From Candidatus Puniceispirillum marinum IMCC1322 (GTDB taxonomy: Bacteria > Pseudomonadota > Alphaproteobacteria > Puniceispirillales > Puniceispirillaceae), in assembly GCF_000024465.1 (NCBI RefSeq), contig NC_014010.1, forward strand, positions 1,550,001 through 1,614,000: a DNA stretch of 64,000 bases, given 5' to 3'. This document shows, in pieces, positions 1 through 64,000 of this stretch. The notes beneath the pieces were generated by a model. That model saw only the letters and a program-made list of their open reading frames with translations. It searched no databases and was not told the origin of the DNA. Numbering within the stretch: position 1 is the first letter of the stretch; each line of letters begins with the position of its first letter. A program made the translations under genes and the position numbers.

Positions 1-728
1 TTACGAAGATGATCCGCATCCGGACCAGTGCCTGCAATATCAAGACCTTTTATACTATCAGCCTTGCCACTTTGATGCAGCATTCGCAAGGCTGTCAGCA
101 AAACATCAACGCCTTTTTTACCTACCAAACGACCAATGAATAATAACCGGCCATCCCGTGATGTTGGCGCTTGAATATCCGCTAGATTGATTCCGATATA
201 ATGGGTGATCAGCTTATGCTTTGGGAATCCTTGCGCCTCAAGCCGTCTTGCCACAAAATTGGATACGCATAAAAATCCATTCGCATAGTCTTGCAGTGCC
301 GTCAGACGCCTTTGATAGATCGTGGGCAACAAACGTTTACGATCATGCGTAAATTTGGTTGCATCACCACCATGATAGGTCACGTAAAGCGGGATACCTA
401 ACCGCTGTGCAACTGGCAAAGCCAGCGCACCCCCGCGGCCAAAATGCGCATGAAGAACCTGCGGCTGCAATGCCTTCAAAGACTTATAAAATGGTGAAAA
501 TCCGGTTTGTTTAAAAATCGTCGTGCCAATGGCTGTTCGCGCTGTTTGGAGCTTTGGTGCATGAAGCTCATTGGCGCGCCAGCCAATTTTATTTGCAAGA
601 TAGACTGGGCGTAATCGGTCGAAACTGATGTAATGCGATGCAATGAAACCTTCCGAGGGCAATAAAAGCTTATCCCTGAAAACAAGGCAGGTGTGATGGT
701 GCGCATCATTTGGCATATCAATTGGCAT
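1..728 (-). CDS. GT4-family glycosyltransferase, 3' end outside the window
   Basis: Predicted cytoplasmic or membrane-associated glycosyltransferase of GT-B fold, probably building a surface polysaccharide or glycolipid; the acceptor cannot be told. About 242 codons are visible and the C-terminal part runs off the left edge. An HAHFGRGG segment lies in the N-terminal domain, and a LFIGRLVGKKG segment opens the second Rossmann domain, as in GT4 enzymes. I chose the ATG at 728 because AGGGAGTGAGG lies just upstream; an in-frame ATG at 716 is the alternative. The start overlaps the 3' end of the lrp-type gene by 11 nt, so the two are probably co-transcribed. Family confident, substrate unknown. 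Confidence 0.8.
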   Translation of the reverse strand, partial: MPIDMPNDAHHHTCLVFRDKLLLPSEGFIASHYISFDRLRPVYLANKIGWRANELHAPKLQTARTAIGTTIFKQTGFSPFYKSLKALQPQVLHAHFGRGGALALPVAQRLGIPLYVTYHGGDATKFTHDRKRLLPTIYQRRLTALQDYANGFLCVSNFVARRLEAQGFPKHKLITHYIGINLADIQAPTSRDGRLLFIGRLVGKKGVDVLLTALRMLHQSGKADSIKGLDIAGTGPDADHLR

Positions 729-1188
729 CCTCACTCCCTGGCAGGGGTAAAGCAGTGGTATATTTTATTTCTTCCATCGCAAAGGATGAACTCACATCGG
801 TGAGTTCTACATTGGCAATCAATGTTTGGTAAAAACGATCATAGGCCTTCATATCCGGCACCACAACCCGAAGCAGATAGTCAACCTCACCACTCATGCG
901 GTAAAACTCCACAACTTCAGGCATACTTGCGACCATATCAGCAAATTTTTTGAGCCAGTCAGCATTATGCTGATCGGTGCGCACGGCAACAAAGACCGAC
1001 ATGCCCACACCCATTTTCTGCGGATCCAGCAAGGCAACACGTTTCCGGATCAAGCCATCTTCTTCCATGCGCTGGATGCGTCGCCAGCACGGCGTTACCG
1101 ACAAGCCCACCTTGCGCGCAATATCGGCGACAGGTTGGGCTGCATTGTTTTGAAGTTCGGCAAGAATTTTTCTGTCTGTTTTATCCAT
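718..1188 (-). CDS. Lrp/AsnC-family transcriptional regulator
   Basis: A 156-residue protein with the two-part Lrp layout. The N-terminal winged helix begins MDKTDRKILAELQ and contains GLSVTPCWRRIQRMEEDGLI. The C-terminal RAM/AsnC effector domain has the usual alternating strands and ends near a VSSSFAMEEIKYTTALPL stretch. Such proteins bind amino acids and act as local or global regulators of amino-acid metabolism. The frame stays open upstream to 1362, but residues there look non-coding and the Lrp family begins at the MDKTD Met, so the start is set at 1188. It reads divergently from the methyltransferase gene at 1390, leaving a 201-bp shared control region, and overlaps the glycosyltransferase start downstream. 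The effector is unknown. Confidence 0.9.
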   Translation of the reverse strand: MDKTDRKILAELQNNAAQPVADIARKVGLSVTPCWRRIQRMEEDGLIRKRVALLDPQKMGVGMSVFVAVRTDQHNADWLKKFADMVASMPEVVEFYRMSGEVDYLLRVVVPDMKAYDRFYQTLIANVELTDVSSSFAMEEIKYTTALPLPGSEDAN

Positions 1189-1389
1189 GATATAAAATCC
1201 ATTAAGTTTTGAGCAAAATTGGCGGCAAGAACGCAAACAACACGCAAAATCATTGCTAATTTGTAACACAAATACAGATAATAGGGAAAAAATATCTAAT
1301 TTTACAAGAATGCCATTATTGTGAATATCCTGAACAAGGCCTATTTCAGCGCTTGCAATCATCGAAGGCTATCGGCAGTATCACGCCTC

Positions 1390-2355
1390 ATGGCACAGAC
1401 AGAATCAAACCTTATCAATCCAGCCTTAGCTAACTTGCCGCAACCTGTCATTGTGACCAGCAATGACTGGCATGATTATGCGCTTATCGATAGCGGCCAT
1501 CAGCGCAAGTTAGAACGATTTGGAAAATTTTATTTTATTCGTCCTGAACCACAGGCGATGTGGTCCCCGCGCCTTGATGAAAGTGCATGGAAAGCCGATG
1601 GCGTCTTTGTTGCCAGCCATAGCGAAACTGACAGCGGTGAAGGTGGTGGCTGGAAGCTGCAAAACAGCCTGCCTGATAATTGGCTGATCAATTATCAGAA
1701 TTTGCGCTTTTTTGCGCGCCCAACACCATTTCGCCATCTTGGCTTTTTTCCCGAACAGGCCGCGCATTGGGACTGGTGTGCTGAGGCGATCAAACAGCGC
1801 CTTATCAGCCAGCCAGACTCACGTCCGCGAATACTGAACCTGTTTGCCTATTCAGGCGTTGCAAGTTTGCACGCCGCCGCCGCCGGTGCTGATGTCACAC
1901 ATCTTGACGCCAGTAAAAAGGCCGTAGCTTACGCTTTTGAAAATCGCGACGCGTCGGATATGCAAGATGCACCAATCCGCTTTATCACCGACGACGCCAT
2001 GCGTTTTGTCGAACGTGAAATCAGACGTGGACGCCACTATGATGGTATTATCATGGATCCCCCAAAATATGGCCGGGGGCCAAAAGGCGAATTCTGGCGC
2101 ATCGAAGACGACCTGCCAGCTTTATTGAAAGCATGCCGGAATTTGTTGTCAGACAATCCTCTTTTCATGGTGTTGACCATTTATGCCATTCGCGCATCGT
2201 CCTTGGCTGCACATTATGCCATGGCCGAAGCGGTCAATGGTCTTGGTGGCACCGTCACCTCCGGCGAGCTGGCTGTGCAAGAAGACATGATCAAAGAGCA
2301 TCACGCACCGCGGGTGGTATCACAGGCCAATTTTGCCCGCTGGCATGCTGGATGA
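1390..2355 (+). CDS. Class I SAM-dependent methyltransferase, RlmI-like
   Basis: Predicted rRNA or protein methyltransferase of 321 residues. The SAM-binding motif I is ILNLFAYSGVASLHAAAAGA. Motif IV is IIMDPPKYGRGPKGEFW; the DPPKYGRG core is typical of RlmI/RlmL-type enzymes and their alphaproteobacterial relatives. The YALIDSGHQRKLERFG segment near the N terminus is also characteristic of that alphaproteobacterial subgroup. No PUA domain is seen, so this is not a plain RlmI. Start: ATG at 1390; a GTG at 1321 would add 23 poorly conserved-looking residues. Neither start has a strong ribosome site. It converges with the trmH-like gene, with only 7 bp between the stops. The target nucleotide cannot be assigned. 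Confidence 0.82.
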   Translation: MAQTESNLINPALANLPQPVIVTSNDWHDYALIDSGHQRKLERFGKFYFIRPEPQAMWSPRLDESAWKADGVFVASHSETDSGEGGGWKLQNSLPDNWLINYQNLRFFARPTPFRHLGFFPEQAAHWDWCAEAIKQRLISQPDSRPRILNLFAYSGVASLHAAAAGADVTHLDASKKAVAYAFENRDASDMQDAPIRFITDDAMRFVEREIRRGRHYDGIIMDPPKYGRGPKGEFWRIEDDLPALLKACRNLLSDNPLFMVLTIYAIRASSLAAHYAMAEAVNGLGGTVTSGELAVQEDMIKEHHAPRVVSQANFARWHAG

Positions 2356-2362
2356 TGTGAGC

Positions 2363-3193
2363 CTAGCGCCGGTTTCGCAACACCTCATATAGAGTGACGC
2401 CTGTCGCCACAGCTAGATTCAACGAGTCTGAACGTCCCAGCATCGGCAGACGGATCAACTGCGTACAAAGCTGCATCAGGCTAGGCGGCAAACCAGCCTG
2501 TTCATTGCCCATTAAGATCATCAATGCGCCACTATAATCAGCATCACGGTAATCAACAGAGGCTGGCAAGGCCGTACCAATAATCTGGCCGTTCTGGTTT
2601 GTCCATTGCTGGGTAAATGCAACGAAATCTGACTGATTGCATTGCACAATTTCAACATTGAATATAGCCCCCATTGATGCGCGCACCGCTTCAACCGAAT
2701 AGGGGTCTGTGCAATCGTCAATCAGGATGATGCCTTTGGCACCTGCCGCATCGGCACTGCGCATGATGGTGCCCAGATTGCCTGGATCACGAACACGATC
2801 AAGCGCCACCCATGGACGAGATAGATCGGGCGTAACCGCGTCAAGGTCGGTCCATTTTTGCCGAAATGCACCAAGCAGCATTTGCGGATTGTCTTTCCGA
2901 CTGATTCGCTGCAACAGCTTTTCGGACATCGGCAAGGCTCGTCCATCCGCGCGATCAAGTGCATCCAGCAGCTTTCGCACATGTGTTTCATTGTCACGAC
3001 CTGCCAGAAATGCAAGCCTGTGCATATCCCAACCAAGCGCTACAGCTTCATTGCATATGCGCGTTCCTTCAGCCAGAAACCAGCCTGACTGGCGCCGGTA
3101 CTTGCGTTCATGCAAAGCACGCAGAAACTTGACCTCAGCATTGGCGGTGCTGGTAATTGGCGCAGGAATAGTTACATGGTGGTTATTTTTCAT
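2363..3193 (-). CDS. TrmH/SpoU-family RNA 2'-O-methyltransferase
   Basis: 276-residue SPOUT enzyme that methylates ribose 2'-OH in rRNA or tRNA. An N-terminal substrate-binding domain (STANAEVKFLRALHERKYRR, then LAEGTRICNEA) precedes the knotted SPOUT domain. Motif 1 is DRVRDPGNLGTIMRSADAAG, motif 2 is ILMGNEQAGLPPSLMQLC and motif 3 is IRLPMLGRSDSLNLAVATGV, which together form the SAM-binding knot. The frame extends to 3286, but the family begins near MKNNHHV, so the start is set at 3193. It is divergent from the GlxA-type regulator. RlmB-like and TsnR-like functions are both possible. Confidence 0.87.
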   Translation of the reverse strand: MKNNHHVTIPAPITSTANAEVKFLRALHERKYRRQSGWFLAEGTRICNEAVALGWDMHRLAFLAGRDNETHVRKLLDALDRADGRALPMSEKLLQRISRKDNPQMLLGAFRQKWTDLDAVTPDLSRPWVALDRVRDPGNLGTIMRSADAAGAKGIILIDDCTDPYSVEAVRASMGAIFNVEIVQCNQSDFVAFTQQWTNQNGQIIGTALPASVDYRDADYSGALMILMGNEQAGLPPSLMQLCTQLIRLPMLGRSDSLNLAVATGVTLYEVLRNRR

Positions 3194-3414
3194 GAGCGCT
3201 ATGTAGCAAAATTGTGGAAGTGACACCATAGCTTGTGCATCTGCGAAAATGCACACAGCACAGCACCATAGCCCGGAAACAGTCATGCAACCGTAATGAA
3301 TGTTTATTTTAGATCAAAATAACGTAAATTTGCACTTTTTTATTTGGTTTGCGACAAATTCGCCATAGTGTGATGATTACAATAAGGGTAAAACCCGCCG
3401 CTTTGAAGGATACC

Positions 3415-4407
3415 ATGATGAGCGAACAAACCATCAAAAGTCTTTTGCGAAATGACGATCAAACATCGGCGCAAAAAATTGGATTTTTACTTTTAAATGA
3501 TTTTTCCATGCTGGCTTTTTCCGCTGCGATTGAACCTTTGCGGCTAGCTAATCGGCAAAGCAATAAAGACCTGTTCGACTGGGTGATTGCCAGCATTGAT
3601 GGATCCCCAAGCAAGGCCAGTAATGGCGTGGTTATTTCGTGTGATGGTGCATCTGATATTCTACAGAACTGCCGCATGGTATTCGTTTGTGCTGGCGTCA
3701 ATGTCCGCGCCAATACCAATAAAACGGTATTGAATATTGTCCGGCGTCTTGACCGCAATGGTGCCGTGATTGGCGCGGTCTGTACAGGCACTTATGTCAT
3801 GGCGGCGGCTGGTTTGCTAGAAGGACGCCGCTGCACGATACACTGGGAAAATATCGATGGGTTGGCCGAGGAATTTCCTGAACTAGAAATCACCAATGAC
3901 CTGTTTGAGGTTGATGGCACACGTGTCACGTGCTCGGGTGGAACCGCGGCTCTTGATATGATGTTGAACCTGATCACGCAAACACATGGGGCACAGCTTG
4001 CGGCCGAGGTATCAGATCAGTTTATTCATGACCGCATCCGCGAACCCACCGACCGCCAACGTATGGAGTTACGTTCACGTATTGGTGTCAGTCATCCGAA
4101 GTTGCTTGCCGTTGTGAAAACCATGGAAGACAATCTGGAAGAACCACTGGCGCAAACAGCCATTGCCCGCATGACAAATCTGTCAACGCGGCAGCTTGAA
4201 CGTTTATTTAGAAAATATCTGAATACCACGCCAACTCGTTACTATCTGAATTTGCGACTAGCGCGTGCGCGGCATCTTTTACGACAGACATCAATGTCGA
4301 TACTGTCTGTTGCACTGGCTTGTGGTTTTGTTTCAGCATCGCATTTTTCGAAATGCTATCGTGAATGCTATGGCCGAACACCGCGCGCTGAACGAAGTCC
4401 AAATTAG
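3415..4407 (+). CDS. GlxA-family transcriptional regulator (DJ-1/PfpI plus AraC HTH)
   Basis: 330 residues. The N-terminal half is a DJ-1/PfpI-like ligand domain (IGFLLLNDFSMLAFSAAIEPL, then GAVCTGTYVMAAAGLLEGRR). The C-terminal half is an AraC-type double helix-turn-helix (MTNLSTRQLERLFRKYLNTT, then LACGFVSASHFSKCYRECYG). The family includes regulators of choline, glycine betaine and carnitine use such as GbdR and CdhR, and this protein resembles that branch, but no such catabolic gene lies nearby. Start: the ATG at 3415, because GAAGGA sits 4 nt upstream; a second ATG follows immediately. Its regulon is probably elsewhere. Confidence 0.88.
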   Translation: MMSEQTIKSLLRNDDQTSAQKIGFLLLNDFSMLAFSAAIEPLRLANRQSNKDLFDWVIASIDGSPSKASNGVVISCDGASDILQNCRMVFVCAGVNVRANTNKTVLNIVRRLDRNGAVIGAVCTGTYVMAAAGLLEGRRCTIHWENIDGLAEEFPELEITNDLFEVDGTRVTCSGGTAALDMMLNLITQTHGAQLAAEVSDQFIHDRIREPTDRQRMELRSRIGVSHPKLLAVVKTMEDNLEEPLAQTAIARMTNLSTRQLERLFRKYLNTTPTRYYLNLRLARARHLLRQTSMSILSVALACGFVSASHFSKCYRECYGRTPRAERSPN

Positions 4408-4450
4408 CGCCGTTTTAAATGCCTCAACACCATAATCGATAAAATGATGC

Positions 4451-4864
4451 TTAATGAGCCGCAGCCTTGATCGCCCCCAGCATGCTGGCAAGACCATTTT
4501 TTCGCGTTGCCGAAAGATGCGAATCAAGCCCTATCGCGCTCAGGAAATCAGCCTCTGTTTCACGAATTTCACGAGCGTCACGTCCTGAATAAACCCGAAG
4601 TAACAGCGCCACTAACCCTTGAACAATTGCGGCGTCGGATTCCGCCAGAAAGATGATCTTGTCATCATCCTGTCGTTCACTGGCAAAATAGACAACTGAC
4701 TGGCAACCCCGAAGCCGGTGATCATCATCACGATATTGCGGGGGAAAATCTGCTAACTTACGCCCCTGATCGATCAATAATTGATAGCGATCCTCCCAAT
4801 CATCAAAGAATGAGAACTCCTCGATGATGGCTTGCGCTTCTTCTTTGGCTGTATTGACCGACAT
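4451..4864 (-). CDS. sufE: SufE-like cysteine desulfuration protein
   Basis: 137-residue SufE protein. It accepts persulfide sulfur from the cysteine desulfurase SufS and delivers it to the SufBCD scaffold for Fe-S cluster assembly in the cytoplasm. The acceptor Cys lies in DHRLRGCQSVVYFA, the SufE signature, preceded by EDRYQLLIDQGRKL. Length is normal for the family. No sufBCDS genes are in the window, so this is a detached copy, as is common in alphaproteobacteria. It lies 36 bp upstream of the methylmalonyl-CoA mutase 3' end in the opposite sense of reading order, so co-transcription with mutB is possible but not shown. Confidence 0.92.
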   Translation of the reverse strand: MSVNTAKEEAQAIIEEFSFFDDWEDRYQLLIDQGRKLADFPPQYRDDDHRLRGCQSVVYFASERQDDDKIIFLAESDAAIVQGLVALLLRVYSGRDAREIRETEADFLSAIGLDSHLSATRKNGLASMLGAIKAAAH

Positions 4865-4899
4865 AACACTTAATCCATTTCATTTAGGGTCGCTATTAC

Positions 4900-7071
4900 C
4901 TAACTGATATTGCGCCGACGTGCCAGCAGATCAAGTAGGCGTGATGCCGCATCAACAGATTTTGTTCCTGGCAGAAACACCGCTGCCGCGCCGGCTTTGC
5001 GCAAAGCCGGAATATCACCTGGTGGAATCACCCCACCTACGACCAGTTCGATATGCTGACCTTCACCTTTATCAAGGCGCTGCCGCAAGGCTGGCACCTG
5101 ACTAAGATGACTTGCCGCCAATGTCGAAATACCAACCGCATCGACATCCATCTCAATAGCCATCTCATAGACTTCATCCGGATTTTGAAACAGCGGTCCG
5201 ATCGTGACATCAAACCCGATATCGGAAAAGGCCGATGCAATAACCTTCTGTCCGCGATCATGCCCATCTTGGCCAAGCTTAGCGATCAGAATACGGGGTG
5301 GACGGCCAGTTGCCGTTATAAACGCCTCTACCCGCGCTGTCAGAATCGACAGGTCCTCCGCGCCTGTCATCTGTTGTCGCCAAACCCCCTTCACCGCTTT
5401 GATTTCAGCTTTATGACGACCAAATTCTGCCGCCAGTGCCGATGATATTTCGCCAACTGTTGCCTGGCATCGCGCCGCTTCAATGGCAAAGGGCATCAGA
5501 TTTTCCGATCCAGATGCAGCATTTTCCAGCGCCGCTAATGCCGCCTTGACCTTGGCTTCATCACGCGCGCGCTTTAGCCGTTTCAACTGGGCAATTTGCT
5601 GAGCACGCACATCGGCATTGTCAATGCGGCGTACTTGCACTTCTCCATCAGTTGTATCGGTGTCGGCGGTCTCATTTGCAGGCTGATATTTATTAACCCC
5701 AATGATCGTTTGGGCGCCTGAGTCGATCTTGGCTTGGGTGATGGTGGCGACCTCTTCTATGCGCAATTTTGGCAACCCGTCTTCTATCGCTTTAGCCATA
5801 CCGCCCATGGTTTCAATCTCACCCATATGCTGGCGGCATTTATCCGCCAGATCACGTGTCAGACGTTCAATCAGATAAGAACCACCAAATGGATCAATGA
5901 CATGCGCCATATTGGCTTCATGTTGCAGATGAAGCTGGGTATTTCGGGCGATCCTAGCCGCGTAATCAGTGGGCAGTCCAAGCGCTTCGTCAAGTGAGTT
6001 AGTATGGAGCGATTGCGTTTGCCCTGCCACCGCCGCCGCCGCCTCAATACAGGTGCGCGGCACATTATTAAACACATCCTGCGCGGCCAGCGACCATCCC
6101 GATGTCTGGCAATGCGTGCGAAGCATCAATGATTTCGGATTTTTTGGCGCAAAATTCTGCTGCATAATTTCAGCCCATAACAGGCGTGCTGCTCGTAATT
6201 TTGCGATTTCCATATAAAAATTCATGCCTGTCGCAAAGAAAAAGGACAAACGTGGCACAAAAGCATCAACATCGAGCCCAGCCGCAACCCCAGCGCGGAC
6301 ATATTCCAGCCCGTCTGCCAGCGTATAGGCAAGCTCCAGATCAGCCGAGGCACCAGCTTCCTGCATATGGTAGCCCGACACAGAAATAAAATTGAATTTT
6401 GGCATATGGTCAGCGCAATAGGCAAAAATGTCAGAAATGATCCGCATCGAGGGTGCTGGCGGGTAAATATAGGTATTACGCACCATAAACTCTTTCAGCA
6501 CGTCATTCTGGATCGTGCCTGTCAAGGCTTCAGGCGGCACGCCCTGGTCTTCCGCCGCAACGACAAATAAGGCTAGAATAGGCAAAACAGCTCCATTCAT
6601 CGTCATCGACACACTCATTCGATCAAGCGGAATATCACGGAACAACACATTCATATCCAGAATCGAATCGATCGCAACGCCTGCCATGCCCACATCGTCG
6701 GCAACAAGCGGATTGTCCGAATCATATCCACGATGCGTTGGCAAATCGAACGCGACCGAAAGCCCCATCTGGCCAGCCGCCAAATTCCGGCGATAAAAGG
6801 CATTGGATTCTTCAGCTGTCGAAAATCCGGCATATTGGCGAATGGTCCAGGGCCGTATCGCATACATCGTTGGATAAACACCACGTAAATAAGGCGCAAT
6901 GCCCGGCTGTTGCCCGGCTATGTCAGCCATCGACATATCTTGCGGCATAGCCATCGACTCAATATCGATCGCCTCTACCGTATTATAATGCCCACGATAC
7001 GTGGATGTAGCCCCGCGAAAAGACGCCGCATCAGCAAGGCTTAGTTTGGTAAAGTCAGGAAAATCACGCAT
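4900..7071 (-). CDS. mutB: Methylmalonyl-CoA mutase, large (catalytic, B12-binding) subunit
   Basis: 723 residues. Interconverts (R)-methylmalonyl-CoA and succinyl-CoA using adenosylcobalamin, the last step of propionyl-CoA assimilation. The N-terminal TIM barrel includes [20 protein letters not shown] and [19 protein letters not shown]. The C-terminal cobalamin domain has the base-off motif DGHDRG within [18 protein letters not shown] near residue 600, and [19 protein letters not shown]. The gene overlaps the mutA stop by 8 nt, indicating translational coupling. No propionyl-CoA carboxylase or epimerase is in the window. With dddP and acuI at 32-35 kb it would complete DMSP- or acrylate-derived propionate use. 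Confidence 0.96.
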
Positions 7072-8788
7072 CTGTCTGCTTTCCTAACAATAAATCAAGT
7101 GCATCAATTAGCGAGCTTTCACCCGTGATATCCGCCGCCGCAACAAATATAATATCTGGCATGAGGGCAGACATATCAGCGCGCAGATCGGCAATAGCTT
7201 CAAGTGTGTTACCAATATATATGACCACATCGGGTTTAGCCGCACGAATATCACGCGCTGTATCATCACCAACGACAAGCGTTATCACTGATAATCCGCC
7301 AATTGCACATAGCTGATCGCTGTCTTTCTTGAGGGACTGCAATGGCTGATCCATAGTACCCGATGGCAACAGACATATGATACGTGGTTGCCGGGCTAAG
7401 GCTTTACGACGAAAGTCTTCGATGATCTGAGCAGGGCGTACAATCAAAGCCCCATCAGCGCCCCAGCCACCAGTGACAATATCAGCGACTGGCACCATGT
7501 CAGGTTGCAATGTCACGCCCAGAAACTTGGCGTCACCCGTGACAAGCCTGGCATTAGCTTTCGCCTGTCCTTCGCGGGCCAAATCAGCAAACACATTATC
7601 CTTGTAACATGATGATGCGCCACCCTGACTTTCCAACGTCTGGAATGTCGCCCATGCCGCTTTTGCTAGATCATCGGCGCGCGCTTCGATAAAACCCGAA
7701 CCGCCTGCTGGGTCAATCGCTTTTGCAATACCTGATTCCTCGATCATCAATAATTGCGTCATGCGTGCCAAACGACGGCCACGGACACTTTCGCCCGTCA
7801 GAATATCATGCGCAAACCCTGTCAAAGCATCAGCATTACCCAATGCCCCACCTAGCAAAGCTGTTGTTGAGCGCAGTATATTCACATCCTGATCCAAAAG
7901 ACTGAACATCCGTAACGACGGGGCCGCATGTAAACGCAGACGATACTGATCAGGGTCAAGACCAAGAGCTGCAACAATGCCCGCCCAGCCATGTCGAACT
8001 GCCCGGCACTTGGCAAGGCCAGCATATAGATCAGCAGGCAAGGCGATGGTCACTTCGATCAGCGCGGCGATCGTCGCAGGGGCAATACCCGCCTCCATGG
8101 CACGCCGCATGATATCGGTAACCGATGATAGAATGATCGCCAATTCATTGACCGCCGTGACACCCTTATTATGCCAATGCCATCCATTGACCGCAAAAAT
8201 AGATGTTGGTATTTGTGTAGCCGCGCGGTTAGCAAGCGCAAAGCCAGCCGCCAGTATGACATCCGGATCGGCATCTCCTTCTGCCACAAAGGGATCTAAT
8301 CCGGCATGCAGATTGGCCTTGCTGATATCACCGTCAATATGTGCGATAAATCTGTCCACCAGCTGATACGTGCTGGCACCGCTATCTAAATGCACACCGA
8401 CAGCGGGCAGCATGATGCCATCGAACAGCCTGCCAAAGTCAATCTGTTCATCCTTATCCGCACGAAGCCAAAGCGATGTTGCGCCCTGTTCGACATCATC
8501 AATTATGCACTGGTTGATGGCTTTAACATCGCCACTTATGTGCAATGGTTGGCGTACATCCCATCCAAATGCCACCCGCTGGGCTGGGTCCTGTGACAGA
8601 CGTCGCACGCTTGTCGCCATATCGCCAGCAAGCTGGGCTGAACCACCGTCATAAAGGGCGTCAATAATCAGACCGTCTTCGTCATGACGTCGCAAGCTAT
8701 CCACCGATGCGTTCCGAAGCATTTTTTCAACCGCAGCAACCCAGTCATCACGAGAGGCTGGGGGAAAACAATTATCAACTGATGACAT
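7064..8788 (-). CDS. mutA: Methylmalonyl-CoA mutase, small subunit
   Basis: 574 residues. Non-catalytic partner of MutB in the heterodimeric enzyme. It has the mutase-like barrel ([45 protein letters not shown], then [19 protein letters not shown]) and a degenerate C-terminal B12-like domain ([15 protein letters not shown]). That domain lacks the DxHxxG cobalamin-ligand motif, as expected for the small subunit. The frame extends to 8833, but [10 protein letters not shown] at 8788 fits the family start, with AAAGG about 8 nt upstream. It is the first gene of the mutA-mutB operon and is divergent from the GT39-like gene. Confidence 0.93.
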
Positions 8789-8856
8789 GATATGCCTTTG
8801 TCTCATATAGTTCTCAGCAAAGCTAACAGTCACGATTGGTCAAATCAAGGATGCCC

Positions 8857-10356
8857 ATGACCCCGAGCCGTAATACCCCAAACAGCAATTTTCGGCACCC
8901 CCCTAAAGCGCATGACGTGGCCATAGACCGCTGGATTATGGGTTTGCTCATTCTTGTGACAGTAATACGGAGCCTCGCTATCTTGATCAGCCCCTTGGAA
9001 CTGGGTGTTGACGAAGCGCAATATTGGGCATGGAGCCAAAAACCCGATTTCGGATATTTCACCAAACCCCCTCTTATTGCCTGGATCATAGGACTGTCAT
9101 ATGCCCTGTTTGGACATGAAGTCTGGGCCGTACGTCTGCCAGCGCCATGGCTTCATCTTCTGACCACAATCATATTATGGCGAACGGCAAGCTGGGTAGC
9201 GGGACCTAGTGCGGGACGCTGGGCAGCCATTATATGGATTGCCCTACCCATCATTTCGGTTGGTAGCTTTGTCATGTCAACCGATACACCGCTTTTGCTG
9301 GCGCTGAGCGTAGCCTTGATGATGGTCATTGGTATTCTGCATAATCGGTTTGACCCGTTTCAAGGCATGTTTATCTGTGGCCTGGCTGTTGGCGTTGGCT
9401 TTCTGGCAAAATATGCGGCCATATATTTTCTGGCGGGCATCCTTTTATGGGCTCTATGGAACCGACTCGCAGGGACGATCAATGCCATCAGCATCCGGCA
9501 TTTATGGCTCTTTGGTCTTGGCATGATCATCGCTGCCAGCCCAAATATAATATGGAATCTAACCAATGATCTCACCACTGTGCGGCATCTTGGTGATAAT
9601 GCCAATATTGCCAAACAAAGTTTTGATCTAGCCAAAGTTGGCGGCTTTATGCTGGGTCAACTTGGCGTTGCGGGCCCTGGTATCTTCATACTTATGCTGG
9701 GCATTTTGCGCCCCCCTTTCAGCGCCGGCTCAAAAAGGCTGATGATATGTCTGAGCCTGCCAGTATTGGGCTTGATGAGCATTCAGGCCTTTATCAGCGA
9801 TGCCAATGCAAACTGGGCTGTTGCCAGCTATCCGGCGCTAACCGTCTGGCTGGCGTGCTGGATCGCCCAGACAAATAGGTGGCGCTGGGGACTATTGGCC
9901 AGCGGCATCAACGTAGCCATTGCGATCATCATTATCAGCGCCAGCATGGCCGGCAGTCTTGGCGTTTTGACCCCCGCATCCGATCCGCTTCGCCGATTGC
10001 GGGGGTGGCAAGCACTGGCCACCGATATAAACGCCGCCTTGGAACAGCATGATGCCAAACTCTTGGTCGCAGATAGACGTGCTACAGCAGCATTGATGGG
10101 ATGGTATTTTCACAATAGTGACATTGATATTGCCATATATGACAGTGATGGTATTCCCGGCAATCATTACGAACGCAACCACGCCTTTGGCCGTGCGGTG
10201 ACTGGCACGCGTGCGCTTATCGCTGTTGATGGGCGCGCGCAACCACCGGCCTTGCCACAGGTGAACTGGCAGGCCAACTCTTCAATCTCCGAACATGTGA
10301 TTTCAAATAACCGTAGCCGCAAGCTATTTATATTTGCTGGTACGCAGACGCCTTAG
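8857..10356 (+). CDS. ArnT/PMT-like GT39 membrane glycosyltransferase
   Basis: 499 residues with about ten to twelve predicted membrane spans. Likely transfers a sugar from a polyprenyl-phosphate carrier to lipid A, a glycan or protein on the periplasmic side. The signature is in the first external loop: GVDEAQYWAWSQKPDFGYFTKPPLIAWIIG. The acidic DE and the YFTKPP tract are the hallmarks of ArnT and dolichyl-phosphate-mannose-type enzymes. A soluble C-terminal part follows the membrane region. Start: ATG at 8857, with AAGG 6 nt upstream; in-frame ATG 8851 and TTG 8836 are alternatives. The stop lies 22 bp from the convergent mntR. The acceptor is unknown. Confidence 0.85.
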   Translation: MTPSRNTPNSNFRHPPKAHDVAIDRWIMGLLILVTVIRSLAILISPLELGVDEAQYWAWSQKPDFGYFTKPPLIAWIIGLSYALFGHEVWAVRLPAPWLHLLTTIILWRTASWVAGPSAGRWAAIIWIALPIISVGSFVMSTDTPLLLALSVALMMVIGILHNRFDPFQGMFICGLAVGVGFLAKYAAIYFLAGILLWALWNRLAGTINAISIRHLWLFGLGMIIAASPNIIWNLTNDLTTVRHLGDNANIAKQSFDLAKVGGFMLGQLGVAGPGIFILMLGILRPPFSAGSKRLMICLSLPVLGLMSIQAFISDANANWAVASYPALTVWLACWIAQTNRWRWGLLASGINVAIAIIIISASMAGSLGVLTPASDPLRRLRGWQALATDINAALEQHDAKLLVADRRATAALMGWYFHNSDIDIAIYDSDGIPGNHYERNHAFGRAVTGTRALIAVDGRAQPPALPQVNWQANSSISEHVISNNRSRKLFIFAGTQTP

Positions 10357-10378
10357 TACCCCAACGTACAACCCAGTC

Positions 10379-10819
10379 TTACAACCCAGTCTTGCTTTTT
10401 GTGATCTGTTCAAAGATCGCCAATGTTTCAGGGCTGACATGATGTTCAACCCCCTCGGCATCTTCTTCGGCGATCTCGGCAGACACGCCAATCGTTATCA
10501 GAAAATCACGGACAACGCGGTGTCTGTCTTGGCTTCGCTTGGCCAGATTCTTTCCGGCCTCAGTCAGAAAAATAGACCGATAGGGTTTACTTTCAACAAG
10601 CTCAGCACGTTGCAGACGTTGAATGATGGCATTGACTGTCGGGCTGGTAACACCAAAACGCGCAGCCAGATCGACTGTACGCGCTTCACCCGTTTCCTTG
10701 ATAAGCTCGGCAATCATTTCGACATAGTCTTCAGCCACCTCGCTTTGGTGCGCACGGCGGATGCGGTCAAACTTTGCCGCACTTGTTGCTACATCATTTT
10801 GGTCATCTTCATGCGTCAT
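10379..10819 (-). CDS. mntR: MntR-type manganese-responsive regulator
   Basis: 146-residue DtxR/MntR-family repressor. The N-terminal winged helix reads VEMIAELIKETGEARTVDLA, then VTSPTVNAIIQRLQRAELVE. The dimerisation/metal domain contains AEEDAEGVEHHVSPETLAIFEQI, where Glu and His residues match the metal site of MntR. MntR senses Mn(II) and represses manganese uptake or activates export. No mntH or sitABCD lies in the window, so it acts in trans. The 213-bp gap upstream, shared with the DUF1244 gene, may hold its own operator, but I could not define a palindrome there. Confidence 0.88.
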   Translation of the reverse strand: MTHEDDQNDVATSAAKFDRIRRAHQSEVAEDYVEMIAELIKETGEARTVDLAARFGVTSPTVNAIIQRLQRAELVESKPYRSIFLTEAGKNLAKRSQDRHRVVRDFLITIGVSAEIAEEDAEGVEHHVSPETLAIFEQITKSKTGL

Positions 10820-11032
10820 GGGAAACCAAATCCTCCATGGCGAAAGTTAAAACATTCCTCACAATTTAGCCACACCAAAATTTGTTGAAGCCTTTTATAA
10901 TTTTTAAGATAATCGATTATTCAGCCAACGAGCTTGCGCCGCTTTCTAGGCTTATATAGGATGGCGACATACATCAAATAGACGCCCTCAGATCATGACA
11001 GTGTGTCTAACAAACCTCGATGAAAGACAGCT

Positions 11033-11338
11033 ATGGATAAGGCCACCCAAACTGAATTAGAAGCGGCAGCATTTCGTCGCCTTGTCGCGCATTTGCAGGA
11101 TCGAACCGATGTCCAGAATATCGATATGATGAATCTGGCTGGGTTCTGTCGGAACTGCATGTCGCGCTGGTATCGCGAAGCCGCCGAAGCCGATGGCATA
11201 ACCCTTAGCGATCCTGAAGCCCGAAAATTAATTTACGGGATGGATTACGCCACATGGAAAGCCACCTACCAAACCGAGGCCAGCCCTGATCAACTGGCAA
11301 AAATGAAACAATCCCATGACCATGAAAAGAAGGACTGA
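11033..11338 (+). CDS. DUF1244 domain protein
   Basis: 101 residues, a small protein common in alpha- and gammaproteobacteria, function unknown. The family hallmark FRRLVAHLQDRTDVQNIDMMNLAGFCRNCMSRWY is split by the conserved CRNC pair near residues 44-47, which suggests metal or redox chemistry. A basic, acidic tail (HDHEKKD) ends the protein. It heads a tight run with the gapR-like gene 17 bp downstream and then pyrF. The ATG at 11033 gives the normal family length. No function is proposed. Confidence 0.85.
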   Translation: MDKATQTELEAAAFRRLVAHLQDRTDVQNIDMMNLAGFCRNCMSRWYREAAEADGITLSDPEARKLIYGMDYATWKATYQTEASPDQLAKMKQSHDHEKKD

Positions 11339-11355
11339 TCCATGTCAGCAAACCC

Positions 11356-11607
11356 ATGTCTGTAATCCCCGGCACCGGTGCGGGCGCCGAACAGCTCACC
11401 CAGTTTATTGAGCGTATTGAACGTCTGGAAGAAGAAAAACGTGCCCTTATGGCGGATATCAAAGATGTCTATGCCGAAGCGAAAGCCACCGGATTTGAAC
11501 CAAAAATCATGCGGCAGATTGTGCGCATGCGGGCCATGGATCGCGACCTACTTAGTGAGCAGGATGCGCTTCTCGACACCTATCGTGACGCACTTGGCTT
11601 GCGCTAG
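11356..11607 (+). CDS. GapR-family (DUF2312) nucleoid protein
   Basis: 83 residues, matching the short coiled-coil GapR family. The conserved run is FIERIERLEEEKRALMADIKDVYAEAK, then ATGFEPKIMRQIVRMR. In Caulobacter, GapR binds AT-rich overtwisted DNA ahead of moving polymerases, encircling the duplex as a multimer and supporting chromosome replication. This copy has a short N terminus (MSVIPGTGAGAEQ). It sits between the DUF1244 gene and pyrF, and the stop is only 20 bp before the pyrF start. Alphaproteobacteria often carry more than one DUF2312 paralogue, so this need not be the essential copy. Confidence 0.88.
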   Translation: MSVIPGTGAGAEQLTQFIERIERLEEEKRALMADIKDVYAEAKATGFEPKIMRQIVRMRAMDRDLLSEQDALLDTYRDALGLR

Positions 11608-11627
11608 CGCATGGGGTGATCGCTGCG

Positions 11628-12527
11628 ATGGATAAATTTGGCGATCGCCTTGCCGAGGCAAACAGACAGACACAAACACCGCTATGCATGGGCATTGATC
11701 CGCATGTAACGATGATACCTGCGCTATTTGGCAATGCCGCCGCCGAAGCTGGAAGCGACGAAGCTCTATCTACTATTGCGAATTTCTGCGATGCCTGTGT
11801 AAAGGCGGCAACAGGCCGTGTGCCAGCTATCAAACCGCAAGCTGCTTTTTTTGAAATGCAGGGGCCAAAAGGCATGCAGATTCTGCAAGATCTTGGTCAT
11901 GCGGCGATTGATGCCGGTCTGCTTGTTATCATGGATGCCAAACGCGGCGATATAGGCAGTACATCAACCGCCTATGCCAAAGCATGGATCGGACATGACG
12001 CCCTGTTTCCATCCGATGCTCTGACCATCAATCCTTGGCTTGGCATTGATACACTTGAACCATTCATCAATCAGGCTGACGCTACCCATAGCGGCTTGTT
12101 CATCTTAAACCGGACAAGCAATCCGGGGGCGGGCGATCTTCAGGATCGCATGGTTGATGATAAGCCTCTCTATATGCATCTTGCCAATATGCTAGCGCCA
12201 ATTGCAAGCACCCGAATTGGCACATCCGGCTGGTCATCAATCGGTATTGTCGCTGGGGCAACTTGGCCTGCCGAAGCCAACGCATTGCGAGACACTTTAC
12301 CAAACACACCTTTTCTGGTTCCCGGCTTTGGGGCGCAAGGCGCCGGTGCCGAGAAAGCGCTAGCTGGTCTGGTGCGAAGCCAAGATCACTGGCAAGGTGG
12401 TTTGATCAATAGCACCCGCGGGCTGATATTCCCCGAATCGGCGCGCGACGCTACATCCATTGATGTATGGCATAACGCCATTTTGGCTAAAATTGACGCG
12501 GATAAACATCTGCTCAACAGCATTTAA
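11628..12527 (+). CDS. pyrF: Orotidine 5'-phosphate decarboxylase
   Basis: 299 residues. Decarboxylates OMP to UMP, the last step of pyrimidine synthesis. Catalytic Lys and Asp residues lie in IMDAKRGDIGSTSTAYA. CMGIDPH near the N terminus and TSGWSSIGIVAGATWP match the longer (about 280-300 residue) type-2 form rather than the 230-residue E. coli form. Start: ATG at 11628; a GTG at 11616 is an in-frame alternative. It follows the gapR-like gene closely and is probably in its operon. Confidence 0.93.
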   Translation: MDKFGDRLAEANRQTQTPLCMGIDPHVTMIPALFGNAAAEAGSDEALSTIANFCDACVKAATGRVPAIKPQAAFFEMQGPKGMQILQDLGHAAIDAGLLVIMDAKRGDIGSTSTAYAKAWIGHDALFPSDALTINPWLGIDTLEPFINQADATHSGLFILNRTSNPGAGDLQDRMVDDKPLYMHLANMLAPIASTRIGTSGWSSIGIVAGATWPAEANALRDTLPNTPFLVPGFGAQGAGAEKALAGLVRSQDHWQGGLINSTRGLIFPESARDATSIDVWHNAILAKIDADKHLLNSI

Positions 12528-12692
12528 CCAAAAAAGAAACGATTTCTTTACCTCGCTCACGCAAACGTGAACCAAACACCCCATAATTATCATTTATGAT
12601 GCTTGTATAAGGTCATTAAAAAGCAACAAAATATATGAATTGTTTTATGTGGTCATAGAGCAGATTAATGTTGAATATTGTGGGTGAAACCT

Positions 12693-13238
12693 ATGGCAAA
12701 AGATACTAAGTCTGTAAAGTCGTCAGAAATTGAAAATTCCGAAAATGGTGAGGCTCTGGCTCCCAGCGCACCATTGCGTGAAATAAAAGAGGGTGAGCTA
12801 GTCTGGTACAATGAACGCAAAGGCTATGGTTTCGTTAAGATTGACGATACCGAAATCTTTCTGCACCGATCAACACTTGATCGATTTGGTTTGATACGGC
12901 TTTTGACTGGCGATCGGGTGAGCGTGTCTCTCACAGAAAACGAACATGGAAAAGTCATTCAGGATTTGCTGACTGTTGAACGGCCAGTTAGTCCGGCACC
13001 GCCAATGGCGTCAGCACCTGCAGATGATGAAGTGCGCGCTGTGGTCAAATTTTTCAATGATGTTCGTGGCTATGGCTTTGTCACGGCCGAGAATATTGAC
13101 GATGATGTTTTCGTCCATTCCCGTGTGCTTAGCGATTGCGGTTTCCACTCACTTCTGCAAGGACAGAAGCTACTGGTGAAAGTTGACGATTCTGGTCGCG
13201 GCCCTCAGGTTCAGGCCGTTCGGTTGCTCAACGAATAA
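12693..13238 (+). CDS. Tandem cold-shock-domain protein
   Basis: 181 residues with two cold-shock domains, residues about 33-95 and 115-178. The first has WYNERKGYGFVKI, then TEIFLHRSTL. The second has KFFNDVRGYGFVTA, then DDVFVHSRVL. These are RNP1 and RNP2 RNA-binding strands. Such two-domain CspD-like proteins bind single-stranded nucleic acid and act as RNA chaperones, often in stationary phase. The first domain is less canonical (F-to-Y and K-to-E changes before the KGYGFV). Start: ATG at 12693, preceded by GGGTG. The gene stands alone, with a 165-bp AT-rich leader that is long for this window. Confidence 0.88.
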   Translation: MAKDTKSVKSSEIENSENGEALAPSAPLREIKEGELVWYNERKGYGFVKIDDTEIFLHRSTLDRFGLIRLLTGDRVSVSLTENEHGKVIQDLLTVERPVSPAPPMASAPADDEVRAVVKFFNDVRGYGFVTAENIDDDVFVHSRVLSDCGFHSLLQGQKLLVKVDDSGRGPQVQAVRLLNE

Positions 13239-13293
13239 AACTCTGTTACTCCAGCTAAAGGCCAACGTTACTGGCTCTTAAGGCCGGAGGCGT

Positions 13294-14523
13294 ATGATGT
13301 CACTATTTTCTAAGCCTAGCGCATGGATCATAATCCTGCTGGCCGGATCGGCGATGGTTTCCGCAACGCTGGGAATTCGCCAGGTCTTTGGTCTTTTTGT
13401 CCTGCCTGTCTCAAGCGAACTTGGCGGCGGCTTGCAGTTTTTCTCGCTTGCCATTGCCTGCCAGAATATTGTGTGGGGCATATCATCACCATTCTTTGGC
13501 GCTGTTGCGGATAGGTATGGAGCCTGGCGTGTGGCGGCATGTGGTGCTTTGCTCTATGCCATCGGCCTGCTATCAATGGCATTATATGTGACCGAAGCGG
13601 GCGTGCTTATTGGCCAGATTTTCATTGGCATGGGATTGGGTAGCGCTGGCATTTCGATCGCTGTTGGCGCGGTTGCCCGCGCCGCTCCACCGGAAAAACG
13701 GTCATTAGCGCTTGGCCTCGTCACCAGCTTTGGCTCCTTTGGCCAATTTGCGCTTGTCCCCTTCACCCAGGAATTGATGTCAAACTATGGATGGCAAACA
13801 GCGCTTATCATTTTATCCGTGATCATGGCTTCAATGGTTGCCATGTCACTTGGCTTGCGCGGCGATGGCCAGTCAGACCAAAGCAAAGCTAGCGTTTCAG
13901 ATATTGCACATTTGACGGCCACCAGTGCATTGCGAAGTGCGGTTTCTAGCCGTGACTATATCCTGCTGACCACTGGCTTTTTTGTTTGTGGGCTTCAATT
14001 AGTTTTCATCACCACACATTTACCAACCTACCTTGCTGATGCTGGAATTGGTCTTGAGGTGGCTGGTTGGGCGCTGGCGCTGATTGGTTTATTCAATATA
14101 GTGGGTGCCTTCATTTGTGGCTGGCTTGGCGGCATAACATCCAAGAAAAACGTGCTGGCAAGTGTCTATTTATTGCGCGGTCTTGCCATAGCTGCCTTTA
14201 TCTTGACGCCTGTCACGCCAGTCTCGGTATTGCTCTTTGGCGCGGCCATGGGGCTTTTATGGCTAGGCACAATACCCCTGACTAGTGGCCTGATTGTGGT
14301 TTTCTTTGGCCCCAAATATTTGAGTATGCTCTATGGCGTTGTTTTTCTCTCTCACCAGATCGGCTCATTTGTCGGCGCGTGGGTTGGTGGCCTCTGGTAT
14401 GATGCCTATGGTAATTATGAAGCCATGTGGTGGCTGAATGTCGGCTTTGCTGTCTTTGCCTTTATTATAAACTGGCTGATCCGTGAGCCAGTTTCCAAAG
14501 CACCTGCTTTTGCCGCTGGCTAG
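13294..14523 (+). CDS. Major facilitator superfamily transporter
   Basis: 409 residues with 12 predicted membrane helices in the inner membrane. The pattern is typical of MFS monocarboxylate/OFA-type carriers: the FFGAVADRYGAWRVAACGALLYA loop between helices 2 and 3, and a long central loop near residue 195. The substrate cannot be read from sequence. GGAGG lies 3 nt before the ATG at 13294 and 6 nt before a second ATG at 13297, so either can start the protein. Its stop overlaps the convergent trxB stop by 4 nt. Confidence 0.85.
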   Translation: MMSLFSKPSAWIIILLAGSAMVSATLGIRQVFGLFVLPVSSELGGGLQFFSLAIACQNIVWGISSPFFGAVADRYGAWRVAACGALLYAIGLLSMALYVTEAGVLIGQIFIGMGLGSAGISIAVGAVARAAPPEKRSLALGLVTSFGSFGQFALVPFTQELMSNYGWQTALIILSVIMASMVAMSLGLRGDGQSDQSKASVSDIAHLTATSALRSAVSSRDYILLTTGFFVCGLQLVFITTHLPTYLADAGIGLEVAGWALALIGLFNIVGAFICGWLGGITSKKNVLASVYLLRGLAIAAFILTPVTPVSVLLFGAAMGLLWLGTIPLTSGLIVVFFGPKYLSMLYGVVFLSHQIGSFVGAWVGGLWYDAYGNYEAMWWLNVGFAVFAFIINWLIREPVSKAPAFAAG

Positions 14524-15464
14524 CTTTGCTCGCCAAGCCAGCGTTCAGCATCAAGCGCGGCCATACATCCCATACCTGCCGCGGTTACAGCTTGCCGGTA
14601 AATTTTATCGACACAATCACCGGCGGCAAAGATACCATCTACAGATGTGCGTGTGCCGCCCTTTTCCGCAATGATATAGCCTTCATCATCAAGCTCGACC
14701 GCCTCTTTAAAAGCGGCTGTTGCTGGATCATGTCCGATAGCAACAAACATACCATGGACAGCAATTTCTTTATCAGCTTCGCCAGTTGTTGAGGCCAAAC
14801 GGACACCCGTTACGCCGCCATCATCTCCCAGAACTTCGGCAACTTCACGATTCCATTCAACGCTGATATTGTCCTTTTTAAAAAGGCGGTCCTGCATGAT
14901 CTGTTCAGCGCGCAAACTATCGCGGCGATGTACTAGTGTGACCTTATTACAGATATTCGCTAGATACAGTGCTTCCTCAACCGCCGTATTACCGCCGCCA
15001 ATAACAGCGACGTCACGTCCTTTATAAAAGAACCCATCACAGGTGGCACAGGCTGATACGCCGCGGCCATTAAAGGTTTGCTCGGAGTCAATACCCAGCC
15101 AGCGTGCCTGCGCACCGGTTGCCAGAATCACCACATCGGCGGTCATTGATGCGCCTGAATCCAAACTTATACGAAACGGACGTGTGCTGGCATCGATGGT
15201 CGTCACAAGATCATAGATCACCCGTGCCCCCACATTTTCGGCCTGGGTCTGCATTTCGGTCATCAACCATGGTCCCTGAATAACATCGGCAAAACCCGGA
15301 TAGTTTTCTACATCGGTGGTAATTGTCATCTGCCCACCGGGTTGTAATCCAGCGATAATCACAGGTGAAAGATTGGCGCGTGCCGTATATATCCCGGCAC
15401 TAAGGCCCGCAGCGCCAGCGCCAATAATAACAACATGTTCATGGGTAGATGATGATGCAGACAT
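14520..15464 (-). CDS. trxB: Thioredoxin-disulfide reductase
   Basis: 314 residues. NADPH-dependent flavoprotein that reduces thioredoxin in the cytoplasm. The FAD site GAGAAGLSAGIYTARANL lies near residues 15-32, and the redox-active CATC is at residues 139-142. The NADPH-binding GGGNTAVEEALYL follows, and the C-terminal FAD motif is FAAGDCVDKIYRQAVTAAG. Length matches bacterial low-Mr TrxB. AGAGAAG precedes the ATG at 15464. It is divergent from the M23 peptidase gene. Confidence 0.96.
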   Translation of the reverse strand: MSASSSTHEHVVIIGAGAAGLSAGIYTARANLSPVIIAGLQPGGQMTITTDVENYPGFADVIQGPWLMTEMQTQAENVGARVIYDLVTTIDASTRPFRISLDSGASMTADVVILATGAQARWLGIDSEQTFNGRGVSACATCDGFFYKGRDVAVIGGGNTAVEEALYLANICNKVTLVHRRDSLRAEQIMQDRLFKKDNISVEWNREVAEVLGDDGGVTGVRLASTTGEADKEIAVHGMFVAIGHDPATAAFKEAVELDDEGYIIAEKGGTRTSVDGIFAAGDCVDKIYRQAVTAAGMGCMAALDAERWLGEQS

Positions 15465-15549
15465 GTAACTTCTCTTTTCGACAGAAAATAAGGATGATGA
15501 TAAGCCCTGACGGGGTGTTATTTTCGGTTTTACATGCTAGCCTTGCTCA

Positions 15550-16440
15550 ATGATTTATCCAAGATCAATTCGTAATTGTTATCGTCTTCTGACCCTATTT
15601 TTTGCTCTTGTTATGTCAGCAACAGGTGCCACCACCCTGCATGCGCAATCGACCAGCCCCTTTTTCGTAATTAATGGCGCTGATGTTATTTCGGGTTATC
15701 CGCTTGAGGGGCATTTAATCATGGCGCGGACCGCGCCAGATCATAAAGTCACCTTAGATGGCACACCTGTCACCGTTGCTGATGATGGCTTATTTGTCAT
15801 TGGTTTTCACCGTGACTCTGATGATGACACTACACTCAGCATAACGGATGGCAATGGTTCAATCTCAACCACGATCCTGTCACCCGCCCAGCGCGACTAT
15901 AATATCCAGCGCATTGACGGGTTGCAAAAATCAATGGTGACACCGCCGCAAGAGGTGCTTGACCGGATCAGGGCTGATTCCAAAAAAGTGCGCGAAGCGC
16001 GCGTTGTGCCAGCCCCAACAGGGGATTTTTGGCGCGGTCTTGACTGGCCGGTTCTGGGGCGTATCTCTGGGGTTTATGGCAGTCAGCGTATCTTAAACGG
16101 CAAACCCCGGGCACCGCATTATGGCATTGATATCGCGGCGCCATTGGGCACACCTGTCCATGCCCCTGCCAGTGGTACAATTACACTTGCCTATGATCTA
16201 TATTTTTCGGGTCTGACGGTGATTTTGAATCATGGGCTTGGCGTTAATTCAACCTTTTTGCATTTAGATGAAATGGCTGTACGCGTTGGTGATAAAGTTG
16301 AACGTGGGGGGGTGATAGGTACGCTTGGCTCGACAGGTCGTTCAACTGGCCCCCACTTGGATTGGCGAATTGACTGGCAGGGGCGCCGGATTGATGCGGC
16401 GTTAATAGCAGGCCCAATGCCAGATTTACCTGAGTCATAG
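15550..16440 (+). CDS. M23-family (LytM) peptidoglycan endopeptidase
   Basis: 296 residues. An N-terminal signal peptide (LLTLFFALVMSATGATTLHAQ) sends it to the periplasm. The C-terminal LytM domain has HYGIDIAAPLGTPVHAPASG, with the first zinc His and Asp, and TGPHLDWRIDW, with the third ligand. The intact zinc site suggests an active DD-endopeptidase rather than an EnvC-type activator. The middle region carries short beta repeats. The epimerase-like gene starts 6 bp after the stop, so the two probably form an operon. Confidence 0.9.
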   Translation: MIYPRSIRNCYRLLTLFFALVMSATGATTLHAQSTSPFFVINGADVISGYPLEGHLIMARTAPDHKVTLDGTPVTVADDGLFVIGFHRDSDDDTTLSITDGNGSISTTILSPAQRDYNIQRIDGLQKSMVTPPQEVLDRIRADSKKVREARVVPAPTGDFWRGLDWPVLGRISGVYGSQRILNGKPRAPHYGIDIAAPLGTPVHAPASGTITLAYDLYFSGLTVILNHGLGVNSTFLHLDEMAVRVGDKVERGGVIGTLGSTGRSTGPHLDWRIDWQGRRIDAALIAGPMPDLPES

Positions 16441-16446
16441 GTTACA

Positions 16447-17319
16447 ATGATGCAATCAAAGCCTGTCATTTTCATTTTTGGTCTTGGCTATGTCGGGGTG
16501 CGGCTTGGGCATATGCTGGCGGAACAAGGCTGGCATGTAAAAGGCACCACCCGTGACCCTGCCAAACTATCAAGGCAAGCGGCCGCTGGCTGGGGCATTT
16601 TTCCTTTTAGCACAGACAGACCCCTGGTTGATCCCAAAGCTGCCCTTAAAGATGTTGATGCTGTTCTGACAACCATCACCGCGATTGGAGGCACAGATCC
16701 AGTTCTGGATGCGCATGGCGATCTACTTGTGGATTTTAATGGCTGGAGCGGCTATGTCTCGGCTACCTCGGTCTATCCTGATCAGCCTGATGATTTCTGC
16801 TATGAAGACACCCCGCCAGCCCCTGCCACCGAACGCGGCAAGGCCCGCGTAATTGCCGAACAACGCTGGCAGGACATGCTGAACAGCGAAATATTCCGTG
16901 TTGCGGGCATTTATGGCCCTGGGCGCAGCCCCTTTGATGGGCTTCGCAATGGCACCGCCCGCATTATCACCCGCGAAGGCCAGGTATTTAACCGCATCCA
17001 TCTTGATGATATCTGCCGGATCATTATCGCGGCCATCAAACAACCACGTCCAGGACGCATCATCAATCTGGCTGACAACAAGCCTGCCCCGCAAGGTGAT
17101 GTCGTGCGATACGCCGCCAAGCTTATCAACCTTGCACCGCCAGAACCGCAAACCCTCGAGCAGGCGAATCTTAGCCCGATGGCGCGCAGCTTTTATGTCT
17201 CACGTCGCAAGGTAGGGTCGCGCGTCATCAAACCCGAACTTGGTATTGATTTATTATATCCTGACTATGAAAGCGGCTTACGCGCTATTCTGAATGCCGA
17301 ACAGACAGACGATTCCTAG
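16447..17319 (+). CDS. NAD(P)-dependent SDR-type epimerase/dehydratase-like protein
   Basis: 290 residues. An extended SDR protein with an N-terminal Rossmann motif FGLGYVGVRLGHMLAEQGW and a PGRSPFDGLRNGTARIITREG region that resembles YeeZ-type proteins. The usual YxxxK catalytic pair is not clear: a YEDTPPAPATERGKAR stretch occupies that place. Enzymatic activity is therefore uncertain. Immediately downstream of the M23 peptidase, it may be linked to envelope metabolism, but that is inference from position only. Confidence 0.78.
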   Translation: MMQSKPVIFIFGLGYVGVRLGHMLAEQGWHVKGTTRDPAKLSRQAAAGWGIFPFSTDRPLVDPKAALKDVDAVLTTITAIGGTDPVLDAHGDLLVDFNGWSGYVSATSVYPDQPDDFCYEDTPPAPATERGKARVIAEQRWQDMLNSEIFRVAGIYGPGRSPFDGLRNGTARIITREGQVFNRIHLDDICRIIIAAIKQPRPGRIINLADNKPAPQGDVVRYAAKLINLAPPEPQTLEQANLSPMARSFYVSRRKVGSRVIKPELGIDLLYPDYESGLRAILNAEQTDDS

Positions 17320-17324
17320 ACGAT

Positions 17325-18386
17325 TTAACCGATCACCGGATCAAGGCTATGATCTGCATATCGGCGTGCCATGGCTGCTAATGACATAGGCTGAATGCGC
17401 GTAGCATTTCCTGCCGTGCCAAACCGTTCAAAGCGATCAATACACAGGGTCTGCATCGCCTCCATTGCTGGTTTCAGCACTTTGCGCGGATCAAATTCGG
17501 AACGGTTTTCGGTTGTCACCTTACGCATCGCGCCTAGCATCGCCAACCGGCAATCAGTATCGATATTGACCTTGCGCACACCATGTTTGATGCCACGCTC
17601 GATTTCAGCTATGGGCACACCCCAGGTTTGTGGCATTTCACCGCCATGAGCATTGAAAATATCTTGTAATTCTTGCGGCACACTTGAAGAGCCATGCATC
17701 ACCAGATGAACATTAGGAAGCCGCCGGTTGATTTCCTCAACCACATTCATCGCCAGAATGTCACCATCAGGTTGGCGGGTAAATTTATAGGCACCATGGC
17801 TTGTGCCCATCGCAATAGCCAGTGCATCAACCTTAGTCTGCGCCACAAAATCCACTGCTTGATCAGGATCTGTCAGCAACTGGTCTTCAGATAATTTACC
17901 GGTCGCACCATGCCCATCTTCTTGTTCGCCTTCACCTGTCTCAAGCGAGCCAAGCACGCCAAGTTCACCTTCGACCGACGCGCCAGCATAATGTGCCATT
18001 TCGGTGACCCGGCGGGTAATATCCATATTATAGTCATAGCTGGCTGGCGTCTTGGCATCAGCTTCAAGCGAGCCATCCATCATCACCGAGGTAAACCCAT
18101 ATTGAATAGCGGTCATGCAGGTCGCTTCATTGTTACCATGATCCTGATGCATACAGACCGGAATATGCGGGTACATCTCTGCCAGCGCTTTGACCATCGC
18201 CTGCAACATGATGTCGCCAGCATAGGCTCGTGCGCCCCGACTTGCCTGAATTATCACCGGGGCATCGACTTTATCAGCCGCCTGCAGGATCGCCAGACCC
18301 TGTTCCATATTATTAATGTTGAAAGCTGGAACGCCGTAGCCATATTCGGCCGCGTCATCAAGAAGCTGTCTTAACGAAATCAACAT
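17325..18386 (-). CDS. fba: Class II fructose-bisphosphate aldolase
   Basis: 353 residues. Zinc-dependent aldolase that joins dihydroxyacetone phosphate and glyceraldehyde 3-phosphate, or cleaves fructose 1,6-bisphosphate. Key segments: [18 protein letters not shown], the metal-site [14 protein letters not shown], the ATSHGAYKF-like GTSHGAYKF, and [13 protein letters not shown]. The length and sequence fit the subtype found in Calvin-cycle and gluconeogenic alphaproteobacterial operons. It lies 29 bp downstream of fbp on the same strand, so fbp-fba form a gluconeogenesis unit. No RuBisCO or phosphoribulokinase is seen here. Confidence 0.95.
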
Positions 18387-18415
18387 TTCATGTTCTCTCC
18401 GGTTCGGTTATTTAG

Positions 18416-19369
18416 TTATGAATGATAACCAATTATTACGTCAACTTCATTCATTGATCCAAAGATAAAAGCAACACGTTCATGTAAGTCTTGGGGCTGT
18501 ATGTCTAAAATCGAATCCGTGCCGTTGGTCGCCTTGCCACCTGCCTGCTCAACCAGCATAGCCACTGGATTAGCTTCATAAACCAGCCGCAATCGCCCCT
18601 GAGAATATCCATCTCGGCAATCGGCTGGATACAGGAACACCCCACCACGGCGAAAGATCCGCCAGGCATCCGCAACTAGTGAACCAACCCAACGCATATT
18701 ATAGTTTCGTTTTAGTTCACCATCACGGCCATCAAGACACGCATCAATATAGGCTTTTACCGGCGCATGCCAATGTCGCTGGTTCGAGGTGTTAATGCCA
18801 AATTCCTGTGTATCTGCAGGCATTGCCACCTGCCAACCCATGTCGCAAAAAAAGCCATCATCATCCATCTGAAATGCCAGCACACCATCACCCAGCGTTA
18901 AAAGCAAGGTTGTCTGCGGCCCATATACAAAAAATCCGGCAGCAAGCTGGTTACGCCCACATTGCAAGGAGCCGCCTGCGGCAGGCATGATCGAAAAAAT
19001 AGTGCCTATCGAAACATTCGTATCAATATTTGACGAACCATCAAGCGGGTCGCTGGCGACAATCAGTGTGCCGTCAGCATGAAGCGGAATGGGCGTATCC
19101 TGTTCTTCGGACAGATATATAGCCACCCCTGCAGTATGTAACTGTGCTGTAATCTCGTCATCAGCTAAAACATCTAGTGCTTTTTGATCATCACCATCGG
19201 CATTTGCGCTGCCTTTGATGGCACCAAGATTAGCAGCTTTATCAGGTGTCCGGATCAGCTTAGAAATCGCCGCCGCTGCTCGTGCCAGACCATTTACCGC
19301 GCGGGCGACGTCAGCATCTATGTCTGATTGTGCAGCATGCTGTTTCAAAACCGCATCAAGATCCTGCAT
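18416..19369 (-). CDS. fbp: Class 1 fructose-1,6-bisphosphatase
   Basis: 317 residues. Hydrolyses fructose 1,6-bisphosphate to fructose 6-phosphate in gluconeogenesis. The metal-binding signature DPLDGSSNIDTNVSIGTIFSI is intact, and the substrate region GGVFLYPADCRDGYSQGRLR matches class 1 enzymes. The frame opens at 19381, but GGAGAGG lies 4 nt before the ATG at 19369, which is therefore the better start. It leads fba in the same orientation. Confidence 0.95.
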   Translation of the reverse strand: MQDLDAVLKQHAAQSDIDADVARAVNGLARAAAAISKLIRTPDKAANLGAIKGSANADGDDQKALDVLADDEITAQLHTAGVAIYLSEEQDTPIPLHADGTLIVASDPLDGSSNIDTNVSIGTIFSIMPAAGGSLQCGRNQLAAGFFVYGPQTTLLLTLGDGVLAFQMDDDGFFCDMGWQVAMPADTQEFGINTSNQRHWHAPVKAYIDACLDGRDGELKRNYNMRWVGSLVADAWRIFRRGGVFLYPADCRDGYSQGRLRLVYEANPVAMLVEQAGGKATNGTDSILDIQPQDLHERVAFIFGSMNEVDVIIGYHS

Positions 19370-19390
19370 CAACCTCTCCATTCAATAAAA

Positions 19391-19420
19391 TGCGCCCGAC
19401 ACCTGTTGGAGCCGGGCGCA
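19391..19420 (-). terminator. Rho-independent terminator of the Bax-inhibitor-1 gene
   Basis: TGCGCCCG (19391-19398) pairs perfectly with CGGGCGCA (19413-19420) across a 14-nt loop. Read on the minus strand the hairpin is followed by TTTTATT. It lies between the yccA-like stop and the fbp ribosome site, so it separates the two same-strand genes. Confidence 0.75.
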
Positions 19421-19444
19421 AGATGTTTCACTTTACCTTCAGGT

Positions 19445-20164
19445 CTATTCGCGATTTCCAAATAGACGCAAGATAAACAAGAACATATTGATAAAATCAA
19501 GATACAGCATCAAAGCACCAAAGATCGATTTCTTATTTGACTCTTCACTGCTGTCTCCCGCCATATACATAGCCTTGATACGCTGTGTATCCCATGCGGT
19601 TAGACCAGCAAAGATCAAAACACCTGCTACTGAAATCACGAATTCCAGCTGGCTTGATGCCATGAAAATATTCACCACAGATGCGATAATCAGGCCAAAC
19701 AAGCCAATGACCATAAACGAACCCATCGCTGACAAGCTACGCTTTGTTGAATATCCGTAAAGGCTGAGACCCGCAAAGGCTCCGGCTGTAATGAAGAATG
19801 CCCGTGCCACGCTAGCGCCTGTGTAGACAAACAGGATTGATGCAAGCGAAAGCCCCATTAAGGCACCATAAATATAGAACATGTTACGCGCCTTGGTTGC
19901 CGACATCGCGTTCATGCGCGCTGAAAGCCAGAACACCATGCCCAATGGTGCCAGCATCACAACCCATTTTAAGGGAGTGCCATAAACCAGCTGGCCCACA
20001 GCAGGTACGGTCATAACCGCCCATTTCATGGCAAAGGCGAAAAAGCCAGTCAGCAACAATGCCGTGGTCATGTGATTATACACACCCAGCATATAGCTTC
20101 GAAGCCCTGTATCAATTTGCGCGGATTGCGCCGCGGCTGTATTCATAAATCTGTTGTCTTGCAT
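19445..20164 (-). CDS. Bax inhibitor-1/YccA-family membrane protein
   Basis: 239 residues with seven predicted inner-membrane helices. The family covers YccA, which restrains the FtsH protease, and YetJ-like calcium leak channels. The loop AMSATKARNMFYIYGALMGLSLASI and the C-terminal AGLTAWDTQRIKAMY are the family signature; the Asp in that stretch corresponds to the pH/calcium-sensing residues of YetJ. GGGAG lies 7 nt before the ATG. A hairpin terminator follows. Whether it is an FtsH modulator or a channel is not decided by sequence. Confidence 0.88.
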   Translation of the reverse strand: MQDNRFMNTAAAQSAQIDTGLRSYMLGVYNHMTTALLLTGFFAFAMKWAVMTVPAVGQLVYGTPLKWVVMLAPLGMVFWLSARMNAMSATKARNMFYIYGALMGLSLASILFVYTGASVARAFFITAGAFAGLSLYGYSTKRSLSAMGSFMVIGLFGLIIASVVNIFMASSQLEFVISVAGVLIFAGLTAWDTQRIKAMYMAGDSSEESNKKSIFGALMLYLDFINMFLFILRLFGNRE

Positions 20165-20231
20165 TTTGTTACTCCCAAAATGGTCAGAATGTATTTAGAA
20201 GATAGTCATACGGCCAGCTATTATCAAGCTA

Positions 20232-21365
20232 TTAAGCCGATGCAGTTTCAGTTGTTTTTGCTTTCTTGTGACGAGGAATCCGCTGGGATGCCGATTTTAA
20301 TTGTCCGCATGCCGCAAGAATGTCGCGGCCACGAGGTGTTCGTACTGGTGATGCGTAGCCTGCCTTTAAAACACGCTTGGCAAAGGCATCTATACGGTCA
20401 CCTTTGGAACAGACATATGGGCTGCCTGGCCAGGGGTTAAAGGGAATCAAATTAAGCTTAGACGGAATGCCCTTTATGAGCGCTAGAAGCTGGCGACAAT
20501 CCTCATCACTGTCATTAATACCATCAAGCATGACATATTCCCATGTGATCCGGCGCGCATTCGAAAGTCCCGGATAATTTCGGCATGCTTCGATCAAGGC
20601 GGCAAGCTTGTATTTGCGGTTGATCGGCACCAGCTCGTCGCGCAATTCATCACGTGTTGCGTGAAGCGAGATAGCCAGATTAACGCCCAGCTCTTCGCCT
20701 GCCCGTTTGATTTCAGGCACCACCCCCGATGTCGATAATGTGATCCGGCGCTTTGATACCGCGACGCCTTCGCCACTCATGATGATGCGCATCGCCTCGG
20801 CAACATTTTCATAATTGAAAAGCGGTTCACCCATCCCCATCAAGACAATATTCGTCAGCCTGCGACCATTTCGTCCGGCTGGCCAGTCAGCCAATTCATC
20901 CATGGCCAGCATGACCTGGCCACAAATTTCATCTACGGTCAGATTACGCACCAGCTTCTGGGTGCCTGTATGACAAAAACTGCAAGTCAACGTACAGCCA
21001 ACCTGCGATGAAATACATAAAGTACCGCGTGTCTTATCCGGGATATAAACAGCCTCAGCTTCGTTACCATCAGGAAACCTTAACAGCCATTTAATCGTGC
21101 CATCTTTTGAATTCAGACGTTGCGATACGGCGGGACGGTCGGCCTTATACATAGTCGCCAGTTGTTCGCGCACGGGCTTGCCAAGATCAGACATTTCGTC
21201 AAAATTTGTCAAACCATGTCGCCAAACCCAGCGCCAAATCTGTTTGGCGCGAAACTTCGGCAAGCCAGCGGCGATAATTTGTTCTTCAAGCGCGGTCTGC
21301 GAAAGCCCAAGCAGATTTATGCGTTGGTCGGCGTCAGAAACAGGTGGCACGGTCTGATCGGTCAC
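20232..21365 (-). CDS. rlmN: Dual-specificity 23S rRNA/tRNA m2A methyltransferase RlmN
   Basis: 377 residues. Radical-SAM enzyme that methylates C2 of A2503 in 23S rRNA and A37 in some tRNAs. The [4Fe-4S]-binding [13 protein letters not shown] is intact, the N-terminal helical domain ([14 protein letters not shown]) is present, and the second catalytic Cys lies in [11 protein letters not shown]. Start is the GTG at 21365; its first bases overlap the stop of the upstream ialB-like gene as GTGA, so translation is probably coupled. Confidence 0.96.
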
Positions 21366-21901
21366 TTGCAGGTCTTATCTATAACTGATTTGGTTTTGGT
21401 AAATCCGGACAATGAATAAGTGTCTGTGGTGACTGTTCCACGGCTGGATGTGCCAATGATCGACATTGTGGTACCACGTTTCATCGCCGTGATCATCGCA
21501 TCGTCATCTTCTTCGCTTTCGGCATAGGCGCGATCTTCGATTGTGAATAAGGTAAATTTGCGCTTATCAATTTTGACTGTCACATCCGATTGTTTTTTGT
21601 AGTTGTAACCGGCAATGACCTGAACCACATTTCGCTCGGCTTTGCCTGGTCCATGCGAAACAAAAATACGCGTTTCGCCACGATTATCAGGGTCATATTT
21701 ACCAGCGCTTTTTTTCGGAGCGCTACTTATAAAGCAAACACGAACACCGTTATCATTATAACGATAGGCACCCCAATCTTTTGAAACCAGCATTTCAATC
21801 GGCTCTGATGCTGCTATTGATGGTGTGACAGCAGTCAAAAATATACCGAGAAACGGCACCAGCCACAGCATCTTAAAAAATTGATTAGTCCCTTTATTCA
21901 T
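21362..21901 (-). CDS. IalB-like secreted protein
   Basis: 179 residues with a signal peptide ([21 protein letters not shown]). The mature part ([23 protein letters not shown], then [18 protein letters not shown], and a C-terminal DKTCK) has the layout of the invasion-associated locus B family, widespread in alphaproteobacteria including non-pathogens. Two Cys residues could form a disulfide. The frame is open to 21982, but GGAAAAG lies just before the ATG at 21901. It overlaps rlmN by 4 nt. Role unknown; the name comes from Bartonella and should not be read as invasion here. Confidence 0.75.
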
Positions 21902-22168
21902 CTTTTCCGATATCCCCATATCCTTGGTTAATTTAGCGGTCAGGAAACTTGCCTGAATCGATAGCCCAATTGAACGAATCAATTATGGCAAAATTAGTGG
22001 CCCTCAACAGGCAACCACCACCTATAGCAAACATATTGTCTTCCGTGTGTTTTACGGCAGGTAGCAGAGCGATGCAAAGATTTTCAGAACCAAACCAGCA
22101 AAAAGCCACAACAAAAGCTTTTGTCCTTAAATGACATGACAAATTATTGTGTCTTATGCAGTAACGAC

Positions 22169-22852
22169 TCAGGGTGTTTTAGCTAGCAACGCCCGCACAG
22201 ATGGCATGATACGCTTGGTAATCTCACTGATTCCGTCTTCATTTGGGTGCATGCCGTCACCCAGATTTAAATCCGGCACCATCGCCACACCATCAAGAAA
22301 AAACGGATAGAAAACCACATCACCGCGTGCCGCAAGACGTGTATAGACCTGGTCGAAATCATCAACATAATCGGTGCCAAAATTCCGTGGTGCCTGCATC
22401 CCCGCCAGAAGCACGGCCATATTCTCGGCCTTAAAGCGATTGATAATCGCCTCCAGATTGCGATAGGTGGCATCAGGGTCAAGCCCACGGAGCAGATCAT
22501 TACCCCCAAGCACGATGATGGCCGCATCTGGATTATCAGCCAATGACCAGTCAAGCCGTGCCAAACCGCCTGCTGTTGTATCGCCAGACACGCCTGCATT
22601 GATCACTGATACCGCAACGCCATCCTGCAAAAGTGCCTGCTGCAACATCTCGGGAAACGCCTTGCCTTGCGGCAATCCATGGCCTGCCACCAACGAGTCA
22701 CCAAGCACCAGAATACGCACCGGCACATCATCCGCAGCTACCGTCTGTTTCAAGCCAAAACCAAAGCCAGCCATAAACACAAACAGAAGTATCATTACCG
22801 ACTGGTAAAAAAAGCGCACATAACGATTGATAAAGCCCAAATTCAGCACCAT
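22169..22852 (-). CDS. tesA: TesA-like GDSL esterase/lysophospholipase
   Basis: 227 residues. Periplasmic or membrane-anchored SGNH hydrolase. An N-terminal hydrophobic segment (SVMILLFVFMAGFGFGL) is followed by block I LVLGDSLVAGHGLP with the catalytic Ser, block II INAGVSGDTTAGG, block III VLGGNDLLRG and block V GDGMHPNEDG with the Asp and His. It is divergent from ybbA-ybbP, the same neighbourhood as in E. coli, where TesA works with the YbbAP transporter. That conserved arrangement supports a joint role in removing and hydrolysing hydrophobic esters or lipids. Confidence 0.92.
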   Translation of the reverse strand: MVLNLGFINRYVRFFYQSVMILLFVFMAGFGFGLKQTVAADDVPVRILVLGDSLVAGHGLPQGKAFPEMLQQALLQDGVAVSVINAGVSGDTTAGGLARLDWSLADNPDAAIIVLGGNDLLRGLDPDATYRNLEAIINRFKAENMAVLLAGMQAPRNFGTDYVDDFDQVYTRLAARGDVVFYPFFLDGVAMVPDLNLGDGMHPNEDGISEITKRIMPSVRALLAKTP

Positions 22853-23072
22853 ATCTTTATTCAGAATTCAATATCATAGGCTGTGACGCCTATCATACAA
22901 TTAACTAGTTACTATGAAATGGGGACTCATAGCATCATTGTCCATAGCATCACTGAATTGCAAACCGATCAGGATCAATAAAATTTCACCAGAAGCATTT
23001 TAAAGCCCTATCATACACCAACGCGAACACAATCCATCAACGCCCATTTGACCAGAACACCAAGGACGCTAT

Positions 23073-23801
23073 ATGACCAATCTTCAGGACAATTCAACTA
23101 GCATTACGCCCACCCCCGTGATTGATCTAGATAATGCCCAGCTTAGCTTTGGCGAAAAAGCCAAACGGGTCGATGTGTTAAAAGGTATCAATCTGTGCAT
23201 TGACGCTGGGGAAACAGTCGGCGTATTGGGAGCCAGTGGCGCCGGTAAAACTAGCCTTTTGATGGTCATGGCTGGGTTGGAAAATGTCACCGGCGGTACC
23301 ATAGCATTAGCCGATTATGACATTACAAATATGCCTGAAGATGCCTTGGCCGCATTGCGCCGTGACAAAGTCGGCATTGTTTTTCAGGCATTCCGCCTGA
23401 TTGCGTCTATGACAGCCTTGCAGAATGTTTCGATTCCGCTTGAACTAGCTGGCAACAGCGATGCAACGGCACGCGCTAGCGCGGCGCTGGAGTCAGTCGG
23501 CCTTGGCCACCGGCTACATCACTTACCTGATCAGATGTCAGGAGGCGAACAGCAACGCGTCGCCATTGCTCGTGCAATAGCCCCCAACCCCCGCATCCTG
23601 CTAGCTGATGAACCAACCGGAAATCTTGACAGCACAACAGGCGAAAAGGTAATCAAAACCCTGTTTGAAAGCGCTGCAAATGCGGGTGCTGCCTTAGTGC
23701 TGGTGACACATGATGCTGGCCTCGCGGCACGCTGTAGCCGCATCATCCAAATTGAAGATGGCAAGCTTGCTGCAGACAGCAAACAGAAAGCTGCAGGCTA
23801 A
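23073..23801 (+). CDS. ybbA: YbbA-type ABC transporter ATPase
   Basis: 242 residues, of the LolD/MacB-like ATPase group. Walker A is GASGAGKTS, the signature is MSGGEQQRVAIARA, and Walker B is ILLADEPTGNLDS. It partners the FtsX-like permease YbbP, whose start is 4 bp past its stop. With the divergent tesA the trio matches the YbbAP-TesA arrangement. A 220-bp gap separates it from tesA and must hold both promoters. Confidence 0.92.
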   Translation: MTNLQDNSTSITPTPVIDLDNAQLSFGEKAKRVDVLKGINLCIDAGETVGVLGASGAGKTSLLMVMAGLENVTGGTIALADYDITNMPEDALAALRRDKVGIVFQAFRLIASMTALQNVSIPLELAGNSDATARASAALESVGLGHRLHHLPDQMSGGEQQRVAIARAIAPNPRILLADEPTGNLDSTTGEKVIKTLFESAANAGAALVLVTHDAGLAARCSRIIQIEDGKLAADSKQKAAG

Positions 23802-23805
23802 CATC

Positions 23806-26349
23806 ATGATCCCCGATACAGACATCACTATCGCAGATAGCGCATCAAGCTGGACACTGGCTTGGCGATTTGCACGCCGTGAGATGCGCGGTAGCCTGCG
23901 CCGGTTCCGGGTGTTTCTAGGCGCTTTGCTGTTAGGTGTCGCCGCCATCGGGACGGTCGGGTCAGTTGCCGATGCCATGCGCAATGGCATTGCCAATAAT
24001 GCACGTGTTTTGCTGGGTGGTGATATTGAGCTTAGCAGTCGGCACACGCCGCCTGACGCCGAGATCATATCCATGGCCGAAGATTATGGCACGGTGTCAC
24101 GTGTGGTGCAGATGCGCGCCATGCTTCAAGCCACGGACCAGCGCAAGCTTGTCGAATTAAAAGCTGTCGATGATAAATGGCCATTGGTCGGTAACGTCGA
24201 CATTGAAGGCGCATCATCATTATCAGTAGCTCTTGCAGATAAAGGCGTTGTTGCAGACCCGTCATTATTACGCTCCCTTGGCCTTGAAATTGGTGACGAA
24301 GCCCGTCTTGGTGATACAACTGTGCGCATTGCGGCCAATCTGGTCACCGAGCCTGATCGATCAATCAGCTTTGTCAGCTTTGGGCCGCGTGTCTTGGTAT
24401 CCAAGGACACCCTTGCTGAAACGGGCTTGCAACAACCAGGTTCATTCATCAGCTACAAAACACGCCTCACCCTCGACAACCCCGTTGATAATGCTGCTGT
24501 TTACAGTGCTTTGCTTGCGCGGACTCAAAGCACCCATGTCCGTGTACGCAACCTGCTTGATGCGGCGCCTGGATTTGACACATTCATCAATCAAGCCGAA
24601 ATTTTTCTGGTGCTTGTTGGTTTGACAGCCTTGCTTATTGGCGGCCTTGGCGTTGCTGGTGCTGTGCGCGCATGGCTAACCAGCCGGATGCCCGTAATCG
24701 CAACGTTAAAATGTCTTGGGGCGCCATCCAAACTGATTTTTCGCATCTATCTGCTTCAGGTTATGTCGATCGCCATGGTTGGCGTCATAGCGGGCGTGAC
24801 AGTGGGTGCCGTTGCGCCACTTTTTGCCATCGACATCCTCTCTGGCTATGTGACAGTGCCACTTGATATAACGCTGTATCCCCGACCTCTGCTCATTGCT
24901 GCTGGCTTTGGCATCGGCACCTCATTTCTATTTGCTTTATGGCCACTTGCCAAAGCAGAAGAAGTGCGTGCGGCGCATCTGTTCCGTAGCCTGAATGATA
25001 TGCCAGGCGGTTTGCCCAAGCCACTTTATGTCGGCATCAGCCTGATAGCCGTTATCGCTCTAAGTGTGCTGGCATTTCTGGCCACTGGCAATCTGCTGAT
25101 GACAGTCAGCTTTATTGGCGGGTCGATCCTGTCGCTTTTCCTGCTGGCCGGGCTTGGTGATGTGATGGTCTTTGTTCTGCGACGGGTGCCAGCCCCGCAA
25201 ATTGTTCCCGTGCGCCTTGCCTTGTCAGCCATCATTAGACCAGGTTCACCTGTGCGTTCGATGGTCATTGCCTTTGGACTTGGCCTGTCAGTTCTGGTCG
25301 CTGTATCGGTAAGCGAGGCTAATCTGAACCGGCAGATTGATGCGCGTGTCTCCGAAGATGCGCCAGCTTGGTTTTTCATCGATATTCAGCCGCATCAGAT
25401 TGATGCTTTTGAGACTATCGCGAGCAATATTACAGGCATTTCGAACATCACCAAAACGCCTATGTTACGGGGACGCGTATCGGCGCTTAATGGCGTTTTG
25501 TCATCAGATATTGATGCGCCATCTAGTGCGGAATGGGTTTTGCGTGGCGATCGTGCCCTGACCTGGTCAGCCACCCCACCGAAAGGCAGCAATATTGTCG
25601 AAGGGACATGGTGGCCAGACGATTATAAAGGGCCGCCGCTTGTATCGATGGCCAAGGAAGAAGCCGACGAATTTGGGCTGGTTCTTGGTGATACTATCAG
25701 CGTCAATGTTCTGGGGCGTAATGTTACGGCAAAGATTGTCAATTTCCGCGATATTGAATGGCAAAGCTTCAATATAAATTTCCTGTTCGTGCTGTCGCCA
25801 GGCGTCCTCGATAAAGCACCGCATAGCTGGATCGCCACAACCGATGCTGTGGATGATGCTGCTACTGACGCGGTCGAACGCGCAGTGACCAATCAATTTT
25901 CAAATGTTTCGGCAGTGTCGGTCAAAGAAGCAGTGCGCGTGGCACAACGCGTCATTGGCTTGCTTGGTGGGGCTGTCCAGATCACCGCGCTTGTAACGCT
26001 GGTTGCGGGGATTGCTGTTCTGGCCGGCACGGTTGCCAGCACCGAAGCCCAACGCCTTTCGGATAGTGTGATTCTAAAAGTGCTTGGCGCCACCCGATTA
26101 TCGATCAGCATTGCTTGGTTTCTGGAATATGCCTTCCTTGGCATTCTGGCCGGTATTGCGGCAGCCATCATTGGGTCACTAGCCAGCTATGGTCTGGTTG
26201 CCCAGATTTTGAATATCGAATTTGAGCTTGATATCATGCTGGTTCTGATCACCACCTTGGCAGGGGCAGGGGCAACGGCTTTGCTGGGTCTTGCGGGCGC
26301 GGTTAAAACCCTTGGCCATAAACCGGGTCCTCTATTGCGCGAAGTTTAG
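23806..26349 (+). CDS. ybbP: YbbP-type FtsX-like ABC permease
   Basis: 847 residues with about ten membrane helices and large periplasmic domains: one N-terminal helix, a periplasmic domain to about residue 240, two FtsX modules with intervening helices, and a second long periplasmic domain (about 490-720). ARREMRGSLRRFRVFLGALLLGVAAIG at the N terminus and ILKVLGATRLSISIAWFLEYAFLG near the C terminus are the YbbP/FtsX signatures. The frame is open upstream inside ybbA, but the ATG at 23806 gives the family start. Predicted to extract or expose hydrophobic substrates for TesA. Confidence 0.92.
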   Translation: MIPDTDITIADSASSWTLAWRFARREMRGSLRRFRVFLGALLLGVAAIGTVGSVADAMRNGIANNARVLLGGDIELSSRHTPPDAEIISMAEDYGTVSRVVQMRAMLQATDQRKLVELKAVDDKWPLVGNVDIEGASSLSVALADKGVVADPSLLRSLGLEIGDEARLGDTTVRIAANLVTEPDRSISFVSFGPRVLVSKDTLAETGLQQPGSFISYKTRLTLDNPVDNAAVYSALLARTQSTHVRVRNLLDAAPGFDTFINQAEIFLVLVGLTALLIGGLGVAGAVRAWLTSRMPVIATLKCLGAPSKLIFRIYLLQVMSIAMVGVIAGVTVGAVAPLFAIDILSGYVTVPLDITLYPRPLLIAAGFGIGTSFLFALWPLAKAEEVRAAHLFRSLNDMPGGLPKPLYVGISLIAVIALSVLAFLATGNLLMTVSFIGGSILSLFLLAGLGDVMVFVLRRVPAPQIVPVRLALSAIIRPGSPVRSMVIAFGLGLSVLVAVSVSEANLNRQIDARVSEDAPAWFFIDIQPHQIDAFETIASNITGISNITKTPMLRGRVSALNGVLSSDIDAPSSAEWVLRGDRALTWSATPPKGSNIVEGTWWPDDYKGPPLVSMAKEEADEFGLVLGDTISVNVLGRNVTAKIVNFRDIEWQSFNINFLFVLSPGVLDKAPHSWIATTDAVDDAATDAVERAVTNQFSNVSAVSVKEAVRVAQRVIGLLGGAVQITALVTLVAGIAVLAGTVASTEAQRLSDSVILKVLGATRLSISIAWFLEYAFLGILAGIAAAIIGSLASYGLVAQILNIEFELDIMLVLITTLAGAGATALLGLAGAVKTLGHKPGPLLREV

Positions 26350-26394
26350 AAGATACAGTTGCGATAGGGCGATCTATCGGCTATGACATGCCTC

Positions 26395-27618
26395 ATGAGC
26401 AAGCAAGATATCAAAAAAGTTGTTCTCGCCTATTCTGGTGGTTTGGACACATCGGTCATTCTGCGGTGGTTGCAAGATCACTATAACGCAGAGGTAGTAA
26501 CCTTTACCGCCGATATCGGCCAGGGTGAAGATATAGAACCGGCGCGCGCCAAAGCCGAACTCATGGGCATAAAGCAAATCTATATTGAAGATTTGCGCGA
26601 AGAATTTGTCCGTGACTATGTGTTTCCCATGTTCCGCGCTAATCCGCTTTATGAGGGATGCTATCTTCTTGGCACCTCGATCGCGCGCCCGCTGATTGCC
26701 AAACGCCAGATTGAAATCGCGCGTGAAGTCGGTGCCGAAGCTGTATCACATGGCGCCACAGGCAAAGGCAACGACCAGGTTCGTTTCGAACTTGCCTATT
26801 ATGCCCAGCAGCCTGATATCAAAGTGATCGCACCATGGCGTGAGTGGGATCTTGGCTCACGCACAAAGCTGATTGCTTATGCCGAGCAAAATCAGATTCC
26901 CATTCCAAAAGACAAACGCGGCGAAGCGCCATTTAGCGTTGATGCCAATCTGCTGCATATTTCGGCTGAAGGAAAAGTGCTGGAAGACCCATGGGTCGCA
27001 CCAGAAGAATATGTATTCTCGCGTAGCGTCTCTCCTGAAGACGCGCCAAACAAAGCCACTGAAATCGAAATCACCTTTAAAGCAGGTGATCCTGTCGCCA
27101 TTGATGGGGTTGAAATGTCACCTGCCGCCCTGCTGACCAAGCTGAATGAACTTGGTGGGGCTAACGGTATTGGTCGGCTTGATCTGGTGGAAAATCGCTT
27201 TGTTGGCATGAAATCACGCGGTGTTTATGAAACGCCTGGCGGGACTGTTTTGCTGACCGCACGTCGGGCAATGGAATCAATAACGCTTGATCGGGGTGCC
27301 GCGCATCAGAAAGACGAACTGATGCCGCGCTATGCTGAACTTATTTATAACGGGTTTTGGTTCTCGCCTGAACGTGAAATGCTTCAAGCTGCCATCGATA
27401 GCTGTCGTGATCTGGTCAATGGTGTCGTGCGGTTGCGCCTTTATAAAGGCAATGTCATTGTAACGGGTCGCAAATCACCTAATTCACTTTATAATGCCGA
27501 TCTGGTCACCTTCGAAGAAGGCGCTGTTGATTACGACCACAGCGACGCGCATGGCTTTATCCGCCTTAACGCGCTTCGGCTGCGGGTGAATAAGCTAACC
27601 CAAGACGGCAAAAATTAG
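26395..27618 (+). CDS. argG: Argininosuccinate synthase
   Basis: 407 residues. Joins citrulline and aspartate with ATP to give argininosuccinate, the penultimate arginine step. The ATP-binding [17 protein letters not shown] is at the N terminus, and [18 protein letters not shown] follows. Length matches the family. Start: ATG at 26395; an in-frame ATG at 26383 would add four residues. It stands 45 bp after ybbP but has no known link to it; argH is not in the window. Confidence 0.96.
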
Positions 27619-27631
27619 ACCTTAATTGCGC

Positions 27632-27859
27632 CTATTCAGGTACACAGACTTCGCCAACAGTACCATCGCGGTTAACCTGTTTTAATGCGACCGTCCCGGT
27701 TGGTGCCAATGCGAATCCTGATTGACGCATGCCTGTTGGACAGGGCGAGACAACAACCCATTCATAAACCGCATTACCGTTACTATGTTCACGGAATTCC
27801 TGGACATTATCTGATGTAAATGCTGCCACAAGCCCAACCACTAAAATGAGTCCTAGCAT
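27632..27859 (-). CDS. Small secreted or membrane-anchored protein, unknown
   Basis: 75 residues. An N-terminal hydrophobic segment (MLGLILVVGLVAAF) could be an anchor or signal peptide, followed by a mature part with two Cys residues (PCPTGMRQSG and a C-terminal GEVCVPE). AAAGGAAA lies 4 nt before the ATG, so the ribosome site is good. It converges on argG with 13 bp between the stops. I do not recognise the family; the coding call rests on the ribosome site, the signal-like N terminus and lack of a competing frame. Confidence 0.6.
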   Translation of the reverse strand: MLGLILVVGLVAAFTSDNVQEFREHSNGNAVYEWVVVSPCPTGMRQSGFALAPTGTVALKQVNRDGTVGEVCVPE

Positions 27860-27889
27860 TATCTTTCCTTTGTTTAAGACGGTGTGGTT

Positions 27890-27930
27890 CGATAGTCTGA
27901 TAGCCTGTCATTTCGAATAGCAGACTATCG
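27890..27930. repeat. 10-bp perfect inverted repeat between two minus-strand genes
   Basis: CGATAGTCTG (27890-27899) and CAGACTATCG (27921-27930) are exact reverse complements with 21 nt between them. It lies 31 bp upstream of the small-protein ATG, where an operator or a transcript hairpin would be effective. No T-run follows in either direction, so a terminator is less likely. Confidence 0.45.
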
Positions 27931-27986
27931 ATTCTCTTAATCTAACTTCCAAATATGGCAAAAATCAGCCGCAAAAATGACAGAAC

Positions 27987-28005
27987 CCGCCAGCGATTCT
28001 GGCGG
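27987..28005 (-). terminator. Probable sodB terminator
   Basis: CCGCCAG (27987-27993) pairs with CTGGCGG (27999-28005) over a 5-nt loop. On the minus strand, 39 bp past the sodB stop, the stem is followed by a T-rich tract ending in five Ts. The gap between stem and T-run is longer than ideal. Confidence 0.55.
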
Positions 28006-28043
28006 ATTCAATCATGTGCGGTCATGTCACGACGACATTATGG

Positions 28044-28643
28044 CTAAAGTTGTGCCGCCACAAATTCCCAATTGACCAGATTATCGAGGAAATTCGACAG
28101 GTAATCCGGACGCTTGTTGCGGAAATCGATATAGTATGAATGTTCCCATACATCACAACCAAGCAAAGCTGTCTGACCAAAACATAGGGGATTAACGCCA
28201 TTTTCGGTCTTGGTGACTTGCAAGCCACCATCAGCATTCTTTACCAGCCAGCACCAGCCCGAACCAAATTGTGACGCGCCCGCAGCTTTAAACGCATCAT
28301 TAAACGCATCAACACTGCCAAAGCTCTCAACCAGTGCCTTTTCCAGTTCAGATGGCATGGCTGTTTTGCCAGGCCCCATCATCTCCCAGAACTGCATATG
28401 GTTCCAGTGCTGTGACGCATTGTTGAATATACCATTCTGCGCCACCGCATCAGCTTGATAAGTGCCGGTAATGATATCTTCGAGTGATTTGTTTTCCCAC
28501 TCGGTGCCTGCAACCAGTTTATTGCCATTAACGACATAGGCGTTGTGGTGCAGGTCGTGATGATATTCTAGGGTTTCTGCGCTCATGCCAAGTCCGGCTA
28601 ACGCATCATGTGAATAAGGTAGGTCGGGTAGTGTGAATGCCAT
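28044..28643 (-). CDS. sodB: Superoxide dismutase, Fe type
   Basis: 199 residues. Converts superoxide to oxygen and hydrogen peroxide in the cytoplasm. Metal ligands: His28 in EYHHDLHHNAYV, the His in NNASQHWNHMQFW, and Asp/His in LGCDVWEHSYYIDF. QFGSGWCWLV and the ASQHWNH form fit iron SOD better than manganese SOD, though metal use cannot be proven. No signal peptide. A GGAGG-like AGCCTCC complement lies upstream of the ATG. Confidence 0.95.
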   Translation of the reverse strand: MAFTLPDLPYSHDALAGLGMSAETLEYHHDLHHNAYVVNGNKLVAGTEWENKSLEDIITGTYQADAVAQNGIFNNASQHWNHMQFWEMMGPGKTAMPSELEKALVESFGSVDAFNDAFKAAGASQFGSGWCWLVKNADGGLQVTKTENGVNPLCFGQTALLGCDVWEHSYYIDFRNKRPDYLSNFLDNLVNWEFVAAQL

Positions 28644-28804
28644 ATCAGCCTCCGGATGTTACGAGAAATTATTCTAACCCCTTCATACACCTCATTTCAT
28701 TTTCGATAAACATTAAGATGAAAAAATGTATATAATTCTTATAATAAAATTTGGTGTCCTATGATCAGCAAGATGATGCAAACAGGGGCACCGACAGACA
28801 AGAG

Positions 28805-29431
28805 ATGAAGAAGATGACCGAAGACAGCCATAATATTCTGGCCGCACCGCATAAGCCATACATAGCGCCATTCATGGGGATGTTACCCGAAATTGACGCC
28901 TCAGCTTTTATCGCCGCAACCGCTGCCATTATTGGCGCCGTGCGCATTGGCAAAAACAGCAGTATCTGGCATCAGGTCACCGTACGTGGCGACAATAACT
29001 ATATAACTATCGGCGAAGGCACTAATATCCAGGATAATAGCTGCGTTCATATCGACAGCATCACATATCCGACAATCATCGGCAATTTTGTCACTATCGG
29101 TCATAGCGCGATTATTCATGCCTGTACGATTGGCGATTATGGCTTTGTCGGCATGGGCGGGATTGTCATGGATGGTGCCACGATCGAAGCTACTGGCATG
29201 CTGGCTGCCGGGGCTATGCTGACAGCGGGCAAGACCATTCCGGCTGGTGAATTATGGGCAGGCCGACCAGCCAAGAAAATGCGCGATCTGACAGCCAAAG
29301 AACTGACATTCAATCAACGCTCGGCACATCATTATATCGAAGTCGCGCGGGCGCATCGCCTTGGCGAGGATGGCGCACCATTTGATAACATGCATTACCG
29401 CCCTTTGCCGCCGCTTGCGAATAAGACGTAA
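28805..29431 (+). CDS. Gamma-class carbonic anhydrase-like left-handed beta-helix protein
   Basis: 208 residues. Hexapeptide repeats from about residue 40 to 160 build a left-handed beta helix (IGKNSSIWHQVTVRGD, IGEGTNIQDNSCVHID, IGNFVTIGHSAIIHAC). The three His residues expected to bind zinc are in CVHID and GHSAIIHAC. Homologues include CaiE, PaaY and YrdA; carbonic anhydrase activity is proven only for some. Start is uncertain: ATG 28805 or 28814, with weak ribosome sites. It precedes gabD on the same strand by 74 bp. Confidence 0.87.
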   Translation: MKKMTEDSHNILAAPHKPYIAPFMGMLPEIDASAFIAATAAIIGAVRIGKNSSIWHQVTVRGDNNYITIGEGTNIQDNSCVHIDSITYPTIIGNFVTIGHSAIIHACTIGDYGFVGMGGIVMDGATIEATGMLAAGAMLTAGKTIPAGELWAGRPAKKMRDLTAKELTFNQRSAHHYIEVARAHRLGEDGAPFDNMHYRPLPPLANKT

Positions 29432-29505
29432 TAACTTGAAAATCATACGCACTCGGTGCATGAACAAATGCAACCTGATCTGGAAGACATGATGGAGACA
29501 ATTTG

Positions 29506-30957
29506 ATGCACTTAAAAAATCCTGCTTTACTGCGATCCGAAGCCTATATTAATGGCGCGTGGGTATCGGCGGCTGATGGGAAAACCTTTGCCGTACATAA
29601 TCCGGTATCAGGCGAGGTGATTGCACAGGTTGCTGATCTGGGCGCAGCCGAAATCACCGCAGCGATTGACGCATCAGTTCCAGCCCAAAAAGCATGGGCC
29701 GCGCGCACCGCCAAGGATCGCGCTGTGGTTATGCGCAAATGGTATGATCTGGCCATGGCGAATGCTGATGATCTTGCTGTGATTCTGACCACCGAAATGG
29801 GCAAGCCGCTTAGCGAAGCTAAAGGTGAAATCGCCTATGGCTCCAGCTTTATTGACTGGTTCGCCGAAGAAGCGCGCCGGATTAGCGGTGACGTTCTGGA
29901 AAGCCCCATACCTGGCAAGCGCATGCTCACATTGAAACAGCCAATCGGTGTGTTTGGCGCGATCACCCCGTGGAATTTTCCCAATGCCATGATTACCCGC
30001 AAGGTCGCCCCCGGTATTGCCGCAGGTTGTGCCTGTGTGCTGAAGCCGGCTGAACAGACACCCCTGTCCGCACTGGCATTGGCGGTGCTGGCACATGAAG
30101 CGGGTATTCCTGCAGGCGTCTTGAATATTGTTACTGGTATGGATGCCCCCGCCATTGGCAAAGCCTTGTGTGATGATCCACGCATCCGCAAGATGACCTT
30201 TACCGGATCAACCGAGGTTGGCCGTATCCTGATGCGTGAATGTGCTGATACGGTCAAGAAGATGAGCCTTGAGCTAGGTGGCAACGCCCCGCTGATCGTA
30301 TTTGATGATGCTGATCTTGATGACGCTGTCGAAGGCGCTTTACTATCGAAATTCCGTAATGCAGGGCAGACCTGTGTCTGCGCAAACCGGATTTTTGTTC
30401 AGGATGGTATTTATGATGCCTTTGCCAAAAAGCTGACCGAACGTGTTGCCAGCATGAAAGTTGGTGACGGTATGGATGCTGGCGTCGAACAGGGGCCGAT
30501 CATTGACGAACAGGGGTTTGCCAAAATCGTCGCCCATATCGATGACGCCCGTGCCAAAGGCGCAACCGTTACAACTGGCGGCGTGCCGCATGAGCGTGGC
30601 GGCACCTTCTTTGCCCCGACCGTGCTGACCGATATGGATAATTCGATGCAGTTATTCAGCGAAGAAACCTTCGGGCCTGTTGCGGGTCTATTCAAATTCT
30701 CCGATGAAGCCGAGGTCATCGCCGCTGCTAATGATACCGAATTTGGTCTGGCGGCCTATCTCTTTACCAAAGATGCCGCCCGCCTGTTCCGCGTCAGCGA
30801 GGCGCTTGAATATGGCATTGTTTCGGTCAATACGGGTATTTTCTCATCCGAGGTGGGGCCATTTGGTGGCGTCAAGAATTCGGGTCTTGGCCGCGAAGGC
30901 TCAAAATACGGCATTGATGAATTTCTGGAAATCAAATTGCTTTGTATTGGTGACTAG
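29506..30957 (+). CDS. gabD: NAD(P)-dependent succinate-semialdehyde dehydrogenase
   Basis: 483 residues, aldehyde dehydrogenase superfamily. Oxidises succinate semialdehyde to succinate, usually with NADP. Cofactor and catalytic segments: TPWNFPNAMITRKVAPGIAAG, TFTGSTEVGRILM, the Glu in MSLELGGNAPLIVFDDAD, and the catalytic Cys in NAGQTCVCANRIFV. GabD and glutarate-semialdehyde dehydrogenase share this sequence type. Start: ATG at 29506, with GGAGA 7 nt upstream; the TTG at 29503 is less likely. Followed by a strong terminator. Confidence 0.92.
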   Translation: MHLKNPALLRSEAYINGAWVSAADGKTFAVHNPVSGEVIAQVADLGAAEITAAIDASVPAQKAWAARTAKDRAVVMRKWYDLAMANADDLAVILTTEMGKPLSEAKGEIAYGSSFIDWFAEEARRISGDVLESPIPGKRMLTLKQPIGVFGAITPWNFPNAMITRKVAPGIAAGCACVLKPAEQTPLSALALAVLAHEAGIPAGVLNIVTGMDAPAIGKALCDDPRIRKMTFTGSTEVGRILMRECADTVKKMSLELGGNAPLIVFDDADLDDAVEGALLSKFRNAGQTCVCANRIFVQDGIYDAFAKKLTERVASMKVGDGMDAGVEQGPIIDEQGFAKIVAHIDDARAKGATVTTGGVPHERGGTFFAPTVLTDMDNSMQLFSEETFGPVAGLFKFSDEAEVIAAANDTEFGLAAYLFTKDAARLFRVSEALEYGIVSVNTGIFSSEVGPFGGVKNSGLGREGSKYGIDEFLEIKLLCIGD

Positions 30958-30980
30958 CCTTTGCATCGCAAAAGCAAACA

Positions 30981-31005
30981 AAAGGCCGGAGCGATCCGGC
31001 CTTTT
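30981..31005. terminator. Bidirectional terminator between gabD and a beta-hydroxyacid dehydrogenase gene
   Basis: AAAGGCCGGA (30981-30990) and TCCGGCCTTT (30995-31004) form a perfect 10-bp stem with loop GCGA; a T-run follows on the plus strand and, through the leading As, on the minus strand. It serves both converging genes. Confidence 0.9.
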
Positions 31006-31025
31006 CATACGTGTGATTTGCAAAA

Positions 31026-31895
31026 CTAGCTTTTGCGTAACCGCCGGATCAGGCTGGAAGTGTCATTACGGCCATAGCCATCGGCACTCAGCTCGTCATA
31101 ATATCCGGCAACAATTTTCGTAACTGGCAACGGGGCGCCATTCTGCGCCGCTTCGGCCAGACAGATCCGCAAATCCTTGCGCATCCAGTCAACGGCAAAA
31201 CCGAAATCAAATTCATTTGCCACCATCGTATGACCACGATTGACCATCTGCCATGATTGCGCCGCGCCGCCTGAAATCGCCTCCAGCAATTTATCCGTAT
31301 CAAGACCCGCTTCTGTGGCAAAATTCAGGGCTTCCGACAGACCTTGAACCAGACCGGCGATACAGATCTGATTCGCCATCTTGGCTTGCTGACCCTTGCC
31401 AGCCCCGCCCATATGCACAACCCGCGCGCTATAGCATTCGATCACTGGCAAAGCCAAGGAAAAGGCATCATCATCACCACCAATCATCACCGTCAGCTTG
31501 CCATTTTCGGCACCAGCCTGTCCGCCTGATACTGGCGCGTCAAGTGACGCAAAATTATGCGCCCGCGCCGCCGCATCAAGTTGCCGGGCGACATCCGCCG
31601 ATACAGTACTATTATCAATATAGACAGCACCTTCGCGCATCGCGCCAAACGCACCTTCGTCACCCAGCGCCACTGCCAGCGCATCCGGATCATCTCCGAC
31701 ACAGGCAAAAACAAAATCCGCACCAGCCGCCGCCAAGGCAGGCGTTGCCGCCATTGTACCACCATGCTTTTCTACCCAGTTTTTAGCTTTTGATGCTGTG
31801 CGGTTATAGACCGTAACCTCATGCCCTGCCGCCGCAATATGCCCCGCCATGGGGAAACCCATAACACCTAGACCCAGAAATGCTACCTTTGCCAT
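31026..31895 (-). CDS. Beta-hydroxyacid dehydrogenase (3-hydroxyisobutyrate dehydrogenase family)
   Basis: 289 residues. NAD(P)-dependent enzyme acting on small beta-hydroxyacids such as 3-hydroxyisobutyrate, tartronate or 4-hydroxybutyrate. The cofactor motif VAFLGLGVMGFPMAGHIAAAGH opens the protein; substrate-site DAPVSGGQAGAENGKL and the catalytic-Lys region GGAGKGQQAKMANQI follow. Substrate cannot be assigned; the pairing with gabD across a shared terminator does not prove a pathway. A second member of the family lies at 40.7-41.7 kb. Confidence 0.88.
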   Translation of the reverse strand: MAKVAFLGLGVMGFPMAGHIAAAGHEVTVYNRTASKAKNWVEKHGGTMAATPALAAAGADFVFACVGDDPDALAVALGDEGAFGAMREGAVYIDNSTVSADVARQLDAAARAHNFASLDAPVSGGQAGAENGKLTVMIGGDDDAFSLALPVIECYSARVVHMGGAGKGQQAKMANQICIAGLVQGLSEALNFATEAGLDTDKLLEAISGGAAQSWQMVNRGHTMVANEFDFGFAVDWMRKDLRICLAEAAQNGAPLPVTKIVAGYYDELSADGYGRNDTSSLIRRLRKS

Positions 31896-32030
31896 TTGAC
31901 TACCCTTTGATTGTTCTAAAATATTCGTGTTGACGTTGAATTGAACCTAGTCATTTTGCGAATGCTGACTATACTCGGCCTCGTAATGATCGCCTTCGGG
32001 TCATCCAATCAAGTGGGAATATCTTACCTC

Positions 32031-32573
32031 ATGACTGTATTGTCCAGCCAGCACGAAATTGAAATACTGATTACCGAAACTGAAATTGAGGCACGCACCA
32101 ATCAGCTGGCACATATTATCTCGGATCACTATAGCGGCACCGAACAGCTAGTCGTGGTTGGCTTGTTGCGTGGCTCATTCATTTTTATTGCCGATCTTGT
32201 GCGCCGGCTTGATTTGCCGGTCGAGGTCGATTTCATGACCGTATCTTCCTATGGCGATAAGATGGAATCATCCCGCATGGTTCGTATTCTGAATGATCTG
32301 GATGGGTCAATCAAAGACCGTGATGTGCTGATCGTCGAGGATATCATTGATACGGGCCACACATTATCGCAAGTGCTGAAAATCCTGCAGACACGCCAAC
32401 CAAAATCAATTGCCATCTGCACCCTATTGAATAAGCCATCACGACGCGAAGTCGATGTTGATATTGACTGGGTTGGGTTTGATATCCCTGATGAGTTCGT
32501 GATTGGCTATGGCATCGATTTTGCCCAGCAAGGCCGCAATCTGCCGCATATCGGCATCGTCAAAAAACCCTGA
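32031..32573 (+). CDS. hpt: Hypoxanthine phosphoribosyltransferase
   Basis: 180 residues. Makes IMP or GMP from the free base and PRPP in purine salvage. The PRPP-binding motif [19 protein letters not shown] is intact, with the flexible-loop region [12 protein letters not shown] before it and a base-binding [17 protein letters not shown] near the C terminus. The frame opens at 31941, but the family starts at [11 protein letters not shown], so I set 32031. It converges on dddP. Confidence 0.94.
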
Positions 32574-32620
32574 ATGTTGCCACCGCTTGAAGATAGCGCG
32601 TCAAACATGGCACATAAGAT

Positions 32621-33949
32621 TTAGGACAGAAACGCGTCTTCATAACGATATGTCGAAAGCGGTATCGCGCCCTGATCGGTCACCACCACCTGTTCTTCCA
32701 GCTTCACGCCATCACGGCCACCAACCGCCCCGACATAGGCTTCAACACACAATGTCATGCCGACTTCAAAACAGCCGCCATAGCCATGGTGTTCGACATC
32801 TTCCGGATAGCGCACAGACGGATATTCGTCACACAGCCCAACACCATGTGCCAGCACACCATAGCGCAAGGCGCGGTATTCTTCGGGCAGCCGATGCGCA
32901 ATGCGGGTCATATCGGCAAAACGCATACCAGGCTCGATCAGCCCGATATTAGTCATCACATGGTCATAAGCCACCTGGTAAAGATGTTTTTGCGCGTCAC
33001 TTGGCGAACCATCACCCACCAGCCATGTACGCGAAATATCGCAACAATAACCATAGGTACCCACAAGATCAGTATCAAAGGCCATCAGATCGCCATCCTG
33101 CATGATGCGCGGGCCACATTCCTGAAACCACGGATTGGTGCGTGGGCCCGATGACAGGATCCGCGTTTCAATCCATTCACCCCCACGCTTGATATTGCCC
33201 GCGTGTAATGTTGCCCATAATTCATTTTCACTGATGCCGGCACGCATTTCATCACGCATTTCTTCAACTGCTAATTCGCATGTGGCAATTGCACAGCGCA
33301 TGGCATTCAGCTCATTCTCATTCTTGATCGAACGTCCATGCTCGGTCAGCACCTGCCCTTCAAGCACCTCGACGCCAAGCCCCACCAAAGCGGCATAGCC
33401 AAGATTTTCCATTTTATCGACAGCCAGACGTTTATTGCCTGGCGCATAATGATGCATGATGTCGAGCATCTGATCGGCAAAAGCTTTCGCCGCCTCAGCG
33501 GTTCTGTCACCTGTTTCAAAATAAAAGAAACTAGCGCCACCACGAAGTTCCCCCACCAGCGGTAAATGCGCCGATAGATGTTCACAGTTATGAAAATCCC
33601 ACAGAATCATCTTACCTTCGGGCGGTACAAAACAGGCACGCGCCATATTATGCGACGTCCATAACTGCATATTGGTCGCGTCGGTTGCATAGCGGATATT
33701 CAGCGGGTCAAACAGTAACAGACCAGCGCAATCATGAATGCGGATCTGCTGTTGCAAACGCTCAAGACGATAGGCCCGCAACGCAGGCATATCTGGTGCG
33801 GTGAGCCCGAGTTGTTTCCATTCTTCAAAAGCCAAAGCCGTTGGGCCTATTTCCACCCGGTCATTATCATCAGGCGTATTATCCGGTTTCAAATGCAAAC
33901 GCCGCGTCGGATCAATCTTGCGGTTCGATCCTACAATCAACTGATTCAT
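32621..33949 (-). CDS. dddP: DMSP lyase DddP (M24-metallopeptidase fold)
   Basis: 442 residues. Cleaves dimethylsulfoniopropionate to dimethyl sulfide and acrylate. It matches the Roseobacter DddP pattern from the start (RKIDPTR, then DNDRVEIGP), through FDPLNIRYATDATNMQLW. As I recall the Ruegeria lacuscaerulensis enzyme, its metal and catalytic residues are D295, D297, D307, H371, D377, E406 and E421; here D292, D294, D304, H368, D374, E403 and E418 fall at a constant offset of three. This separates it from ordinary Xaa-Pro peptidases. Start: ATG at 33949, with GGAGG 5 nt upstream. It follows acuI on the same strand. Activity remains to be measured. Confidence 0.93.
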   Translation of the reverse strand: MNQLIVGSNRKIDPTRRLHLKPDNTPDDNDRVEIGPTALAFEEWKQLGLTAPDMPALRAYRLERLQQQIRIHDCAGLLLFDPLNIRYATDATNMQLWTSHNMARACFVPPEGKMILWDFHNCEHLSAHLPLVGELRGGASFFYFETGDRTAEAAKAFADQMLDIMHHYAPGNKRLAVDKMENLGYAALVGLGVEVLEGQVLTEHGRSIKNENELNAMRCAIATCELAVEEMRDEMRAGISENELWATLHAGNIKRGGEWIETRILSSGPRTNPWFQECGPRIMQDGDLMAFDTDLVGTYGYCCDISRTWLVGDGSPSDAQKHLYQVAYDHVMTNIGLIEPGMRFADMTRIAHRLPEEYRALRYGVLAHGVGLCDEYPSVRYPEDVEHHGYGGCFEVGMTLCVEAYVGAVGGRDGVKLEEQVVVTDQGAIPLSTYRYEDAFLS

Positions 33950-34036
33950 AACATCCTCCAGCAAAGCTCTATCTGCTCACGCTGAACCTGTTTTTAAAAA
34001 CCTTCAAGCATTTTCTAAATAATGGTTAGCCCAAAA

Positions 34037-35035
34037 TCAGGCATTCACATCAACAAGAACACGCCCCTGAATCTGACCTTCAAGAATATCGGCACAATGG
34101 CTTGGCACATCCGCCAGCCCGACAACCGTGACAGCATCATTCAGCTTATCGATAGGCAGATCACTGGCAATACGTGACCAGGCGGTGACGCGCCGCGCAA
34201 ACGGGCATGATGCCGAATCGATACCAATCAGCCCGATACCGCGCAGCAAAAACGGAATGACCGTCGTTGACAATGTATTGCCGCCCGCATTACCCACCGC
34301 AGCAACAGTCGCATTGGGCTTCATTTGCGTCAGCACTCGCGCCAGAATTTTCCCGCCAACAGCATCGATACAGCCAGCCCAGCGCGCTGATTCCATTGGG
34401 CGACCGGTTTCCTCTTCAAGATCAGCCCGGGCAATAATAGTGCCTGCGCCAAGCCCTGTCAGATAATCAGCAATTTCTGGACGTCCTGTCATCGCTGTTA
34501 CCTCATAACCAGTAGCGGCCAACAATGCCGTGGCAATGGATCCAACGCCACCACCGGCACCTGTTAACAGAATTTCACCGTCATGCTTTTGTAATCCACG
34601 ATCTTCCAACGTCAGAATTGACAGCATTGCGGTCAAGCCTGCCGTACCAACCGACATGGCATCGCGCGTAGTCAAACCTTTGGGAAGCGGCACCAACCAG
34701 TCTGCTTTGACTTTGGCGCGCTGGGCAAAACCGCCCCACCAGACCTCGCCAACACGCCAGCCTGTGAGAATAACCTTATCACCAGCACTGTAGCGATCAT
34801 CCTCGCTCGAAATGACCTCGCCAGCAAAATCGATGCCCGGAATATGTGGATAGCTTTTCACCAGACCGCGTTGTCCAGCAAAACATAGACCGTCTTTATA
34901 ATTGACAGTCGAATATTCAACCGCAATCAGCACGTCCCCCTCGGCAGGCAATTCGGACTCGTCAAGCTGTTCGACGGCGTGACTGAGATTTTCATCATCA
35001 TCTCGGTTCAGGACAAGTGCGTTAAATTTTGACAT
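34037..35035 (-). CDS. acuI: Acryloyl-CoA reductase (AcuI)
   Basis: 332 residues, MDR superfamily without a zinc site. Reduces acryloyl-CoA to propionyl-CoA with NADPH, detoxifying and assimilating acrylate. The YhdH/AcuI pattern is clear: YSTVNYKDGLCFAG, PHIPGIDFAGEV, the nucleotide site TGAGGGVGSIATALL, and the C-terminal DILEGQIQGRVLVDV. Start: ATG at 35035, with GGAG 7 nt upstream. dddP begins 87 bp downstream of its stop; acuI is a regular companion of DMSP lyase genes, which supports both calls. Confidence 0.93.
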   Translation of the reverse strand: MSKFNALVLNRDDDENLSHAVEQLDESELPAEGDVLIAVEYSTVNYKDGLCFAGQRGLVKSYPHIPGIDFAGEVISSEDDRYSAGDKVILTGWRVGEVWWGGFAQRAKVKADWLVPLPKGLTTRDAMSVGTAGLTAMLSILTLEDRGLQKHDGEILLTGAGGGVGSIATALLAATGYEVTAMTGRPEIADYLTGLGAGTIIARADLEEETGRPMESARWAGCIDAVGGKILARVLTQMKPNATVAAVGNAGGNTLSTTVIPFLLRGIGLIGIDSASCPFARRVTAWSRIASDLPIDKLNDAVTVVGLADVPSHCADILEGQIQGRVLVDVNA

Positions 35036-35376
35036 TGATTTCTCCACTATCGGTGGCTACATGCCACGCGCAAACTATGCGCCGATAACAGCAATTTTAA
35101 GCGCATCTGCCAAGTCCTAAACGGATAGCAGCTAGTTTTTATGGCACTCAAACCTTGCTTGTTACACAATATCGCTTTGAAAAGTGGATTTAGAGTGATG
35201 TGCAAACCATCCTTAAGACACCCCATAACGCCGTTTTACCCTCAAATAACATCTATATGGGCTTCACGCCTATGTAACAGATGGGCATCAAAATTAGAAA
35301 AAACTTGAGTAAAACCTTAATTAGAAAGATTATTTATTCAGACCAACAAACCGGGTGATGATAACAGGCGTTTATA
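35036..35376. promoter_or_regulatory. 341-bp divergent control region between acuI-dddP and the sia-type operon
   Basis: No gene is seen here. Toward acuI, minus-strand TTGGCA and TGTTAT are 17 nt apart. Toward siaB, TTGAGT (35305-35310) and GATTAT (35328-35333) are 17 nt apart. Each -10 matches the consensus at four of six bases, so both promoters are only candidates. I saw no long palindrome. Confidence 0.35.
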
Positions 35377-35928
35377 ATGGACTTCGAAAAGTTTAATAAA
35401 TTTGGGTCGCTTTTGCTGAAAGATGAGTTTGTCCTGAGCTATAGCGGTTACGCTTCCGAAGATGTTCTCCATTCAATGGGGGAAACATTGCGCCAGAGAC
35501 TTGCTGATCACACCGAAGATAAAGGCAAAATCAAGCATGTCTTCTCGGTCTTTGTTGAACTTATGCAGAATTTGATCCGTTATGGTGCCGAAGGACCGCA
35601 TCCGACACCAAAGACAGGGAGCCGGCAAGCCTTTGGTTTGATCATGGTGATACAAAATGGTCCCTCAATTGAAGTCATGTCGGGAAATTATGTTTCAAAA
35701 GATGAAGCAAATGACTTGGTAAATAGAGTTAATGAACTCAATGATAAGTCCGCAGATCAGTTACGGGCACTTTACCGGGAAAAATTACGACAACCGCCGC
35801 ATGAAGGAAGTAAAGGTGCCTCAATAGGGCTGGTTGAAGTGGCCCGCCGTGCATCGGCGCCACTATCATGTACGGTTGAGGACACAAATCAGGGCTATTC
35901 ATTTTTTATGATTAAGGCGCGCATCTAG
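35377..35928 (+). CDS. siaB: SiaB-like protein kinase (DUF6272)
   Basis: 183 residues. SiaB is a small GHKL-fold kinase that phosphorylates the regulator SiaC in Pseudomonas aeruginosa. Here an N-box-like FSVFVELMQNLIRYGAEG sits near residues 56-73, and a G-box-like GSKGASIGLVEVARRA near 150-165, as expected for an ATP-binding GHKL domain without a histidine phosphorylation site. It is followed 10 bp later by siaC and by a cyclase gene overlapping siaC, with the phosphatase-like siaA convergent downstream. This context makes the family call firm; kinase activity is inferred. Confidence 0.85.
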   Translation: MDFEKFNKFGSLLLKDEFVLSYSGYASEDVLHSMGETLRQRLADHTEDKGKIKHVFSVFVELMQNLIRYGAEGPHPTPKTGSRQAFGLIMVIQNGPSIEVMSGNYVSKDEANDLVNRVNELNDKSADQLRALYREKLRQPPHEGSKGASIGLVEVARRASAPLSCTVEDTNQGYSFFMIKARI

Positions 35929-35938
35929 AGGATATTGG

Positions 35939-36328
35939 ATGACCAATCTAAATATTGTCGCTACATCACGAACACCAAAGATTACATTTAAAACAAAAGC
36001 TGGCACGTTGCTTATTGAGGGAGAGTCATATCCTGAAGATGTGACAGGTTTTTATGACCCTGTTTTTGCCGCCGTCAACGACTATCTGAAATCGCCTGAC
36101 GCCAAGCTGGATGTAGATATAAAGCTTATTTATTTTAATTCATCCTCGGCGCGCGCGCTTATGGAACTTCTGGATATGATGGATGCTGCCGGCGCCGAAG
36201 GTGCCAGGGTATCTATCAGATGGTATTGCGATGGTGATGATGATATTACCCGCGAATTTGCCGAGGATATTTCTGCCGATATTGAGCATATCAGCATTGA
36301 TATTTTTGAGCTGACGCGCGATGACTAA
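35939..36328 (+). CDS. siaC: SiaC-like phosphoswitch protein (DUF1987)
   Basis: 129 residues. In Pseudomonas, unphosphorylated SiaC binds and activates the diguanylate cyclase SiaD, and SiaB phosphorylates SiaC at Thr68. The conserved segment is KLIYFNSSSARALMELLDMM; the residue at position 68, the expected phosphosite, is Ser instead of Thr (N67-S68-S69-S70). GAGGA precedes the ATG. The last 8 nt overlap the cyclase start (ATGACTAA), so the two proteins are probably made in a fixed ratio. Partner inferred: the adjacent class III cyclase. Confidence 0.86.
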   Translation: MTNLNIVATSRTPKITFKTKAGTLLIEGESYPEDVTGFYDPVFAAVNDYLKSPDAKLDVDIKLIYFNSSSARALMELLDMMDAAGAEGARVSIRWYCDGDDDITREFAEDISADIEHISIDIFELTRDD

Positions 36329-37328
36329 ATCGCAATCCGATCTATCAAAACACATACACAATATATTAGAAACAGACACACCGGCACCCTTATTACGTGC
36401 CGGATTACAAGACCTGCTCAAAGCCTATGAACGCCAGACACGGCAAATGAACAGGCTGGTTACACTTTCTGATGCCAATGCCGATAAATTGCAATTGACC
36501 AACCGCAAGCTTGAGCTTTTATCGCAGAACCTGTCTCGTTTTGTGGCACAGACCGTTGTCGATAGTCTGGCGGCGGGTAACGACGATACATTAAAAAAGA
36601 TAAAGCGGAGTGAATTGACACTGTTTTTCTCCGATATCGTAGGATTTACGGGTATGACCGATGATTTAGCGCCTGAGCAGATGGCGTGGCTTATGAATGA
36701 TTATTTCACCGAAATGACCCATATATGTAACCGCTGGGGCGGCACACTAGATCAGTTCATTGGTGATGCTATTGTGATTTTCTTTGGCAATCCGTTCAGT
36801 AACGGGCTGGATGCTGATGCCCGCGCGGCCGTTCATATGGCGCTGGAGATGCAGCAACGGCTGTCTGTTTTGCGCGAAAAATGGAAAGCTGCAGGCATTC
36901 AGATACCGATGCATGTTCGTATGGGCATAAGTTCGGGGTTTTGCACCGTGGGTAATTTTGGTTCTAGCGAACGTCTGCATTATACAGCAATCGGACGCGT
37001 CGTGAACGAGGCAGCACGGACACAGGCTTTATGCCCGGTGGACAAGGTGCTTGTCACCGAAAATACATATAATCTGGTTCGTGATCAAATCAGTTGCAAA
37101 GCATGTGACATCGCAGCATCGGTTGGGCCGCATCAAAAGGTCAATTTGTTCGAACCACTCGAGACACAGGCAGAAACACTGACGAATAGCCCACCAGATG
37201 AACGGCTGATCGTGGGCAATTCTGACGGTTTTAAATTGTATTTTGATAGCAACAAGGTGACCGAAACAGGCAAGGTAAAAATCCTGCTGGAAGATGCGTT
37301 AAAATCCCTTAGTGAAAAACAAACATAG
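36321..37328 (+). CDS. Class III nucleotidyl (adenylate/guanylate) cyclase
   Basis: 335 residues, soluble. An N-terminal helical part (about 1-95, likely coiled coil, QMNRLVTLSDANADKLQLTN) precedes a class III cyclase domain (about 98-235). Metal-binding Asp105 lies in LFFSDIVGFT and Asp149 in FIGDAIVIFF. Transition-state Asn229 and Arg233 lie in RVVNEAAR. The purine-specifying Lys of adenylate cyclases is Gln145 here, while the Thr partner (Thr222 in HYTAIG) is kept, so ATP versus GTP use is open. It occupies the place held by the diguanylate cyclase SiaD in Pseudomonas. The start overlaps siaC by 8 nt. Confidence 0.88.
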   Translation: MTKSQSDLSKHIHNILETDTPAPLLRAGLQDLLKAYERQTRQMNRLVTLSDANADKLQLTNRKLELLSQNLSRFVAQTVVDSLAAGNDDTLKKIKRSELTLFFSDIVGFTGMTDDLAPEQMAWLMNDYFTEMTHICNRWGGTLDQFIGDAIVIFFGNPFSNGLDADARAAVHMALEMQQRLSVLREKWKAAGIQIPMHVRMGISSGFCTVGNFGSSERLHYTAIGRVVNEAARTQALCPVDKVLVTENTYNLVRDQISCKACDIAASVGPHQKVNLFEPLETQAETLTNSPPDERLIVGNSDGFKLYFDSNKVTETGKVKILLEDALKSLSEKQT

Positions 37329-37445
37329 ATAAAACAGGTGACCTGTAAAATTAATAGGCCGTATAAAGTAATACAGCACGCAAAAGACGCCACCACAAGA
37401 CAAGGTTCTGCCGTGGTTGCCTGAACGTTAAATTGGAATGCCATA

Positions 37446-37748
37446 ATGGAACCAAAAATAGCACGGATTTACCAGCGCACTTTTAAAACACAGGATGATG
37501 CCCAAGCATTTATCCATGCTACCAGAATCGTTGAAGAGCGCGTTTCTGCGGTTGATGCCAGATATCGCGTTTATCAATTACGCGAAAACCCGCTGATTCT
37601 GTTCGAAATCTGGGAATATCCAGATCATGATGCGATGGAATGGGTACAGACATCAATGGAAGGTGCTGGTGCTGTGCCACGCGCCTTTAACCCAGACACG
37701 GTCAGCTATACAGCCGATATCGCCGTAGCATATGATTTTGAAGAATAG
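37446..37748 (+). CDS. ABM-like dimeric alpha/beta-barrel protein, unknown role
   Basis: 100 residues. The alternation of strands and helices and the LFEIWEYPDHDAMEWVQTSME segment resemble small antibiotic-biosynthesis-monooxygenase-fold proteins, but the match is not strong enough to name a function. It lies between the cyclase and the convergent siaA-like gene (1 bp between stops), inside the sia-type cluster, so it may belong to it or be an unrelated neighbour. The 117-bp gap upstream argues for its own promoter. Confidence 0.6.
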   Translation: MEPKIARIYQRTFKTQDDAQAFIHATRIVEERVSAVDARYRVYQLRENPLILFEIWEYPDHDAMEWVQTSMEGAGAVPRAFNPDTVSYTADIAVAYDFEE

Positions 37749-37749
37749 G

Positions 37750-39621
37750 TTAGTCTTTTTGCGACGGCTTGAACGCTAGGACAGTCACGTCGTCACGTCG
37801 TTCTTCGGAACCTTGCCAGTCTTTCAGAGTTTTTGCCAGAAACCGTGCCAGTTTACTAGGGTCATTTCCCTCTACACGATCCAGCGCCTCGGCAAACCGC
37901 CGACTTCCAAAGACCCGCTTTTCAGCCGACCCTACCTGCGTGATGAGACCATCAGTCGCGATCACAAAACTGTTTGTATCGATGTTGATATCATAGGTTT
38001 TAAAATCTGGCAGCTTGGCATTCACATTGTAGCCAAGCATGGCCTTGTCAGCACGCAATCTTGTGGCTGCCCCGGTTTCAGGCACCAGATAAAGATCCAT
38101 TGATGCGCCACAAAATTCTAGCCTGTCATGATCTTTGCTAAACCTTAGTACTGCACAATCGAGCCCATCTTTGCCGGCAGACAAATCCGATGAAAGACCA
38201 AGTGCCGCGCAAACACCATCATGTAGTTTATACATCAGTTCCGGCCCCGAAAGGGCACTTGACGTTGACACGGCTATCTGGTCAAGAACCGACGTGACAA
38301 TCAGTGTCATGAACGCCCCTGGCACACCATGGCCAGTACAATCAAAAAATACCAGATAGTCCTGATTGCCAATCTTTTTGAGCCAGTAGAAGTCACCCCC
38401 CACCAGATCCTTGGGTTGCCAAATTGCAATTGTTTTCCCCAAAATCGCTGTCATATACTTTCGATCGCAAAGTAAGGCTCGCTGGATATTACTTGCATAT
38501 TGAAGCGAATCATTGATGTCGCGACTGGTTTCTTCCAACAAACGTGCCCGCAATTTCTGAACCGTTATGTCCGAACCTGTGCCCCGATAACCCGTAAACA
38601 CATCTGCCTCGTCAAAAACGGGTTTGCCATTAATCGACACCCATTTGACATTGCCGTCGCCATCAACAAGTTGATATTCTAGATTGCGAAATTCTTCATG
38701 CCGCTTCATCAGCTTTGTATGCTGACGCAGCATTTCATTTTCGGCTTCCCCGGCGTTAAGATTGGTATGCGATTTCCCAATCACATCCTCATCACGTAAT
38801 GCGAAAAGGTCAAAAAACCGTTCTGAAATAAATGTAAAATTCAGATTTTCATCCATTTCATAGAACCAGTCACCTGAAATTTCGGCAAGGTCTTTGAAGC
38901 GCTGTTCACTCTTGACCAGCGAGTTCTGATAACGGTTTAAGCGGCGCATATAATAGCGCGATGCCGCCGCCAGCTTATTATAGACATCGACCATGGCGCC
39001 CAGCTCATCATTACGAACCCGCTTGGCGAGCACCGGATTTTCCGGCGAGGCAACGATCATCGCCGATTTCAGCAAATCAAGTGGGCGCAATACTACATTG
39101 CGGAATGACAAGACTAGCGCGCAAAAGATCAACAGGATGATGATAAAAATCGTAGCCGCAAATAAAGCCGTTTCCAGATACAGATCACGATTTGAAATAC
39201 TTTCATCGATCCGTAAAGTCAGCACACGCCCGGGCTGGGTAAAACTTTGGTCAAATGTCATGGTCTCACCAACCATGGGAAGCTTTGCACACCCAATCGC
39301 TGGCCACGACAAGACCAGCGCACCATCATCCAAAATATCGACACATTGAACATAATGAAACGCCGCAAACAAACGTAAAATACGCCGCGCCTCGGCGCGC
39401 TGATCATTCGCAAGCGTTCCTTCCAGAAGCGGTGCGCTTATATGCACCGTATTGGCAAGTTCTACCGCCATCCGGTTTGAGGTATTACTCGACCGATACT
39501 GATAGAAACCGGCAACAGCAACCAGACTCACCAAGGTAGCCGAAGCAAGACACAAAAGAAAAAATCGCATAAATAGGCTGTTCCGCGAAAATATTCTTGC
39601 CCATCCTGCCTTGGACAACAT
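37750..39621 (-). CDS. siaA: SiaA-like membrane sensor phosphatase (periplasmic domain, HAMP, PAS, PP2C/SpoIIE)
   Basis: 623 residues. TM1 about 18-41, a periplasmic sensor domain to about 147, TM2 about 150-172, HAMP about 173-222, PAS about 240-355 (ISGDWFYEMDENLNFTFIS), and a C-terminal PP2C/SpoIIE phosphatase. Metal-binding Asp residues appear in DLVGGDFYW (D410) and FFDCTGHGVPGAFM (D427). In Pseudomonas, SiaA dephosphorylates SiaC and so turns on the cyclase. The PAS domain is an addition to the basic SiaA layout as I recall it. Start: ATG at 39621, 4 nt past the upstream stop; a GTG at 39666 is possible. The signal it senses is unknown. Confidence 0.85.
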   Translation of the reverse strand: MLSKAGWARIFSRNSLFMRFFLLCLASATLVSLVAVAGFYQYRSSNTSNRMAVELANTVHISAPLLEGTLANDQRAEARRILRLFAAFHYVQCVDILDDGALVLSWPAIGCAKLPMVGETMTFDQSFTQPGRVLTLRIDESISNRDLYLETALFAATIFIIILLIFCALVLSFRNVVLRPLDLLKSAMIVASPENPVLAKRVRNDELGAMVDVYNKLAAASRYYMRRLNRYQNSLVKSEQRFKDLAEISGDWFYEMDENLNFTFISERFFDLFALRDEDVIGKSHTNLNAGEAENEMLRQHTKLMKRHEEFRNLEYQLVDGDGNVKWVSINGKPVFDEADVFTGYRGTGSDITVQKLRARLLEETSRDINDSLQYASNIQRALLCDRKYMTAILGKTIAIWQPKDLVGGDFYWLKKIGNQDYLVFFDCTGHGVPGAFMTLIVTSVLDQIAVSTSSALSGPELMYKLHDGVCAALGLSSDLSAGKDGLDCAVLRFSKDHDRLEFCGASMDLYLVPETGAATRLRADKAMLGYNVNAKLPDFKTYDINIDTNSFVIATDGLITQVGSAEKRVFGSRRFAEALDRVEGNDPSKLARFLAKTLKDWQGSEERRDDVTVLAFKPSQKD

Positions 39622-39625
39622 GGTG

Positions 39626-40015
39626 TCAAGAGCCTGAATTGGCGATGGCTTTGCGGAGCAGGTCACGCTGGTTCATCATCACATCGACGACCATCCATCC
39701 GTTTGTGCCGTTTCGCACCAGAAAATCAGCTTCATATTTCTTACCTGCTGCATCGAACATTTCAATACAGAGAAAATAATCCGTCCCGTAGGGTATAATG
39801 CGCGGATGGATTGCTCCTGGAAACACCGCCACACGAACACCCGTGTCACGCTCAATCACCCCAAAGGCGCCCGCCTCGTCTGCGGCCTCTTCTAAAAATG
39901 TAATCATCGTTGTCTGTAATTGCGCTTTGGTAACAGCGTCCAGGTTTGACGCGCTTACATGATGCGGCATAATCACCAGCCACAGGCTGGCCATGAATAT
40001 ATACACAGCTTTCAT
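39626..40015 (-). CDS. Secreted protein of unknown function upstream of siaA
   Basis: 129 residues. A signal peptide (MKAVYIFMASLWLVIMPHHVSA) is followed by a mature domain of about 107 residues, with one helix-rich segment (VTKAQLQTTMITFLEEAADEAGAF) and strands ending in TNGWMVVDVMMNQRDLLRKAI. One Cys is present (YFLCIEMFDA). GGAG lies 6 nt before the ATG at 40015. The siaA-like ATG is 4 nt past its stop, so it is made together with the sensor. It could be a periplasmic ligand-binding partner or the sensed protein; that is only a position-based idea. Confidence 0.7.
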   Translation of the reverse strand: MKAVYIFMASLWLVIMPHHVSASNLDAVTKAQLQTTMITFLEEAADEAGAFGVIERDTGVRVAVFPGAIHPRIIPYGTDYFLCIEMFDAAGKKYEADFLVRNGTNGWMVVDVMMNQRDLLRKAIANSGS

Positions 40016-40142
40016 TCGACACTCCATTTCAGTGTCGAATTACTTTAATGGCGTTAGTGTATTGGCCAAAGCACGATATTGGCCTTTACCAAAAAACATG
40101 CCGCACTCTTGGAAAATGGAAAATAAAGTCTATATTTAAATT

Positions 40143-40691
40143 ATGCGGTATCTGAAAATAATCATATTAATACTGACATTGACGCCAGCGCCTGCTGCCG
40201 CTGATCAGACCAACCCTGCGCTGAACGACCTATTTCGGTCATTACAGGTAACAACAGCCACCAAAGCCAGAGACATAGAAAGCAAAATCTGGTCTTTATG
40301 GGTTGTGCATGACAGCAACCCGGATGCAACCGGCATGATGCGCCTAGGCATTGAGATGATGCAGGCTAATCAGCTTGCCGAAGCCACCACTATTTTTTCC
40401 CGCCTCATCGATACGCAACCTGATTTCGCCGAAGCGTGGAACAAGCGCGCGACTGTGCGATATATGTTGGGTGATCACGACGGATCCAAAGCCGACATTG
40501 TCGAGGTATTAGAACGTGAGCCTCGCCATTTTGGTGCCTTGTCAGGGCTAGCCATGATCCACATGCAAAACGGCAATCTAAAAGGCGCATTAAATGCCTA
40601 TGAAGCGGCCTTGCTGATAAACCCCTTCATGCTCAATGCCCAGACGATGATCGATGCTCTAAAGCAAAAATTGCAAGGCCAAGCATTATAA
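40143..40691 (+). CDS. Secreted tetratricopeptide-repeat protein
   Basis: 182 residues. Signal peptide (YLKIIILILTLTPAPAAA), then at least two to three TPR units: MRLGIEMMQANQLAEATTIFSRLIDTQPDFAEAW, KRATVRYMLGDHDGSKADIVEVLEREP and GLAMIHMQNGNLKGALNAYEAALLINP (here split by unit). TPRs bind partner proteins. It is divergent from the secreted-protein/siaA pair across 127 bp, so it may respond to the same promoter region. Partner unknown. Confidence 0.85.
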   Translation: MRYLKIIILILTLTPAPAAADQTNPALNDLFRSLQVTTATKARDIESKIWSLWVVHDSNPDATGMMRLGIEMMQANQLAEATTIFSRLIDTQPDFAEAWNKRATVRYMLGDHDGSKADIVEVLEREPRHFGALSGLAMIHMQNGNLKGALNAYEAALLINPFMLNAQTMIDALKQKLQGQAL

Positions 40692-40725
40692 GCTGTCAGC
40701 CCGCGCCTTGCAGATCAAATGATCA

Positions 40726-41682
40726 CTATGATTTTGGAACCACTTCATACCCTGGCGCTTCTGGCTCATCATCAGTCATTTCAGCCGGGAAGCCGGGGGC
40801 CAGAATATCAACGCCAACCGCTTCTTCCAGCCTTTTGATGATATTTGGTGACCACTCGCGTGAGCCAAAACGACTTTGGCCATCTTTGAAAATTTCAATC
40901 AATTTTGGCGATATTTCCAGTGGTACACCTGCCCGATCGGCAATATCCTGAAACAGGCTGATATCTTTGATCACCAGATCCATCGTAAAGTTAATATCGC
41001 GGCTACCATTCAGAATGACCTGGCTTTCGGTTTCGTGAACAAATGAATTACCCGACGAAATGCGAATGGCTTCATAGGTTGTGTTAAGGTCCATGCCAGC
41101 CATTTTGGATGTTACCAGCGCCTCACATACAGTCACCAGATTCGCCGTAGCCAGATAGTTGGTCATCACCTTCAGCACCGAAGCCGATCCCAACGGGCCT
41201 GTATGTAATACGCGGCGTCCCAGGATGGTTAAAACAGGTAGCATTTTTTCAAACACATGCCGGTCACAACCAGCAAAAATAGCAATATTGCCGGTCGCGG
41301 CGCGATGACACCCGCCTGAAACCGGACAATCCACCGGAAAGGCACCTGTTGCCAGAACCTTTTCCCCCAATCTTTTAACCTCGGTTTCGTCGGTCGTGCT
41401 CATCTCGGCCCAGATTTTGCCTGCCGACAAGCCTGCCAGAATGCCATCTTCGGCTTCCATGACCGCGGCACTGGCGGCTGGTGACGGCAAGCATGTGATG
41501 ATCACATCACTGGCGGCAGCCATCGCTTGCGGCGAATCAGCCCAGCGCGCGCCTGCGTCCAGAAACGGTTGTGCCACGTCTTTATCAAGATCGCGCACAA
41601 TCACATCAAATTTATTACGAATGAGGCTGCCAGCAAGCTTGCCACCCACATTTCCCAGTCCGATGAAGCCGACTGTTGTCAT
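40726..41682 (-). CDS. Beta-hydroxyacid dehydrogenase family NAD(P)-dependent oxidoreductase
   Basis: 318 residues. Cofactor motif VGFIGLGNVGGKLAGSLIRN, substrate-site DCPVSGGCHRAATGNIA, and the region GSASVLKVMTNYLATANL containing the expected catalytic Lys. This copy has a longer C-terminal tail (about 25 extra residues ending GYEVVPKS) than the relative at 31 kb. Start: ATG at 41682, with GGAGA 8 nt upstream. Substrate unassigned. Confidence 0.85.
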   Translation of the reverse strand: MTTVGFIGLGNVGGKLAGSLIRNKFDVIVRDLDKDVAQPFLDAGARWADSPQAMAAASDVIITCLPSPAASAAVMEAEDGILAGLSAGKIWAEMSTTDETEVKRLGEKVLATGAFPVDCPVSGGCHRAATGNIAIFAGCDRHVFEKMLPVLTILGRRVLHTGPLGSASVLKVMTNYLATANLVTVCEALVTSKMAGMDLNTTYEAIRISSGNSFVHETESQVILNGSRDINFTMDLVIKDISLFQDIADRAGVPLEISPKLIEIFKDGQSRFGSREWSPNIIKRLEEAVGVDILAPGFPAEMTDDEPEAPGYEVVPKS

Positions 41683-41806
41683 CTTGTATCTCCGAATAAT
41701 GGTTGGGTTAACGCCAATCAATTATGACCCCAACCCATCAGGATCATAATGCGCCACATACCCTATCTACATTTGAAATTAAAATGCAAGTTGGATCAAA
41801 GCCGCG

Positions 41807-43252
41807 CTAGATGCGGACAACCCGCATCGAGTTGGTTGTGCCCGCGATACCAAACGGCATACCCGCCACCACCACAATATGCCCGCCTTTACTAGCCATA
41901 CCCTTTTTGCGGACAAGGTCGCCTGCTTCGGCAATCGCATTTTCAAAATCATGGCTAAAGGCACTATGCGCTGTTGTTGTCCCCCATAACAGGGCAAGTC
42001 TGCGTTGCACTTCCATATGCGGTGTCATCACAATGAAGGGCGTATCAGGACGTTCACGCGCAATCCGGATAGCAGTGTTGCCAGACGTTGAAAACGCAAC
42101 CATAACATCGGCATCAACCGCATCTGCCAAGGCCACACTGGCGCGGGCAACTGCGTGATAGACCGTTGGCTCGACAGGTAGCTGGGCATATTTACTGGCA
42201 TCATCCTCACGAATATGCGCTTCGGCGGCGCGTACGATACGTGCCATGATCTCGACCGACTCGATCGGATACGCGCCGGCAGCGGTTTCAGCCGACAGCA
42301 TGACAGCATCGGTACCGTCAAACACAGCACCCGCAACGTCAGACGCTTCGGCACGGGTTGGCGCAGGTGCGGTAATCATCGATTCCAGCATCTGCGTTGC
42401 AACCACAACGGGCTTACCAACCAATCGGCATTTGGCAATAATCTTCTTTTGCCAGGCGGGCACATCCTCGGGAGGCAATTCAACGCCAAGATCCCCACGC
42501 GCCACCATTATGCCATCCGAAGCTTCGATAATTGCAGCTAACTCTTTCAAGGCAGCAGGCTTTTCGATTTTAGCCATGAGTGCGGCACGTTTACCAACCA
42601 AAGTACGGGCTTCAACCATGTCACTGGCGCGCTGAACAAAGGACAAGGCTACCCAATCAACATTTTTGCTGAGGGCAAATTCCAGATCAGACATATCCTT
42701 TTCGGTAAGGGGTTTGGTATCTAGAACGATATCGGGAATATTAACACCCTTGCGGCTTTTTAAAGGGCCACCAACAACAACCTCGGCAACAAAACTGTCA
42801 TTGCTCAGGCTTTTAACAACCAGAACAAGCTTGCCGTCATCCATCAGAAAGCGGGCGCCAGGATACATAGCGGCAAAGATTTCAGGATGCGGTAGGCCAA
42901 CACGCGTTGCTGAACCAATCGCCTCATTCTGATCAAAGGTAATTTGATCGCCAGCCTTTACCTCAACGCCATCCGCTACCTCGCCAACACGATATTTTGG
43001 CCCCTGCATATCAGCCAATATACAGGTTGGAATTCCTGTTTCGGTTTCGATCTGCCTAATCGCATCAATCCGGGCGCCTTGCTCTTCCTGCGTTCCATGT
43101 GAAAAATTCAGGCGAAAAACATTCACCCCCGCATTGATCAGACGCCGCAAGCAATCTGGGTCAGAGGACACATTTCCAATTGTTGCCACAATCTTTGTCG
43201 CACGTCTTTGCCCATTTGTGACCATATCTGGAAATGCCTCTAATGCTGTCAT
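41807..43252 (-). CDS. pyk: Pyruvate kinase
   Basis: 481 residues. Makes pyruvate and ATP from phosphoenolpyruvate. Segments: KIVATIGNVSSDPDCLRRL, VFRLNFSHGTQEE, the signature Lys in LMAKIEKPAALKELAAII, DGIMVARGDLGVELP, and MLSAETAAGAYPIESVEIM. A full C-terminal domain is present (STSGNTAIRIARERP). Only pyk copy here; it lies upstream of the gene-poor region and is read away from it. Confidence 0.96.
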   Translation of the reverse strand: MTALEAFPDMVTNGQRRATKIVATIGNVSSDPDCLRRLINAGVNVFRLNFSHGTQEEQGARIDAIRQIETETGIPTCILADMQGPKYRVGEVADGVEVKAGDQITFDQNEAIGSATRVGLPHPEIFAAMYPGARFLMDDGKLVLVVKSLSNDSFVAEVVVGGPLKSRKGVNIPDIVLDTKPLTEKDMSDLEFALSKNVDWVALSFVQRASDMVEARTLVGKRAALMAKIEKPAALKELAAIIEASDGIMVARGDLGVELPPEDVPAWQKKIIAKCRLVGKPVVVATQMLESMITAPAPTRAEASDVAGAVFDGTDAVMLSAETAAGAYPIESVEIMARIVRAAEAHIREDDASKYAQLPVEPTVYHAVARASVALADAVDADVMVAFSTSGNTAIRIARERPDTPFIVMTPHMEVQRRLALLWGTTTAHSAFSHDFENAIAEAGDLVRKKGMASKGGHIVVVAGMPFGIAGTTNSMRVVRI

Positions 43253-43592
43253 GATATAAATTTACCCCCTAGATATGACTTTAATATTACATAAATACAC
43301 CCTGCTACAGGCAGGTTGCAAAGCTGGTTTAACAGAAGATGTCGTATAACACATTCTGAAAGTTTCAGGCCTATTCCTTAGATTATGTCTATGGCCTGCT
43401 TGGCAAAAAGTCACATGAAAATCAGAAAACCTATTGAATTATACGTTCATATACTCATGATATTATAGTTAATAGGAGGGCATTGTGAGAAAAATATTCA
43501 AATAGGCTATAACTTTAATCACTAGGCGTAGCTACAATGTCATTTTCTAATGCCGCGCAAGCGTGCAGCTCTATCGAAATGGGTGACTTCGA
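43253..43592. other. 340-bp gene-poor region upstream of pyk
   Basis: No full gene. At 43485 a GTG preceded by AGGAGGG opens a six-codon frame (MRKIFK, then a stop), which looks like the beginning of a broken transporter-protein gene but is too short to prove. A 41-codon frame from about 43538 has no recognisable match. AT-rich; must hold the pyk promoter, which I could not pin down. Confidence 0.35.
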
Positions 43593-43757
43593 TTGGAACA
43601 GCGCAAAACAGAATCCGTGCATCTTGAGACATTTTTGGAAGATTTCATCCCAAGCGTATTGGAGAACCGGCACGTGATTTCTGTTGTCGATGATAAAGGC
43701 AATGTGAAAGGCTATATTTCCGATAAGGAATTAAGCCACGCTCTGGTTAAAGGCTAG
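43593..43757 (+). pseudogene. CBS-domain remnant of a ProV/OpuAA-like ABC ATPase
   Basis: Fifty-four in-frame codons ending in TAG, beginning after a stop. Translation includes LETFLEDFIPSVLENRHV, then ISVVDDKGNVKGYISDKELS and HALVKG. This fits the second half of a CBS domain as found at the C terminus of glycine-betaine/proline ABC ATPases (VVDxxGxxxGxIS pattern). Walker motifs and the rest of the ATPase are missing, and there is no start with a ribosome site. I take it as a deletion remnant of an osmolyte transporter rather than a working gene. Confidence 0.55.
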
Positions 43758-43765
43758 CAGCCCAA

Positions 43766-43811
43766 TCTACAGGCAAAATCTACAGGCAAAGTCTACAGGC
43801 AAAGTCTACAG
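43766..43811. repeat. 13-bp tandem repeat, about 3.5 copies
   Basis: TCTACAGGCAAAA (43766) is followed by TCTACAGGCAAAG (43779) and TCTACAGGCAAAG (43792), then a partial TCTACAG (43805). The first copy differs at one base. It lies just past the CBS remnant, with no spacers, so it is a simple tandem duplication. Confidence 0.85.
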
Positions 43812-44086
43812 AAAAGCACTAGACCCCTGCCCATATATATGGGTGGCAAAGAATGAAGCTCACATGATTGTGATTAAACTTCGTTTCATATCCGTCATGT
43901 TCAGCCGCCTTTAGAACATTACAAAATCCAATTGTAACAATAAGCTATCAGCAAGTTCACTGTTATTGTTAGCTTGAAAACCTCACAAATTCAGAATAGG
44001 CTATCAGAGTATAGACGTGAAATATTAAATTATGCGGCATATCCAAAAGGTTGGATATAAATGCATATACAAGGGAGACTTGAAGA
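43812..44086. promoter_or_regulatory. Upstream region of the tauA-like operon with an inverted repeat
   Basis: TAACAATAA (43935-43943) and TTATTGTTA (43963-43971) form a perfect 9-bp inverted repeat with a 19-nt spacer, about 115 bp before the tauA ATG. It may be an operator, though the AT-only arms make chance more likely than usual. AGGGAGAC just before 44087 is the ribosome site region. Confidence 0.4.
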
Positions 44087-45067
44087 ATGAAAAAGATTTT
44101 AGGAACTGTAATGGCAATGACTGTTGGTGCAATGGCACTGACAACAGCCACTGTATCACACGCCGCTGATAGCGTTAATGTTGCTTTCTTTCTGGAATGG
44201 GCAACCCCAAACCAGATTGCAAAAGTTGACAAGGCCTATGATGAAGCTATGGGCGTTGACGTGAACTGGACTAATTTTGACTCAGGCGTACAGATGAGCG
44301 AAGCCATGCTGGCTGGCGATATTGATATTGCTTATTCACAGGGTCTGGCACCATTTGTCACCGCGATCCAGCAGGGCGCACCGCTAAAGATGGTTGGTAT
44401 TGCTGTTATCTATGAAGCCAATGACTGTTTTGTTAAAAACGGCCTAGGTATCACATCAGCAAATGCGTCCGAGCTTGAAGGCAAAACCGTTGCTGTGCCG
44501 TTGAACACAATGGCTGACTTCTCGTTCCGCAAGCAGATGGCGGCTCTGGATGTAGATACATCAACGATGACCATTGTCGATCAAGTCCCTGCCGATGGTG
44601 CCGCTTCACTTCGTGATGGTTCGGTTGACATGGCCTGTATCTTTGGTGGTGCATCGGCAGCGGCTGCTGGCGAGGTTGGCAAGCCAATCATGTCATCACA
44701 GGAAAAGATGGATGCAGGCATTGGTTCATTTGACGTTGTGTCCGTGACCGAGTCATTCGCCAAAGAAAACCCTGATCTTCTGCGCACCTTCCTTGAAGTG
44801 ACTGATGAGGCGAACGCCGCATGGATGGCTTCGGACGCACAGCTCAGAAAAGTTGCCGCTGATGCTGGTATGGACCTTAAAACAACGAAAGACCAGATGG
44901 CTGGCTTCGTGTTCCCATCTGTTGGTGAGCAGTTGAGTGATTATTTTGGTAAAGACGGTATCGCTGCCGCTGCTGCCGAATCACTTGGCCTAGTCTTCAA
45001 AAAGCCAGGGGCTTGGAATGTTGATCAGAAAATCGCCAAAGTTATCACTGGCGAGTTTCTTAACTAA
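44087..45067 (+). CDS. tauA: Taurine-type ABC transporter substrate-binding protein
   Basis: 326 residues. Signal peptide (MKKILGTVMAMTVGAMALTT, cleaved near SHA-AD). The mature protein has the NitT/TauT layout: SVNVAFFLEWATPNQIA, then SEAMLAGDIDIAYSQGLAPF and VTAIQQGAPLKMVGIAVIYE. Such proteins bring taurine, other sulfonates or nitrate to the permease. The match to alphaproteobacterial TauA is by recollection; the ligand is not proven. First gene of tauA-tauB-tauC, with a hairpin before tauB that would favour high expression of the binding protein. Confidence 0.8.
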   Translation: MKKILGTVMAMTVGAMALTTATVSHAADSVNVAFFLEWATPNQIAKVDKAYDEAMGVDVNWTNFDSGVQMSEAMLAGDIDIAYSQGLAPFVTAIQQGAPLKMVGIAVIYEANDCFVKNGLGITSANASELEGKTVAVPLNTMADFSFRKQMAALDVDTSTMTIVDQVPADGAASLRDGSVDMACIFGGASAAAAGEVGKPIMSSQEKMDAGIGSFDVVSVTESFAKENPDLLRTFLEVTDEANAAWMASDAQLRKVAADAGMDLKTTKDQMAGFVFPSVGEQLSDYFGKDGIAAAAAESLGLVFKKPGAWNVDQKIAKVITGEFLN

Positions 45068-45091
45068 TCAACCTTGGTTGACATAAACAAA

Positions 45092-45120
45092 AAACAAGGC
45101 TCGCAAGTCGAGCCTTGTTT
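45092..45120 (+). terminator. Hairpin between tauA and tauB
   Basis: AAACAAGGCTCG (45092-45103) and CGAGCCTTGTTT (45109-45120) form a perfect 12-bp stem with a 5-nt loop and terminal Ts. Placed just after the binding-protein gene, it probably ends most transcripts or protects the tauA mRNA, giving less tauBC than tauA. Confidence 0.85.
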
Positions 45121-45152
45121 GCTACTTATCTATCAATTGGAATATTGAACAC

Positions 45153-45950
45153 ATGGCTGATCTGCATTGTAAAGACCTCTGTATGACATTTCGGGATCCG
45201 ATGTCAGGTTCCAAAATTGAGGCACTGAAGGACATTGAATTTGATCTGAAACATGGTGAAATTCTGACTGTTCTAGGGCCATCTGGATGCGGTAAAACCA
45301 CATTGCTGAATATGGTTGCTGGCTTTATCACGCCAACCAGCGGTAAGTTGGATCTTGGCGGCGTGCCGATTGAAGCACCAGGCGCCGAACGCGGTATGGT
45401 CTTTCAGCAAGGCGCATTATTTGAATGGCTGACCGTGTCCAAGAATGTCGATTTTGGCCTGCGGATGAAAAAGACCGACCCTGAAGAAAACGCCGCCCTT
45501 GTTGAAAAATGGCTCGATATTGTTGGCTTGCAGGGATTTGGCGATACACCGACATACCAGCTATCCGGCGGCATGCAACAGCGCGTTGCGCTGGCACGCT
45601 GTCTTGTAAATGACCCCGATCTTATTTTGATGGACGAGCCACTTGGTGCGCTTGACGCGTTGACACGCGAAAAAATGCAGTCACTGATTCTCGAATTATG
45701 GAAGAAAACAGGTAAAACCATCATCGTTATCACCCACTCGGTTGAGGAAGCCCTATTATTAGGCGAGCGTCTATTTGTAATGGCGCCACGCCCTGGTCGT
45801 ATCCATCGTGAATATAATCTTCCTTTTGCTGAAATGGGTCTGAAGCGGTCGCTTCGCGAGATCAAACAGGAAAAAGAATTCAGCAAGATCCGCGAAGAAA
45901 TCCTGACTATGATCTGGGATATGGAAGAGGAGATTATGGGCGGTGTTTGA
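45153..45950 (+). CDS. tauB: Taurine-type ABC transporter ATPase
   Basis: 265 residues. Walker A GPSGCGKTTLL, Q-loop within PGAERGMVFQQGALFEWLTV, signature LSGGMQQRVALARCL, Walker B LILMDEPLGALDAL, and H-loop TIIVITHSVEEAL. The GAERGMVFQ form is typical of TauB/SsuB-type ATPases. It overlaps the permease gene by 8 nt. Confidence 0.85.
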   Translation: MADLHCKDLCMTFRDPMSGSKIEALKDIEFDLKHGEILTVLGPSGCGKTTLLNMVAGFITPTSGKLDLGGVPIEAPGAERGMVFQQGALFEWLTVSKNVDFGLRMKKTDPEENAALVEKWLDIVGLQGFGDTPTYQLSGGMQQRVALARCLVNDPDLILMDEPLGALDALTREKMQSLILELWKKTGKTIIVITHSVEEALLLGERLFVMAPRPGRIHREYNLPFAEMGLKRSLREIKQEKEFSKIREEILTMIWDMEEEIMGGV

Positions 45951-47871
45951 GTGGCTTTCCGATAACCGGGCGATAATAGCCCTTTTCATGATACTTGCAT
46001 TGATCGTCAGCTTTATATGGTCGATCTTTGTCGGCTTGAAAGAAACAAAACTGCGCGCCAAAGATGAAGTCTTTGGTGATCCCGAACGCACAAAAGGCGG
46101 CTGGTACTGGGCCGTATGCGGTGTATCAGCATTATTGCTTTTGTGGTTCCATTATTCATGGGGTACAGCCCGCGCCGTATTCCCCAACGCCGCCAATGAA
46201 TTGTGCCAGATTGCTAAAATTGATGAATCCATGGCGTCGATCAGCGCCGCGCTTCCGATTGGTTCGCGTTATCTGAAATCGACAACATTGGTTGTGCGGA
46301 ATGGCCAGCAAGTTGACAAGCTGGTCGCAAACATGCCAGCAGGTATTTTCAGCGCGCGCGAAGAAGCCGAACTGGATATTGTTCTTCGCGATATGAGCGC
46401 CCTGATGGCAACGCTTTCCAACCCAGATTATATCGACCCGAAAGCCATTGCCGAACTGGCTGACGTTGAACGCGCATTGGGTGATCTTGCTTACATCCTT
46501 CGTCAAGGGCCAAATGGCGCAACGCCAAGTGCCGCCGCGCTGGCACAACCGAAATGGGGTACTTCGGAAGTTGAAATCCCGATATTGCCTATGACCCCTC
46601 GCGGCGTTCTGTTTGATAAAATCAGCGCCGAAGTCATTCCCATCACGGATCAATTCCTCAACATCCGCAACATATCGCCTGAGGCAAAGCAGCTGATCGC
46701 CAGCACCAAGGCCACGATTGCAAAACTGAATGAACCGGATCCGTCAATCACCCTTGACGAAGCTGGTGAAAAAACCCGTAAAGCCTATATCAAGTCAGTT
46801 GACCGTATCTTTAAACGCCTTGATGACGGTGTTATTTTTCCATCGGCATCAATGCAGGGCATGCATGAAGCTGTTGCCGATCTTTACGACGCTGTAGGTG
46901 ATGCCAAGGGCGGCCTCGGCATTGTTGAATCGGTGTTTTTCCCGGGACAGGGCATTGTTAAATCACGCACGCAATGTACCGAGCAGGGGCCAGGTCGCTG
47001 GTTACCCAAACCTACCGATATCATTGCAACATTTTCGCAATTGGCGAACCCCAATCTGGAAACAGGTGGCGGCTTCAAAGGCACCACTTTACTATGGTGG
47101 AAATGGCTGTCCATTGCCGATGTTGTCGCCTTCTTGATTCCTGATGGGCTTGTTGATGCTCTGCCAGGAAGCTATGGCACACACGGCACCGCTGGCGAGT
47201 TTAAGCCCAACTATAAGGACAAATTACTGGCTGTGGCACAGGGCGATGTCTATCTAGGCTCAATCCCGATGCTGGACGGTCATATATGGGATTCTCTATT
47301 TCGCGTTATTGTTGCCTTGACCTTGGGCATCCTTCTTGGTGTGCCATTGGGCATCTATATGGGTGTGTCACGGTTTTTCAAATCCTTCTTTGACCCGTTG
47401 ATCGAGCTTTATCGTCCGGTGCCGCCGTTGGCATGGGCGCCGTTGATTCTGACCATTTTTGGCATTCAGGATGATGGTAAAATCTTTCTGCTCTTCATGG
47501 TCGCCTTTGCGATCATGGTGATTTCGGCACGCACAGGTGCATCTGGAACGCAATTGTCAAAAATTCGGGCATCGCATTCGCTTGGTGCAACAAACCAGCA
47601 AATTATGCGCCATGTCATTCTACCAAATGCCATGCCTGAAATTCTGACCGGTATTCGTATCGCTGTTGGTGTTTGCTGGGGCACGTTGGTTGCTGCCGAA
47701 ATGCTGGCAGGCACAACCGGACTGGGCTTTATCGAGAATGTGGCGCGGACAGTTGCTGATTACGAGCTGATCTGGGTGACAATCATTTTGCTAGGTATGC
47801 TTGGCCTGTTATTTGATATCATCATGCGCTGGGTTATCAGCAAAACCATCCCATGGCGCGGCAAGGGCTAA
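45943..47871 (+). CDS. tauC: Taurine-type ABC permease with a large N-terminal extension
   Basis: 642 residues, more than twice the usual TauC length of about 260-280. The N-terminal part has two membrane helices (about 8-30 and 53-72) and then a large soluble domain of about 270 residues without Cys pairs, probably periplasmic. A hydrophobic stretch at about 385-405 follows. The standard BPD permease lies at about 446-640, with the EAA-type loop SHSLGATNQQIMRHVILPNAMPEI. Start is the GTG at 45943, overlapping tauB. The soluble domain may bind substrate or TauA; that is inference. Confidence 0.82.
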   Translation: MFEWLSDNRAIIALFMILALIVSFIWSIFVGLKETKLRAKDEVFGDPERTKGGWYWAVCGVSALLLLWFHYSWGTARAVFPNAANELCQIAKIDESMASISAALPIGSRYLKSTTLVVRNGQQVDKLVANMPAGIFSAREEAELDIVLRDMSALMATLSNPDYIDPKAIAELADVERALGDLAYILRQGPNGATPSAAALAQPKWGTSEVEIPILPMTPRGVLFDKISAEVIPITDQFLNIRNISPEAKQLIASTKATIAKLNEPDPSITLDEAGEKTRKAYIKSVDRIFKRLDDGVIFPSASMQGMHEAVADLYDAVGDAKGGLGIVESVFFPGQGIVKSRTQCTEQGPGRWLPKPTDIIATFSQLANPNLETGGGFKGTTLLWWKWLSIADVVAFLIPDGLVDALPGSYGTHGTAGEFKPNYKDKLLAVAQGDVYLGSIPMLDGHIWDSLFRVIVALTLGILLGVPLGIYMGVSRFFKSFFDPLIELYRPVPPLAWAPLILTIFGIQDDGKIFLLFMVAFAIMVISARTGASGTQLSKIRASHSLGATNQQIMRHVILPNAMPEILTGIRIAVGVCWGTLVAAEMLAGTTGLGFIENVARTVADYELIWVTIILLGMLGLLFDIIMRWVISKTIPWRGKG

Positions 47872-48113
47872 TTCGGCGTCTGTTTCTTTAGGGCTGTCAA
47901 TGCAGGGTTGTTTGGCATTCTGCCATGTCATATGCGGTGGCTATTCTGGTCACTCTATATATATGATGCCATGCCATGACCGCCCCTGCGACGCTTTGCA
48001 TAATGTCCTGGGTATAATATCTGGGGGCATAATGTCCTCGGTAAAATCAAATTGATGTCCTGTCATAGCTAGTTTATTTTTGTGTTTCACTTCATAGTAA
48101 AAAGATCATCAAC
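47872..48113. promoter_or_regulatory. 242-bp region upstream of the DegT aminotransferase, with a direct repeat
   Basis: GCATAATGTCCTGGGTA (47998-48014) recurs as GCATAATGTCCTCGGTA (48027-48043), 29 bp later with one mismatch; a weaker GATGTCCTG follows at about 48053. Same-face spacing of near three helical turns suits a DNA-binding protein. No gene is seen. Confidence 0.4.
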
Positions 48114-49310
48114 ATGTCCAAAGTCAGCTTTAACAAACCCTTCACCCAGCAAGAAGCCATTCCGGAAGACGGTATCGCCCGTGCGGTCGAAATCATGCGC
48201 TCTGGCCGTTTGCATCGCTATAATCTGGTTGCTGGCGAAGATAATGAAGCGAGCTTGCTGGAACAGGAATATGCCACATGGCAGGAAGTTGATTACTGCA
48301 TCGCGGTGACCTCAGGCGGCTATGCGATTCAGCTGGCGTTGCGTGTATGTGGCGTCAAGCCAGGCAACAAGGTTTTGGCTAATGCCTATACGCTGGCGCC
48401 GGTGCCTGGCGCGATACATAATGTTGGCGGTGTTCCAGTTCTGGTTGATATTGACGATAATTATCACATTGATCTGGATGATCTTGACGCCAAGGCAGCC
48501 AGTAGCGGCGCAAAATATCTGCTATTATCGCATATGCGTGGCCATATCGCCGACATGGATCGTGTGACCGAAATATGCGCGTCACATGACATAACGTTAA
48601 TCGAAGATTGCGCGCATACGATGGCGGCAAAATGGCGTGGTGTACGCTCAGGTAATTTTGGCAAGGTCGCTGCCTTTTCAACGCAGACATACAAACATAT
48701 GAATTCGGGTGAAGGTGGATTCCTGACAACAAATGATCCTGAAATAGCTGCGCGGGCCATTGTGTCATCAGGCTCCTATATGCTGTACGGGCGTCACGGC
48801 GCGGTTCCTGCCGAAGAGGTTTTTGAAAAGGTGAAGCTAATTTCTCCTAACTATTCCGGGCGCATGGATCATATGCGGGCGGCATTGTTGCGTGCGCAGC
48901 TTCCGCATATTGAAGAAAAAGCAGCACATTGGAATGCACGCTACGATCTGTTGCATCGGCGCTTTAGCCAGATGAAAGGCGCATCTATCCCCGAACGTAA
49001 GCAGGTCGAAGCCTATGTCGGATCATCGATACAATTTCGTGCTGATGGGTTAACACGCGAACAGATTCCTGAATTTATCGCAGCCTGTAACGCACGGGGC
49101 GCTGAACTAAAATGGTTTGGCGATGATGAACCAAAAGCCTTTACCAGCCGCTATGACAGCTGGAAATATATTGATGATATTCCGCATCTGCCCAACACGC
49201 AAAAAGTGCTGGCCAACACGCTTGATATGCGTATCCCTCTGACATTTGATGAGGATGACTGCACCCTCATTGCCGATATTATTGAGGATGAGCTGTCACA
49301 CTACCTATAG
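48114..49310 (+). CDS. DegT/DnrJ/EryC1/StrS-family PLP aminotransferase
   Basis: 398 residues. PLP-dependent fold with the catalytic Lys in TQTYKHMNSGEGGFLTT and the cofactor-phosphate region AVTSGGYAIQLALRV; VLANAYTLAPVPGAI and DITLIEDCAHTMAAK complete the site. Family members mostly transaminate keto sugars; no sugar-nucleotide genes lie nearby, and the flanking genes are two ABC uptake operons. A role on an imported amino compound is therefore conceivable, but not shown. The gene stands alone, 242 bp past tauC. Confidence 0.85.
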   Translation: MSKVSFNKPFTQQEAIPEDGIARAVEIMRSGRLHRYNLVAGEDNEASLLEQEYATWQEVDYCIAVTSGGYAIQLALRVCGVKPGNKVLANAYTLAPVPGAIHNVGGVPVLVDIDDNYHIDLDDLDAKAASSGAKYLLLSHMRGHIADMDRVTEICASHDITLIEDCAHTMAAKWRGVRSGNFGKVAAFSTQTYKHMNSGEGGFLTTNDPEIAARAIVSSGSYMLYGRHGAVPAEEVFEKVKLISPNYSGRMDHMRAALLRAQLPHIEEKAAHWNARYDLLHRRFSQMKGASIPERKQVEAYVGSSIQFRADGLTREQIPEFIAACNARGAELKWFGDDEPKAFTSRYDSWKYIDDIPHLPNTQKVLANTLDMRIPLTFDEDDCTLIADIIEDELSHYL

Positions 49311-49448
49311 TTCATTAGCCAATTTTACCCTGCACAGCTGTTTATTGTCCTTGCCAGCCATGCCTCTTAGCGTGCAAGGTTGTGGATGATGTTTTATTTC
49401 GGACAACGTCGTAAAATTTTATATGTGAATATATTTCAGGAGAGAAAA

Positions 49449-50291
49449 ATGCTTAAAAAAATTGCTTTGGGGATGGCTGCGGCCAGCGTAGCATTTGTAC
49501 CATTGGCAGTATCTGCAGACGGGCATAAATGCACCAACGATACATGGAACAAGATCATGTCACGCGGCAAGATCGTTGTCGGCGTTAAAGCTGACTATAA
49601 GCCATGGGGCTATCGTAACTCGGATGGTAGTCTTGTTGGCATGGAAATCGATATGGCCAAAGACGTAGCTGCCAAAATGGGCGTTGAGCTTGAAATGGTA
49701 CCCGTTCAGTCATCGAACCGTATGCAGTTCCTTGAGCAGGGCAAGACAGACTTGTTAATCGCAACCATGTCTGACCGTCAAGACCGCCGAGAAATTGTCG
49801 GTATCGTAGGTCCTAACTATTATACATCAGGTACCAATGTTATGGCGCCAAAAGCACTTGGTTTGACCAGCTGGGAAGATCTTCGTGGTAAGCCTGTATG
49901 CGGCAAGCAGGGCGCATTCTACAACCAGATCGTTGAAGAGCGTTATGGTGCCCAGGTGATTGCCTTTACCGGTAATGCCGAAGCCAAGCAGGCCCTTCGT
50001 GACAAGAAATGTATCGCATGGGTATATGATGACAGCTCAATCGGTTCTGACCTGAGTTCAGGCCAATATGATGACTTCGAAATGCCCTTGCAGTCTGAAG
50101 ACGACAACCCATGGGCATTAGCTGTTCCATTGGGTGAGCGTAATTGTGTATTTGGTCGCTTCATGTCAGGCATGCAGTTCCAGTGGCATCAGGATGGTTC
50201 ATTGATCGAGCTGGAAAAGAAGTGGGGCATCAAGCCAACACAGTTCCTAGTGAATTATAACAACCGCATGAAAGACTGGCTGGCTGACTAA
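49449..50291 (+). CDS. Polar amino-acid-type ABC substrate-binding protein
   Basis: 280 residues, family 3 binding protein. Signal peptide (MLKKIALGMAAASVAFVPLA, cleaved near SAD). The mature part opens GKIVVGVKADYKPWGYRNSDG, followed by GMEIDMAKDVAAKMGVELEMV and TDLLIATMSDRQDRR, the classical amino-acid-binding layout. The ligand is not predicted. GGAGAG lies 5 nt before the ATG at 49449; a longer frame from 49380 lacks such a site. Leads the operon to 52.7 kb. Confidence 0.88.
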   Translation: MLKKIALGMAAASVAFVPLAVSADGHKCTNDTWNKIMSRGKIVVGVKADYKPWGYRNSDGSLVGMEIDMAKDVAAKMGVELEMVPVQSSNRMQFLEQGKTDLLIATMSDRQDRREIVGIVGPNYYTSGTNVMAPKALGLTSWEDLRGKPVCGKQGAFYNQIVEERYGAQVIAFTGNAEAKQALRDKKCIAWVYDDSSIGSDLSSGQYDDFEMPLQSEDDNPWALAVPLGERNCVFGRFMSGMQFQWHQDGSLIELEKKWGIKPTQFLVNYNNRMKDWLAD

Positions 50292-50314
50292 ATTCACTTG
50301 CTAACATTTCAAGC

Positions 50315-50344
50315 AATCCCGCCGCTTATATCAGTGGCGGGATT
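50315..50344 (+). terminator. Intra-operon hairpin after the amino-acid binding protein gene
   Basis: AATCCCGCC (50315-50323) pairs with GGCGGGATT (50336-50344) over a 12-nt loop, followed by TTAAGG and a T-run. It probably limits expression of the permease genes relative to the binding protein. Confidence 0.8.
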
Positions 50345-50356
50345 TTAAGGTTTTTT

Positions 50357-51109
50357 ATGGAATATTTAGCTGATTTTTTTCGCCATATTGCTGAGGAATA
50401 TCCAAGGTGGAATTTCATCTGGATGTATCAGCCTGTTCAACAGGGGAAAATTCTTTCCGGTATATGGATGACAATTCAACTGTCGGTGGCCTGTCTATTG
50501 CTTTCGATGGTTATTGGTATTCTCGGTGCCTTTGCACAGGGAAGTCGTAACGCCTTGCTGCGAAATTTTGTCCAGGGCTATATTCAGTTTTTTCGCAATA
50601 CGCCTCCCTATGTGCAGTTGCTGTTTTTCTATTTTGCGCTTGGGCAATTCACCCCGACCTATAGCCCCGATGGCTGGCTTGAAGTGCCTATCATCTCGAA
50701 TGTTGGGTGGGCGATCATTTCACTTTCCTTTTTTGCCGGCGCTTTCAATGTTGAGATTTTTCGCGCGGGCATTGAAGCGGTTCCTGAAAGCACCAAGGAA
50801 GCGTCCGAATCGCTTGGATTCACGCGCGGCCAGACATTTCGCTATGTCGTGTTACCATTGGCAGCTCGGGTATCCTTGCCAGCGTTGAACAATAATCTGG
50901 TCAATTTGGTGAAAACCACGACACAGGCGTTTGGCATTGCCGTGCCCGAATTGCTGTATCAGTCAGTGGTAATATGGAATGACTATCCCTCGGCACTTTA
51001 TCCGACAATGCTATTGGTATTTGTCGTTTACATCCTGCTTGTCGGCATTCTGGTGTCGGGCATGAATAAATGGGAAAAGAGTATGAGGATACCTGGCTAT
51101 GGCGCGTAA
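50357..51109 (+). CDS. Amino-acid ABC permease, first subunit
   Basis: 250 residues, HisM/GlnP type with about five membrane helices. QGYIQFFRNTPPYVQLLFFYF is the usual start of the BPD region; the ATPase-coupling loop is EAVPESTKEASESLGFTRGQTFRYVVLP. The stop is inside the next gene (11-nt overlap), so both permeases are translated together. Confidence 0.9.
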   Translation: MEYLADFFRHIAEEYPRWNFIWMYQPVQQGKILSGIWMTIQLSVACLLLSMVIGILGAFAQGSRNALLRNFVQGYIQFFRNTPPYVQLLFFYFALGQFTPTYSPDGWLEVPIISNVGWAIISLSFFAGAFNVEIFRAGIEAVPESTKEASESLGFTRGQTFRYVVLPLAARVSLPALNNNLVNLVKTTTQAFGIAVPELLYQSVVIWNDYPSALYPTMLLVFVVYILLVGILVSGMNKWEKSMRIPGYGA

Positions 51110-51989
51110 CATTCCCGGGATAACAGGTCGTTCACGCACCGACTTTGCCGTATTGAAACCCTTTCAGCTCCCCGGCAAACCCAGTCATGAAATGAATATG
51201 ACCGTCTGGCTTGCAAATTTGCCACCATGGACAGGGCTAGTGCTAATGCTGCCCTTGCTTTTATGGCCCTTTACCAGCCACGCAGCAGGATCTTTCACAC
51301 TCATAACGGCCTTTGGCATTCTGACAAAATGGATGCCATTCCTGTTGAAATCAGGGTTTCTATTCAACATTGTCATTTCGTTGTTTTCGATGCTATTTGG
51401 CACCATCTTTGGCATTATTCTAGGGCTGGCGCAAATATCAAAGATAGCACCTATTCGCCGGTTGTCATGGTTTATCACCCAGCTATTCCGTAATTCGCCA
51501 TGGCTAGTGATTCTGTTCATCGTATTGCTGGCATTGCCTTTTGAAATCGTCATCTTTGGCTATATCATTTATGTGCCTGACTGGATGAAAGCCGTCTTTG
51601 GCCTGTCTTTACCGATTATGGCCAATATTTCCGAAATTGTGCGTGGTGCCGTTCAATCGGTGCCAACAGCACAGTGGGAAGCATCCGAAAGTCTGGCATT
51701 CAGTCGTCAGCAAACATTATGGCGGATCATTCTGCCACAATGTTTCAAGCGGATGATTCCACCATGGATGAACTGGTATGCTATTTTGACAATGGCGACA
51801 CCGCTATGCTCGCTTTTGGGCGTTGAAGAGATTATCACCCTGTCACGCCAGGCGATGGAGGCTGAAAACAACCATCCAGAATTGCTGGTGCCGTTTTACA
51901 GCTTCGCGCTTGGCCTGTTTTTCATTTATTGCTATCCGATTGCCCGCTTTACGATGCGTCTCGAACGCAAATATGCAGTCAAACTATAG
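51099..51989 (+). CDS. Amino-acid ABC permease, second subunit
   Basis: 296 residues. The N-terminal 30 residues are polar; about six membrane helices follow. ITQLFRNSPWLVILFIVLLAL and the coupling loop GAVQSVPTAQWEASESLAFSRQQTLWRIILP match HisQ/GlnP-type permeases. It starts at an ATG overlapping the first permease stop by 11 nt and precedes the ATPase by 9 bp. Confidence 0.9.
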   Translation: MARNIPGITGRSRTDFAVLKPFQLPGKPSHEMNMTVWLANLPPWTGLVLMLPLLLWPFTSHAAGSFTLITAFGILTKWMPFLLKSGFLFNIVISLFSMLFGTIFGIILGLAQISKIAPIRRLSWFITQLFRNSPWLVILFIVLLALPFEIVIFGYIIYVPDWMKAVFGLSLPIMANISEIVRGAVQSVPTAQWEASESLAFSRQQTLWRIILPQCFKRMIPPWMNWYAILTMATPLCSLLGVEEIITLSRQAMEAENNHPELLVPFYSFALGLFFIYCYPIARFTMRLERKYAVKL

Positions 51990-51998
51990 GAGACTCAT

Positions 51999-52748
51999 AT
52001 GTCTGTCTGGACCAAGAAAGACCCTATCGTTTCTATTCAAGATGTACATAAATCCTTTGGTGATCTTGAAGTGTTGAAGGGCGTATCACTTGACGTCATG
52101 AAAGGTGAAGTGATCTGTATCATCGGGCCGTCAGGTTCGGGGAAATCAACATTAATCCGCTGTGTGAATGCGCTTAACGATATTCAGGGGGGCTCCATCA
52201 AAGTTGAGGGGGTTGAAGTGTCAGACCCCAACTTGGACAAGCTGGCTTTGCGTAAAAAGGTTGGCATGGTTTTTCAGCAATATAATCTGTTTCCGCATAA
52301 AACCGCCCTTGAAAACATTATGATGGCACCGCTTCTGGTGCTTAAACAATCGCCTGAAGACGTTGAAGCGCATGCGCGCTCGTTAATTCGGAAAGTGCGG
52401 CTTGAGGGCAAGGAAAACAGCTATCCAGGTGAGCTTTCGGGCGGACAGCAACAGCGGGTCGCCATCGCGCGCTCACTGGCCATGAGCCCGCATGTGATGC
52501 TGTTTGACGAAGTGACAGCGGCGCTAGACCCTGAAACCGTAAAAGAGGTTCTGGTCACCATCAAGGATCTGGCCGCAGAGGGCATGACATGTATTCTGGT
52601 GACGCATGAAATGGGGTTTGCCCGTGAAATTGCCGACCATATCTATTTCACAGATAATGGGGTGATTGTCGAACATGGGCCGCCGAAGACCTTCTTTGCA
52701 AAGGCCAAAGACCCGCGGACGAAAGAATTTCTGGATCAGATTTTATAA
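51999..52748 (+). CDS. Amino-acid ABC ATPase (GlnQ type)
   Basis: 249 residues. Walker A GPSGSGKSTLIRC, Q-loop VGMVFQQYNLFPH, signature LSGGQQQRVAIARSL, Walker B VMLFDEVTAALDPE, and H-loop CILVTHEMGFAREI. AGGAGA precedes the ATG. It completes a four-gene amino-acid uptake operon. Confidence 0.92.
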   Translation: MSVWTKKDPIVSIQDVHKSFGDLEVLKGVSLDVMKGEVICIIGPSGSGKSTLIRCVNALNDIQGGSIKVEGVEVSDPNLDKLALRKKVGMVFQQYNLFPHKTALENIMMAPLLVLKQSPEDVEAHARSLIRKVRLEGKENSYPGELSGGQQQRVAIARSLAMSPHVMLFDEVTAALDPETVKEVLVTIKDLAAEGMTCILVTHEMGFAREIADHIYFTDNGVIVEHGPPKTFFAKAKDPRTKEFLDQIL

Positions 52749-52866
52749 ATTTTACCTGATATAGTGAAAATCCGTATTTTGTCGTTTTGAAAGCAGTAAT
52801 TGATCATTTCACATACTATATAATATATATAATTAACGTGTTGTTTAGCCTGCGAAAAATAACCTT

Positions 52867-52883
52867 TTCTAATAACATTAGAA
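52867..52883. repeat. 17-bp palindrome upstream of the RRF-like gene
   Basis: TTCTAATAACATTAGAA is a perfect 7-bp inverted repeat around AAC. It sits about 35 bp before the candidate sigma-54 promoter and could be a regulator site; AT-rich, so chance is possible. Confidence 0.45.
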
Positions 52884-52900
52884 TTTTGAAAATTAGGTAA

Positions 52901-52915
52901 TGGCTTGCAAATTGC
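52901..52915 (+). promoter_or_regulatory. Candidate sigma-54 promoter
   Basis: TGGC (52901-52904) and TTGC (52912-52915) are separated by 7 nt, the exact spacing of the -24/-12 elements. The consensus ACG after TGGC is absent. Start of transcription would be near 52927, about 27 nt before the AAGGAGG at 52954. Confidence 0.35.
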
Positions 52916-52966
52916 ATAATCTAGGATCAGGGTAAATATATAAGTTAGGATAGAAGGAGGCTTGCT

Positions 52967-53644
52967 ATGGCAAGTATGTTAACCCCGTTAGAAAATGAAG
53001 ATTCCTATTCACTAGCGACAAAAGCACGGATTGAGGACATTCTTGATAAATTCATCGAAGATCTGGAAGATCTTGGAAATGATGACGCTGTTGAAAAAAT
53101 ATTGAATGCTGAAAAAATTGTTGTTGATAAGAAAAACCGCCGGGTAAGTGATTTTGTCGAGGTTATTTATGATGAACTAACCAAGGGCATATCCGTGCGC
53201 GTCGTCATCAAACGTGACGACCTTATTGACCCCATTACCGTGATCATCAAAGAAAGTGGCTTCAACCGAGTAGCGCGTGTCGGCAGAACCAATATGATGG
53301 ACGTTAAGCTGCCCAAGCCAACATTTGAGCAACTTGAAGCATTGAGCGAAAAAGTTGACCAACTACGTACAACTGCAATTAACAAAGCAACCGCGATTAA
53401 GGCTGATTCTCTGCAACGTATCAAAGCTGGTATGGACAAAGAATATCTTGAAGCGCCTGAAGCCAAGAAGGCCACCGAACAGATTGAGTTAGTGCTTCGC
53501 GAAGTCGCAATGCACATTCGTGTTATCGCACGGATCAAGCAAAAGAAAATGCTGAAAACGCAATTTGTCTGGGAAGACAAAGAACAACAGATGCTACTCG
53601 AACCACTAATGAAAAAAGCAATCTATCGCGGCATCGTCAAATAG
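52967..53644 (+). CDS. Protein of unknown function, possibly ribosome-recycling-factor-like
   Basis: 225 residues, soluble, rich in charged residues. A strong AAGGAGG lies 6 nt before the ATG. I do not recognise it outright. The order of elements resembles ribosome recycling factor (RRF): an N-terminal helix, a beta region with IVVDKKNRRVSDFVEVIYDE (RRF: a VxYYG segment), SGFNRVARVGRTNMMDVKLPKPT (RRF: LGLNPxxxGxxIRxxLPxLT) and then long helices (KVDQLRTTAINKATAIK). The RRF-typical Arg in the xVRNxRR stretch is not kept, and a tail of about 35 residues is added. If related, it is a paralogue with a different role. The similarity is judged by eye. Confidence 0.4.
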   Translation: MASMLTPLENEDSYSLATKARIEDILDKFIEDLEDLGNDDAVEKILNAEKIVVDKKNRRVSDFVEVIYDELTKGISVRVVIKRDDLIDPITVIIKESGFNRVARVGRTNMMDVKLPKPTFEQLEALSEKVDQLRTTAINKATAIKADSLQRIKAGMDKEYLEAPEAKKATEQIELVLREVAMHIRVIARIKQKKMLKTQFVWEDKEQQMLLEPLMKKAIYRGIVK

Positions 53645-53681
53645 AGTTTATGTTGTCACTTTGGATTGATGCGAGGGTGTA

Positions 53682-54143
53682 ATGCGTTTCGGGATAACCC
53701 GCCAAAAGCGAATATTTGGTTATATGTTCATTATTGGATTGGGGCTTTTGGCTGCCCTAGCTCAACCTGTCTTCGCCACATCAAAAAATATGCCCTGCGC
53801 GGTGCGAGTCATGTTTCAGGATGATGAGGTTGGCGTTGCCACTTTATATGTCCTATCAACTCAAATCAAAAACACTGCGCCGCGCGCAATTTCGGGCGTG
53901 TCCCTTTTACTATTCGATGAAGCTGGCAAGAGCATGGGTAATTCCAACGCGCATTGTGGCGAGGATGCAAGCGGGCTTGGTGGTGGCGAGACCGGCCAAT
54001 GCGCAAAAGTCTTGCAAACCATATCTGGCAAAATGATGAAAAAGCTTGGCCATGAAACATGGGTCAACACGGTCAATGATCAACTTGCCCAGTTAAAGGA
54101 CATTACCCGGTGCGAGATGGTCGGCGTTAACTATACCGATTAA
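53682..54143 (+). CDS. Secreted protein of unknown function
   Basis: 153 residues. Signal peptide (YMFIIGLGLLAALAQPVFA), then a mature domain with four Cys residues (MPCAVRV, AHCGEDAS, GQCAKVLQ, TRCEMVG), which could form two disulfides in the periplasm. The middle TQIKNTAPRAISGVSLLLFDEAGK resembles a beta-sandwich strand pair. It follows the RRF-like gene by 37 bp and may share its transcript. Family not recognised. Confidence 0.72.
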   Translation: MRFGITRQKRIFGYMFIIGLGLLAALAQPVFATSKNMPCAVRVMFQDDEVGVATLYVLSTQIKNTAPRAISGVSLLLFDEAGKSMGNSNAHCGEDASGLGGGETGQCAKVLQTISGKMMKKLGHETWVNTVNDQLAQLKDITRCEMVGVNYTD

Positions 54144-54212
54144 GTCACGCTTTCACCGCTTTGCATTGCATGGTAACGTGCCGCCAGATAACTGTAGGCT
54201 ATAGGCTATAAG

Positions 54213-55127
54213 ATGCGTTTTTCCAATTTTACATCCCATTATAGCCCAGCCACCTTTGGTACTTTGTTGGCCATTCTGGGCGTGCTTATTTTGACACCTG
54301 ACACGCTGGTCATGCGGCTGTCCGGACTTGAAAAATGGCCATTAATGGGGTGGCGTGGTATTTTGATGGGCGTCACCCTTTTATGTATCTGGCGGTTATT
54401 TCCAAGTCAAAACAGATGGCGGGAACTTCGTAGCCTTGGCTCATGGCAAGGGATTTTGGTGATCATCGCTTTTGGGTTTAACTCGATCACCTTCACACTT
54501 GGAATAGCCGAAACCTCGGTTATCGTTGTTTTGACCGCGGTGGCACTGATGCCCTTGATCGCCGCGATGCTGTCCTTTTTCATGTTAGGTGAAAAGCAAG
54601 GCTGGCTTGGCTGGCTAACCATCATGCTGGCAATGCTTGGTGTTATTATTGTTGTGATGGATGGCGGCAATGCGCTTGGCCAACCACAAGGTTCGGTATG
54701 GCTTGGCGCTGTTTTTGGTCTTGTCACGGCCTTTGGGCTGGCTTTGACCTTTACCATAACGCGGAAATATCCGGCCTTGAGCATTTTACCCGCTTGCGCG
54801 CTTGGATCCTTGCTCAGCGGTATTGTCGGCTTTGCGCTTAGTGCTGATGGCACGATCTTTACCGCGCCGGTCTGGACGATTGTGACGATGGGCATAATTA
54901 TTCTGCCTTTGTCATTTACCTGTCTTGGCATTGCCCCACGCTATACAAGCTCCGCCATTGTCAGCCTTGTGATGCTGCTGGAAATGGTAATTGGGCCATT
55001 CTGGGTCTGGCTTGGCATTGGTGAACGTCCTACAACGACGATGATCGCGGGCAGTCTTTTTGTACTTTGTGTTCTGATTTTTCATGTCGTACGCACCAGC
55101 CACATAACACCACCCACACAACCGTAA
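54213..55127 (+). CDS. EamA/DMT-family transporter
   Basis: 304 residues with ten membrane helices in two EamA repeats (about 18-140 and 165-295). VIVVLTAVALMPLIAAMLSFFMLGE ends the first repeat and SSAIVSLVMLLEMVIGPFWVWLGIGE the second, each closing with the typical GE. Drug/metabolite exporters of this type move amino acids or related small compounds; substrate unknown. Confidence 0.88.
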   Translation: MRFSNFTSHYSPATFGTLLAILGVLILTPDTLVMRLSGLEKWPLMGWRGILMGVTLLCIWRLFPSQNRWRELRSLGSWQGILVIIAFGFNSITFTLGIAETSVIVVLTAVALMPLIAAMLSFFMLGEKQGWLGWLTIMLAMLGVIIVVMDGGNALGQPQGSVWLGAVFGLVTAFGLALTFTITRKYPALSILPACALGSLLSGIVGFALSADGTIFTAPVWTIVTMGIIILPLSFTCLGIAPRYTSSAIVSLVMLLEMVIGPFWVWLGIGERPTTTMIAGSLFVLCVLIFHVVRTSHITPPTQP

Positions 55128-55137
55128 GGCGGCATCT

Positions 55138-55431
55138 GTGATCGCGCCACTCACACCCACACCACGCTTTGGCTATGGCAAACTCGATGCCCGCTGCGAT
55201 TTTTGTAGCCGCACTCGAAATCCACATCCCGATTTTGACGAACCAATTCCCACCGCCTTATTTACAACCGCATCGGGGCGCGCCGTGGAATTATGCCTGT
55301 CCTGTTATGAACAGGAACGCGATGCGGCGATGCCATCAACCGCAACCTTGGCCCAGAGACTTGATCAAAAAATATCCACCAAAGACAGTCTTGGCTCCAG
55401 CCTCAAACCAAGCAAACACAAATTCACTTAG
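55138..55431 (+). CDS. Small zinc-ribbon-like protein, unknown function
   Basis: 97 residues starting at a GTG 10 bp after the transporter stop, with GGCGG upstream. Two CxxC-type pairs (ARCDFCSRTR and LCLSCYEQER) about 35 residues apart suggest a zinc ribbon. The C-terminal third is basic and probably disordered. It converges on the BisC-like gene with 4 bp between stops. Family not recognised. Confidence 0.6.
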   Translation: MIAPLTPTPRFGYGKLDARCDFCSRTRNPHPDFDEPIPTALFTTASGRAVELCLSCYEQERDAAMPSTATLAQRLDQKISTKDSLGSSLKPSKHKFT

Positions 55432-55435
55432 CGAC

Positions 55436-57775
55436 CTATCGTATTATAATGTCGGGCGGGTCAAAAGCTGTCATCGGTGGGGCCGCATCGTTATATTTTT
55501 GCACCTCGACAAGACATGACATGGCTGCCGGACCTTGCGTCATATTTGACGTGCCTAGATCATGCGTCAGAACATTGGGATTGCCATGCTTACATAACAG
55601 CTTGCCATCCGCCGTTATCATCGGGTCAAGCCACGCCCCTGTTGCCATCTGCACCACATCAGGGCGCACATCGTCACTGATCACCAATACAGCCAGGCAA
55701 ATACCTCGATCATTATACACCTGCACCAGATCACCATCATGCAAACCGCGCGCAGTAGCATTATCTGGATGCATAGTCACCGGTTCACGCTGATTGATTT
55801 TGCCTGCACGGCTATGACTTCCATGATCAAGTTGCGAATGTAATTTGGTATGCGGCTGATTGGAAATCAGATGCAGCGGAAAGGCATCACCCGCATTGCC
55901 AAGCCATTCGTTAGGTTCGCGCCAGACCGGATGCGGCGCGATATTCATATCCTTGTCAAAACCCGCAATGGTTTGCGAAACGATTTCGATTTTGCCACTT
56001 GCTGTATTCAACGGATTGGCGACCGGATCATCGATAAAATCGCCAATCATGATATGGGGCTTTTCTGGCCCCTCAATCTTTACCCAGCCTGTCTGCTTCA
56101 GACTATCAAGTGTGGGCAATGTCACGCCTTTTTCGGCAGCCATACCACGCGATGTTTCATACATCCACTCTTGCCAGGCGATCATATCACGCCCTTCGGT
56201 AAAGGATTCCTCGACACCCAAATGCTTGGCAATATTGGCAAAAATATCATAATCATTTCGTGCGTCCCCAACAGGTGGCATCACCTGTTCCATCATGACA
56301 ATAAAGGGGTCACGCGGATTGAGCATAATATCAGGACGTTCCAGATGCGTCGTACAGGGCAAAATGATATCGGCATGTTTTGCCAGCGTGTTCCAGCACC
56401 ATTCATGTACAATCACCGTTTCTGGCTTCTGCCATGCTTCGATCAGCCGTTGCAGATCCTGATGATGGTGGAACGGATTACCACCTGCCCAATAGACAAG
56501 CCGGATATCCGGATAGGTGTAACGACCGCCATTATAAACAAAGTCCGTTTCCGGATTTAAAAGCATCTCTGATATACGCGCGACAGGAATAAAATCATCA
56601 ACCGCGTTCTTACCTTGGGGCAATGCAGCAAAATTCAGCATCTGCCGGTGCATACCAACCGAATTTGTTGCCCCATAACCAAAACCAATGCCGCCGCCTG
56701 GCAAACCGATCTGACCAAGCATCGCCGCTAGGGCGGTCGCCGCCCAATAAGGCTGCTCGCCATGATCTTGGCGTGTCAGCGACCAACTTACCGATAGCAT
56801 TGTTCGTGATGCCGCCATTCGCCGCGCCAGCGACCGGATTGTATCAGCCGGAATATCTGACAATGGCGCCGCCCATTCAGCAGATTTAGGCACCCCGTCA
56901 CCTTGCCCTGTCACATAATCAGCAAAAACATCGAAACCATTTGTGTAACGTGCGAGAAATTCGGAATCATGCAGATCTTCGGTGAGCAGACAATGCGCCA
57001 ATGCCAACAGGATCGCCGTATCGCTACCTGGTCGGGCGGCCAGCCATTCGGCATCAACCCGCGCAAGCATGTCCGAACGTATCGGTGATATTGAAATAAA
57101 TTCAGCCCCTCTTTGCCGTGCCTTTTCCATAAGACCGACCTGGCTGTGATCACCAGTACCACCACTGGCAATCTGGCAATTACGTGCGGGAAAGCCACCA
57201 AAACTGATAAATAGTTCGGTTGATGCGGCGACTGATTCCAGACTGGTCTGGCCATACATTATGCTACCAAAGCTACCCAGCACATGCGGCAGAATAACCT
57301 CGGCCGCGGCATAGCTATATGTATTGACCGACCGGGTGTAGCCGCCAATGCAGTTTAGGAAACGGTGCAACTGGCTTTGGGCATGGTGAAATCGTCCCGC
57401 GCTGGCCCAGCCATAGGAACCACCGAAAATGGCCTTATTGCCAAAATCATTCTTTACCCGGGCAAGCTCATTGGCAACCAGCGCCTCTGCCTCGTCCCAT
57501 GTCATCTGAATAAATGGATCTTGACCACGTTTGTCGGTTGCTGCACCCGGCCCATGCTCCAGCCAGCTTTTGCGCACCATTGGCATTTTGATACGCGAGG
57601 GCGCATCCAGCACATCAACTATGCCTGATCCAATAGGTGACGGGTCACTATCTGCATCGAAGGGATGAAGTGCCGTAACCTTGCCTGCCACCGTCTCGAC
57701 CCGATAGGTACCCCAATGCGAACTGGTTAAAGGCAGGTTGTCATATTGTGAAGATATTGTAACTTTTTCGTCCAT
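55436..57775 (-). CDS. BisC-like molybdopterin S/N-oxide reductase, cytoplasmic
   Basis: 779 residues, DMSO-reductase superfamily. It has no Tat signal and no N-terminal Fe-S Cys motif; it opens TSSHWGTYRVETVAGKVTALHPFD, as in BisC/TorA/DorA-type enzymes. The molybdenum-ligand Ser is expected at Ser154 in VNTYSYAAAEVILPHVLG. Molybdopterin contacts include DTAILLALAHCLL and RQDHGEQPYWAATALAAMLGQ. BisC reduces biotin and methionine sulfoxides in the cytoplasm; TMAO or DMSO are alternative substrates. Which one is used here cannot be read, and no haem subunit is nearby. Confidence 0.88.
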   Translation of the reverse strand: MDEKVTISSQYDNLPLTSSHWGTYRVETVAGKVTALHPFDADSDPSPIGSGIVDVLDAPSRIKMPMVRKSWLEHGPGAATDKRGQDPFIQMTWDEAEALVANELARVKNDFGNKAIFGGSYGWASAGRFHHAQSQLHRFLNCIGGYTRSVNTYSYAAAEVILPHVLGSFGSIMYGQTSLESVAASTELFISFGGFPARNCQIASGGTGDHSQVGLMEKARQRGAEFISISPIRSDMLARVDAEWLAARPGSDTAILLALAHCLLTEDLHDSEFLARYTNGFDVFADYVTGQGDGVPKSAEWAAPLSDIPADTIRSLARRMAASRTMLSVSWSLTRQDHGEQPYWAATALAAMLGQIGLPGGGIGFGYGATNSVGMHRQMLNFAALPQGKNAVDDFIPVARISEMLLNPETDFVYNGGRYTYPDIRLVYWAGGNPFHHHQDLQRLIEAWQKPETVIVHEWCWNTLAKHADIILPCTTHLERPDIMLNPRDPFIVMMEQVMPPVGDARNDYDIFANIAKHLGVEESFTEGRDMIAWQEWMYETSRGMAAEKGVTLPTLDSLKQTGWVKIEGPEKPHIMIGDFIDDPVANPLNTASGKIEIVSQTIAGFDKDMNIAPHPVWREPNEWLGNAGDAFPLHLISNQPHTKLHSQLDHGSHSRAGKINQREPVTMHPDNATARGLHDGDLVQVYNDRGICLAVLVISDDVRPDVVQMATGAWLDPMITADGKLLCKHGNPNVLTHDLGTSNMTQGPAAMSCLVEVQKYNDAAPPMTAFDPPDIIIR

Positions 57776-57947
57776 TCGCCTATGTAATCAAAGTACCTGT
57801 GATAAAGCAAGACAGATCATATTACGTCACTTAAAGCGGCTAGCACGGTGCGGTAATTGGTGGTGATTCTGGCATGGTTGATATGCTGTCCATTCTGCAC
57901 CATATGCCGTCCTGCTGACCACATATCGGATATTTGGGGTCACAATA

Positions 57948-58130
57948 TTACGACGATTTACATGGTGCGCCACATGGCGCGCAGGCATTACCCAGATCAC
58001 TAGGTGCTCCGATATCCTGCAATACCGGACTCATCATATGATCTGCAATGGCCAGCGCAAACACGGCGCAAAGCAAAAGCACATAAACCACTTTCGGTGT
58101 AAATATTTGTGACGATTTTATGCGCATCAT
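57948..58130 (-). CDS. Small single-span protein with a Cys-rich tail
   Basis: 60 residues. One membrane helix (VVYVLLLCAVFALAIADHMM), then a periplasmic tail ending NACAPCGAPCKSS with three Cys residues. TTTAGGATGAT just before the ATG is its ribosome site and contains the yeeE stop 6 bp away. Third gene of the rhodanese-yeeE operon, so it may pass persulfide sulfur; function unproven. Confidence 0.7.
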   Translation of the reverse strand: MMRIKSSQIFTPKVVYVLLLCAVFALAIADHMMSPVLQDIGAPSDLGNACAPCGAPCKSS

Positions 58131-58136
58131 ATCATC

Positions 58137-59291
58137 CTAAAAGCCAAATATCGCCCGCAGCCGGATGCCCAGCACACTGCCTGCCATTGCCATCGCAAAC
58201 CAGATCCAGCCATGTACGCTACCCGATGCTGTTCCAGCCAGAAACGCGCCAATATTACAGCCAAAACCAAGCCGTGCGCCGACCCCCATCAAAACCCCAC
58301 CAAGCGCCGCGGCAAACAGCTGCGCCGCATCTGGCCAGCTGGCCTTACCAAAAGCACCTGATAGCGACGCCGCAAGACCAGCCCCCACAATCATGGCCAA
58401 ATCCATCAGGCTACTCGTATCAGAAAGTACCGAATGCGTTAGCGCGCGTTTGGGCCCTGGCCAGTTCCAAAATGTAGCTTGCTCAATCGGCACACCGATG
58501 AAGCTAGCCATCTTGGCACCCCATAATGTAAAACCAAAGGTCACACCCCACGGGTGACGTGACACCATGAACACAGCCCAACACAGAACCGCAATCAGAA
58601 TGGTCGCCCCCAACATGCGCTTGGTCAGATAGATACCTTGGCGGCGACCAAACCAGAAAAACAAACCTGCCGCACCAAGTAAAAGCACTAGATTCACCAC
58701 AAGCTTGCCAGCTAGGGGCAGATGCTCACCTATCTCGATGGGGTCAAGCGCACCAAATGCCAGAACCGGTGGCAGAATAACCGAACCGATTACCGAGCCC
58801 AGCACAAAAAAGGGCAAGGCAACAATCATCCGGCCTGACCCGCCGCCAAAACTGAACAGAACGCCAGAGCCGCATCCATTCGCCAGCTGCATGCCAACGC
58901 CAAACATGAACGCACCGACAAATAGCGAAATCGATACAGGAGCCAGTGATCCGCTAGGGCCAATGCCTGACGCCGTGACCGGAATAAACACCAATGCGCA
59001 CAAAGCCGCCAGAATGAAATGCAGACTGACCGCACTACCATCACCTGTTTGCAAAAACTGGCGCCAGCCAGATGCAAAACCATATTGGAACCCCATAAAG
59101 GTCATGCCAAGCGCAACACCCAGCCCCACAAGGCTGAGGCCATGCCGACCACTATCGAGAAAGGCCAGACCTGCTAACACGCATCCACATATCAGGATAA
59201 TGACAAATAAGGATATTTCGCTTTGGCGAAAAAAAGACCCGACCTCATGCGACGTCGGGGCTAGTTTTTGTTTAGGCGTGAATATACGCAT
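58137..59291 (-). CDS. YeeE/YedE-family (TsuA-like) sulfur-compound transporter
   Basis: 384 residues with about nine or ten membrane helices, a fused double unit of the YeeE/YedE family. The Cys-containing motifs expected in the pore are both present: QLANGCGSGVLFSFGGGSG and RLGFGCNIGAFLAGTASG. TsuA imports thiosulfate through such Cys residues. It lies between a periplasmic rhodanese and a small Cys-rich membrane protein. Start: ATG at 59291, GTG 59294 also possible. Exact sulfur species unknown. Confidence 0.87.
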   Translation of the reverse strand: MRIFTPKQKLAPTSHEVGSFFRQSEISLFVIILICGCVLAGLAFLDSGRHGLSLVGLGVALGMTFMGFQYGFASGWRQFLQTGDGSAVSLHFILAALCALVFIPVTASGIGPSGSLAPVSISLFVGAFMFGVGMQLANGCGSGVLFSFGGGSGRMIVALPFFVLGSVIGSVILPPVLAFGALDPIEIGEHLPLAGKLVVNLVLLLGAAGLFFWFGRRQGIYLTKRMLGATILIAVLCWAVFMVSRHPWGVTFGFTLWGAKMASFIGVPIEQATFWNWPGPKRALTHSVLSDTSSLMDLAMIVGAGLAASLSGAFGKASWPDAAQLFAAALGGVLMGVGARLGFGCNIGAFLAGTASGSVHGWIWFAMAMAGSVLGIRLRAIFGF

Positions 59292-59327
59292 CACCAGTCC
59301 ACTTCAAATAGTTGATCCCGATATTGC

Positions 59328-60320
59328 TTAGCTAAGCAAGTCGCCCATCAACTTTTTTAATTTATCCATGTTCGACATGGCCGATGTATCAAGTGGTAAA
59401 TCACTATGCGCTGTCCATTCAACCATAGAACCATCATAGAGCCGGACATTATCATGACCAAGCACTTCTGACATGACAAACCAGTTTGTCGCCGCCCAAT
59501 GGCCTGTGTTGCAGTAACTCACAATAGTTTTATCGTCCATATCATCGTAAATATTTTCAAGCTCTTCCCTGCTTTTCAGACGGTTTTCGTCATCGGCATA
59601 GGCATGGGCCTGCGATATCAGGATTGCAGATGGGATACGGCCAGCTTTTTCGGCCTTTGGATGCTTGGCTTCGGCATAGAACTGGCTTGTGTTACGTCCA
59701 TCCACCAGAACAGCTTCGCCCGGATTATTGACATAACTGGCAACATCTTCGGTGCCAATATAGAGCTCGGGCTGGAACTGGGCTACAAAGTCACCCGCTT
59801 CGGGCGCCACAAACGGACCCTGTTCAATCTGATCGGGATAATTTGCCCGCCATCCGGCAAAGCCACCATCAAGAATCGAAACATGCTCATGACCAAATAC
59901 CTTGAATGTCCAATAGGCGCGTGCCGAACTGCCAAAATCGGTTGATGAGACACCAGCTGGCACAATCACAACATGCGTTGATGCCGACACCCCTAGACGA
60001 CGTGCTAGGCTTTCAAACTGTTCTGCTTCGGGTAATAAGCCAACGATGCCATCACGGCCTACCCGCCAGCCATCCGTCAGATAATTAGAATGAATGGCTC
60101 CGGGAATATGACCTTCAAGAAAGGTTTCATAATTGCCTTTATCGATCTTGTTGCGCAGATCAATAACGGTGATATTTTCATCATTAAGATGTTCTGACAG
60201 CCACGCAGCTGATACTAATGGCGTTGCAAAAGCGGTTATGGGCGCCATGATAAAGGCGCTCATAATAAACGTGCCTAGAATAATCATCTTTGCCACAAAT
60301 TTTTGTGCTGTAATTTGCAT
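59328..60320 (-). CDS. Exported two-domain rhodanese (sulfurtransferase)
   Basis: 330 residues. Signal peptide or anchor (AKMIILGTFIMSAFIMAPITAFA) and two rhodanese domains. The first (about 33-165) is catalytically silent; the second carries the active Cys in TIVSYCNTGHWAATNW. Transfers sulfane sulfur, probably in the periplasm, to a thiol acceptor. GGAGATAGG lies just before the ATG at 60320; the frame opens at 60383 but the longer form lacks a ribosome site. It leads the operon with yeeE 36 bp downstream. Confidence 0.87.
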   Translation of the reverse strand: MQITAQKFVAKMIILGTFIMSAFIMAPITAFATPLVSAAWLSEHLNDENITVIDLRNKIDKGNYETFLEGHIPGAIHSNYLTDGWRVGRDGIVGLLPEAEQFESLARRLGVSASTHVVIVPAGVSSTDFGSSARAYWTFKVFGHEHVSILDGGFAGWRANYPDQIEQGPFVAPEAGDFVAQFQPELYIGTEDVASYVNNPGEAVLVDGRNTSQFYAEAKHPKAEKAGRIPSAILISQAHAYADDENRLKSREELENIYDDMDDKTIVSYCNTGHWAATNWFVMSEVLGHDNVRLYDGSMVEWTAHSDLPLDTSAMSNMDKLKKLMGDLLS

Positions 60321-60500
60321 AGACCTATCTCCATTGATAGCCACATGTCGCATGTGGCTCATAAATGCACGGACAGGCCTCAACCCACCGCGCTAAATTG
60401 CTTCTAGCCTGTAGATAGAAATTATTTTCGAAATATTAAAGGCTAAACCCATATCAATAGATGTAATTTTTATAATCATTACGTTGCATGGTATTTTATT

Positions 60501-60593
60501 CTATTTACTAAGTAATTTTGACAATTTCAAAAATGCAAATCCTGCACCCTGTCCACCACAAATCGACATTGCCCGCAGGTCATCAGCGCGTCT
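60501..60593 (-). pseudogene. C-terminal remnant of a thiolase gene
   Basis: Thirty codons in one minus-strand frame, from just after a stop to a TAG. The translation RRADDLRAMSICGGQGAGFAF fits the Cys-Gly-rich C-terminal motif of thiolases (CxGGGQGxA). Nothing of the rest remains: upstream codons run into a stop and then the divergently read transporter gene. Likely a deletion remnant. Confidence 0.5.
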
Positions 60594-60606
60594 TTAAGGC
60601 CAGTCA

Positions 60607-61623
60607 TTGACGCCGGATGCAAATAGGTCACTAATAGGACGCACAATAAACCCATACGGCCATCATATCACGCCGTCATCACAATATCACCAAAGGGCCA
60701 ACGCCATTTCAAGTCAACCCGCACATGTACCGCTTCACGCTAGGCCACAACAAATGGCCAAAGGTCTGACCTTTATGGCGATTGGCATGTTTCTGTTCGC
60801 CACCGTAGATACGCAAGCAAAATTTCTCACCGAAATCTATCATCCTGTGCAGATCGTCTGGATACGTCAGGTTGGACTGCTTGTTGGCGTCATTGTGCTA
60901 CTGCTCATGCGTGGTATGAATGTTTTACAAACCGACCATAAAAAATTACAAATCCTGCGTGGCACCTTTGCCGCCATATCCCCTCTCTGCTTTGTTATGG
61001 CCATCAGCTTTGTGCCACTTGTAGATGCTATGGCGGTTGGTTTTATTGCCCCTTTTATTGTCACTATTCTGGGCGCTACATGGCTTAAGGAACGTGTTGG
61101 CATTCATCGCTGGGGCGCGGTGATTGTTGGTTTCATCGGCACGCTTATTGTTATCAGACCTGGCTTTGGCGCGATGCATCCGGCGATCTTTTTTGTATTT
61201 ATTGCTGCCTCTTTATTTGCCGCACGGCAAATTCTGTCACGCTATCTCAGCACAACGGATAACACATCGACCACCCTTGCCTATACCGCGCTTACTGGGA
61301 GCTTCTGGTTAACCTTATTGATCCCTTTTTTCTGGCATTGGCCCGTTGAGCCGTTCCATTTATTACTATTTGGCTCAATCGCATTATCCGCGGCCATATC
61401 CGAAATCTTTGTTATCAAAGCGCTTGAAATCACCCAGGCGGTGGTTCTGGCACCTGTCCAATACAGTCTCATTATATGGGGAACGATGTATGGGTTTCTT
61501 GTGTTCGGTCAGCTACCAGATCGCTGGACATGGATCGGCGCGGCCATCATTATCGCAGGTGGTTACTACACATTTCATCGCGAAAGACTGAACAAGCAAA
61601 AAGCTAGCAAGATGTCACTATAG
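60607..61623 (+). CDS. EamA/DMT-family transporter
   Basis: 338 residues from a TTG start, or 289 from the ATG at 60754, which fits the usual length better. Ten membrane helices in two EamA repeats, beginning GLTFMAIGMFLFATVDTQAKFL. The first repeat closes with GATWLKERVGIHRWGAV, the second with YGFLVFGQLPDRWTWIGA. The polar, repeat-poor first 49 residues are doubtful as protein. Substrate unknown. It follows the thiolase remnant. Confidence 0.82.
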   Translation: MTPDANRSLIGRTINPYGHHITPSSQYHQRANAISSQPAHVPLHARPQQMAKGLTFMAIGMFLFATVDTQAKFLTEIYHPVQIVWIRQVGLLVGVIVLLLMRGMNVLQTDHKKLQILRGTFAAISPLCFVMAISFVPLVDAMAVGFIAPFIVTILGATWLKERVGIHRWGAVIVGFIGTLIVIRPGFGAMHPAIFFVFIAASLFAARQILSRYLSTTDNTSTTLAYTALTGSFWLTLLIPFFWHWPVEPFHLLLFGSIALSAAISEIFVIKALEITQAVVLAPVQYSLIIWGTMYGFLVFGQLPDRWTWIGAAIIIAGGYYTFHRERLNKQKASKMSL

Positions 61624-61641
61624 GCACCATGCTGTCATAGG

Positions 61642-62004
61642 TTACAGCAAAGTCAGCACAGCTTCGGGCGGGCGTCCGATCACGGCCTTGTCGCCATAGG
61701 TCACGATTGGCCGTTCGATTAATTTTGGATAGTGGGTCATGAGCGCAATGATAACATCATCAAGAGTGGCATCATCAAGCGTGGGGAGTGGGGCAATATG
61801 CGCCTTATAATCAGCCTCACCTGTTCGTAATATATCCCGCGCACCAAGGCCAAGCTTTGCGAGCAACTCTTTGATCTCACTCTGGCTTGGCACGTTATCA
61901 AGATATAGAACAATCGTGGGTTCGATGCCCCTTTCGCGAATCAATGCCAGCGTCTGGCGCGATTTACTGCATCTTGGATTATGATAGATCGTTACTTCAT
62001 CCAT
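61642..62004 (-). CDS. arsC: ArsC-family glutaredoxin-dependent reductase
   Basis: 120 residues, thioredoxin-like fold. The catalytic Cys is in IYHNPRCSKSRQTL, and the anion-binding Arg region is IERPIVTYGDKAVIGRP. Classic ArsC reduces arsenate using glutathione and glutaredoxin. Stand-alone copies without arsB/arsR, as here, are sometimes general reductases of the Spx/YffB group, so arsenate function is likely but not sure. Confidence 0.88.
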   Translation of the reverse strand: MDEVTIYHNPRCSKSRQTLALIRERGIEPTIVLYLDNVPSQSEIKELLAKLGLGARDILRTGEADYKAHIAPLPTLDDATLDDVIIALMTHYPKLIERPIVTYGDKAVIGRPPEAVLTLL

Positions 62005-62253
62005 GTGATAGCCTCATTTCAAATGCCTGAAACTGAAACATTCAGACCATGTCGAACTTTAGTAGGTGATTAAACATCGTCACATACAAATTCATCTAAC
62101 ATACTTAAAGACCCACCAGATCAAAGCACGATCACACACTTATTATAATGTAATGTAATGCCTGTCATCCCGCATCACATTCTATGGGCTGACATGCGTA
62201 TCAACTTGTATTAAGCATATTCCCGTCGCCTCAATAACCTGAAAGATACAATC

Positions 62254-63039
62254 ATGAAAATCGATAATACACCAAACTCTGTTTTGATTTCGGGAGGCAC
62301 ACAGGGACTAGGTCTGGCGGTAGCCCGTAGCTTGGTCGAAAATGGATGTCGTGAAATTATCCTCGCCGGACGCACAGCAGAAACTGGTGCCCGCGCCCAG
62401 GCCGAGATCACGGCGCTTGGCGCCACCTGTCATTATATCCAGACTGATATTTCCGACGCCACACAAGCAAAGCGTCTGATTGAAACGGCGATCACCCATT
62501 TTGATGGCTTAAACAGTCTGGTGAATGCCGCCGCCACTACATCGCGAGGCAGTCTGGTCGATACCGATCTTGACCTATGGGATGAGCATATGAATATAAA
62601 TTTAAGAGGACCATTTTTATTGATGCAGGGGCTGACACGGCATCTTCTTGCCAGGCAGGCAGCGGGCAGTATGGTCAATATATTATCAACGTCGGCGCAT
62701 GTAGGACAAAGCTTTCTGACTGCCTATTCAACTTCAAAAGGGGGCTTGCTGACTTTGACAAAGAACACGGCCAACGCCCTGCGTGCAGATAAAATACGTG
62801 TGAATGCGGTGGCACCTGGCTGGATGGATACACCCGCCGAAGCAGAAATTCAAAAACGGTTTCACGGCGCAGATGATAACTGGGTTGAAAAGGCCGAAGC
62901 CACCATGCCGATGGGACAATTGGCCAAACCGGCACAGCTAGCCCCGCTTATTACCTATTTACTCAGCCCGTCTTCGGGAATCATTACCGGTGCAACCATT
63001 GATTACGATCAACAGATCATCGGCGCCGTACCCGAATAA
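62254..63039 (+). CDS. Short-chain dehydrogenase/reductase
   Basis: 261 residues. Classical SDR with the nucleotide motif SGGTQGLGLAVARSLVENG, LVNAAATTSRGS, catalytic Ser near NILSTSAHVG, and the YSTSKGG Tyr-Lys pair. The C-terminal part (SGIITGATIDYDQQIIGAVPE) is typical. Substrate unknown. It stands alone between the arsC gene and the binding-protein gene at the right edge; the 293-bp gap after it holds a CTTGATC/GATCAAG stem (63043-63070) without a T-run. Confidence 0.87.
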   Translation: MKIDNTPNSVLISGGTQGLGLAVARSLVENGCREIILAGRTAETGARAQAEITALGATCHYIQTDISDATQAKRLIETAITHFDGLNSLVNAAATTSRGSLVDTDLDLWDEHMNINLRGPFLLMQGLTRHLLARQAAGSMVNILSTSAHVGQSFLTAYSTSKGGLLTLTKNTANALRADKIRVNAVAPGWMDTPAEAEIQKRFHGADDNWVEKAEATMPMGQLAKPAQLAPLITYLLSPSSGIITGATIDYDQQIIGAVPE

Positions 63040-63332
63040 TGTCTTGATCCGGAATAGTCCCCTGATCAAGAACGGCCTCATACATCTTTAGACAGGGCAA
63101 AGTCTGACGCCGATTCCTTTACCTGTAGGTGATAAAAAGGGAAATAACTTCTGTGTTATTTTAAAATTTTAGAAATATTTACTAACAAATGCTGACAAAA
63201 TAGAAACGGAGCATAGTCGATCAGATAAGCACAAATACTTATGGACAGTCGCTATACATTGATAGACAGTATTAACAATTCGTTCACAATTCGAATGTCA
63301 AAATTACTTCATAAAAATCTGGGAGGATTGAA

Positions 63333-64000
63333 ATGAAAAAAGAACTATTATCACTTACGCTGGGTGCCATGCTTACCGTCGGTGCAGCAGGAACCGCCGC
63401 GGCAAAGGTAGAAGGGGATACTATTATCCTTGGCTCATCTATTTCGCTCACCGGTAAATATGCAACTAACGGACTGCATACTCAGCGCGGTTATGACTAT
63501 GCTGTTGATGTGATTAACGCCGCTGGCGGTGTAAAAGTTGGCGGTAAAAGCTACAAGCTAGCCGTGAAATATTACGATGACGAATCAACACCTGCGCGTG
63601 GTGCGCAGCTTGCCGAGCGCCTCATCCAGCAGGATGGCGTCGATTATATGCTTGGGCCATACAGCTCGGGCATGGTCAAGGCGATTGCCCCTGTTTCGGA
63701 AAAATTTGGCGTGCCAATGGTTGAGGCCGAGGGTGCATCTCGTTCACTCTTCACGCAGGGCTATAAATATCTCTTTGCGGTGCTGTCAACGTCAGAGCAG
63801 TATCTGGCAACCGCCATCGATATGGCCGCGGCCAGCACCAGTGATCCAAAAAGCATCCGTGTAGCTATGGCGTTTGAAGGCGATCCATTCTCAATGGACG
63901 TGCGTGCCGGTGTTGTTGACAAGATCAATGAATATGGCATGAAAACCATCATTGACGATCAGTTGCCAGCCGATTTGTCAGATATGTCCACAACACTGAC
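63333..64000 (+). CDS. Branched-chain amino-acid-type ABC substrate-binding protein, 3' end outside the window
   Basis: The first 222 codons are visible. GGGAGG lies 7 nt before the ATG. Signal peptide (MKKELLSLTLGAMLTVGAAG, cleaved near AAA-KV), then the LivJ-type layout: ILGSSISLTGKYATNGLHTQ, DYMLGPYSSGMVKAIAPVSE and GVPMVEAEGASRSLF. Related proteins bind leucine, amides, urea or aromatic acids; the ligand is open. Permease and ATPase genes would lie past the right edge. Confidence 0.88.
   Translation, partial: MKKELLSLTLGAMLTVGAAGTAAAKVEGDTIILGSSISLTGKYATNGLHTQRGYDYAVDVINAAGGVKVGGKSYKLAVKYYDDESTPARGAQLAERLIQQDGVDYMLGPYSSGMVKAIAPVSEKFGVPMVEAEGASRSLFTQGYKYLFAVLSTSEQYLATAIDMAAASTSDPKSIRVAMAFEGDPFSMDVRAGVVDKINEYGMKTIIDDQLPADLSDMSTTL

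Follow-up and report, generated by a model that had tools for sequence, protein, structure and literature searches.

The window analysed here is a 64,000-nucleotide stretch (contig NC_014010.1, positions 1,550,001 to 1,614,000) of the single-contig, 2,753,527-base genome of Candidatus Puniceispirillum marinum IMCC1322, a member of the SAR116 clade (PMC3368413). siaB (35377..35928, forward strand) encodes an RsbW-like protein kinase of the SiaB family (DUF6272; PF19788, E 9.8e-36). siaC (35939..36328, forward) encodes a regulatory phosphoprotein of the SiaC/DUF1987 family (PF09345, E 2.4e-38). The next gene (36321..37328, forward) encodes a class III nucleotidyl cyclase (PF00211, E 2.5e-22), and its first 8 nucleotides, ATGACTAA at 36321-36328, are also the last of siaC. 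A gene for a 100-amino-acid protein follows (37446..37748, forward), and on the reverse strand, convergent to the preceding genes, lies a siaA-type phosphatase gene (37750..39621) whose product carries PAS and PP2C (SpoIIE) domains. Four nucleotides upstream of siaA lies a gene (39626..40027, reverse) whose small product has a signal-peptide-like N-terminus. The grouping of siaB, siaC, a siaA-type phosphatase and a class III cyclase, and the 8-nucleotide overlap, had been proposed in the first-pass annotation and are borne out by the gene calls and family matches; the convergent orientation of siaA and the 100-amino-acid gene were absent from it.

A SiaB-family kinase, a SiaC-family phosphoprotein and a SiaA-type PP2C phosphatase are encoded together, as in a SiaABC switch. 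The three proteins score under the Pseudomonas equivalog cut-offs and above the available family cut-offs (SiaB subfamily, Pfam SiaC, SpoIIE). SiaB matches the SiaB-family kinase model NF038262 with 162 bits against a cut-off of 85, and the Glu and Asn of its ATP-binding box are retained (VELMQNLIRY). The SiaA-type protein has two predicted membrane segments, as judged by eye, and its gene has an alternative GTG start at 39666. The predicted phosphosite of SiaC is Ser68 (YFNSSS), between the conserved Asn67 and position 69 and at the place of T68 in Pseudomonas SiaC. Position 68 is Ser in 70 of 79 surveyed SiaC proteins and Thr in the other 9; the window protein therefore has the more frequent residue and Pseudomonas SiaC the rarer one.

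In P. aeruginosa, the active SiaD dimer is promoted by SiaC, which attaches to the helical stalk of the enzyme unless it is phosphorylated at T68 (PMC8457831). A stalk profile was built from the pre-GGDEF regions of 23 proteins selected solely by their adjacency to siaC. It matched amino acids 14-71 of the window cyclase with an E value of 2e-8, and none of 5000 shuffled versions of this N-terminus reached the real score. All matches better than 0.46 were outputs in Sia clusters. A second profile, built from non-cyclase outputs, also matched the window cyclase (4.8e-9), while the 24 SAR116 cyclases from outside Sia loci that served as controls gave no match. The shuffles and the control cyclases rule out generic coiled-coil similarity as the explanation. 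By its similarity to the stalks of siaC-adjacent GGDEF proteins, the N-terminus is of the SiaD type.

The stalk lies at 36387..36545 on the forward strand (genome 1586387-1586545), inside a helix spanning amino acids 23-71. In the AlphaFold2 model of the cyclase (mean pLDDT 86.7), this is a single helix running into the cyclase fold, with the docking motif NRLVTLSDANADKL (amino acids 44-57) at its middle. The SiaC-contact residues of SiaD are R80, S82, D83, R84 and Q86 (PMC8457831). The window cyclase retains S82 and D83 (its S50 and D51), and R80, R84 and Q86 are changed to T48, A52 and A54. The place of R80 is occupied by Lys in other SAR116 stalk copies, and that of Q86 by Gln or Glu in some of them. 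Together, the profiles and the model strongly support the assignment of the cyclase N-terminus as a Sia stalk, the type of helix that SiaC binds in SiaD, and thereby a candidate physical link between switch and enzyme. This predicted SiaD-type stalk on a cyclase is what is new here.

SiaC exceeded the PF09345 cut-off in 13 of the 61 family genomes, in 12 of 385 sampled from the class and in 66 of 398 sampled from the phylum, and 80 neighbourhoods were read in addition to the window. A stalk-bearing output was present in 57 of 79 siaC loci: 24 GGDEF proteins, 16 HD-GYP proteins, 12 class III cyclases and 5 histidine kinases. In most cases, no more than about 50 bases separate its start from the siaC stop. 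In a reverse test, 80 named loci were chosen by the cyclase catalytic domain and yielded 87 cyclases. Eight carried the stalk, and all eight lay in loci with siaA, siaB and siaC, seven within 1.2 kb of siaC and one at 3.7 kb; none of the 79 stalkless cyclases in these loci was near siaC. The association of stalk with siaC proximity gave a Fisher p of 1.4e-9 with the 3.7-kb case counted against it, a value that overstates independence, as related genomes are included. Chance adjacency of siaC and cyclase is ruled out by the survey and this catalytic-domain-first test.

Several SAR116 genera have the pairing of Sia switch and cyclase, as do other Proteobacteria and Campylobacterota; stalked cyclases are found, among others, in Limnohabitans, Curvibacter, a Magnetococcales, a Porticoccaceae, the K189A clade and Sulfurovum. 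The adjacency is therefore not peculiar to one strain, the outcome that the first-pass annotation had named as telling against it. Among the 61 SAR116 genomes, the stalk was found in eight, once per genome, and all eight have SiaC. The window cyclase is the sole stalk protein of its genome. No stalk protein was detected in four SiaC-positive genomes of the 61, in which SiaC has either a different target or a target in missing sequence. The SAR116 siaC loci that have no stalk-bearing output are L060, L062, L064, L066 and L067; in L064, siaB and siaC are fused in one reading frame.

The catalytic domain is that of a class III nucleotidyl cyclase. The metal-binding Asp105 and Asp149 and the transition-state residues Asn229 and Arg233 are invariant among 32 relatives. 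Family searches of the window genome for GGDEF, EAL, HD_5 (HD-GYP) and PilZ returned no match, and so a c-di-GMP output, here or elsewhere in the genome, is very unlikely. The genome contains two class III cyclases and four proteins with a cNMP-binding domain. Two short ones (genome 2274250 and 1709325) show by eye a phosphate-binding motif of the GEIFGE...RS type and are thus candidate receptors.

Taken together, these data are consistent with a Sia switch that gates a class III cyclase, in which unphosphorylated SiaC docks on the stalk and turns synthesis on; this reading is given a probability of about three in four. The gene content, the shared stalk, its co-occurrence with Sia clusters, the kept catalytic residues and the failure to find c-di-GMP machinery support it. 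Beyond these observations, we infer the physical binding of SiaC to the cyclase, its activation by dephosphorylated SiaC and the nature of the product. SiaB would phosphorylate SiaC on Ser68, and SiaA, a membrane PP2C protein, would strip this phosphate upon sensing its signal. Unphosphorylated SiaC would then dock on the long N-terminal stalk helix, as on SiaD, and stabilize a parallel stalk dimer that switches the cyclase on. Class III cyclases require a dimer. Docking is expected to activate rather than silence because their catalytic sites form at the dimer interface. The first-pass annotation had proposed a class III cyclase as the output of the module. This part is strongly supported by the stalk, the survey and the lack of matches to c-di-GMP domains; its account of the output swap was too narrow, since HD-GYP proteins and histidine kinases carry the stalk as well.

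The sign of control could be reversed, with stalk-bound SiaC silencing the cyclase until SiaB phosphorylates SiaC and so releases the enzyme. The shared stalk points to SiaC binding and is silent on its effect, and the catalytic domain differs from GGDEF. This reversal is unlikely, given that the dimer is as necessary to class III cyclases as to SiaD and that docking stabilizes the active dimer in the single solved case (PMC8457831). An arrangement in which the cyclase merely shares the operon and is regulated independently of SiaC is more improbable still. The partly eroded stalk contacts of the window cyclase would agree with it, but the stalk and Sia clusters co-occur almost perfectly across distant taxa and different catalytic domains.

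In place of the Lys-Thr pair that selects adenine in adenylate cyclases, the window cyclase has Gln145 with Thr222. Each of the seven SAR116-type Sia cyclases has Gln where the substrate Lys would be; Lys is present in 12 of the 13 remaining Sia cyclases and in all 56 non-Sia cyclases that could be read. This replacement raises a lesser though appreciable chance that the wiring is as proposed and the product is cGMP or mixed. Guanylate cyclases, however, usually have Glu at the first position of this substrate-selecting pair, and the Thr is retained. Because Thr222 is kept, ATP is judged the likelier substrate, and cAMP a likelier product than cGMP.

The closest known system is SiaABCD of P. 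aeruginosa (SiaC-SiaD complex, PDB 7E6G). Both have SiaA, SiaB and SiaC homologues, and in both siaC is directly followed by the gene of an enzyme with an N-terminal stalk and a core SD motif. The window output, however, is a PF00211 class III cyclase and not a GGDEF diguanylate cyclase like SiaD proper. The window cyclase has one copy of the stalk motif and SiaD two, and SiaC carries Ser68 in place of Thr68. siaA is convergent and its product has an extra PAS domain, and the genome has no detected c-di-GMP machinery. The nearest solved catalytic domain is that of the class III adenylate cyclase CyaB of P. aeruginosa (PDB 3R5G, E 7e-52); the window cyclase differs from the CyaB type in its Sia stalk N-terminus and in the change of the substrate Lys to Gln. 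In HsbA-HsbD and BgrV-BgrR (cited in PMC8457831), a phosphorylatable STAS-type protein likewise controls a messenger-making enzyme, but these are STAS proteins proper with diguanylate cyclase outputs, and the window system uses SiaC/DUF1987.

The seven SAR116-type Sia cyclases group together in the tree of catalytic domains (SH-aLRT 99). The cyclase of a further SAR116 locus, L065, clusters with gammaproteobacterial Sia cyclases, and the remaining Sia cyclases lie elsewhere. The AU test rejected a single clade containing every Sia cyclase (p 1.1e-5; 18 rows, with long rows excluded), so the pairing was either assembled several times or arose early and was then often lost. SiaC is probably a general adaptor with a portable stalk as its target, driving at least four kinds of enzymes, its output swapped repeatedly and even in a genome that has no c-di-GMP system.

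Control by SiaC is known for one enzyme, SiaD, and SiaC-family proteins have been suggested in general to modulate neighbouring proteins (PMC8457831). SiaC with an adenylate cyclase, HD-GYP or histidine kinase output is unreported in the open-licence papers searched, a weak absence. The shared stalk turns the general suggestion into a specific, testable rule, namely that the stalk marks the SiaC target. It would imply that abundant ocean bacteria lacking c-di-GMP enzymes have a cAMP or cGMP output, and the stalk may serve as a ready docking handle by which cyclases or histidine kinases could be brought under phosphoswitch control.

The stalked HD-GYP proteins are GAF and HD-GYP proteins of about 680 amino acids encoded directly after siaC (L101, L108, L113 and 13 more loci); in other bacteria, the degradation of c-di-GMP may thus also be under the control of a Sia switch. 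Stalked histidine kinases occur in L074, L075, L084, L085 and L129, one of them with receiver domains, and would link a Ser/Thr phosphoswitch to two-component signaling. At L086, a hemerythrin-domain protein is encoded after siaC (1416-2021), and a stalk match was not found at this locus.

The 100-amino-acid protein has no Pfam match and shows, by eye only, a likeness to the ABM-type monooxygenase fold. Within this survey it is conserved only in SAR116 Sia loci. In nine SAR116 relatives (L056-L064), its gene stands between siaA and the cyclase gene (or siaC); these include L060 and L062, where the order siaB, siaC, 100-amino-acid gene, siaA is kept and the cyclase is absent. The protein may be a further, accessory part of the Sia switch. 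Besides the window, four Sia loci (L058, L061, L064 and L082) have a gene for the small signal-like protein next to siaA, and this protein may be a partner of the SiaA sensor domain in the envelope.
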